From: Streptosporangiales bacterium
GTDB taxonomy: Bacteria > Actinomycetota > Actinomycetes > Streptosporangiales > Streptosporangiaceae
Direction: 5' to 3'
Length of the DNA stretch: 32,295 bases
NCBI GenBank assembly: GCA_009380095.1
Contig: WHSL01000045.1
Span: forward strand, 1-32,295
Shown here: one piece after another, positions 1 to 32,295 of the stretch
Layout: every line of letters starts with the position of its first letter
Position numbering within the stretch: the first letter of the stretch is position 1
Notes under the pieces: model-generated
Told to the model about the DNA's origin: nothing
The model's database searches: none
The model's input: only the letters and a program-made list of their open reading frames with translations
Made by a program: the position numbers and the translations under genes

Positions 1-305
1 CGAACCAACTGCGCCCGCTCGGCCTCCTCCAGGACCAGATCGGCCTTCGGCCGGCCGATACGGGCCGCGTCCTCCAGACCCGCCATCCGCTCCACGGCGA
101 ACTGCCGGCGCCACTTGGCCACCGTCTTGACCGCGACACCGGCCACCCGAGCAACACCCGCGTTCGACATGCCATCAGCGCACGCCAAAACGATCTGAGC
201 CCGCACCGCCGACCGCCGATCCGGCCACCCCGCCCGACGCACCAACTCGACACGCTCGGCCTCAGACAGCGAAATCCCCACAGCGGACGGCCCAGGATGC
301 GACAT
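1..305 (-). CDS. IS630-family transposase, N-terminal part (runs off left edge)
   Basis: The reverse strand reads MSHPGPSAVGISLSEAERVE and continues open for 101 codons to the window edge. An early helix-turn-helix is visible (the stretch DGMSNAGVARVAGVAVKTVAKW cut into DGMSNAGVARVAG and VAVKTVAKW), followed by a second basic segment with GLEDAARIGRPK. This layout is that of the DNA-binding N-terminus of IS630/Tc1-mariner-like transposases; the DDE catalytic part would lie outside the window. The codon use is less GC-extreme than in the neighbours, which fits a mobile element. The start at 305 is the ATG that gives the usual family N-terminus; no strong ribosome binding site precedes it. Whether the full gene is intact cannot be seen. 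Confidence 0.8.
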   Translation of the reverse strand, partial: MSHPGPSAVGISLSEAERVELVRRAGWPDRRSAVRAQIVLACADGMSNAGVARVAGVAVKTVAKWRRQFAVERMAGLEDAARIGRPKADLVLEEAERAQLV

Positions 306-352
306 GCCAGCAGAGTAGCAACTAACCCTCAAAACTTCAGGCGGAGAACACT
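1..352. mobile_element. IS630-like insertion sequence, one end
   Basis: The transposase start lies 46 bp from a CTAG tetranucleotide at 351-354, which also holds the stop codon of the adjacent peptidase gene. IS630 elements are known to insert at TA, with a preference for CTAG, and to duplicate the TA. The element boundary is therefore inferred at about 351-353. The other terminal inverted repeat is outside the window, so the exact end is not proven. Confidence 0.5.
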
Positions 353-3300
353 AGTGCCCGCCCCGGGCGGCGACGGCGGGGGCCGGCCGGGAGAACACCT
401 GGAGCTCGGCGGCGCGGACCTGCTCCCGAGGCGGGTCCAGCACCGCGCGGTCGGGGGTCTGCTCCTCACTGGCGCAGTCGGGGTTGCTGAACACCGGGTC
501 GTTGACCGGGTTGGCCGCGCCGGTGTAGTCGGGCCCACCGGTGCACTGGCTGTCCCGGACGCGCAGCCGGATGTGCGTGGCCTGCGCGTCCCGGACGTCG
601 AAGTTCCGCAGCGTCAGGTCCGGCGCCACCGGCCGGGGCCGGACACCGGGGAACGCGTCGGGCGCACTTGAGAAGATGACGCCGAAGTCGGCCTCGTCCG
701 CACAGTCGCCGCCGGCGGTGGCGTCACAGGCGAGGATGTCGAAGGAACGCAGTGCGGAGAAGCGGCTCTGCGCCTCCGGGTCCGCGGCGTCGTCCGGGTC
801 GGCGGGCCGTAGAGCCGCGCTCACCTGGACCTCGGCCACGTGCACCGGCGCGTCGCCGAGCCGCACGGTGACCTGCCGCCCCTCCACCTGCCGCCCCGCG
901 GGGTTGCCCTCGGTGGCGGTGTCGTCGGAGGTCAGCGACGCCCAGTTGGTGGACTCGGTGTCGTCGATGAGCCGGTCCACGTTGACGCCGTCGCCGGCCG
1001 CCGTGGCCCCGCTCTTGGCGGAGGCGAGGTTGCGCCGCAGCGGCACCTGGACGACCTGGTCCTTGCCGGCCTCGAAGGTCCGGCTGAAGCGGAACGCGCC
1101 GAACCCGTCCGCCCGGGCGATGAAGTCGTACGTCCCCGGCACGAACTCCACCGTGTCGGACCGGCCGGTGGCCGGGTCGGTGTCGGCGGTGGGGCTGACC
1201 CGGGCCTCGTACGCACCCGTGTGGACGGTCATGTTCGCCGGCACCCCGTCCCCGGCGTCCACGGCCTCGAACCGTACGGTCGCCTCGTCCGAGCTCTCCG
1301 GCGAGGACCAGCCGGGCGTGGGGTCGCGGTCCGCCGCGCCGGTGGAGGCGGCGGTCTCGCCGAGGCCCCGGCGGGCGAAGCCGTCCCACAGCTCGGCCTG
1401 GTTGGCGCCGTCGAAGCGGAGCAGGTCGGCGGCGAGCATGCCGTCCCGGGAGTCGATCATCGTGGACCCGCTGGGCTGCAGCAGGAAGCCGTCGAACATG
1501 AGCTGCGCCCAGCGCCGGTTGCCCGGGCACTCCTCGGCCGGGAGCACGCCGCGCGCGCAGCGTTCCTGCAGCGCCGCGTCGCCGGACGGGAACACGCCGT
1601 CGTACTTCGCATTCAGCGCCTCCGCGATGTCGAAGTTGGCCGCGCTCCAGATCTCCCCGTCGGCGTGCGGCGAGAGGGTGCCGTTGCCGTCGTACTCCAG
1701 GTCGGAGTAGTTCAGCGGGCTGTCGTTCATGGCGTGGTTGCGGATGCCGCGCTGCTTGTTGCCGGTCACGTACGGGCCCAGCGCGAACGGGTTGGCGCCC
1801 GCCCCGGCGGTGATGCCGAAGCCGCGGAAGTACTCGGCGAAGATCAGGTCGGACCAGCTCTCGGTCTGTCCCTGGGTCTCGCCGGTGCCGGTGTCCGGGC
1901 CGGCGATCATGCGGTTGCTGATCGCGTGCCCGTACTCGTGCGCGACGACCGCCATGTCGTACGCGCCGTCGGCGCAGGCGCCGTAGAACGCGCCTGCCAG
2001 CGGCTGCCACAGGTACTGGTTGGTGATCGGCGGGATGCCGTCCTGCAGGGTGATCTGGTTGGCGTTGTCCCGGCCGTTGAACGTACGCCGTCCGGCCTGG
2101 GCGTTGCCGACCTCGGGGTCGCCCTCGCGGGTGGGCCCGGTGAGGCCGAAGTTGGACCGCTGCAGGTTGGAGGTCAGCTCGGTGAAGCCGAGGTGGTAGC
2201 TCCAGTCGTGCATCCGGTTGTGCATCACGAACAGGTTGGCGTTGGCCGCGTCGTCGTCGTTGCCGCCGGGCCGGTCGAAGGTGGTGGGGTCGCACTTGGA
2301 GGCGAACCAGTTGTTGGTCCACGGGAAGTCGTAGGTGCGCGTCGGGCTGACCGGGCGCTTGACCACCGTGTCCGGCGTCAGGAAGCTGACCTCGGAGATC
2401 GCCGTGGACGCGTTGTTCCCGTCGGTGGTGAAGGTCGGCACGCTCGGAGCCTGCACGTCCCAGGGCACGCGGGAGGCGAGGTTGCGCTGCTCCTCCTGGC
2501 AGGCCGGGTCGTCGTTCACCCAGCACCACAGCCGCCGGGTGTCGGCGCCGGGCTCGGCGGAGTCGGTGAACGGGGGGTTCGCCGGGAAGACGCGCCAGCG
2601 CGGCAGCGGGACGTCCGCGTCCGCGCTCTCGTGCGCCGTGAACACGCCGGTGTAGGCGATGCTGCCGGCGCCCGCGTTGAACGGGCAGATCTCGACCCGG
2701 TAGCCGCCCGCGGGCACGCCGCCGTCGGGTGCGTACGTCAGTACCTCGGGGCTGGTCAGCAGGTCCTGCTCGGCCACGGGTGCGGGGTCGTCGCCGAAGT
2801 ACAGCTTCACGGTGATGTCGTCGTCGAGCCCGGCGGGCAGGGTCGTGGCGACGGCGACGGTGATCTGGCCGGAGCCCTCGGGGACGTCGAACGGGCCGTG
2901 CCGCTCGGGGGTGCAGCCGCCGTCCGGGGCGGTCGCGCCGGTGAAGGGGGCCGCGGTGGGGGCGGCCAGGGGTGTGGTGGCCGGCGCGGCGGGTGCGGCC
3001 GGCGCGGCCGGGACCGAGGCGGATCGTGCGCCCTGGGCGAGATGGTCCACTCGGTCGTCGCGCAGCAGCACGGCGCCGGTCTCCGCGTCGACGAAGCTGA
3101 TGTACGCGGCCGGTCCGCCGCGCTCGTCCGAGGTGCCCTTGAGCAGGGTGACCTCCCAGACGGGCCGTACGCCGTCGGTGGGGGTGGGCAGCGCGGCCGG
3201 CCGGGCCCGCTGGACGTCGCGGACCGTCGCCGCGGTGAACGTGCTCCAGCCGTCGGCGGCCTGTACGGCGGTCAGATCGCCGAGGTTCAGTCCCGCGTTG

Positions 3301-3956
3301 GCGGCGGCGGCCCGGACCGCGTCGGCCGCGGCAAGCCGCCGCTGCCCGGTGACCGTGTCGTCCCCGGTGACGGACGACGACACCCAGGCCACGCGCCCGT
3401 CCTGCCGTACGCCGACGGTGAGCAGCCCGTCCCAGGCCGCGGCGAGGTCGCCGAAGTTCTGCCGGAACAGGACGACGTGCGGCACGTCCGGATCCCGGGG
3501 CTCGGCGCCGTCGCGCACCCGGACCAGGTCCGGGCTGTCGTACAGCGGCGTGTCGCGGAGAACCTCCAGGTCGTCCACGGCCCCCTCGCTGAGCCGGAAG
3601 AGCTCGCGGTGGTCGCGCACGAAACCGCGCGCCAGATCGGCGGCGGAGCCGGCGCGCGGGCCGGACAGGTACCCGCCGTGCCGCATGAGCACGTGCGGGG
3701 TGCCGAAGTCGTTCCAGCGCACGGTGGCGTTCAGGTCCGTGACGGCCTCGCGCTGGGCGGCGCTCGGCGTGACCTTGCCGTCGCGGGCGTCGTGGCTCGG
3801 GGCGTGTCCGTCGCCCTCACCCAGGATCGCGGGGGCCGGCCCGGTGACGGGCTGCGCGGCGCCGGCGGCCGCCGCGGCGGGCAGGGTGCCCAGGACGAGT
3901 GCCGATGCGAGGGCGATGAGAAGGGGGAGTCTGCGTAGGTGGATCCGGCGAGACAT
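351..3956 (-). CDS. secreted M36 (fungalysin)-type zinc metallopeptidase with C-terminal accessory domain
   Basis: This 1201-residue protein is a secreted zinc endopeptidase. Residues 1-36 form a signal peptide (basic start, hydrophobic core, AAAAAG region). A propeptide of FTP/PepSY type spans roughly residues 60-310. An Ala/Pro linker (about 315-345) and a beta-rich stretch precede the catalytic domain, which runs from about 470 to 880. The zinc motif is H673-E-Y-G-H677, and the probable third ligand is E699 in TESWSDL, 22 residues downstream of H677, the M36 arrangement. Fungalysins usually have HEYTH, so Gly replaces Thr here. Residues about 975-1195 resemble a discoidin/F5-8-type carbohydrate- or surface-binding domain (RNLASAKSG...TNWASL). 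The start is supported by GGAGG 9 bp upstream. The stop codon TAG coincides with the presumed IS630 target site, so the last residues could have been altered by insertion. Confidence 0.9.
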   Translation of the reverse strand: MSRRIHLRRLPLLIALASALVLGTLPAAAAAGAAQPVTGPAPAILGEGDGHAPSHDARDGKVTPSAAQREAVTDLNATVRWNDFGTPHVLMRHGGYLSGPRAGSAADLARGFVRDHRELFRLSEGAVDDLEVLRDTPLYDSPDLVRVRDGAEPRDPDVPHVVLFRQNFGDLAAAWDGLLTVGVRQDGRVAWVSSSVTGDDTVTGQRRLAAADAVRAAAANAGLNLGDLTAVQAADGWSTFTAATVRDVQRARPAALPTPTDGVRPVWEVTLLKGTSDERGGPAAYISFVDAETGAVLLRDDRVDHLAQGARSASVPAAPAAPAAPATTPLAAPTAAPFTGATAPDGGCTPERHGPFDVPEGSGQITVAVATTLPAGLDDDITVKLYFGDDPAPVAEQDLLTSPEVLTYAPDGGVPAGGYRVEICPFNAGAGSIAYTGVFTAHESADADVPLPRWRVFPANPPFTDSAEPGADTRRLWCWVNDDPACQEEQRNLASRVPWDVQAPSVPTFTTDGNNASTAISEVSFLTPDTVVKRPVSPTRTYDFPWTNNWFASKCDPTTFDRPGGNDDDAANANLFVMHNRMHDWSYHLGFTELTSNLQRSNFGLTGPTREGDPEVGNAQAGRRTFNGRDNANQITLQDGIPPITNQYLWQPLAGAFYGACADGAYDMAVVAHEYGHAISNRMIAGPDTGTGETQGQTESWSDLIFAEYFRGFGITAGAGANPFALGPYVTGNKQRGIRNHAMNDSPLNYSDLEYDGNGTLSPHADGEIWSAANFDIAEALNAKYDGVFPSGDAALQERCARGVLPAEECPGNRRWAQLMFDGFLLQPSGSTMIDSRDGMLAADLLRFDGANQAELWDGFARRGLGETAASTGAADRDPTPGWSSPESSDEATVRFEAVDAGDGVPANMTVHTGAYEARVSPTADTDPATGRSDTVEFVPGTYDFIARADGFGAFRFSRTFEAGKDQVVQVPLRRNLASAKSGATAAGDGVNVDRLIDDTESTNWASLTSDDTATEGNPAGRQVEGRQVTVRLGDAPVHVAEVQVSAALRPADPDDAADPEAQSRFSALRSFDILACDATAGGDCADEADFGVIFSSAPDAFPGVRPRPVAPDLTLRNFDVRDAQATHIRLRVRDSQCTGGPDYTGAANPVNDPVFSNPDCASEEQTPDRAVLDPPREQVRAAELQVFSRPAPAVAARGGH

Positions 3957-4097
3957 GGCGGGCTGCCTCCAGAGGTCGGCGGCTCACCCCCGAAGACACC
4001 GTGAGAGTAACTGCACCCCGTATCCCCGTCGAGACTCTCGGTGCCGAAAAATCCACCTCCCGACCCACCCGCCACCGTCACCCACCGATCTCACCCG

Positions 4098-4136
4098 CCG
4101 CCATTACCGGCCGCCATTACCCGCCGCCATCACCCG
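4098..4136. repeat. 13-bp tandem repeat, three copies
   Basis: Three units, CCGCCATTACCGG, CCGCCATTACCCG and CCGCCATCACCCG, lie head to tail at 4098-4110, 4111-4123 and 4124-4136. The third covers the stop codon of the leftward gene that ends at 4130. The unit length is not a multiple of three, and the array is mostly intergenic. Confidence 0.8.
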
Positions 4137-4660
4137 CCGGCGGCGGCCGGGGCTCCGGGGCGGCTGGAGTCGTCCTGGCGGGCGGGGTCGGAGCCGCCGG
4201 GGGCGCCGGGGTGGCCGACACCCTTGCCGAAGGCGCGATCGCCCGGGTCGCCGCCGAAGCGGCCGTCGCCGCCCGGACCGCGCTCACCGGACGTGCCGGC
4301 CCGGCGTTCCTCGGCCACGCCGGGTCCGTCCCGGCCGGGGCCGTCGCCGGCACTGGCGTGGCCGATCACCACGCCGCCACCGAGCCCCACCACGAACAGG
4401 GCCGCACCGGCCACCGCCATGGCGACCTTGCCACCCGGCCTGCGGAACCTCCACTTGGCCCTCCCGGAGCCCGCCGCAGCCTGGCTGCCCGCGCCCTCAT
4501 GCACCGTGCCCTCATGCACCGTGCCCTCGTTCGCCGCGCCCTCGCTCGTTGCGGCCTCGTTCACCGCGGGCTCGTCCGCGGGACTCTCGTTCGGAGGGCT
4601 CTCGTTGGCCGTCGCCTCGTCCGGGGTGTTCTCGTTCTGCTCGTTTCGCGGTCCGCTCAT
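4130..4660 (-). CDS. small membrane protein with acidic pentapeptide repeats
   Basis: Function unknown. The 176-residue product has three parts. Residues about 8-57 are an acidic low-complexity region built from 5-residue units of the form E-x-x-x-[N/D/H/S] (for example ESPPN, ESPAD, EGAAN, EGTVH, EGTVH). A basic patch (RAKWRFRRPGGK, 67-78) follows, then one membrane helix at about 79-101. The C-terminal 75 residues are rich in Gly, Asp and Arg. By the positive-inside rule the acidic repeats should be cytoplasmic and the Gly-rich tail outside. The start at 4660 is preferred over an in-frame ATG 9 bp upstream because GAGAGG sits 10 bp before it, whereas the other ATG directly abuts that site. 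It lies divergent from the SMP-30-like gene. Confidence 0.7.
   Translation of the reverse strand: MSGPRNEQNENTPDEATANESPPNESPADEPAVNEAATSEGAANEGTVHEGTVHEGAGSQAAAGSGRAKWRFRRPGGKVAMAVAGAALFVVGLGGGVVIGHASAGDGPGRDGPGVAEERRAGTSGERGPGGDGRFGGDPGDRAFGKGVGHPGAPGGSDPARQDDSSRPGAPAAAGG
4493..4642. repeat. 15-bp degenerate tandem repeat, ten units, inside a coding region
   Basis: Ten consecutive 15-bp units occupy 4493-4642. The first two (4493-4507 and 4508-4522, GCCCTCATGCACCGT) are identical and the rest share a core like CTCGTTC. On the reverse strand they encode the acidic pentapeptide repeats of the 4130-4660 protein. The identical pair suggests recent unit duplication. Confidence 0.8.
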
Positions 4661-4935
4661 GGCGCGCATTCCTCTCGTCGTCCGCGACGCGTTGTCGCAG
4701 CGGGCGGCCTACGTACACCGCCTCGTTCATGAGCGTGCCGAGCGAACTTCGAAGGCACCTTGTAGCGGACTTCGTACCTTCTGTGAGCAGGGGGCCGGTC
4801 AGGGGCGGGGCCCCGGTGCGAAAGCCCGCCCGGCGCCCGTCGACAGGGCGAAACGATCACTTTCCCCGCCGGGGTATGTGAGGATGCTGGCGGCGTGCCG
4901 GAAATACGGGGACCCGACCCTCACCGGGAGGCATC

Positions 4936-5835
4936 ATGAGCCGCGAGATCACCACCGTCGCCACCGGCTTCTCGTTCCTGGAGGGCCCGCGCTGGCACGA
5001 CGGCCGCATCTGGTTCAGCGACTTCTACACCCATCGCGTGCTCTCCGCCGAGGAGGACGGCGGTGACCTTCGCGTCGAGGCGGAGGTGCCGGGCCAGCCG
5101 TCAGGGCTGGGCTGGCTGCCGGACGGCCGGCTGCTGATCGTCTCGATGCGCGACACCCGGCTGCTGCGCCGCGAGCCGGACGGTTCCCTCGTCACCCACG
5201 CCGACCTGGCCGAGCACGTCGCCGGGTACGCCAACGACATGGTCGTGGACGACCAAGGCCGGGCCTACGTGGGCAACTTCGGCTTCGACCTGATGGGCGG
5301 GGCGCCGCTGGAGACGGCCTGCCTGCTGCGCGTCGACCCGGACGGCAAGGTCACGCAGGTCGCGGACGAACTCTGGTTCCCCAACGGCAGCGTGATCACC
5401 GACGACGGCGTGCTGCTGGTGGACGAGACGTTCGGCAACCGGGTGAGCGCCTTCGACATCGCCCCGGACGGGTCCCTGAGCGGCCACCGGATCTGGGCGT
5501 CGTTCGGCGACCCCCCGGGTGCGGAGCGGGACCTGGCCACGGTGATCGCCGGTGGCGGCGTCGGCGCGGACGGGTGCTGTCTCGACGCCGAGGGCGCGAT
5601 GTGGATCGCGGACGGGGCGGCGGGCCGGCTCCTCCGGGTCAGGGAGGGCGGCGAGATCGTGGAGGAGATCGACCCCCCCGGCACCGCCGTGTTCGCCTGC
5701 ATGCTCGGCGGCGCCGACGGCCGCACCCTCTACGCCTGCGCCGCGCCCGACTTCTTCGAGGAGCCCCGCAAGGCGGCCCGCGAGGCCGAGCTACTCGCCA
5801 TACGCGTCGACGTCCCCCACGCGGGCCGCCCCTGA
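4936..5835 (+). CDS. SMP-30/gluconolactonase/LRE family protein
   Basis: The 299-residue protein is a six-bladed beta-propeller of the SMP-30/gluconolactonase family, probably a cytoplasmic metal-dependent lactonase acting on a sugar lactone or related ester. Metal-site residues typical of the family are visible: E16 in FLEGPRW, N100 in GYANDM, N150 in WFPNG and D212 in GADGCC. Blade repeats of the type PDGRLLIV, DDQGRAYVG and AEGAMWIAD recur. The length is normal and there is no signal peptide. The start is set by GGGAGG at 4926-4931, 4 bp before the ATG. It stands alone between a divergent and a convergent gene, so the substrate cannot be inferred from context. Confidence 0.88.
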   Translation: MSREITTVATGFSFLEGPRWHDGRIWFSDFYTHRVLSAEEDGGDLRVEAEVPGQPSGLGWLPDGRLLIVSMRDTRLLRREPDGSLVTHADLAEHVAGYANDMVVDDQGRAYVGNFGFDLMGGAPLETACLLRVDPDGKVTQVADELWFPNGSVITDDGVLLVDETFGNRVSAFDIAPDGSLSGHRIWASFGDPPGAERDLATVIAGGGVGADGCCLDAEGAMWIADGAAGRLLRVREGGEIVEEIDPPGTAVFACMLGGADGRTLYACAAPDFFEEPRKAAREAELLAIRVDVPHAGRP

Positions 5836-5865
5836 CCGCTCAGCGGCTCCGGGCCCGCCGCCCCT

Positions 5866-5950
5866 GAGGATCAGCGGCGGACCGCCACCCGCAGGATCAG
5901 GGGCGGACCCCACCGGCAGGGTCAGCGGCGGACCGCCACCGGCAGGATCA
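5866..5950. repeat. 26-bp direct repeats between two convergent genes
   Basis: Units at 5866-5891, 5892-5916 and 5917-5942, plus a partial fourth at 5943-5950, share the core GGATCAGCGGCGGACCGCCACC; split here as GGATCAGCGG and CGGACCGCCACC. Each complete unit holds the near-palindrome GGCGGACCGCC or a variant. The last partial unit overlaps the stop codon of the leftward gene ending at 5948. The array fills the space after the rightward gene ending at 5835. Confidence 0.8.
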
Positions 5951-6466
5951 GTGCCCGGACACGCGATCCACGGGCCGCCACGGGCGCAGCCGCGGGATCC
6001 AGCCGGGCACGTTCCGCAGGTACTCCTCGTACTCCGCGCCGAACAGGCGCTTCAGCGCGGGCTCCTCATAGAAGCGCACGAACGTCATCGTGATGACGAC
6101 GATGAACGCGACCCACCACAGCAGCTCGAACCGCCCGAACAGCAAGGTCTCGCCGAGGACCACGGTGGAGAGCCCGACGTACATGGGGTTGCGCACGTAC
6201 CGGTTGAAGCCGTCCACGACCAGGTGCTGCGTCGGGGTCACCGGGACGGGAACGCCCCGGGCCTTGGCGAACTCGATGAACGCGCCGACCAGCGGGGCCA
6301 GCCCGGCGATGATCAGCAGCACGCCCACGGTCTGGGCGGCCCACCAGTTCGGCAGCGGCTCCCGGAACTCCCAGCCGGTGATCCACCAGGGCACCAGGCC
6401 GAGCACGGTGCCCGGGCCGACCACGAAGAACAGCGCGGTGCCCATGGCGGCATGAGAACGGCGCAT
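5948..6466 (-). CDS. isoprenylcysteine carboxyl methyltransferase-like membrane protein
   Basis: The 172-residue integral membrane protein belongs to the ICMT/PEMT-like methyltransferase family. Hydrophobic segments lie at about 9-30, 44-66, 98-110 and 115-131. The family signature is present: G86-F-N-R-Y-V-R-N-P-M-Y-V-G98, then EEPALKRLFG (134-143) and EYEEYLRNVPGWIPR (145-159), which form the SAM-binding C-terminal part in this fold. The physiological methyl acceptor in bacteria is generally unknown. The ATG at 6466 is chosen because GAGG lies 7 bp upstream; an in-frame GTG at 6502 has no such site. It is divergent from the tipA-like gene and convergent with the SMP-30-like gene. Confidence 0.8.
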   Translation of the reverse strand: MRRSHAAMGTALFFVVGPGTVLGLVPWWITGWEFREPLPNWWAAQTVGVLLIIAGLAPLVGAFIEFAKARGVPVPVTPTQHLVVDGFNRYVRNPMYVGLSTVVLGETLLFGRFELLWWVAFIVVITMTFVRFYEEPALKRLFGAEYEEYLRNVPGWIPRLRPWRPVDRVSGH

Positions 6467-6497
6467 CGTCGCACCTCGATCCTCCGGCCAACGCCGG

Positions 6498-6528
6498 ATC
6501 ACTAATTCAACACTTGGTGATTTATACG
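6498..6528 (-). promoter_or_regulatory. possible promoter with operator for the methyltransferase-like gene
   Basis: An AT-rich island, unusual in this window, contains on the reverse strand TATAAA at about 6526-6521 as a -10 candidate. Next to it is an inverted repeat, ATCAC at 6498-6502 and GTGAT at 6517-6521. No convincing -35 hexamer is seen. Confidence 0.4.
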
Positions 6529-6619
6529 CTAACCCCGGCCCGTCCCAGAGGTCCAGAGGGCGGAGGACAGAAATTCCTCACGAAGAGAATTCCCTTCCGC
6601 GGCGGGCGGCGAAACGGAC

Positions 6620-6650
6620 TTGCACCTCACGTAGCGTGAGGCCGCAGGAT
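6620..6650 (+). promoter_or_regulatory. MerR-type promoter and operator of the tipA-like gene
   Basis: TTGCAC (6620-6625) and CAGGAT (6645-6650) are separated by 19 bp, the stretched spacing typical of MerR-family-activated promoters. Inside the spacer lies a perfect inverted repeat, CCTCACG-TAG-CGTGAGG (6627-6643). This matches the autoregulated arrangement known for tipA. Confidence 0.85.
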
Positions 6651-6685
6651 GGCGCCGGAACGAGGAGAACGAGGGAGCGGGGGAG

Positions 6686-7444
6686 ATGGGGTACTCCGTA
6701 GGACAGGTCTCCGGCCTCGCCGGCGTCACCGTGCGTACGCTGCACCACTACGACGAGATCGGGCTGCTCTCACCGAGCGGCCGCACCGGGGCCGGCCATC
6801 GCCGGTACGCGGACGCCGATCTGGACCGGCTGCGAACGATCCTGTTCTACCGCGAGCTCGGTTTCCCCCTCGACGAGGTCGCGGCCATGCTCGATGACCC
6901 GGACGCCGAACCGCAGGAGCACCTGCGCCGTCAGCACGACCTGCTGACCGCCCGGATCGCCAGGCTCACCGAGATGGCCGCGGCCGTGGAGACCGCACTG
7001 GAGGCAGGGAAGATGGGCATCTCACTGACGCCCGAGGAGAAGTTCGAGGTGTTCGGTGCCTTCGACCCGGACGCGCACGCGGCGGAGGCCGAGGAGCGCT
7101 GGGGCGACATGGACGGCTACAAGGAGATCCAGCGCAAGGTCGGTGCCTACACCAAGGAGGACTGGCTGCGGATCAATCGGGAGCAGGAGGACTGGGGCCG
7201 GCGCTTCACGGCGCTGATGGACTCCGGCGCCACCGCCGACTCCGCGGCCGCCATGGACCTCGCGGAGGAGCACCGGCGGCACATCAGCCGTCATTACTAC
7301 GAATGCGCGTACGAGGTCCACCGCGGGCTCGGCGAGATGTACGTGACGGACCCGAGGTTCACCGCGACGTACGAGTCGATCAAGCCGGGCATGGCCGCCT
7401 ACCTGCGCGACGCCATCGCGGCCAACGCGGACCGGAACGGCTGA
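6686..7444 (+). CDS. tipA: TipAL-like MerR-family thiopeptide-responsive regulator
   Basis: The 252-residue protein matches Streptomyces TipAL along its whole length. Residues 1-70 form the MerR winged helix (YSVGQVSGLAGVTVRTLHHYDEIGLL cut as YSVGQVSGLAG and VTVRTLHHYDEIGLL), 75-109 a dimerising coiled coil, and 110-252 the TipAS ligand-binding domain (LTPEEKFEVFG, YTKEDW, GLGEMYV). TipAL binds thiostrepton-like peptides and activates its own promoter; the 19-bp-spaced promoter upstream fits this. C207 is present, but the residue aligned with C214 of TipAL, recalled as the cysteine that captures the drug covalently, is Gly. The ligand may therefore bind without a covalent bond or be a different compound. 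It ends 18 bp before the convergent thpR. Confidence 0.92.
   Translation: MGYSVGQVSGLAGVTVRTLHHYDEIGLLSPSGRTGAGHRRYADADLDRLRTILFYRELGFPLDEVAAMLDDPDAEPQEHLRRQHDLLTARIARLTEMAAAVETALEAGKMGISLTPEEKFEVFGAFDPDAHAAEAEERWGDMDGYKEIQRKVGAYTKEDWLRINREQEDWGRRFTALMDSGATADSAAAMDLAEEHRRHISRHYYECAYEVHRGLGEMYVTDPRFTATYESIKPGMAAYLRDAIAANADRNG
7013..7444 (+). CDS. TipAS-like short form, internal in-frame start
   Basis: The in-frame ATG at 7013 (Met110) is preceded by GGAGG 8 bp upstream and would give the 143-residue ligand-binding domain alone. In S. lividans the same gene yields TipAS from Met110, a free drug-binding protein made in excess over TipAL. Position and ribosome binding site are conserved here, so an alternative product is likely. 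Confidence 0.7.
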   Translation: MGISLTPEEKFEVFGAFDPDAHAAEAEERWGDMDGYKEIQRKVGAYTKEDWLRINREQEDWGRRFTALMDSGATADSAAAMDLAEEHRRHISRHYYECAYEVHRGLGEMYVTDPRFTATYESIKPGMAAYLRDAIAANADRNG

Positions 7445-7462
7445 GGGAGCGGGGGCGGCGGC

Positions 7463-8047
7463 TCAGCCGTCCCCCGGCACCCGCATGGTCCGGCTCAGCG
7501 AGAGCGACTTGACGAGCTCGTACCGGTGACGGCGCTGCGGCCCCTCTCCGAGGTGCGAGCGGATCAGCGCGATCTCCTCGGCCTGCCAGCTCGGCCCGGT
7601 GTACGGGTCGAGGCCGTTCAGCCACGCCGCGGTGGCGGGCCGGCTCAGCCGGGCGAGGGTCACATGGGGGTGGAAGCCGCCGCGGCCGGTCTCCACCCCC
7701 GCCTTGTTCGCCGCCGCGCGTGCGGCCATGGTGAGCAGGCGCAGCTCGCCGGGGTCGGCGCTGTGCACGGCGGCGTACAGCACCCGGGCGCGCGCCGGGT
7801 TCGGAAAGGCGCCGAGCCCGGACACGTTCAGGGTGAGCGTGGGACGGCGCCGTACGGCGCGGCGCAGCCGCTTGACCAGGTCGTCGAGATCGTCCTCGGC
7901 CACCTGCGGCATGAACGCGAGCGTCACGTGCCAGTGCTCGGGCGCCGTCCAGCGCAGGCCCGCGCTGTTCGTGCGCCGCGGCTTGAGGTACGCCGCCAGA
8001 TCGTCACGGACCGGCGGGGGCAGTGTCAGTGCCACGAACATCCTCAC
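7463..8047 (-). CDS. thpR: RNA 2',3'-cyclic phosphodiesterase (2H family)
   Basis: The 194-residue cytoplasmic protein has the two HxTx motifs of the 2H phosphoesterase family, H40-V-T-L and H128-V-T-L, about 88 residues apart as expected. ThpR hydrolyses 2',3'-cyclic phosphates on RNA and can ligate tRNA halves in vitro. The N-terminus MRMFVALTLPPPV and the segment GLGAFPNP are typical. The start is a GTG at 8047; an ATG two codons later is possible, but GAGG would then touch it directly. It is convergent with the tipA-like gene. Confidence 0.88.
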   Translation of the reverse strand: MRMFVALTLPPPVRDDLAAYLKPRRTNSAGLRWTAPEHWHVTLAFMPQVAEDDLDDLVKRLRRAVRRRPTLTLNVSGLGAFPNPARARVLYAAVHSADPGELRLLTMAARAAANKAGVETGRGGFHPHVTLARLSRPATAAWLNGLDPYTGPSWQAEEIALIRSHLGEGPQRRHRYELVKSLSLSRTMRVPGDG

Positions 8048-8144
8048 CGGGTGTCACCCACCGCCTGCCGGTTCCGCCCGCACGACCGGGAGTCGCGGGC
8101 CGGTCGCGAGATCCGAGTCGAGCCGTTTCCCGCATCGTAGACCG

Positions 8145-8168
8145 ACGGCGGCCTCCCTCAGCCGCCGT
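8145..8168 (-). terminator. hairpin downstream of the lipoprotein operon
   Basis: ACGGCGGC and GCCGCCGT form a perfect 8-bp stem with the 8-nt loop CTCCCTCA. It lies about 74 bp beyond the last stop codon of the leftward operon and before thpR. There is no U-tract, which is common for actinobacterial terminators. Confidence 0.5.
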
Positions 8169-8241
8169 GACCAGCACGTGATACGGCGGTTCGTCCGTGG
8201 CCCGGCCCCGGTCGAGGGCCGCGCACCGGAGCGTCGGCCGG

Positions 8242-8661
8242 CTAGTCGGCGGGGCGGGTCCAGTCGCAGGACGTACGCAGCCCACCGCCCGGGTTCGGCC
8301 GGGGCGGCGTGGCCGAGGCCTCCTTGCTCCTGCCGAGCGTCGAGGAGCCGACGATGCTGCAGTCGGGCTCGATCCCGGTCTCCCGGCTGACGACCTCGAT
8401 GGACACACGCTGCCCCGCCCGCAGCGCGACGGTGCGGGTGAGGCCCTTGGTGAACGTCTGGAAACCCGCCGCACCGCCGGTGACCGCTCGGCCGTCCACG
8501 GTGATCTTCACCGTGCCCTCTCCGCCGGCCGCGTGCTCGTCCAGGTCGTACAGGGTCACGTACGCGGTGTAGGTCTCGGCCGAGTCGGCCATGCCCGTGC
8601 AGGCCGTGCCGGTCATGCCGAGCACGGCGGTCGCCGCGGCGAGGAGGAACGGGCGTCTCAT
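8242..8661 (-). CDS. small exported protein, MmpS-like fold suspected (copy 2)
   Basis: The 139-residue protein starts with a short signal sequence (MRRPFLLAAATAVLGMTGTA) followed by C21, a possible though atypical lipobox (GTAC). The mature part is beta-rich (GTVKITVDG, TVALRAGQRVSIEVV) and has two cysteines, DCSIV and the terminal TSCDWTRPAD. This pattern, and the C-terminal [TC]xWTRPA signature, is shared with the gene just upstream, so the two are paralogues. It resembles MmpS-type small exported proteins only in general layout. Its ATG overlaps the previous stop (ATGA), implying translational coupling as the last gene of a four-gene operon. Confidence 0.75.
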   Translation of the reverse strand: MRRPFLLAAATAVLGMTGTACTGMADSAETYTAYVTLYDLDEHAAGGEGTVKITVDGRAVTGGAAGFQTFTKGLTRTVALRAGQRVSIEVVSRETGIEPDCSIVGSSTLGRSKEASATPPRPNPGGGLRTSCDWTRPAD

Positions 8662-9077
8662 TCCGAGGCCGGCCGGGTCCAGGAGCAGGTGACGTGCCGG
8701 ACGCCGGAGGCGTCCCGGGTGACGGTCCCGGCCCGGGCGACCTTCTTCTCGGAGGGGCCCGGACGCCTCACGATGATGCACCAGGGCTCGTGGTCGGTGC
8801 TGGTGACCTCGACCTCGACGCGCTGCCCGGGCCTCACCTGGACGGTGCGTTCGAGCGGCAGGTCCACCTGCTCGAACCCGCCGTCGCCGGAGGTCAGCGC
8901 GTCGTCGTCCACGGTGATCTTGATGGTGCCCGGCCCCCGCGCCTCGGCGTCGTCGCTGAACCCCATCGAGACGTGGTACGCGTTGCCCGCGTTGATCAGG
9001 TTGACCGCCACCCAGACACCTCCCGCCACGACGACGAGGACCACGACAAGGGCGACGAGCCGTCCGGTGGATGTCAT
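8658..9077 (-). CDS. small membrane-anchored protein, MmpS-like fold suspected (copy 1)
   Basis: The 139-residue protein has an uncleaved N-terminal membrane helix (residues about 7-27, LVALVVVLVVVAGGVWVAV) and an outside domain with the strands GTIKITVDDD and VQVRPGQRVEVEVTS. Cysteines are at PWCIIV and VTCSWTRPASE. It aligns with the following gene over the outer domain but uses a membrane anchor instead of a possible lipid anchor. Its ribosome binding site overlaps the stop of the preceding gene (GGGGTGAGG before the ATG). Specific function unknown. Confidence 0.75.
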   Translation of the reverse strand: MTSTGRLVALVVVLVVVAGGVWVAVNLINAGNAYHVSMGFSDDAEARGPGTIKITVDDDALTSGDGGFEQVDLPLERTVQVRPGQRVEVEVTSTDHEPWCIIVRRPGPSEKKVARAGTVTRDASGVRHVTCSWTRPASE

Positions 9078-9081
9078 CGCC

Positions 9082-9933
9082 TCACCCCAGGGTCTGCTGA
9101 GCCTTCTGCGCGGCCGCCGTCGCGATCGCGTTCACCTGTGCGCGCTTGGCCGGGCCTTGGACGAGTACCTCGCCGATATACCCGTTCCCCGCGTAGGTGA
9201 CGATCCACGTGCGGGGCGAGGAGCCGTCCGAGGTGGACAGGATGGTGGCCCGGGCGCCGGTGCCGATCTCCGGGGCGGGCTGCTCCGCGAGGGTGGTGGT
9301 GACGCCCTGGTAGCCGATCCTGATCCGCGAGCAGCCCTCGGCGCGCTTCCCGAGCGCGCTCTTCGGGTCCTTGCCCGCCGCGTCGATCAGCACGCTCCAC
9401 GCGAACACCGCCGGCTCGCTCTGGTTGCTCGCCTCCGGATCGCCGAACTGCACGAACGCGGCCGGGGAGTTCGCCAGGGCCTGCTTGCCCGGGCCGCTCC
9501 AGATCGCGGCCTTGCACTTCGCCGGGGTGACCTTCACCTCCGGGGGGATGGTGTTCGGGTCGATCGCGTCCAGCGCGACCTGCAGCCCCCCGAACCTGCC
9601 CTTCGTGATGTCGTGCGTCGGCACCAGCTTCGGGATCGGCGCCTTGAGCGCCTCGGCGAGCTGGTCGGCGTTGTACGGGCCGCCCCGCTTGACCGGCCCG
9701 CCCGGGGCGCCGCCCGCGCCGCTCGACCCGGGCGCGGGGGTGCCGCCCGCCGACTCCTCGGGCGTGCCGGACCCGCCGATGATGCCGCAGCCCGCCGCGA
9801 GCACCAGCCCGGCGGCCAGGACCGCCGCCCGGAGGCCGGGGAGGTGCCGCCGCGCCGGGCCCGCCGGCGTCTGCTTGCTGCCCACGATCGTTACCGCCTT
9901 ACTCGCGTTGACCCGCCTGACCGTACGCCTCAC
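9082..9933 (-). CDS. secreted lipoprotein, PknH sensor-domain-like
   Basis: The 283-residue protein has a lipoprotein signal with LAAGC at residues 45-49 (C49 lipidated). A Gly/Ser/Pro linker (about 50-80) precedes a globular domain of some 200 residues. Conserved-looking features are two cysteines (PAKCKAA, AEGCSRI) and the C-terminal WIVTYAGNGYIGEVLVQG followed by an Ala/Gln helix. The layout resembles extracytoplasmic PknH_C-type sensor domains. The GTG at 9933 follows the upstream stop by 7 bp; an internal GTG at 9885 has a better-placed GGCGG and would give a more usual signal-peptide length, so the start is uncertain. Second gene of the operon. Confidence 0.75.
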   Translation of the reverse strand: MRRTVRRVNASKAVTIVGSKQTPAGPARRHLPGLRAAVLAAGLVLAAGCGIIGGSGTPEESAGGTPAPGSSGAGGAPGGPVKRGGPYNADQLAEALKAPIPKLVPTHDITKGRFGGLQVALDAIDPNTIPPEVKVTPAKCKAAIWSGPGKQALANSPAAFVQFGDPEASNQSEPAVFAWSVLIDAAGKDPKSALGKRAEGCSRIRIGYQGVTTTLAEQPAPEIGTGARATILSTSDGSSPRTWIVTYAGNGYIGEVLVQGPAKRAQVNAIATAAAQKAQQTLG

Positions 9934-9940
9934 CGCCCGA

Positions 9941-11155
9941 TCACGGGTCGTAGAGGGTGCGGCCGGGGCCGTTGCGAATCTGCTTGTTGATCACGTCGGC
10001 CATCGCCTTCTGGCCTTCCGCCGTGGGGTGGAAGCTACCGGGATTGACGCACTTGTCCTCCCAGTTGGCCGAGCCGTCCTGACAGTTCACCCAGATGGGA
10101 TGGATCCACGGGTCGTCCCACGGCAGGTTGGACGCCTCGTGACCCTTGAACGAGGGGCTCGGGTCGACGAACTCGAAGCTGCCCATCTTCTGTTCGCCGT
10201 GACCGTAGTACTTCCGGTCCAGTGCCTCGACGCGTTCCCTGATCTTCTCGTTGACCTCGGCGCCGATCTTGTTGAGGAACTCCTGGTCCTCCTTCTTGAA
10301 GTTCTGCCAGTTGTGCTCCGGCGGCGTCGGGAACAGCTGGGGGTACCCGGTCACGATGATGCGCGCGTTCTTGGCCTCTTTGTGCACGGCTTCCAGCGTC
10401 TTCGTGTACTTGCTGGGCTCCGGAGGGCCGAACAGCTCCTTCATCTTCTGCCGGATGTTGCCCTCCTGCGCGTGGCACTGGTCCTGCTTCTTCTCCCAGG
10501 GCGGCCAGGAGATGTGCAGGTCGGTCGCGCACTTGGTGATGACGTCGGCGAAGCCGAGGTCGTTGCCTCCGATGCTGAGCGTGACGAGCGTCGTCTTGTC
10601 GCTCAGGTTGGAGTCCGTCAGCTGCGGGTTCTCGTCCGCCTTCTGCTTGTTGAAGAAGTCGTCGGTGACGGCGCCGCTGCAGGCCACGAAGGACTTGTCG
10701 CCCTGGAACTCGAAGTCGCTCCCGATGTGCTGGGAGTAGGCGTTGGCCGAGCGGTGGCAGCCGTTCTCCTTGCTCTTGTCGTCGTAGTCGACCGCCCCCT
10801 CGCCGGAGGAGTACGAGTCGCCCAGCGCGACGTAGTTGCCCTTGGTGGCGGCCACCGTCGGGTCGGTGGGGACCATCGGGTTGTCCGGACCGGGGCAGAA
10901 GGCCTCGCACGGGGTGCTGGTCCCGCTGGGCACGGGGGCGGCGGTCGGGGTCCCGATCTCGTCGCAGTTGTTCCCGCCCGTGACGTTGCAGACCGCCGTG
11001 GCCAGGCCGCTCGGCAGCGGCACGCCCAAGGCCGCGCCGACGCCGACGATGACCATGACGCTGACGATCACCAGCCCGACGACCTCGAGGATGTTCATGC
11101 CGCGGTCGCGGCGCCCACGGCGCCGACTCGGCATCCGTGTCCAACTCGTCGTCAT
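9941..11155 (-). CDS. membrane-anchored SGNH/GDSL-family esterase or lipase
   Basis: The 404-residue protein has a basic N-terminus, a membrane anchor at about 22-47 and a Pro/Thr/Cys-rich linker. The outside SGNH hydrolase domain carries block I G112-D-S-Y-S-S-G-E-G with nucleophile S114, block III GGND (196-199), and H376 in SFHP near the C-terminus. Several cysteines (C133, C159, C209, C227, C358, C369) suggest disulfides, as in Streptomyces secreted lipases. It is the first gene of a leftward operon with a lipoprotein and two small exported proteins. The start at 11155 has GGAG 7 bp upstream. TATAGG on the reverse strand at 11209-11204 is a -10 candidate. Confidence 0.88.
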   Translation of the reverse strand: MTTSWTRMPSRRRGRRDRGMNILEVVGLVIVSVMVIVGVGAALGVPLPSGLATAVCNVTGGNNCDEIGTPTAAPVPSGTSTPCEAFCPGPDNPMVPTDPTVAATKGNYVALGDSYSSGEGAVDYDDKSKENGCHRSANAYSQHIGSDFEFQGDKSFVACSGAVTDDFFNKQKADENPQLTDSNLSDKTTLVTLSIGGNDLGFADVITKCATDLHISWPPWEKKQDQCHAQEGNIRQKMKELFGPPEPSKYTKTLEAVHKEAKNARIIVTGYPQLFPTPPEHNWQNFKKEDQEFLNKIGAEVNEKIRERVEALDRKYYGHGEQKMGSFEFVDPSPSFKGHEASNLPWDDPWIHPIWVNCQDGSANWEDKCVNPGSFHPTAEGQKAMADVINKQIRNGPGRTLYDP

Positions 11156-11369
11156 GGCCTCACTCCGCGCAGATCGGGTCGCCCCCCGAGCCGGAAACGT
11201 ACGCCTATATCGGCGCCGGTGAGTGGGTCCCCAGACCCAATCCGAGGGCCCAAACAGGTCACGCCCCCTCCCACAGGCCCCGCACGCGCCGTCCCGCCCG
11301 CCCTCCCGCGCACGGCCACCTCTGGGAGGCGGCGCGCGGAGCCGGTGTGGCGGCGGATACCGTGCCCGC

Positions 11370-11926
11370 GTGGAGATCGGCGATCTGTCGGCGGTGGAGC
11401 GTGCGGTGCTCGACGCGGCGACGTACGGGCGGCCGCTCGGCCTCGGCGGCCCGGAGCACGCGGACGGCTCCGAGCCCGGCGGGCGCGTCGTACGGGCCGA
11501 CGTGCTGCGCGAGATCCTGCTCGGCCGGCTCGGCGGCGAGGCCCTTGACCCGCGCGGGGTCCAGCTCGCCGGCGCGCACGTCACCGGGTCGCTGGAGCTG
11601 CGCGGCATGTCCTGCCGTGCCGGCCTGGCACTGTCGCGCTGCCGGCTCGACGAGCGCATCCACGCCGACGACGCCACCATCCCCTGGCTCGACCTGACCG
11701 ATACGCGCCTGCCCGCGCTGCACGCCGACCGGCTCACCGTGGCGGGCGACCTGCACCTCGGCGGCCTGCGCGGGCACGGCGGCGGCGCGGCGGGCACGAT
11801 CCGGCTGTTCGACGCGCGGATCAGCGGCGACCTGGACTGCATGGGAGCGCACCTGGCGAACCCGTCCGGCCCCGCGCCCGCGGCCGACCGGATGTCCGTC
11901 GCGGGCTACGCGTTCCTCAGCTACGG
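11370..11926 (+). pseudogene. truncated membrane-associated oxidoreductase-like gene
   Basis: From the GTG at 11370 the frame reads VEIGDLSAVERAVLDAATYG and continues with repeated beta-helix-like rungs (HVTGSLELRG, LTVAGDLHLGG, ARISGDLDCMG). This is the N-terminal part of the large 'membrane-associated oxidoreductase' family found in actinomycetes, whose members are usually several hundred residues long. After about 185 residues, around GYAFLSYG, the similarity stops and a different gene begins in another frame; the original frame runs into a stop at 12002. GGATAC at 11355-11360 could serve as a -10 for leaderless expression. The fragment is not expected to be functional. Confidence 0.6.
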
Positions 11927-12292
11927 CCGAACGGCGCGGGCAAGACCACGACCCTGCGGATCGCGCTCGCGCTGGAGGCCGCCGACGCGGGCGCGGCGCT
12001 GATCAACGGGCTGCCGTACGGGCCGCGCCGGCGGCCGATGCGCGACGTGGGCGCGCTGCTCGACGCGGGCGACGTGCAGGACGGGCGGAGCGCCCGCGCC
12101 CAACTCGGGTGCCTGGCCCGCGCCAACGGGATCGGGGCCGCCCGGGTGGCGGAGGTGCTCGAGGAGGTCGGGCTCGCCGTCGCGGCGGACCGGCGGATCG
12201 GCGGCTTCTCGCTGGGCATGGCGGCCGAGGGCCGCACGGTGCTCGTCTCCAGCCACCTGATGAACGAGATGGCGCTCACCGCCGACCACGTC
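11927..12292 (+). pseudogene. ABC transporter ATPase fragment with internal deletion
   Basis: The frame starting at 11927 reads PNGAGKTTTLRIALALEAAD (Walker A, its leading Gly lost at the junction), then RDVGALLDAGDVQDGRSARA and GFSLGM, the start of the signature-motif region. At 12220/12221 it jumps in frame to AAEGRTVLVSSHLMNEMALT, the H-loop region. The intervening Walker B and D-loop, about 40 residues in relatives (RQRLG...LVLDEP...GLD), are missing. Similarity ends at TADHV. With no start codon of its own and no Walker B this cannot be an active ATPase. The family is the antibiotic or lantibiotic type exporter ATPase. Confidence 0.75.
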
Positions 12293-12603
12293 GCGCTGGC
12301 CGCCGGGGCGGTCGCGATCACCCTGCGCGGCCTGCGGCTCCGTACGCCCGCCGCGGGCGCCGTGGCGTCGGTGGCGCTGGGCGTGCTGGCGGTGCCGGCC
12401 GCGGCCGCGGCGGCCCCGCCGGAGACCGCCCTGGCGTGGCGGGCCTGCCCGGGCAAGGACGCGCCGCCGGACCTGCGGTGTGCCACGGTCACCGTGCCGC
12501 TGGAATGGTCCCGGCCGGATGGCCGGAAGCTGCGGCTCCCGGTGGCGATGCTGCCGGCCGACGGCACCCGGCGGCGGCTGGGCACCGTTGCGCACATCCC
12601 GGG
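12293..12603 (+). pseudogene. fragment: alpha/beta hydrolase (tripeptidyl aminopeptidase-like) N-terminus
   Basis: In the same frame as the ABC fragment, a short stretch (ALAAGAVAITLRG, to about 12330), possibly the tail of an ABC permease, is joined to what looks like a secreted hydrolase N-terminus. It has a signal-peptide-like segment (AGAVASVALGVLAVPAAAAA), then LAWRACPG, LRCATVTVPLEWSRPDGRKL and RRLGTVAHIPGG. This matches the first 80 or so residues of actinobacterial tripeptidyl-aminopeptidase-type hydrolases. It is cut at the oxyanion-hole segment (normally PGGPGGSG), so the catalytic domain is absent. The permease assignment is weak. Confidence 0.65.
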
Positions 12604-13748
12604 CGGATCCCGCGGGTGGCGCGGCCGGTGGCGCCCGGCCGGTACGAGCTCGTGCAGCGCGCCGCCCGGGTGGAGATCATTCCGGGCACCCGTACGGAGG
12701 TGTGGGGCTACGACGGCACGTTCCCAGGGCCGACGCTGGAGCTGCGCCGCGGGGACCCGGTGACCGTACGGGTCCGCAACGAGCTGCCCGTGCCCACCTC
12801 CACCCACCTGCACGGCGGCGTCACCCCGCCGGACTCCGACGGCTACCCCACCCACCTCGTCGTACCCCCGGGCTGGGGACACACGGGCCCCGGCGCCGGG
12901 CACGGAGGCATGCGGGTGGACCCGGACCAGTGGCGCTACCACCACGGCACCAAGGACCACGCCTATCCGGTGGACCAGCCGGCCGCCACGCTCTGGTATC
13001 ACGACCACCGGATGGACTTCACCGCGCCGCAGGTCTGGCGGGGCCTGGCCGGCATGGCGCTGGTCCGGGACGACGACGAGGACGCGCTGCCGCTCCCCAA
13101 GGGCGAGCGGGAGATCCCGCTGATGATCTGCGACGGGGCGTTCGCCGAGGACGGCTCCTTCCGCTACCCGGCGCTGCCGATCGCGCCCGCCGAGCGCTTC
13201 GACGTGGTGGTCGACTTGCCCGCCACCCGGTGGGGAGCACGGTCACGCTCGTCAACACCCTGGGGACGGGCGGCACCCGGACCGTGATGCGGTTCCGTGT
13301 GGCCCGCCGCGCCGCCGAGGACGCCACCGTGCCCCGCCGGCTCGCGGACGTGCGGCCGCTGGTCCGTACGGACGCCGTGGCGGTGCGCCGCTTCGACTTC
13401 CGCCGCACCGGCGACGGGCCGCACGCCGCGTGGACCATCAACGGCGAGCCCTTCCGGCCCGGATCGCCGCTGGCGCGGCCGCGGCTGGGCACCACCGAGC
13501 TGTGGCGGTTCAGCTCCGACTTCCACCACCCGATACACGTCCACCTGGCGCACTTCCAGGTGCTCGCCCGCGGCGGGCGGTCGCCGGCCGCCACCGACGG
13601 CGGCTGGAAGGACACGGTGGACGTGCGCCCGTACGAGGTCGTGGACGTGCTCGTCCGCTTCGCGGGGCACCGCGGCCGGTACATGATGCACTGCCACAAC
13701 CTGGAGCACGAGGACATGGCCATGATGGCCGACTTCGAGATCCTCTGA
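12604..13748 (+). pseudogene. multicopper oxidase pseudogene (CotA/phenoxazinone-synthase-like)
   Basis: From 12604 the frame reads IPRVARPVAPGRYELVQRAA and gives a CotA-type multicopper oxidase. Copper ligands HLHGG and WYHDH in the first domain, and HPIHVHLAHF and HCHNLEHEDMAMM near the C-terminus, are all present. Three lesions are visible: no start codon, because the 5' end is fused to a hydrolase fragment; an apparent in-frame loss of roughly 70-80 residues of the middle cupredoxin domain near 13175-13182 (RYPAL joined to PIAPAERFDVVVD); and a one-base deletion near 13217. After that base the true frame resumes as ARHPVGSTVTLVNTLG and runs to the stop at 13748. An intact enzyme would oxidise phenolic substrates with O2. 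Confidence 0.85.
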
Positions 13749-13783
13749 GCGGTCGCGGGCCCAGGTCGGAGCCCTTTCGGGCG

Positions 13784-13841
13784 CGGCGATGAGTTCGGCG
13801 GGCGGTGCGGGTCCACCCCCGTGACGTCACTCATCCGCCGC
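13784..13841. promoter_or_regulatory. long inverted repeat and palindrome upstream of the reductase gene
   Basis: GCGGCGATGAGT (about 13783-13794) pairs with ACTCATCCGCCGC (13829-13841) apart from one bulged base. The right arm also overlaps the perfect palindrome GTGACGTCAC (13821-13830) and ends just before the Shine-Dalgarno sequence (13843-13848). It could be an operator or a leader hairpin. Confidence 0.4.
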
Positions 13842-13855
13842 GAAGGAGAACGACG

Positions 13856-14473
13856 ATGCCAGGCAAGGTCCTCTGGCACGTGACGATGTCCCTGGACGGC
13901 TACATCGCCGGCCCGGACGACTCCATGGACTGGGTCCCCGCCCGCGCGCCGTCCGCGGAGCGGGCAGCCGTGGCGGAGCGGGTGGTGGCCGGCACCGGCG
14001 CCATCCTGGCCGGCCGGCGGTGGTACGAGCTGACGCGTACGCGCCTCGGCGGCACCGCCGGCATCTACGGCGGGCGCTGGAGGGGGCCGGTGTTCGTGCT
14101 GACGCACCGGCCGCCACGTCCCCCGGAGTCGATCGAGGACCCCGCGATCACCTTCCTCTCCGGCGGGGTGGAGCGGGCGATCCACACCGCGCTGATCGCC
14201 GCGACCGGCAGGGACGTCGTCCTCTTCGGTGCCGACATCCCACGTCAGGCGCTCGCGCTCCGGCTCGTCGACGAGCTCGTCGTGCACGTGGCGCCGGTGC
14301 TGCTCGGCGGCGGCGTCCGGCTCTACGGCGAGGGCGGGGCCGTACGGGCCCGGCTGGAGACGGTCGAGGTGACCCGTACGGGAGACCAGGCCGACCTGCG
14401 CTTCCGTGTCCGCGGCCGGGCGCCCGTACGGGCCGGCGACGGATCGGTCGCGACGGCCGTCCTGCCCATCTGA
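13856..14473 (+). CDS. RibD C-terminal / dihydrofolate-reductase-fold protein
   Basis: The 205-residue cytoplasmic protein belongs to the RibD_C/DHFR-like reductase family. Signatures are WHVTMSLDGYIAGPDDSMDW at 5-24, GAILAGRRWYE, the NADPH-binding region DVVLFGADIPRQAL, and ELVVHVAPVLLGGGVRLYG. Such stand-alone proteins are NADPH-dependent reductases with mostly unknown substrates. The start is set by AAGGAG 7 bp upstream. The gene is intact although it sits between decayed loci. A 73-bp gap separates it from the following transporter, so co-transcription is possible; TAGGTT at 14507-14512 could be a separate -10. Confidence 0.88.
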   Translation: MPGKVLWHVTMSLDGYIAGPDDSMDWVPARAPSAERAAVAERVVAGTGAILAGRRWYELTRTRLGGTAGIYGGRWRGPVFVLTHRPPRPPESIEDPAITFLSGGVERAIHTALIAATGRDVVLFGADIPRQALALRLVDELVVHVAPVLLGGGVRLYGEGGAVRARLETVEVTRTGDQADLRFRVRGRAPVRAGDGSVATAVLPI

Positions 14474-14546
14474 CCGGTCCCTACTCCGGCGCGCCGCCAA
14501 GGCGGGTAGGTTCCCGTCCGACGACGCACCGCCCGGAGGGGGAGGC

Positions 14547-16034
14547 ATGGCCCAGGGGACGAACGGGACGGGCGGCGGCCCGGTGCGCCTCGGCTCGAGC
14601 GCCGGGCGCTGGGTGATCCTGGCGACCGTGCTCGGCTCCGGCATCGCGTTCCTGGACGGGTCCGTGGTGAACGTGGCGCTGCCCGCGATCGGCCGCGAGC
14701 TCGGCGGCGGATTCTCCGTGCTGCAGTGGGTGCTCGACGGCTACATGCTCACGCTCAGCGCGCTGCTGCTGCTCGGCGGCGCCCTCGGTGATCGGTACGG
14801 CCGCAAGCGCGTCTTCGTGATCGGCCTCGTCCTCTTCACCATCGCCTCGTTCGGCTGCGGGTTCGCCCGCGACGCCACCGAGCTGATCGTGGCGCGGCTG
14901 CTGCAGGGGGTGGGCGGCGCGCTGCTCGTTCCAGGCAGCCTCGCGCTGATCGACGCGGTCATCGCCCGGGAGGACCACGGACAGGCGGTGGGCCGCTGGG
15001 CCGGGCTGTCCGGGGTGGCCGCCGCGCTGGGGCCGTTCCTCGGCGGCTGGCTGGTGGACGCCGTGTCGTGGCGCTGGGTCTTCTACATCAACATTCCGCT
15101 GGCGGCGGTGGCGCTGCTGGTGACGCTGCGGCACGTACCGGAGAGCCGCGCCGGGGCGGGCGCGGGCCGGCTCGACTTCGCCGGGGCGATCGCCATCACC
15201 GCCGGGCTGGGCGGCGCGATCTACGCGCTGATCGAGGCGCCGGCGCACGGCTGGGGCCCCAGCGGTGCGGTCATGGCCGCGATCGGCGTCGTCGGCCTGG
15301 TGGCGTTCCCGCTGATCGAGCGGCGCCAGCCGAACCCGCTGCTGCCGCTGGAACTGCTCCGGTCGACCCAGTTCGTCGGGGTGAACCTGACCACGCTGGT
15401 GGTGTACGCGGCGCTGGGCGGCGCGCTGTTCTTGCTCACCCTGCAGTTGCAGACCACGCTCGGCTACACGGCGCTCGCCGCCGGGCTGGCCACCCTGCCC
15501 ATGACGGTCGTGATGATGCTGCTGTCCGGGCGGATGGGCGGGCTCACCCAGCGGGTCGGGGCGCGGCTGCCGATGACGGTGGGCCCGGTGGTGGCGGGGC
15601 TCGGGCTGGCGCTGATGACGATGGCCAGGCCGGGCAGCTCGTACGTGACCGGCGTGCTCCCCGCGGTGCTCGTGTTCGGCCTCGGCATGGCCATCACGGT
15701 CGCGCCGCTCACCTCCACCGTGCTGGCCTCGGTGGACGAGGAGCACGTGGGCGCCGCCTCCGGGGCCAACAACGCGGTGTCCCGGCTGGCCAGCCTGCTC
15801 GCGGTCGCCGTGCTGCCGGTGACGGCGGGGGTGAACACCGGCGGCGGCGACACGCTCGGCCCCGGATTCGCCCGGGCCATGATGATCTCCGCGGTGCTCT
15901 GCGCGCTCGGCGGGCTCGTCTCCTGGTTCACCATCCGCCGCACCACCCCCGTGGACCAGCACACGCTGCCCGGCGTCAACCAGGCCTGCCAGCACCCCTG
16001 CACCCGCGTTCCCGCCGCGCCGGGCCGCGCTTGA
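14547..16034 (+). CDS. MFS drug exporter, DHA2 (EmrB/QacA) family
   Basis: The 495-residue inner-membrane protein is a drug:proton antiporter of the 14-helix DHA2 family. Visible motifs are LDGSVVNVALP (37-46, helix 1), GDRYGRKRVF (81-90, loop 2-3), LLQGVGGALLVPGSLALI and LSGVAAALGPFLGGWL (motif C, the antiporter motif). Hydrophobic helices continue to residue about 470, followed by a short polar tail with LPGVNQACQHPC. GGAGGG lies 6 bp before the ATG at 14547. Its stop codon overlaps the -35 of the next promoter. No adjacent TetR or MarR regulator indicates its substrate. Confidence 0.9.
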   Translation: MAQGTNGTGGGPVRLGSSAGRWVILATVLGSGIAFLDGSVVNVALPAIGRELGGGFSVLQWVLDGYMLTLSALLLLGGALGDRYGRKRVFVIGLVLFTIASFGCGFARDATELIVARLLQGVGGALLVPGSLALIDAVIAREDHGQAVGRWAGLSGVAAALGPFLGGWLVDAVSWRWVFYINIPLAAVALLVTLRHVPESRAGAGAGRLDFAGAIAITAGLGGAIYALIEAPAHGWGPSGAVMAAIGVVGLVAFPLIERRQPNPLLPLELLRSTQFVGVNLTTLVVYAALGGALFLLTLQLQTTLGYTALAAGLATLPMTVVMMLLSGRMGGLTQRVGARLPMTVGPVVAGLGLALMTMARPGSSYVTGVLPAVLVFGLGMAITVAPLTSTVLASVDEEHVGAASGANNAVSRLASLLAVAVLPVTAGVNTGGGDTLGPGFARAMMISAVLCALGGLVSWFTIRRTTPVDQHTLPGVNQACQHPCTRVPAAPGRA

Positions 16035-16061
16035 CCTCGACCGCGGTTGAAGTCGCAGGCT
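16031..16061 (+). promoter_or_regulatory. SoxR-like (MerR-type, 19-bp spacer) promoter
   Basis: TTGACC (16031-16036) and CAGGCT (16056-16061) are 19 bp apart. Within and overlapping them, GACCTCGACC (16033-16042) and GGTTGAAGTC (16045-16054) form an inverted repeat with 8 of 10 matches around a 2-bp centre, close in pattern to SoxR boxes. The -35 overlaps the upstream TGA stop (16032-16034). The gene downstream is a quinone-oxidoreductase-type gene, a known class of SoxR target in Streptomyces. No soxR gene is in the window. Confidence 0.65.
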
Positions 16062-16095
16062 TGACCGCGACGGACTGATCGGTGGGGGCGGGGCG

Positions 16096-17056
16096 ATGCG
16101 TGCGGTGTGGATGACCGGGTTCGGCGGGCCGGAGGTGCTGGTGCCGGGGGAGGCGCCGGATCCGTCGCTCGGCGCCGGCGAGGTGCTGATCGACGTGGCG
16201 TACGCCAACATCACCTTCATCGAGACGCGGTTCCGTGCGGGGCTGCCGGGGCCGTTCGCCGGGTCGCCGCCGCTGATCCCCGGTAACGGGGTGGGCGGGG
16301 TGATCGCCGGTCTCGGCGCCGGCGTGGATCCGGCGCTGCTCGGCCGGCGGGTGGTGAGCGGCCTACGCGGGTCGGGCGGGTACGCGGAGAGGGTCGTGGT
16401 GGACGCCGCGGGCGCCCATCCCGGTCCCCGAGGGGCTCGCGCTCGACGACGCGGTGGCGGTGCTGGCCGACGGCCGTACGGCCACCATGTTGATCAGCGC
16501 CGCCGCGCCCCGGCCCGGTGAGAGGGTGCTCGTGGAGGCGGCCGCCGGTGGGGTGGGCACGCTCCTCGTCCAGCTCGCGCGGGCGGCCGGTGCGACCGTG
16601 GTGGCGCTGGCCGGGGAGTCGCGCAAGCGTGCGCTGGCCCGCGAGCTCGGCGCGGAGATCCTGGTGGACTACCGGGAGCCCGGCTGGGAGAAGCGGGTGG
16701 CTGAGGCCGTCGGGTCGGTGGACGTGGTGTTCGACGGCGTGGGCGGGGAGGCCGGCCGTACGGCGTTCCGCCTGCTCGGCGCGGGCGGGCGGATGCTCAG
16801 CTTCGGCCTGGCCAGTGGGGAGTGGGCGGGCATCGAGGAGGTCGCCTCCGCCGAGCGGGGCGTCACGCTCGTGGCACCCCGGCCCGGCCCGGCCGAGCTG
16901 CGGGCGCACGCCGAGAGCGCGCTCGCCGAGGCGGCGGCGGGCCGGCTCCGGCCGGTCATCGGCCAGTGCTTCCCGCTGGACCGGGCCGCCGACGCGCACG
17001 CGGCCATCGAGACCCGCGCCACCCTCGGCAAGACCCTCCTCGACGTCACCCCCTGA
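16096..17056 (+). pseudogene. zinc-independent MDR quinone oxidoreductase, frameshifted
   Basis: The gene encodes a medium-chain NAD(P)H:quinone oxidoreductase (QOR) family protein in two frames. The first (from the ATG at 16096) covers MRAVWMTGFGGPEVL through the GroES-like fold to YAERVVVDAA. The second continues as PIPVPEGLALDDAVAVLADG, with the NADPH site EAAAGGVGTLLVQLARAAGA and the rest to LGKTLLDVTP. The break lies in a GGG run at about 16409-16412 and corresponds to one inserted base (or two deleted). No other damage is visible, so it may be a recent mutation or a sequencing error. Catalytic zinc ligands are absent, as usual for QOR. It is driven by a SoxR-like promoter, suggesting induction by redox-active compounds. 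Confidence 0.82.
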
Positions 17057-17070
17057 CCGTCACCCGTCGG

Positions 17071-17087
17071 CGGCGGCGGTGCCGCCG
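17071..17087 (+). terminator. hairpin after the quinone oxidoreductase
   Basis: CGGCGGC-GGT-GCCGCCG is a perfect 7-bp stem with a 3-nt loop, 14 bp after the stop codon at 17056. No U-tract follows. Confidence 0.5.
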
Positions 17088-17137
17088 AGCGGAACGAGGC
17101 TGGACACGCGGGCGGACGGACGTTAAGCAGATCTTCC

Positions 17138-18490
17138 ATGAACACCCCCACCGCCGCGGAGACGCTGACCCCCCAGGGCCGTAAGGCCGTGTTCGGTGCC
17201 TGGCTCGGGTTCTTCGTGGACATGTTCGACATCTACCTGCCCATCGTCGCGCTCGCGCCGGCGGCCGCGTACTTCCAGGCCACCGACGTGTCGAAGGGCA
17301 CCGCCGCGATCATCAGCGCGATGATCTTCGCGGCCACCCTGCTCGGCCGGCCCATCGGCGCGGTGCTCTTCGGGCACCTCGCGGACCGGGTGGGACGTCG
17401 CCGTACGGCGATCGTCGCGGTGACCGGGTTCGGCGTCATCACCGGGCTCATCGCGCTGCTCCCCGGATATCAGACGATCGGGCTGACGGCCGTCGTGCTG
17501 CTCATCCTGTTGCGCTTCGTCGACGGGATCTTCCTGGGCGGTGAGTACACCAGCGCCACCCCGCTCGCGCTGGAGCACTCGCCGAAGGGCCGGCGCGGGC
17601 TCGTGGGTGCGCTGATCATGACCGGCTACCCGCTGGCGTACTGCGCCGTCGCCGCCGTCACGTTCGCCACGCTGGCGTTCGTCCCGGCCGGCGGGCTGGA
17701 CTCGCCGTACGTGCAGTGGGGCTGGCGGATCCCGTTCGTGATCGGCGCGCTGCTCGCCTTCGGCTTCGTGTGGTGGTTCCGCCGCGAGGTCAAGGAGTCG
17801 CCCGCCTGGGAGGCCGGCACCAAGGAGAAGTCGCCGGTGCTGGAGCTCTTCCGGGGCGCCAACCGGCGCAACTTCCTGCAGGTCTTCGTGCTGATGACCG
17901 GCATCTGGCTGAGCCTCAACATGGTGTCGGCGGTGCTGCCGGGGCTGCTCGCCGACCCCGTCGGGCTCGACGATAGCCAGATCTCGGTGGTGCTGGTGAT
18001 CGCCTACCTGGTGGTCGCGGGCGCGTACGTGGCCGCCGGCGTCATCGCGCAGCGGGTGGGCCGCCGGCCGTCACTGATCGTGCTCGGCGTGCTGACCGCC
18101 ACGGTCTCGCCGCTGGGGTACGCGCTCATCGTGGGCGGGGCGGTCACGGGCATCGTGTCCGTGACGCTGCTGGTGGTGCTCGTCGGGGTGGTGACGCTCT
18201 CCGTGTGGGGGATCATCACCACGTACATCAACGAGCGCTTCCACACCGGCGTGCGTGCCTCCGGATACGGGCTCGGGTACAGCCTCGCCGTGATCATCCC
18301 GGCCTTCTACGCCTTCTACCAGAGCGGGCTGACCGCGTTCGTGTCGCTGGAGTACACGCCGCTGATCCTGCTCGTGCTGGGTGGTGCGCTGATTATCGTG
18401 GGCGCCGCGATCGGCCCGGAGACCCGGGACGTGGACATGGGCGCCACTCCGGCTGATCACGGGGTGCCGGTGGCGGAGGAGAAGGCCTGA
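17138..18490 (+). CDS. MFS transporter, metabolite:H+ symporter (MHS)-like
   Basis: The 450-residue protein has about 12 membrane helices and the MFS loop 2-3 motif GHLADRVGRR (79-88). The helix 1 segment GAWLGFFVDMFDIYLPIVAL, the FVDGIFLGGEYTSATPLALE segment and the EHSPKGRRG loop are like MHS symporters, which import organic acids, osmolytes or sugars with protons. The substrate cannot be named. The start is weakly supported, with no clear Shine-Dalgarno site near AAGCAGATCTTCC before the ATG. It is convergent with the APH-family gene, with a hairpin between them. Confidence 0.85.
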   Translation: MNTPTAAETLTPQGRKAVFGAWLGFFVDMFDIYLPIVALAPAAAYFQATDVSKGTAAIISAMIFAATLLGRPIGAVLFGHLADRVGRRRTAIVAVTGFGVITGLIALLPGYQTIGLTAVVLLILLRFVDGIFLGGEYTSATPLALEHSPKGRRGLVGALIMTGYPLAYCAVAAVTFATLAFVPAGGLDSPYVQWGWRIPFVIGALLAFGFVWWFRREVKESPAWEAGTKEKSPVLELFRGANRRNFLQVFVLMTGIWLSLNMVSAVLPGLLADPVGLDDSQISVVLVIAYLVVAGAYVAAGVIAQRVGRRPSLIVLGVLTATVSPLGYALIVGGAVTGIVSVTLLVVLVGVVTLSVWGIITTYINERFHTGVRASGYGLGYSLAVIIPAFYAFYQSGLTAFVSLEYTPLILLVLGGALIIVGAAIGPETRDVDMGATPADHGVPVAEEKA

Positions 18491-18497
18491 CCGGAGG

Positions 18498-18515
18498 GTC
18501 GGCACCGCCGCCGAC
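18498..18515. terminator. hairpin between convergent genes
   Basis: GTCGGC-ACCGCC-GCCGAC forms a 6-bp stem and 6-nt loop midway between two convergent stop codons (18490 and 18529), so it could serve both. Confidence 0.45.
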
Positions 18516-18528
18516 GTGCGCTGACACC

Positions 18529-19446
18529 CTAGCGCGCCGCGCGGCCGATGCCCGCGAGGGCCGCCTCAAGCAACCGGAGGTGGCCCTCGTCCGCGGCGTA
18601 GCGGGCGAGGGCGCCGCACAAGAAGATCGCCAGCACTCGGGCGGCCGCCTCGCTCCCGGCCGTCACCTCTCCGTACGCCTCCAGCAGCGCCGCGCGCGCC
18701 GGGCCGGCGAAGCCGGAGTAGGCGAGCGAGAGGTCGAGCGCGGGGTCGCCGAGGCACAGGTCGATCCAGTCGATCACGCCGGTCGCGTGGCCGTCCTGGA
18801 CGAGCAGGTGACGGATGTGCAGGTCGCCGTGGCAGACCACGGAACCGTCCGGAGCACCCGACCGCTCGCCCGCGTCGAGCGCGTCCAGGACCGCAGGGTC
18901 AGGGGTCCAGAGCCCCTGCTCGGCGAGGGCGTCGAGGTCGGTGCGGGCGCGCGGGGCGCGTACGGCCGGGTCGCCGCGGCGCAGCGGGTCGTACGGCAGC
19001 CCCGCCCCGGCCTCCGCCGCGAGCGCGGGATCGTGCAGCGCGCGCAGGAACGCGCCGAGCTCCCGCGCGACCCGTACGTCCTGGGCCGCCGTGGCCGCCG
19101 GGGCCTCCGCCAGCTCGCGGCCGGGGATGATGCGGGCGCCCCAGAATGGCCACGGGAAGTCCTCGCCGGGCTCGCCGACGTGCTCCGGGACCGGGACGGC
19201 CAGCGGCAGCCGCGGCGCCAGCCGGGGCAGATACGCGATCTCCCGCCGCAGGCCGGGCAGCACCACCTCGCGGCGCGGGAACCGGAAGATCCATTCCCCG
19301 CCGACCAGGTGAACGGTGTTGTCCCAGCCGGTCGCCAGCGGCTCCACCGGCGCACCGCGCAGATCCGGGAACCTCGCCTCGATGAGCGCCGCCGCCTCGC
19401 CGGCTCCGACCGTCCGCTCGGCCCGCCACGCAGGTGTCCCGCTCAC
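18529..19446 (-). CDS. aminoglycoside-phosphotransferase-family kinase
   Basis: The 305-residue cytoplasmic protein has the APH/choline-kinase fold. WDNTVHLVGGEWIFRFPRR (41-59) forms the nucleotide-binding N-lobe. The catalytic loop is C205-H-G-D-L-H-I-R-H213-L-L and the metal-binding segment is GVIDWIDLCLGDPALDL (D226). His213 stands where classical enzymes have Asn (HGDLHxxN); this variant occurs in an actinobacterial subgroup. The natural substrate is unknown, and no resistance should be assumed from sequence alone. The GTG start at 19446 has no Shine-Dalgarno site, but TAGCCT sits 6 bp upstream, consistent with a leaderless transcript. It is divergent from the next gene with only 24 bp between start codons. 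Confidence 0.85.
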   Translation of the reverse strand: MSGTPAWRAERTVGAGEAAALIEARFPDLRGAPVEPLATGWDNTVHLVGGEWIFRFPRREVVLPGLRREIAYLPRLAPRLPLAVPVPEHVGEPGEDFPWPFWGARIIPGRELAEAPAATAAQDVRVARELGAFLRALHDPALAAEAGAGLPYDPLRRGDPAVRAPRARTDLDALAEQGLWTPDPAVLDALDAGERSGAPDGSVVCHGDLHIRHLLVQDGHATGVIDWIDLCLGDPALDLSLAYSGFAGPARAALLEAYGEVTAGSEAAARVLAIFLCGALARYAADEGHLRLLEAALAGIGRAAR

Positions 19447-19452
19447 GGACCG

Positions 19453-19462
19453 AGGCTACTCT
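19453..19462. promoter_or_regulatory. overlapping -10 elements of a bidirectional leaderless promoter
   Basis: AGGCTACTCT contains TACTCT on the top strand (19457-19462), 8 bp before the ATG at 19471. It also contains TAGCCT on the bottom strand (19458-19453), 6 bp before the GTG at 19446. The two TANNNT hexamers share the central TA. Both genes lack ribosome binding sites. Confidence 0.55.
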
Positions 19463-19470
19463 CTCCGATC

Positions 19471-20090
19471 ATGCGTGCCCGCTCTGTCGTATTCGTCTCC
19501 GTTGCCGGTTCGCTGGCCGTGCTCGCCGGGCTGGGCGCGTACTACACCGGCGCGTTCACCGACGACGGCCGGTTCACCGAGCCCGTCCAGGCCTGTGACC
19601 TGGCCGTCCCGTCCGACCTTGCGGCCATGCCGCACGCGCCGAAGCGGAACACGGCCGACAGCCGGCCGTCGCGGACGTTCTTCGGGTTCGGCGAGGGCGA
19701 CCGCGACGCGCGGTGCAAATGGGACCGTACGCGGGAGGGCTCGCCGCTGCGCGCCGTCGTGATCCGGGTGCACCAGCGGGTCGAGGACGCGCCGTCCACC
19801 TCGGCGCCGGAGCGGGCGCACGCCGAGTTCCTGCGCGGCCAGCGGAACCGGCGGACGTGCGGCCGGTGTCCGGGCTCGGTGAGGAGGCGGACACCCGGGT
19901 GGACGTGAGCACGTTCTCGTTCGGGCCGTGGGGGTCGAGGACCGAGGACCTGCACGTACGGTTCCGGGTGAGCAACGTGATCGTGGACATCTCCGGCCGC
20001 CTGGAGAAGGCCGACCGGACGACCGCCCGCGAGGCCCTCCTCACCCTGGCCCACCACACCGCCACGACCCTCGAACACCAGGCCCACTGA
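19471..20090 (+). pseudogene. DUF3558-like exported protein, frameshifted
   Basis: The first frame gives MRARSVVFVSVAGSLAVLAG, a signal or anchor helix, then QACDLAVPSDLAAMPHAPKR, RCKWDR and RAVVIRVHQRVEDAP. This pattern (Cys near the start of the domain, a second Cys before W) is like DUF3558-type exported proteins. Near 19854 the reading frame must shift by one deleted base; it resumes as VRPVSGLGEEADTRVDVSTF and ends ALLTLAHHTATTLEHQAH at 20090. The C-terminal half looks well preserved, so damage is recent or a sequencing error. Function unknown. It is divergent from the APH-like gene, and its ATG is probably leaderless. Confidence 0.72.
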
Positions 20091-20106
20091 CGCAGCGGGC
20101 CCCTGG

Positions 20107-20144
20107 AAAATCGTTTGAACGGTTGCGAGGGCGGCTCATAGCCT
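20107..20144 (+). promoter_or_regulatory. WhiB7-type promoter upstream of the erm remnant
   Basis: AAAAT (20107-20111) lies 3 bp before the -35 TTGAAC (20115-20120), and TAGCCT (20139-20144) is the -10 after an 18-bp spacer. The AT-rich block 3 bp upstream of TTG matches the WhiB7-dependent promoter motif known from mycobacteria (AAAATCGGTTG). Erm genes are known members of the WhiB7 regulon. Confidence 0.65.
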
Positions 20145-20151
20145 GGCCGGC

Positions 20152-20268
20152 ATGTGCGCAGTAACCAACGGCGGGATCTTCGTGGCCGCCCACGCCTGCG
20201 CCGTCGCCCTGCGACGGCCCCGCATGCGGCACCACGCCCTGGTCCCGCAGGTGAACTCCGGCGCCTAA
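20152..20268 (+). CDS. 38-codon upstream ORF in the erm leader
   Basis: ATG at 20152 to TAA at 20266-20268 encodes a 38-residue peptide starting MCAVTNGGIFVAAHACAVAL and ending PQVNSGA. The ATG is 7 bp after the predicted -10, so it would be translated from a leaderless mRNA. Short upstream ORFs are typical of erm genes and of WhiB7-controlled genes, where ribosome stalling or translation of the leader controls the downstream gene. No known stalling motif is recognised. The rest of the leader to 20456 holds hairpins but no other gene. Confidence 0.5.
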   Translation: MCAVTNGGIFVAAHACAVALRRPRMRHHALVPQVNSGA

Positions 20269-20456
20269 GCCCTGCCGGCACGCTCCGTGACGCGGCTCAG
20301 CCGCGACACGGTCTGGCGACCACGCACCGACGTCCGTCCGCGCGTGACGCGCCGAGCCGGCCGAACCATTGATCGCCGATCCCCTCCGCGGGTCCTGGGC
20401 CTTCGCACGCCCTCGACCCATCTCGCCCGGCCCGGTGCCGGGAGCGAAGGACGGCG
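20269..20456 (+). promoter_or_regulatory. structured erm leader region
   Basis: The 188 bp between the upstream ORF and the erm start contain CGCGG-CTCAG-CCGCG (20291-20305) and the palindrome GCGCGTGACGCGC (20340-20352). Both could form attenuator or RBS-sequestering structures. GAAGGA at 20446-20451 is the ribosome binding site of the erm remnant. Confidence 0.4.
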
Positions 20457-21067
20457 ATGTCATCGCGCCGCAAGCGCCTCGCGCTCTCCCAGAACTTCCT
20501 CGCCGACACCGGCGTGCTCCGGCTCATCGCACGGACCGCGACTGCCCGCGGGCCGGCCTCCGCGCGCCCTCCGCGCGAGCCGTTCGCCGTGGCGGGCAAC
20601 TTCCCGTACGCGGTGACCTCACGGATCGTGGACTGGTGCCTGACGGCCCGGTCCCTGACCTCCGCCACCCTCGTCACCCAGCTGGAGTACGCCCGCAAGC
20701 GGACCGGGGACTACGGCCGCTGGAGCAAGGTCACCGTGCTCAGCTGGCCGCGGTTCGGGTGGCGGCTGGCCGGCAGGATCGACCGCCGGGTGTTCCGCCC
20801 GTGCCCGCGGTCGATTCGGCGATCCTCCGGCTCGACCGGCGGAGCAGGCCGCTGCTGCCGGGGGAGGCCCTGCCCGCCTACCGCGACCTGGTGGAGCTCG
20901 GGTTCACCGGCCGCGGCGGCTCGCTGCACGCCTCGCTCCGCGCCCTGCACCCACGGCGACGGCTCGACACCGCGTTCCGCACCGCCGGCCTGGATCGGGA
21001 CATCCTTGTCGGCCACGTCCACCCCGGCCAATGGATCACCCTCTTCCTTCACCTCTACCGACCCTGA
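20457..21067 (+). pseudogene. erm-type 23S rRNA (adenine-N6) methyltransferase, deleted and frameshifted
   Basis: The start is typical of Erm enzymes (MSSRRKRLALSQNFLADTGV). After RLIARTA the sequence jumps, around 20541-20567, to PPREPFAVAGNFPYAVTSRI (the catalytic N-F-P-Y motif). Roughly 50-60 residues containing SAM-binding motifs I-III are missing. A second lesion, one deleted base near 20800, shifts the frame; the C-terminal part continues as VPAVDSAILRLDRR to HPGQWITLFLHLYRP, ending at 21067. An intact enzyme would dimethylate A2058 of 23S rRNA and give macrolide-lincosamide-streptogramin resistance; this copy should be inactive. The promoter, leader ORF, ribosome binding site and terminator are all still present. 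Confidence 0.85.
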
Positions 21068-21068
21068 A

Positions 21069-21091
21069 CCGTCCCACCGCAGGTGGGACGG
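21069..21091 (+). terminator. terminator hairpin after the erm remnant
   Basis: CCGTCCCACC-GCA-GGTGGGACGG is a perfect 10-bp stem with a 3-nt loop that begins 2 bp after the stop codon. Confidence 0.75.
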
Positions 21092-21127
21092 GCCCCGCCT
21101 GCTCGGCTGAACCGGGCATGGGGTATA

Positions 21128-21201
21128 GACCGGTCGTAACAGGTTCTTTACGGACGGAAGCCTGGTCATCACCCTGGGACCTCTCCTAGGGTGACCGGTC
21201 G
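21128..21201 (+). promoter_or_regulatory. repeated GACCGGTCG sites and hairpin before the ehuB-like gene
   Basis: GACCGGTCG occurs at 21128-21136 and 21193-21201; each contains the palindrome GACCGGTC. Between them, TCACCCTGGG and CCTAGGGTGA (21169-21194) can form a 10-bp stem (one G-T pair) with a 6-nt loop. The gene starts at 21256. No clear -10/-35 pair is seen. Confidence 0.35.
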
Positions 21202-21255
21202 ACGCGGCGATCTTGATCGACCTGATCGGCGGCCGCGGGGATGGGAGGGCGTACG

Positions 21256-22134
21256 ATGCGCGAGCTCGACCGGAGGGGTTTCCTGGCCAGAGCGGGCGGG
21301 CTGAGCCTGGCGGTGCCGCTGCTCGGCGTCGCCGCGTGCAGCCGTACCGAGGGCGGTACGGCCGCCGTGAGCACGCTGGAGCAGGTCAAGAAGAACGGAG
21401 TCGCACGGCTGGCGATCGCGAACGAGCCGCCGTACACCAAGATCAAGACGGACGGCTCGGTGACCGGCGCGTCGCCCGAGGTGGCCCGGGCGGTGCTGAA
21501 GCGGCTGGGCGTGCCGCAGGTCGAGGGCATCGTGACGCCGTACGACGCGATGATCCCCGGGCTGCTCGCCCGGCGCTGGGACCTCATCACCGCCGGCCTG
21601 TTCATGAAGAAGTCGCGCTGCGCCGAGGTGCTCTACTCCGACCCGGATGTGGTCTCCAGCGAGTCGCTGCTGGTGCCCAAGGGCAACCCGAAGAACCTGC
21701 TCAAGTACGGCGACATCAAGGCCGACAAGTCGATCAGCCTGATCGTGCTGAACGGCGGGTACGAGGACGGGCTCGCCAAGCAGGCCGGCATCCCCGGCGA
21801 CCAGCTCGTCCGGGTGAAGGACGCGCGCGACGCCATCGACGCGCTCAAGGCGGAGCGCGGGCACGCGTTCGCGCTGCCCACGCTGTCGCTCAACGACCTC
21901 GTCGGCAAGGACGATCCGCAGTTCGACATCACCGAGCCCATCCCGGACATCCGGCCGACCGGCGCCGGTGCGGCCTTCCACAAGCAGGACACGACGTTCC
22001 GCGACGCGTACAACAAGGCCTTCCGGGAGATCAAGAAGTCCGGCGAGTTCGCCGAGATCCTCAAGCCGTGGGGCTTCTCCGCGGAGGACGCGCAGCGCTA
22101 CACCGCCGACCAGCTCTGCCAGAACGAGGGCTGA
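21256..22134 (+). CDS. EhuB-like solute-binding lipoprotein (ABC importer, family 3)
   Basis: The 292-residue protein has a twin-arginine lipoprotein signal (DRRGFLARAGG, with LGVAAC and lipidated C28) and a periplasmic-binding-protein fold. Features include LEQVKKNGVARLAIANEPPY, GASPEVARAVLKRLGV, RWDLITAGLFMKKSRC and the C-terminal AFREIKKSGEFAEILKPWGF. It most resembles EhuB, which binds ectoine/hydroxyectoine, but the substrate is inferred only from this resemblance. GGGAGG lies 7 bp before the ATG at 21256; an ATG at 21241 is rejected because it precedes that site. The permease and ATPase genes normally beside ehuB are absent, so it is an orphan here. Confidence 0.82.
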   Translation: MRELDRRGFLARAGGLSLAVPLLGVAACSRTEGGTAAVSTLEQVKKNGVARLAIANEPPYTKIKTDGSVTGASPEVARAVLKRLGVPQVEGIVTPYDAMIPGLLARRWDLITAGLFMKKSRCAEVLYSDPDVVSSESLLVPKGNPKNLLKYGDIKADKSISLIVLNGGYEDGLAKQAGIPGDQLVRVKDARDAIDALKAERGHAFALPTLSLNDLVGKDDPQFDITEPIPDIRPTGAGAAFHKQDTTFRDAYNKAFREIKKSGEFAEILKPWGFSAEDAQRYTADQLCQNEG

Positions 22135-22146
22135 CCCGGGGCTCCT

Positions 22147-22168
22147 CCGGGGCCCGCGCGGGCCCCGG
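22147..22168. terminator. bidirectional terminator hairpin
   Basis: A perfect 22-bp palindrome, with arms CCGGGGCCCGC and GCGGGCCCCGG, lies between the convergent stop codons at 22134 and 22177. Confidence 0.65.
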
Positions 22169-22176
22169 GACCGGCC

Positions 22177-22698
22177 TCAGGGGTGGGGCGCGCCGCCGAG
22201 GGTGCGGATGAGGCCGAGCAGGCCGACCGTCAGGCCGTCCCGCTCCTCGTCGGAGAGCCCGTGCAGCAGCTTCTCGTGGTGCTCGTGGAAGGCGGCGGCC
22301 ACCTCCACGTGTGCGCGGCGCCCGTGCTCGGTGAGGCGCAGCTGGTAGTGCCGCCGGTTGCCGGGGTCGCGCTCGCGGGCCACCAGCTCCTTCTCCACCA
22401 TGCCGGCGACGAGCCGGCTCACCGTGCTCTTCTCCAGGTGCAGCCGGTCGGCCAGGGACTGCTGGGACAGCGTCTCGGGGCCGTCGAGCTCGTGCAGCGC
22501 GAACACCTCCGACAGCGAGATCGGCCGCCCTTCGGCCGTATGCTCCGGCTGGAGCATGCCCGTCGCCCGCACCAGCTGCATGATCAGGTCGTGCAGCCGC
22601 GCCGTGGGATCTCTGCCGTCGTCGTCCGTCGCCCGCGCTTGCGGAGAATCATCCCTCAAGGGTTGTGCCCTACAACTTTCCCGCGTACTGTTCCTCAT
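22177..22698 (-). CDS. MarR-family transcriptional regulator
   Basis: The product is a winged-helix MarR repressor. Visible are the dimerisation helix (ARLHDLIMQLVRATGML), the DNA-binding helices (LSQQSLADRLHLEKSTVSRLV cut as LSQQSLADRLHLEK and STVSRLV) and the wing with ARERDPGNRRHYQLRLTEHG. It very probably binds the two GTTGT-N5-ACAAC operators upstream and controls itself and the divergent methyltransferase. The start is uncertain. The ATG at 22698 has no ribosome binding site and would place one operator inside the gene; a GTG at 22713 has GGGAGG 4 bp upstream; a TTG at 22659 would leave both operators in the promoter region. Confidence 0.85.
   Translation of the reverse strand: MRNSTRESCRAQPLRDDSPQARATDDDGRDPTARLHDLIMQLVRATGMLQPEHTAEGRPISLSEVFALHELDGPETLSQQSLADRLHLEKSTVSRLVAGMVEKELVARERDPGNRRHYQLRLTEHGRRAHVEVAAAFHEHHEKLLHGLSDEERDGLTVGLLGLIRTLGGAPHP
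22662..22676. promoter_or_regulatory. MarR operator 1
   Basis: GTTGT-GCCCT-ACAAC, a perfect 5-bp inverted repeat with a 5-bp centre. It overlaps TTGTGC (22664-22669), a -35 candidate for the rightward methyltransferase gene, with TACTGT (22686-22691) as -10 after 16 bp. Confidence 0.75.
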
Positions 22699-22701
22699 GA
22701 A

Positions 22702-22716
22702 GTTGTAGCACACAAC
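22702..22716. promoter_or_regulatory. MarR operator 2
   Basis: GTTGT-AGCAC-ACAAC has the same half-sites as operator 1, with centres 40 bp apart. It overlaps TTGTGT on the reverse strand, a -35 candidate for marR, and lies just before the methyltransferase ribosome binding site. Confidence 0.75.
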
Positions 22717-22733
22717 CTCCCTGGGGGTCCGTC

Positions 22734-23348
22734 ATGCGCCTGCTCACGAAGCTCTCCCATAAACACCGGCACGGCCACGGGCACGCGGCTCAGGAGGCGT
22801 TCGAGGGCAAGGGCAGCCACCGTTACGACCGCCACGTGGGCCGGATCTTCCGCGGCACCTACCGGCGGATCGCCGCCGATGTCGCCAACCTCGTCCCGTC
22901 CGGCGCCGACGTGCTCGACATCAGCACCGGGCCCGGCCACCTGCTCGTCGAGCTCGCCGGCATCCGCGGCGACCTGCGGGTCACCGGCGTCGACCTCTCC
23001 GCCGACATGGTGGCGATCGCGCGCGGCCATCTCGAGCCGTTCGGCGACCGTGCCACCGCGGTCACCGGCGACGTCGGCGCCCTGCCGTTCGACGACGACT
23101 CCTTCGACGTGATCGTCTCCTCATCGGCCCTGCATCACTGGCCCGATCTCGACGCCGCGGCCGCAGAGGTGGGCCGGGTGCTCCGCCCGGGCGGCCAGGT
23201 GCTGATATACGACTTCTGGCGCGCGCCCTTCGACGAGATGACCGCCGCCACGGCGAAGGTCCCCGCGTTCGCCGACCGCCCGGCGCGGCGCACGCGGTTC
23301 AGCGCCTGGCCGGTCCCCGGGCTGTTCTACCGCAGACAGGAGTTCTGA
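22734..23348 (+). CDS. class I SAM-dependent methyltransferase with His-rich N-terminus
   Basis: The 204-residue cytoplasmic protein has a Rossmann methyltransferase fold: motif I VLDISTGPGHLLVELA (60-75), the motif II acid VTGVDLSADM (83-92), GDVGALPFDDDSFDVIVSSS (112-131), ALHHW and VLRPGGQVLIYDF. The substrate is unknown. The N-terminus holds a His cluster (H9, H11, H13, H15, H17), which could bind metal. GGGGGT precedes the ATG by 6 bp. It is divergent from marR, with paired operators in the shared promoter, so it is likely the main target of that repressor. It ends 18 bp before the convergent molybdoenzyme gene. Confidence 0.85.
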   Translation: MRLLTKLSHKHRHGHGHAAQEAFEGKGSHRYDRHVGRIFRGTYRRIAADVANLVPSGADVLDISTGPGHLLVELAGIRGDLRVTGVDLSADMVAIARGHLEPFGDRATAVTGDVGALPFDDDSFDVIVSSSALHHWPDLDAAAAEVGRVLRPGGQVLIYDFWRAPFDEMTAATAKVPAFADRPARRTRFSAWPVPGLFYRRQEF

Positions 23349-23366
23349 CCGGCTCCGGCGGGGCGT

Positions 23367-25673
23367 TCAGTCCGGGGAGGGGATCCCGGCCGGGGGCGCG
23401 AGCATGTTCACCGGCGGCGGCTCCTCGGTGAGCCGCTCCACCTCGACGAGCGCGTGCTGGCCGCGGCACCCCTGCGTCAGGCGCGACGTCGGCCGGTCGC
23501 TCGTCAGCACGTTGGGGTTGCCGTGGGCGCAGAGCGGCCCGTCCCCGTCGTCCACCGGGTCGAACCAGGCTCCGGTGGGCAGTCGCAGCACCCCGGGCCG
23601 GACCTGATCGGTGATCAGCGCGCCGGCCAGGCACGCGCCGCGGTCGTTGAAGACGCGCACCACGTCGCCGCCGACGATGCCCCGCGCCTTGGCGTCATCG
23701 GGGTGGATCCGCACCGGCTCGCGTCCGGCCACCTTGCCGGCCTGGCTGAACCCGCCCACGTCGAGCTGGCTGTGCAGCCGCGTGGCCGGCTGGTTGGCGA
23801 TCAGCAACAGCGGGAACCGGGCGGCCTTCTCGGCCCCGGGCCAGTCCTCCGGCGGCAGCCACACCGGGTGCCCGGGGCAGTCCGGGTAGCCGAAGCCCGC
23901 CACCGCCGCGGAGGTGATCTCGATGCGGCCGCTCGGGGTGCGCAGCGGGTGCGCCTCCGGGTCGGCACGGAAGTCGGCGAAGAGCGTGCGCTGCGGCTCA
24001 CCCGGCGGCAGCCGTACCTCGCCCGCCGCCCAGAACTCCGCGAAGGAGGGCGTGTCATGGCCCCGCCGGTCCATCCCCTCGCGCCACCTGCCGTACAGGT
24101 GCTCCAGCCACTGGCGGGTGTCGCGCCCCTCGGTGAACGTCTTGTCGGCGCCGAGCCGTTCCGCCAGCCGGCTGAAGATCCAGTAGTCGTCCCGGGCCTC
24201 GCCCACCGGGTCCATCGCCCGGTGCATGGCGATCAGCGAGGAGTCCCGCCGCCCCGCCCCGAGGTCCTCGCGCTCCAGCGGGATCGTCGCGGGGAGGACG
24301 ATGTCCGCGTGCCGCGCGGTGGCCGTCCAGTGCGGCTCGTTCACGATCACCGTGTCCGGGCGGGTGAACGCCTCACGCAGCCGGTTCAGGTCCTGGTGGT
24401 GGTGGAACGGGTTGCCCCCGGCCCAGTAGACGAGCCGGATGTCGGGGTAGGCCAGCCGCTCGCCGTCGTAGTCGTACTCATCACCCGGGTGCAGCAGCAG
24501 GTCCGCGATGCGCGCCACCGGGATGAAGGCGCGCACGGCGTTGTGCCCCTGCGGCAGCGTGGGCAGCGGCAGGTCCAGGCCGGTGTCGCCGACGTCCGCC
24601 ATGGAGCCGTAGCCGTGCCCGAAGCCGCCGCCGGGCAGGCCGATCTGGCCGAGCATCGCGGCCAGCGCGATGCCGGCCCACACCGGCTGCTCACCGTGCT
24701 CGGCCCGCTGCAGCGACCAGGTGACGGTGACGAACGTGCGGGAGCGCGCCATCTTCCTGGCCAGCTCCACGATGTCGGCGGCGTCGAGGCCGCAGATGGC
24801 GGCGGCCCAGGCCGCGTCCTTGACCACGCCGTCCGGGCGGCCCAGCAGGTGGTCGCGGAAGGTGTCGAAGCCCGCGCAGTACCGGTGGAGGAACGCGGTG
24901 TCGTGCAGTCCCTCCGCGAGCAGGGTGTGCGCGAGGCCGAGCATCAGCGCGGTGTCCGTGGCCGGCACCACCGGATACCAGCGGGCCGGCACGGTCTCCG
25001 GCATGTCCTCGCGGAGCGGGCTGACCAGCGCCACCTCGACGCCCGCGGCGCCCAGCGCGGCCAGGTGGCCGGGGGTGTGGTGGCGGGTCACGCCACCGGG
25101 GGTGACCATGACGTTCTTGCCGGGCACGCCGCCGAAGGCGACGAGCAGCTCGGTGTTCTCGATCACCGACGGCCAGGTGGAGCCGCGGCGGATCACCGCG
25201 TTGGCGTCACCCACCACATGCGGGAGCAGCACCAGCGACGCAGCCTGGCTGTAGTTGTTGCGGGAGGAGGTGTAGCCGCCGATCGCGTTCAGGAACCGGT
25301 GCACCTGGCTCTGCGCGTGGTGGAACCGGCCCGCGCTCGACCAGCCGTACGAGCCGCCGAAGATCGCCTGGTTGCCGTGCCGGCTCCGCACCCGGTCCAG
25401 CTCGGTGGCGGCGAGGGCGATCGCCTCGTCCCAGCTCACCTCGACGAACGAGTCGCGGCCGCGGGCGGCGGAAGGACCTGGGCCGTCCTCCAGCCAGCCG
25501 CGGCGGATCGCGGGCCGCCGCACCCGCGTCGCGTGCCGTGCCGCCCCGGGCACATTCCCGATCAGCGGCGATGGTGCCGGGTCATCGGGGTGGGGGCGGA
25601 CTTCGATGCCGTTCGCGCCGTCTCGGACCAAGAACGCCCCCCAGTGGGAGGACGTGGGGGAGAAGGTCGACAT
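23367..25673 (-). CDS. bisC: molybdopterin-dependent S/N-oxide reductase (biotin sulfoxide reductase-like)
   Basis: The 768-residue enzyme belongs to the DMSO reductase family, type without an Fe-S cluster: there is no N-terminal CxxCxxxC. TSSHWGAFLVRDGANGIEVR opens the protein, GSYGWSSAGRFHHAQSQVHR (107-126) follows, and S142 in NNYSQAASLVLLPHVVG aligns with the molybdenum-ligand serine of DMSO/TMAO reductases. Later pterin-binding segments include YWAGGNPFHHHQDLNRLREA and LPTGAWFDP. There is no Tat signal, so it should act in the cytoplasm like BisC, reducing methionine, biotin or related sulfoxides, or N-oxides. The length is normal (BisC about 770). No electron-donor subunit is adjacent. 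A cupin gene lies 129 bp upstream on the same strand. Confidence 0.85.
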   Translation of the reverse strand: MSTFSPTSSHWGAFLVRDGANGIEVRPHPDDPAPSPLIGNVPGAARHATRVRRPAIRRGWLEDGPGPSAARGRDSFVEVSWDEAIALAATELDRVRSRHGNQAIFGGSYGWSSAGRFHHAQSQVHRFLNAIGGYTSSRNNYSQAASLVLLPHVVGDANAVIRRGSTWPSVIENTELLVAFGGVPGKNVMVTPGGVTRHHTPGHLAALGAAGVEVALVSPLREDMPETVPARWYPVVPATDTALMLGLAHTLLAEGLHDTAFLHRYCAGFDTFRDHLLGRPDGVVKDAAWAAAICGLDAADIVELARKMARSRTFVTVTWSLQRAEHGEQPVWAGIALAAMLGQIGLPGGGFGHGYGSMADVGDTGLDLPLPTLPQGHNAVRAFIPVARIADLLLHPGDEYDYDGERLAYPDIRLVYWAGGNPFHHHQDLNRLREAFTRPDTVIVNEPHWTATARHADIVLPATIPLEREDLGAGRRDSSLIAMHRAMDPVGEARDDYWIFSRLAERLGADKTFTEGRDTRQWLEHLYGRWREGMDRRGHDTPSFAEFWAAGEVRLPPGEPQRTLFADFRADPEAHPLRTPSGRIEITSAAVAGFGYPDCPGHPVWLPPEDWPGAEKAARFPLLLIANQPATRLHSQLDVGGFSQAGKVAGREPVRIHPDDAKARGIVGGDVVRVFNDRGACLAGALITDQVRPGVLRLPTGAWFDPVDDGDGPLCAHGNPNVLTSDRPTSRLTQGCRGQHALVEVERLTEEPPPVNMLAPPAGIPSPD

Positions 25674-25802
25674 GACCCGATCATCCCATTTCGGCCATCG
25701 AAGTCCGACAGCGCGGCGGGACTTTCTACCGCCTCCGGGCCGGGGCGCGGCCTCCCGTCCAAGGGCGGCGCGCTCGGCTCGTGCGGGCGCCCGCCGTCCG
25801 GC

Positions 25803-26264
25803 TCAGGCGCCGGCGCAGTCGTCCGGGCCGGCAGGGCGCCCCTCGGTGCTCCACAGGCTGGGGAGATTCACCACGATCCCCTCCTGCGTGCTGCGCGCGA
25901 TCACCACCACGGCCTCCTCGTCCGGAGACGGGTTCTCCTCGCGGTGCGGCACGAACGGCGGGACGAAGATGTAGTCGCCCGGCTCGGTCTCGACCCGGAC
26001 CTCCTCCTGCCCCTCGGCGAACACGAACACCGGGTGGCCGGAGACGATGTAGATCGCGGTCTCCGCCTCGCCGTGGTGGTGGTCGCCGGAGTTGACCGTG
26101 GGCCCCACGTGCGTGCGGCCCATCCACAGCCGCTCGGAGCCAACGGTCTTGCCGGAGATGGCCTCGAAGCGCCGCATCCCCGAGGTCTGATTGGTGTCGG
26201 AAGTCAGGTCGCCGCCGCGGATGTGATCGAGCCTGCAGTGCCAGGCGTCCGTGGGCTTCGTCAT
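25803..26264 (-). CDS. cupin-domain protein
   Basis: The 153-residue protein is a single-domain cupin. Motif 1 is G60-D-H-H-H-G-E-A-E-T-A with metal-ligand candidates H62, H64 and E68; motif 2 is GDYIFVPPFVPHREENP with H107. The role could be a small dioxygenase, an isomerase or a binding protein; nothing decides between them. The start at 26264 is the ATG at which the recognisable protein begins. TAATCT lies 7 bp upstream with no ribosome binding site, suggesting a leaderless transcript. It may be read through into the molybdoenzyme gene 129 bp downstream and is divergent from the SARP gene. Confidence 0.8.
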   Translation of the reverse strand: MTKPTDAWHCRLDHIRGGDLTSDTNQTSGMRRFEAISGKTVGSERLWMGRTHVGPTVNSGDHHHGEAETAIYIVSGHPVFVFAEGQEEVRVETEPGDYIFVPPFVPHREENPSPDEEAVVVIARSTQEGIVVNLPSLWSTEGRPAGPDDCAGA

Positions 26265-26436
26265 GAGGCAGAGATTACGCGTGGAGATCTCGGGCGGCCG
26301 CATCGGGGGAGCGCGGGCCGAGCCCGGCGGCCGGGGGAACCGGCGTACGACCGGGCCCCGCGCGATCGTTGGCGTTTCTGGCCTTTGACGGCCAGTTCTG
26401 ACATCGTTCCGGGCACTTGCATACATCTCCGTTAGC

Positions 26437-29400
26437 GTGATGACCGAGGGTGACTCAAGGTCACGGGGGTGGCCCTACTTGCGTGGCGAGCTGTACTTCC
26501 GCGTGCTCGGCCCCGTTACCGTCGAACGTGCCGGGCGGCCCTTCGGCGTGGGCGGACCCCAGCGGCGCACGGTGCTCGCCCTCCTGCTGCAGAACGCCGG
26601 CGACGTCGTCTCCACCGACTGCCTGGTCGACGCGCTGTGGGGGGACGACCCGCCCGCCTCGTTCCGCGTGCAGCTGCAGGGCGTCGTCTCCGAGCTGCGC
26701 CGCGCGCTGGGCGCCGACGCCGGCCGTAGCGCCGCCCCGATCGAGACGAGTCCCCCCGGCTACCGGCTGCGGGTCGAGCCCGACCAGGTGGACCTCGAGC
26801 TGTTCCGCCGCGAGGTCGCCGAGGGCCGTGCCCGCGCGGCGGCCGGCGAACCCGCCGCGGCGGCGGAGGCCCTGCGCGGCGCGCTGGGCCGCTGGCGCGG
26901 GCCCGCCTTCGCCGACATGTCCACCCCGGCCCTGCAGCAGGCCGCGCTCGGCCTGGAGGAGCTGCGGCTCGCCGCCCTGGAGGAGCGCATCGCCGCGGAG
27001 ATGGACCTCGGCGTGCACTCCGACCTCATCCCCGAGCTGTCCCGGCTGGTGGAGGAGCACCCGCTGCGCGAGCGCTTCACCGGCCAGCTCATGACCGTGC
27101 TCGCCGCCACCGGCCGGCTGGCCGACGCGCTCGCCGCCTACCGGACGGCGCGCGAGCGCACCGTGGAGGAGCTCGGCATCGAGCCCTCCGAACGACTCCA
27201 GGATCTGCACCGGTCGATCCTCACCGGGGGCGTTCCGCTGGGCGCAGCGCGGCCCGACCCCGCCGCCGCGGCGCGACCCCGTACGGTCCCCCGGCAGCTC
27301 CCTCCCGACCAGCCGGTCCTGGTGGGCCGGGAGACCCAGCTGCACTCCGCGATCCGGCTCGTCGCGGCCGACGCGGCGCGCGGGCTGCCGGCCTGCGTGG
27401 CCATCACCGGCCCGGGCGGCACCGGCAAGACCACGTTCGCCCTGCGGCTCGCCCACCGGGTCGCCGACGACTACCCCGACGGCCAGCTCTACGCGCGGCT
27501 CGGCGGGGCCGGGGCGGGCCGGCGGTCGACCGAGGCCGTGGCCGCCCGGCTGCTGCACGGCCTGGGCGTGCCGCCCGGTGGCGTGCCCGCCGATCCGGAC
27601 GAGCGGGCCGGGCTGCTGCGGGAGCTGCTGGCCGGGCGCCGGCTGCTGCTCGTGCTCGACGACGCCGCCGACGAGGCTCAGGTCCGGCCGCTGCTGCCGG
27701 GCGAGCCGGGGTGCGCCGTGCTGATCACCAGCAGGAGGCGACTGTCCGGCCTGGAGATCGCGCATCCGGTACGGCTCGCGGTGCTGTCCGGCTCGGCCGG
27801 GGTGGAGCTGCTGCGCCGGGTGGTCGGCCACACCCGGGTGGACGCCGAGCCCCGGGCCGCGGCCGAGATCGTGGACCTGTGCGGTGGCCTGCCCCTGGCG
27901 CTGCGGATCGCCGCCGCCCGGCTCGCCTCCCGTCCCGGCTGGCGGGTGGCCGACATGGCCCGCCGGCTCGCCGCCAACCGCGACCGGCTCGACTGGCTGG
28001 AGCTCGGCGACCAGGCGGTGCGGGCGAGCCTCGCGGAGACGTACGACGGGCTCGGTGAGCCGCAGCGGCGGCTGTTCCGCGCGATCGGCCTGCTCCGCGC
28101 CGCGGAGTTTCCGGCCTGGCTGCCCGCCGCGCTGCTCGACAGGCCCGAGGGCGCGGCCGAGACGCTGCTCGACACCCTCGTCGACGTGCACCTGGTGGAG
28201 CCGGCGGGCCGCGGCGTCACCGGCCCGCGCTACCGGGTGCACGACCTGATCCAGCTGCTGGCCCGCGAGCTCGCCGCCGGCGACGGCGAGCAGGCCGGCC
28301 GCGACATCGCGGCGCGGGTGCTGCACGGCTGGTACGACCTGGCGTGCGTCGCCGACGACCGGCTCCCGCACTGGTACGGGCTCGACGATGCGCCGCCGCC
28401 GCGCTGGCGGGCCCCCGAGGACGCGCGGATCTCGGTCGCCCGCGAGCCGCTGGCCTGGCTGGACGAGGAGCGCGGCGCCCTGCTCGCGGCGGTCCGGCAG
28501 GCGGCGGAGGAGGGCTACGACGAGGTCGCCTGGCCACTGGCCCAGCGCCTCAGCGGCTGCCTCGACCTGCGCGGGCGCTTCGACGACTGGGCCGAGGCGC
28601 TGAGCGCGGGGCTCCGCTCGGCCGAGCGCGCGGGGGACACGCCCGGCCGCATCTGCATGTACGGGCTGCTCGTGGACGCCGAGTCCAACCGCGAGCACAT
28701 CGAGCTGAGCATGGACTACGCGGCGCGCACCGCAGTCGGCTATCTCGAACTCGGCGGGGAGCCGCGGCCGCGCACCGGCCGGGCGCGGCTCGACGGCGGG
28801 CTGCCGGAAGAGCGGGAGCTGCTCGCCGCGCGCGCCGCCGGCGACACGCCGCGTACCGGGTTCGCCGCTTTCAACCTCGCCCTCGTGTGGCGCGCGGCCT
28901 GCCGCCGGGACGCCGGGTACCTGGACCTCTTCGACGAGGCGGCGGCCGCCTTCCGCGCCTGCGGGGCGCACTTCTCGGAGCTGGCGGCGCTCAAGGTGCT
29001 GGGCCTGGCGCACATCAAGGCACGCCGCTTCGACGAGGCGTTCGGCTGCCTGCACCGCGCGCAGGAGGTCGTCACCGAGCTCGGTGACGACGCCGGCATG
29101 CCGTTCTTCGTGCTCGGCGACATCCCGCTGGTGTACGCGCGCCAGGGCCGCTACGCCGAGGCCGAGACGCTGGTCACCGACGTGCTGCGGCAGGCGCGCG
29201 CCGAGGGGCACCTGTGGGACGAGGGCCGGGCGCTGGACACCCTCGGCGAGCTGTACGACATGCGCGGCGACGCGCACGCCGCACTCGACGCGTCGCTGCG
29301 CGCGCTGGGCGTCTGGCGGCGGCTGCAGGTGCTCCGCCGCATCGCCCGTACCGTCGCGATCCTGGCCCGGCTCTGCGACGCCATCGGCGACCACGACAGC

Positions 29401-29478
29401 GCCGAGCTCTACCGCACCGAACACGCCATGCTCGGCGAGGAGGCGTCCACCGTGCCCGGCGCCGTCCCCGAGGCCTAG
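26437..29478 (+). CDS. SARP/AfsR-type regulator with NB-ARC ATPase and TPR domains
   Basis: The 1013-residue transcriptional regulator has four parts. An OmpR-like winged DNA-binding domain spans 20-112 (YFRVLGPVTVERAGRPFGVG). A bacterial transcriptional activation domain covers about 118-265. The NB-ARC-type ATPase has Walker A GPGGTGKTT (325-333), Walker B RRLLLVLDDA (401-410) and GGLPLALR (483-490). The TPR-rich sensor part runs from about 590 to 1000. Such proteins activate secondary-metabolite or developmental genes; AfsR itself is phosphorylated by Ser/Thr kinases. No biosynthetic cluster is in the window, so a pleiotropic role is more likely than a pathway-specific one. The start is uncertain: GTG 26437, ATG 26440 or TTG 26482, the last with GGGGGTGG upstream. 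Confidence 0.9.
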   Translation: MMTEGDSRSRGWPYLRGELYFRVLGPVTVERAGRPFGVGGPQRRTVLALLLQNAGDVVSTDCLVDALWGDDPPASFRVQLQGVVSELRRALGADAGRSAAPIETSPPGYRLRVEPDQVDLELFRREVAEGRARAAAGEPAAAAEALRGALGRWRGPAFADMSTPALQQAALGLEELRLAALEERIAAEMDLGVHSDLIPELSRLVEEHPLRERFTGQLMTVLAATGRLADALAAYRTARERTVEELGIEPSERLQDLHRSILTGGVPLGAARPDPAAAARPRTVPRQLPPDQPVLVGRETQLHSAIRLVAADAARGLPACVAITGPGGTGKTTFALRLAHRVADDYPDGQLYARLGGAGAGRRSTEAVAARLLHGLGVPPGGVPADPDERAGLLRELLAGRRLLLVLDDAADEAQVRPLLPGEPGCAVLITSRRRLSGLEIAHPVRLAVLSGSAGVELLRRVVGHTRVDAEPRAAAEIVDLCGGLPLALRIAAARLASRPGWRVADMARRLAANRDRLDWLELGDQAVRASLAETYDGLGEPQRRLFRAIGLLRAAEFPAWLPAALLDRPEGAAETLLDTLVDVHLVEPAGRGVTGPRYRVHDLIQLLARELAAGDGEQAGRDIAARVLHGWYDLACVADDRLPHWYGLDDAPPPRWRAPEDARISVAREPLAWLDEERGALLAAVRQAAEEGYDEVAWPLAQRLSGCLDLRGRFDDWAEALSAGLRSAERAGDTPGRICMYGLLVDAESNREHIELSMDYAARTAVGYLELGGEPRPRTGRARLDGGLPEERELLAARAAGDTPRTGFAAFNLALVWRAACRRDAGYLDLFDEAAAAFRACGAHFSELAALKVLGLAHIKARRFDEAFGCLHRAQEVVTELGDDAGMPFFVLGDIPLVYARQGRYAEAETLVTDVLRQARAEGHLWDEGRALDTLGELYDMRGDAHAALDASLRALGVWRRLQVLRRIARTVAILARLCDAIGDHDSAELYRTEHAMLGEEASTVPGAVPEA

Positions 29479-29511
29479 GTGTGATGTCCGGCCCGGCCCC
29501 TCCGAGCGGGC

Positions 29512-30447
29512 TCAGTCACGGGAGGTCCCGGTCCCGTCGCCGTCGGTCTGGGCGGTGACGTTCCCGCCTCCGGTGTTGCGCCACGCCGCATCGGCGGAGG
29601 TCCGGTCCGCGCCGGCCGCGGTGACCGCGGTCGCCGCCGCGACGAACGCGGAGAACGTGCCGCCGAACAGCGCCGTCGCGGCCGTGTAGTCGGCACCCCA
29701 GTCGCCGGACCTCACGTACGTGGCGGAGAACAGCCCGAACGACGCCGCGAACCCCGCTCCCAGCGACATCAGCGTGGTCCGGCTGAACAGCCAGCTCTGC
29801 ATGTCGCTCAGGCTCATGTCGTGATGGGAGATGAAGCTACCGCGCAGGAACCACACGTACATCGTGGCGGGCAGCAGCATCACCACCAGCACCGCCAGCA
29901 CGAACTGCCAGTACGGGTAGGCCATCGTCACGTTGAACGTGATGTCGGTACGGGCCACCCGCGGATCCACGATGCTCACCGTGCCGAGGTACGTCCCCGG
30001 CTCGCCGAACCCCGGATCGGTGCGGTCGAAGCAGACGTCCAGCAGCACCTGGCCGCCGCGTACCCGGGCCGCCGCCGCGATGTTCTCGGCGCGCAGCTCG
30101 CGCGCGGAGTCCTCACGGAGGAACTGTCCGACGAAGACCTCCAGCCGGGCGCCTTCGGCGAGCACCCGGTCCGGATCGGTCACGTCGTACTCGACCTGCC
30201 GCCGCCGCACCGCGCGGTCCTGCTGGAAGGGCACGGCGGTACGGGGCTCGGAACGCGGCTCCAGGGTGGCCGGCTGCGTGGGCGCCGCCGCGGCCGCGGC
30301 CGATATCGCGGGGCAGCCCCGGGCGCCGGCGGTGCCGCGGGCGTGGTCCCCCAGGCCCCAGCCGACCAGGACCAGCAGCACCGCGACCCACACGGAGATC
30401 AGGGAGACGATCCGCCAGTGGCGGCGGAGCCACGCGCCTCGTGACAT
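29512..30447 (-). CDS. membrane protein of unknown function
   Basis: The 311-residue protein is not recognised. It has an N-terminal helix (about 14-34), an outside domain of about 130 residues with two Cys (GCPAIS, VCFDRTD) and beta-strand character, then a helix at about 177-199 (WQFVLAVLVVMLLPATMYVWFL). Two more hydrophobic stretches follow (about 222-245 and 255-278), and the tail is polar and Gly/Thr-rich. The short cytoplasmic loop SFISHHDMSLSDMQSW lies between helices 2 and 3. GAGG sits 5 bp before the ATG at 30447. It is convergent with the SARP gene and divergent from rho. Confidence 0.75.
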   Translation of the reverse strand: MSRGAWLRRHWRIVSLISVWVAVLLVLVGWGLGDHARGTAGARGCPAISAAAAAAPTQPATLEPRSEPRTAVPFQQDRAVRRRQVEYDVTDPDRVLAEGARLEVFVGQFLREDSARELRAENIAAAARVRGGQVLLDVCFDRTDPGFGEPGTYLGTVSIVDPRVARTDITFNVTMAYPYWQFVLAVLVVMLLPATMYVWFLRGSFISHHDMSLSDMQSWLFSRTTLMSLGAGFAASFGLFSATYVRSGDWGADYTAATALFGGTFSAFVAAATAVTAAGADRTSADAAWRNTGGGNVTAQTDGDGTGTSRD

Positions 30448-30594
30448 GCGGACCTCGCACGGAGAGGGCCCCGCGAGCGGGTCGAGGCGGCCGATGTACC
30501 GACGGTGATAGCCCTCCGGGCGCGCGGTGGCAAGACGGACGGCCGGTCACGGACGGCCACTCGCGGACGCCGCGGCGGAAAGACCAGGGCAGTG

Positions 30595-30622
30595 CGGGAA
30601 CAATCGGGTCGCGTGGTATGTT
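30595..30622 (+). promoter_or_regulatory. candidate rho promoter
   Basis: TATGTT (30617-30622) is preceded by TGG, an extended -10. GGGAAC (30595-30600) lies 16 bp before it and, with GTT at 30620-30622, also resembles an ECF (SigR/SigH-like) promoter. Transcription would start near 30629, leaving a leader of about 215 nt. Confidence 0.45.
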
Positions 30623-30636
30623 GACGCCAATGTGAA

Positions 30637-30674
30637 CCACCGAATCTCGGTGGCGGGTCGCGAACGAAGCGACC
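30637..30674 (+). promoter_or_regulatory. two tandem hairpins in the rho leader
   Basis: CCACCGA-ATC-TCGGTGG (30637-30653, 7-bp stem) is followed by GGTCGC-GAACGAA-GCGACC (30656-30674, 6-bp stem). Both are perfect and lie at the 5' end of the predicted leader. Confidence 0.6.
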
Positions 30675-30793
30675 ATCGCATCTCTTCAGGGTCCATTCCT
30701 CGTTGAGTGATCGCGAGGCCCACGCCCTTCTCAGCCGGACGTCGATTTTCCCGGCTTCACCGCCGCCCGGTTCCTCGAAGAGCCGCAGGCAGG

Positions 30794-30834
30794 CCCATCC
30801 CAACGCATTACCTCGTCCCTCTCACACACAACCC
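30794..30834 (+). promoter_or_regulatory. C-rich, G-poor segment before rho (possible rut site)
   Basis: By count these 41 nt hold 22 C and only 2 G, very unusual in this GC-rich DNA. They end just before the ribosome binding site GGAG (30835-30838). Unstructured C-rich, G-poor RNA is the hallmark of Rho loading sites, and rho genes are often autoregulated by Rho in their leader. Confidence 0.5.
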
Positions 30835-30843
30835 GGAGACGAC

Positions 30844-32031
30844 ATGAACGACCGCGACGAACAGAACTACGCGGTGACCGGGCTCGTCGACACCTCGGGC
30901 GGTGCGCTCGTGGTCCGTACCGACGGCTACCGCCCCGGCCCCGCCGACGTCGCCATCCCCTCGAACGTCGCCAAGCGGTTCGGGCTGCGCCGAGGTGACC
31001 TGATCACCGGCCAGGCCCGTACCCGTACCACCAACGCGCAGGACGGCCGCTCCGGCCGCCGCCGTGGTGCCCGCAACGACCAGCTCGCCTCGGTGCAGAC
31101 GGTCAACGATGTTCCCGCCGACAGCGCGGGCGAGCGGCCCGCCTTCGCCGACCTCATCCCGCTCTACCCGCAGGACCGGCTGCGCCTGGAGACCGACGTC
31201 CCGGCCGAGGCCGGCAAGGCCCGCCGCCCGGCCCGGCGCGTCATCGACCTGATCGCGCCCATCGGCAAGGGCCAGCGCGGCCTCATCGTGGCCCCGCCCA
31301 AGACCGGCAAGACGATGATCCTTCAGGACATCGCGAGCGCCGTCACCACGAACGACCCGGACGTGCACCTCATGGTGCTGCTCGTGGACGAGCGCCCGGA
31401 GGAGGTCACCGACATGCGCCGCTCCGTACGCGGCGAGGTCGTCGACTCCACCTTCGACCGCCCGGCCGAGGAGCACGTGGCCGTCGCCGAGCTCACCATC
31501 GAGCGCGCCAAGCGCCTCGTCGAGCAGGGCCGCGACGTGGTGATCCTGCTCGACGCGATCACCCGGCTGGCCCGTGCGTACAACAACCTCGGCTCGGGCC
31601 GCCGTACGCTCTCCGGCGGCGTGGACGCCTCCGCCCTGTATGGCCCCAAGGCCTTCCTCGGCGCCGCCCGCAACATCGAGGGCGGCGGCTCCCTCACCAT
31701 CATCGCCACCGCGCTGGTGGAGACCGGCTCCCGGGCCGACGAACTGTTCTTCGAGGAGTTCAAGTCCACGGGCAATATGGAGCTGCGGCTGAACCGCGGC
31801 CTCGCCGAGCGGCGCATCTTCCCCGCCATCGACGTGGACGCCTCGGGCACCCGCCGCGAGGAGCTGCTCTTCGACCGGGCCGAGCTGGACGCCGTACGCG
31901 GACTGCGCCGCGCGCTGGCCTCGCTGTCCACCGAGGACGCCGCCGTGCTGCTGCGCGACAAGGTCGCCGAGACCGACTCCAACGTCGAACTGCTCCTCCA
32001 GGTGCGGCGCACCACCCCGCTCGCCGCCTGA
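30844..32031 (+). CDS. rho: compact transcription termination factor Rho (paralogue type)
   Basis: The 395-residue protein is a Rho-family RNA helicase/terminator. Residues about 9-95 form the OB-fold RNA-binding domain (YAVTGLVDTSGGALVVRTDG, PSNVAKRFGLRRGDLITG), with a basic insert (SGRRRGARN, 70-78). The RecA-like ATPase has Walker A PPKTGKT (151-157), LLVDERPEEVTDM (179-191), LLDAITRLARAYN (235-247), the Q-loop LSGGVDASAL (256-265) and the R-loop region FKSTGNMEL. The N-terminal helical Rho_N subdomain, and the long insert typical of the main actinobacterial Rho (600-700 residues), are missing. It may be a second, specialised Rho. The start at 30844 has GGAG 5 bp upstream; longer in-frame starts lack support. 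Confidence 0.9.
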   Translation: MNDRDEQNYAVTGLVDTSGGALVVRTDGYRPGPADVAIPSNVAKRFGLRRGDLITGQARTRTTNAQDGRSGRRRGARNDQLASVQTVNDVPADSAGERPAFADLIPLYPQDRLRLETDVPAEAGKARRPARRVIDLIAPIGKGQRGLIVAPPKTGKTMILQDIASAVTTNDPDVHLMVLLVDERPEEVTDMRRSVRGEVVDSTFDRPAEEHVAVAELTIERAKRLVEQGRDVVILLDAITRLARAYNNLGSGRRTLSGGVDASALYGPKAFLGAARNIEGGGSLTIIATALVETGSRADELFFEEFKSTGNMELRLNRGLAERRIFPAIDVDASGTRREELLFDRAELDAVRGLRRALASLSTEDAAVLLRDKVAETDSNVELLLQVRRTTPLAA

Positions 32032-32081
32032 CCGCGGGCTCTTAGCGTTTGCTTAGCGGGCGCGCCTAGCGTGTGGCCGAC

Positions 32082-32143
32082 GCTGCGGCCGGTACGGGTT
32101 CAAGGAATACGCCCCCCTGACCCGGGCCGGCCGCAGCTCTTTT
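32082..32143. terminator. terminator between rho and the DUF47 gene
   Basis: GCTGCGGCCGG (32082-32092) pairs with CCGGCCGCAGC (32127-32137) as an 11-bp stem, followed by TCTTTT (32138-32143). The 34-nt loop can pair further. It is the only hairpin found here with a T-rich tail, and it lies between two convergent genes. Confidence 0.7.
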
Positions 32144-32164
32144 CCGGGCGGCCTGTTCCGGGCG

Positions 32165-32295
32165 TCACTCGCCGCCGAGCTCCTTGATGGTGATCGCCTC
32201 CACCGTGTTCGCGGCGCGCTCGAAGGCGTCCAGCGCGTCCTCCAGGTGGTCCACGACGTCCTTGTACTTCATCGCGCTGATCGCGTCGTAGCCGC
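32165..32295 (-). CDS. DUF47/PhoU-like protein (phosphate transport accessory), C-terminal end
   Basis: The last 43 codons read GYDAISAMKYKDVVDHLEDA and LDAFERAANTVEAITIKELG, then GE and stop. This is the usual C-terminus of DUF47/PhoU-like proteins, normally encoded beside a Pit-type phosphate transporter. The rest of the gene, and any pit gene, lie beyond the right edge. Confidence 0.8.
   Translation of the reverse strand, partial: GYDAISAMKYKDVVDHLEDALDAFERAANTVEAITIKELGGE

Follow-up and report, generated by a model that had tools for sequence, protein, structure and literature searches.

The erm locus of this Streptosporangiales genome raises the question of why a gene that has lost essential parts of its enzyme should still be preceded by a promoter, a short ORF and a leader of the kind expected for antibiotic-inducible resistance, and whether this leader has been kept for another purpose. 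The locus lies in a stretch of 32,295 nucleotides (hereafter the window; contig C68) of a 6.09 Mb draft assembly in 413 contigs. Our preferred explanation, to which we assign a probability of about 0.86, is the recent decay of an inducible erm gene with a WhiB7 promoter and an Arg-X-Arg (R-X-R) leader peptide, the leader not having been kept for another purpose.

The 5' part of the erm pseudogene (20457-20812, plus strand) retains the start, the QNFL motif and the catalytic-loop region, and the 3' part (20780-21067, plus strand) lies in another reading frame; both halves matched PF00398 in a profile search. Alignment with relatives revealed that about 55 residues, including the YEID and GDF stretches as well as the SAM-binding motif, are gone near 20560 and that the frame changes near 20800. 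The SAM block is present in essentially all the relatives among the 133 loci checked, where only two others failed the motif check: L044, which is truncated at the place examined, and L065, in which the pattern did not recognize the motif EPGAGYG. With RrnaAD homology but neither the SAM motif nor an open frame, the gene is a pseudogene of the Erm 23S rRNA dimethyltransferase family, and, as the original prediction had stated, the enzyme cannot work, to judge from its sequence. No second erm was found in the genome, the only other match (contig C181) being weak and reading like KsgA. It could be argued that erm is intact in the organism and that the deletion, the frameshift and the missing leader arms described below are assembly artefacts, the assembly being a very GC-rich draft of 413 contigs and the region having strong hairpins. 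In such a draft the frameshift could indeed be an assembly error, but this is less easily said of the two missing blocks. As two separate blocks and the frameshift would all need to be artefacts, and the flanking sequence is clean and homologous on both sides, we regard this explanation as very unlikely.

Two neighbours of the pseudogene deserve mention. An APH-family kinase adjoining it (18529-19446, minus strand) has a weak, below-cutoff similarity to the macrolide phosphotransferase Mph(A), and a solute-binding protein encoded at 21256-22131 scored above the NCBIfam cutoff for the ectoine-binding EhuB.

Upstream of the pseudogene, the plus strand at 20106-20154 reads GAAAAT-3 bp-TTGAAC-18 bp-TAGCCT-7 bp-ATG. 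The GAAAAT box (20106-20111) fits the consensus GAAAWY and is placed 3 bp 5' of the -35 hexamer TTGAAC (20115-20120), followed by a -10 hexamer, TAGCCT (20139-20144), of the form TAnnnT; Streptomyces WblC was reported to bind GAAAWY 3 nt 5' of the -35 (PMC7157823). When the genome was scanned with the pattern GAAAWY-N3-TTG-N16..22-TANNNT-N5..10-ATG, using the reversed pattern as a control, the window locus was the single match in 6.09 Mb and the control gave 0; a slightly tighter pattern matched in 63 of 121 genomes of the family, with reversed-control matches nearly all zero. Five Wbl proteins are encoded in the window genome and one of them is WhiB7 (L141, G000:C282), carrying EPWGVWGGE...KRPRGRPRK with the AT-hook RGRPRK. 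Its gene, on contig C282, is intact and has upstream a promoter of its own of the GAAAAT-N3-TTG type (GAAAAT-TTG-TTG...TAAGCT); this gene also has a long upstream leader. With a GAAAWY box, SigA-type -35 and -10 hexamers and WhiB7 in the same genome, the assignment of the window promoter as a putative WblC/WhiB7-dependent one holds. It appears to be intact, and its transcript may still be induced under drug stress.

The ATG opens a uORF of 38 codons (MCAVTNGGIFVAAHACAVALRRPRMRHHALVPQVNSGA; 20152-20268, plus strand) with homologues in relatives. An erm gene was detected in 183 of 343 genomes of the family (DNA E <= 1e-30), and we read 131 erm loci from the family, Streptomyces, Nocardia and others; the same promoter and a short uORF were present at 98 of them, with the ATG usually 7 bp past the -10. 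Among distinct related leaders this distance was exactly 7 bp in 66 of 89, a spacing at which the transcript would be expected to begin on the start codon or beside it, which implies that the uORF is probably leaderless. The window uORF holds RRPRMR at codons 21-26, within which R-P-R-M-R (codons 22-26; 20215-20229, plus strand) conforms to the R-X-R (+X+) macrolide arrest motif, and its peptide ...AVALRRPRMRHHALVPQ... aligns with ...AVAFRRPRERRPALGQP... of L006, from S. humicola, and ...AVDYRRPRGRRPALDLT... of L025. Arg-X-Arg, which causes arrest in ErmDL when erythromycin or telithromycin is present (PMC8298421), is conserved in the related uORFs, being found in 74 of 76 distinct peptides against a mean of 40 and a maximum of 52 in residue shuffles; the uORFs in this count were chosen without using the motif, a separate uORF scan having favoured R-X-R candidates. 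Judging by this homology, the window uORF is a member of the set of WhiB7-promoter R-X-R erm leaders. A comparison with relatives having intact erm had been proposed as a check on the original prediction, and the some 130 related erm loci compared here bear out its WhiB7-type promoter, which is also the sole exact match in a genome with an intact WhiB7 gene, its ATG 7 bp after the -10 and its 38-codon leaderless uORF; together with the WhiB7 gene they support its reading of the whole as an inducible resistance leader.

In the relatives a segment of the uORF (A; GCCCTGG or GCTCTGG with its flanks) has its complement farther downstream (B; CCAGGGC with its flanks). When the duplex energy of A was tested freely along all the downstream sequence, large loops dominated and nothing could be learned, so an anchored pair test was used instead. 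Over 44 distinct combinations, A and B form 420 paired positions, compared with a mean of 404 (sd 3.6, maximum 416) in 5000 permutations in which the B segments were dealt out anew among the leaders, the relatedness of the sequences being ignored. The two segments covary, as uORFs with Ala-Leu-Asp (GGAC) go with GTCC in B, and the central U-A is replaced by C-G in L065, L075, L083 and L118. In 44 of 61 leaders segment A begins 15 nt after the X codon of R-X-R, and in 10 it begins 18 nt after it, a position that would fall just outside a ribosome stalled there. Two forms of leader were recognized. In the short one, B covers the Shine-Dalgarno by pairing; the long one has two extra arms, C (GGACGGGC) and D (GCCCGTCC), which 13 of the 14 leaders sorted as long possess. 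In L064 and L072 these arms carry a matched double change, GGACAGGC with GCCTGTCC. The long leaders align poorly from the uORF stop to B, and our claims leave that part aside. In a simple and crude folding calculation, the Shine-Dalgarno was easier to open with a stalled ribosome in 80% of 87 relatives.

These data are consistent with the following mechanism in the intact relatives and in the ancestor of the window locus. Ribosome stress would raise WhiB7, which would activate the promoter through the GAAAAT box, the -35 and the -10; the transcript would start at or next to the ATG, so that translation of the uORF would be leaderless. When a macrolide occupies the exit tunnel, ribosomes would stall at Arg-X-Arg; A, 15-18 nt beyond, would then lie just clear of the stalled ribosome and be available for pairing with B. 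Without that pairing, B of short leaders would hide the Shine-Dalgarno; in long leaders, presumably including that of the window's ancestor, A:B pairing would free C to pair with D, thereby exposing the Shine-Dalgarno.

How much of this switch is left in the window? Segment A (GCCCTGGTCC; 20236-20245, plus strand; codons Ala-Leu-Val) lies 18 nt past the X codon of R-P-R and pairs with segment B (GGTCCTGGGCC; 20391-20401, plus strand), with two U-U mismatches. The leader is of the long form, since ...CCTCGACCCATCTCG... and ...AGCGAAGGACGGCG... match L025 on either side of a junction at 20425-20426, the site where same-type relatives carry C and D; both arms are absent from the window, and relatives hold roughly 55 to 100 nt between the flanks matching L025. 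The junction is followed by a hairpin, CCCGGC-CCGGT-GCCGGG (20426-20442, plus strand), directly 5' of the erm Shine-Dalgarno GCGAAGGAC (20444-20452, plus strand), which can pair with CCTTCGC at 20400-20406. The predicted fold of the region is somewhat more stable than that of shuffled versions (z -2.34), and the crude folding calculation gave a change in Shine-Dalgarno exposure of -0.4 kcal/mol, that is, no gain. An Rfam search of the window returned no match. The original prediction of a retained structured leader therefore stood in part: A and B are present and the region is structured, but the C and D arms of the relatives have gone. Given the missing arms, the mismatched A:B helix and the lack of a computed gain, we read the window leader as probably damaged too.

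A variant of this explanation accepts the death of erm but takes another view of the leader, which would have been a working three-segment switch, with B pairing directly to the Shine-Dalgarno, until erm broke, so that the gene alone was damaged. L006 of S. humicola offers a precedent, as it combines an RRPR uORF and B with a full-length erm and lacks the C and D arms; the absence of these arms is thus by itself no proof of a dead leader, a simpler switch being possible, and in the window CCTTCGC does face GCGAAGG. However, the sequences flanking the junction in the window (CATCTCG and AGCGAAGGACGGCG) both match the four-segment leader of L025, the A:B helix of the window has the two U-U mismatches, and no exposure gain was computed, and we consider this variant rather unlikely.

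A separate matter, raised by the original prediction itself, is whether the leader or the peptide of 38 residues that it encodes took on a new role and was preserved for it once erm had died, for instance as a trans-acting leader RNA or a drug-sensing ribosome-buffering ORF. The promoter, the start codon, the R-P-R-M-R motif and segment A are all undamaged, as such a function would have it, but intact parts are equally expected after a recent loss, and the C and D arms are gone and no new ORF can clearly be assigned to the leader's control. Dead erm loci elsewhere also speak against it. Three were traced from promoter-pattern matches in family genomes without an erm match, and, since they were found through the promoter, its presence there proves nothing. 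L180 (G004:C52) has a whole leader, with a uORF ...YVIRPRSLPAQAR, and an erm with its middle deleted; L163 (G049:C235) keeps the promoter, a uORF that has lost its stop, and the B and C arms, with no erm; and in L164 (G101:C20) the promoter and the first uORF codons are fused to an erm fragment, most of the uORF being deleted. These loci show that erm is lost by deletion repeatedly and independently and that none of the leader's parts is kept in every case, and different remnants at three independently deleted loci are what decay predicts. The suggestion of another purpose was therefore not upheld, and we give it very little credence. Under recent decay, the window erm would have lost its SAM-binding block and frame and the leader its C and D arms, and the apparently intact promoter and uORF, whose retention we infer to reflect the recency of the loss, would perhaps still be transcribed under drug stress, controlling nothing useful.

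For the window genome itself, these results imply an ordinary resistance gene that is decaying with its promoter still in place, and they caution against taking the presence of an inducible resistance leader as a sign that the resistance gene works. The comparison also points to joint control of erm, by WhiB7 and by a leaderless uORF that senses macrolides, in many environmental actinobacteria, and the intact and broken erm loci provide a ready set for testing this. We tentatively propose, at somewhat less than even odds, that the window holds a decayed example of a leader type widespread among actinobacteria, in which a WhiB7 promoter stands at a fixed spacing from a leaderless R-X-R uORF, the codons directly following the stall site double as part of the switching helix, and three- and four-segment forms occur. 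If this is true, such leaders would be two-layer drug sensors for chromosomal erm, with general stress read at the promoter and the macrolide at the uORF.

The same type of promoter was observed before other genes. L172 (G007:C2) and L165 (G120:C1) have WhiB7-type promoters and short Arg-X-Arg uORFs (MAMYGCTMNAGSIAVMRPRRV and MTMMFMVIRRARLRAV..., respectively) before rRNA-methyltransferase-like genes of other types. In L178 (G115:C23) a WhiB7-type promoter and an 18-codon ORF are shortly followed by an alanyl-tRNA synthetase-like gene, and in L177 (G103:C1:9667600-9669800) the promoter and a 7-codon uORF precede an ORF that seems to open like a glycosyltransferase and to continue as an oxidoreductase-like protein, perhaps again a fusion produced by deletion.

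Each layer alone, the WhiB7 promoter and the R-X-R uORF, is already known, and we do not claim the arrangement as new; the two layers together were not found described as such in the literature searched, older Streptomyces work on ErmSV and ErmSF lying outside that search. ErmSV-like leaders of Streptomyces belong to macrolide-inducible erm genes with an R-X-R (+X+) leader peptide. The window leader resembles these and the ErmDL leader in its short Arg-X-Arg uORF, in the possible alternative helices downstream over the Shine-Dalgarno and in its erm target, and differs from them in its WhiB7 promoter, its apparently leaderless uORF, its dead erm and the absence of C:D arms. With the WblC/WhiB7 regulon of Mycobacterium and Streptomyces, which includes erm genes, it shares GAAAWY 3 nt 5' of the -35, a SigA-type -35/-10, a resistance gene downstream and WhiB7 in the genome. 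In that regulon, erm(37) of M. tuberculosis was described as an exception to the uORF control of erm genes (PMC4128351), whereas the WhiB7 and uORF layers are joined in the window leader. The leader of wblC/whiB7 itself, which acts by uORF-mediated attenuation, has the same type of promoter and a regulatory uORF, but the mycobacterial whiB7 uORF was described with a Shine-Dalgarno and a downstream terminator (PMC4128351), which means transcriptional control, and it is by this description, not by sequence, that we set it apart from the leader in the window.
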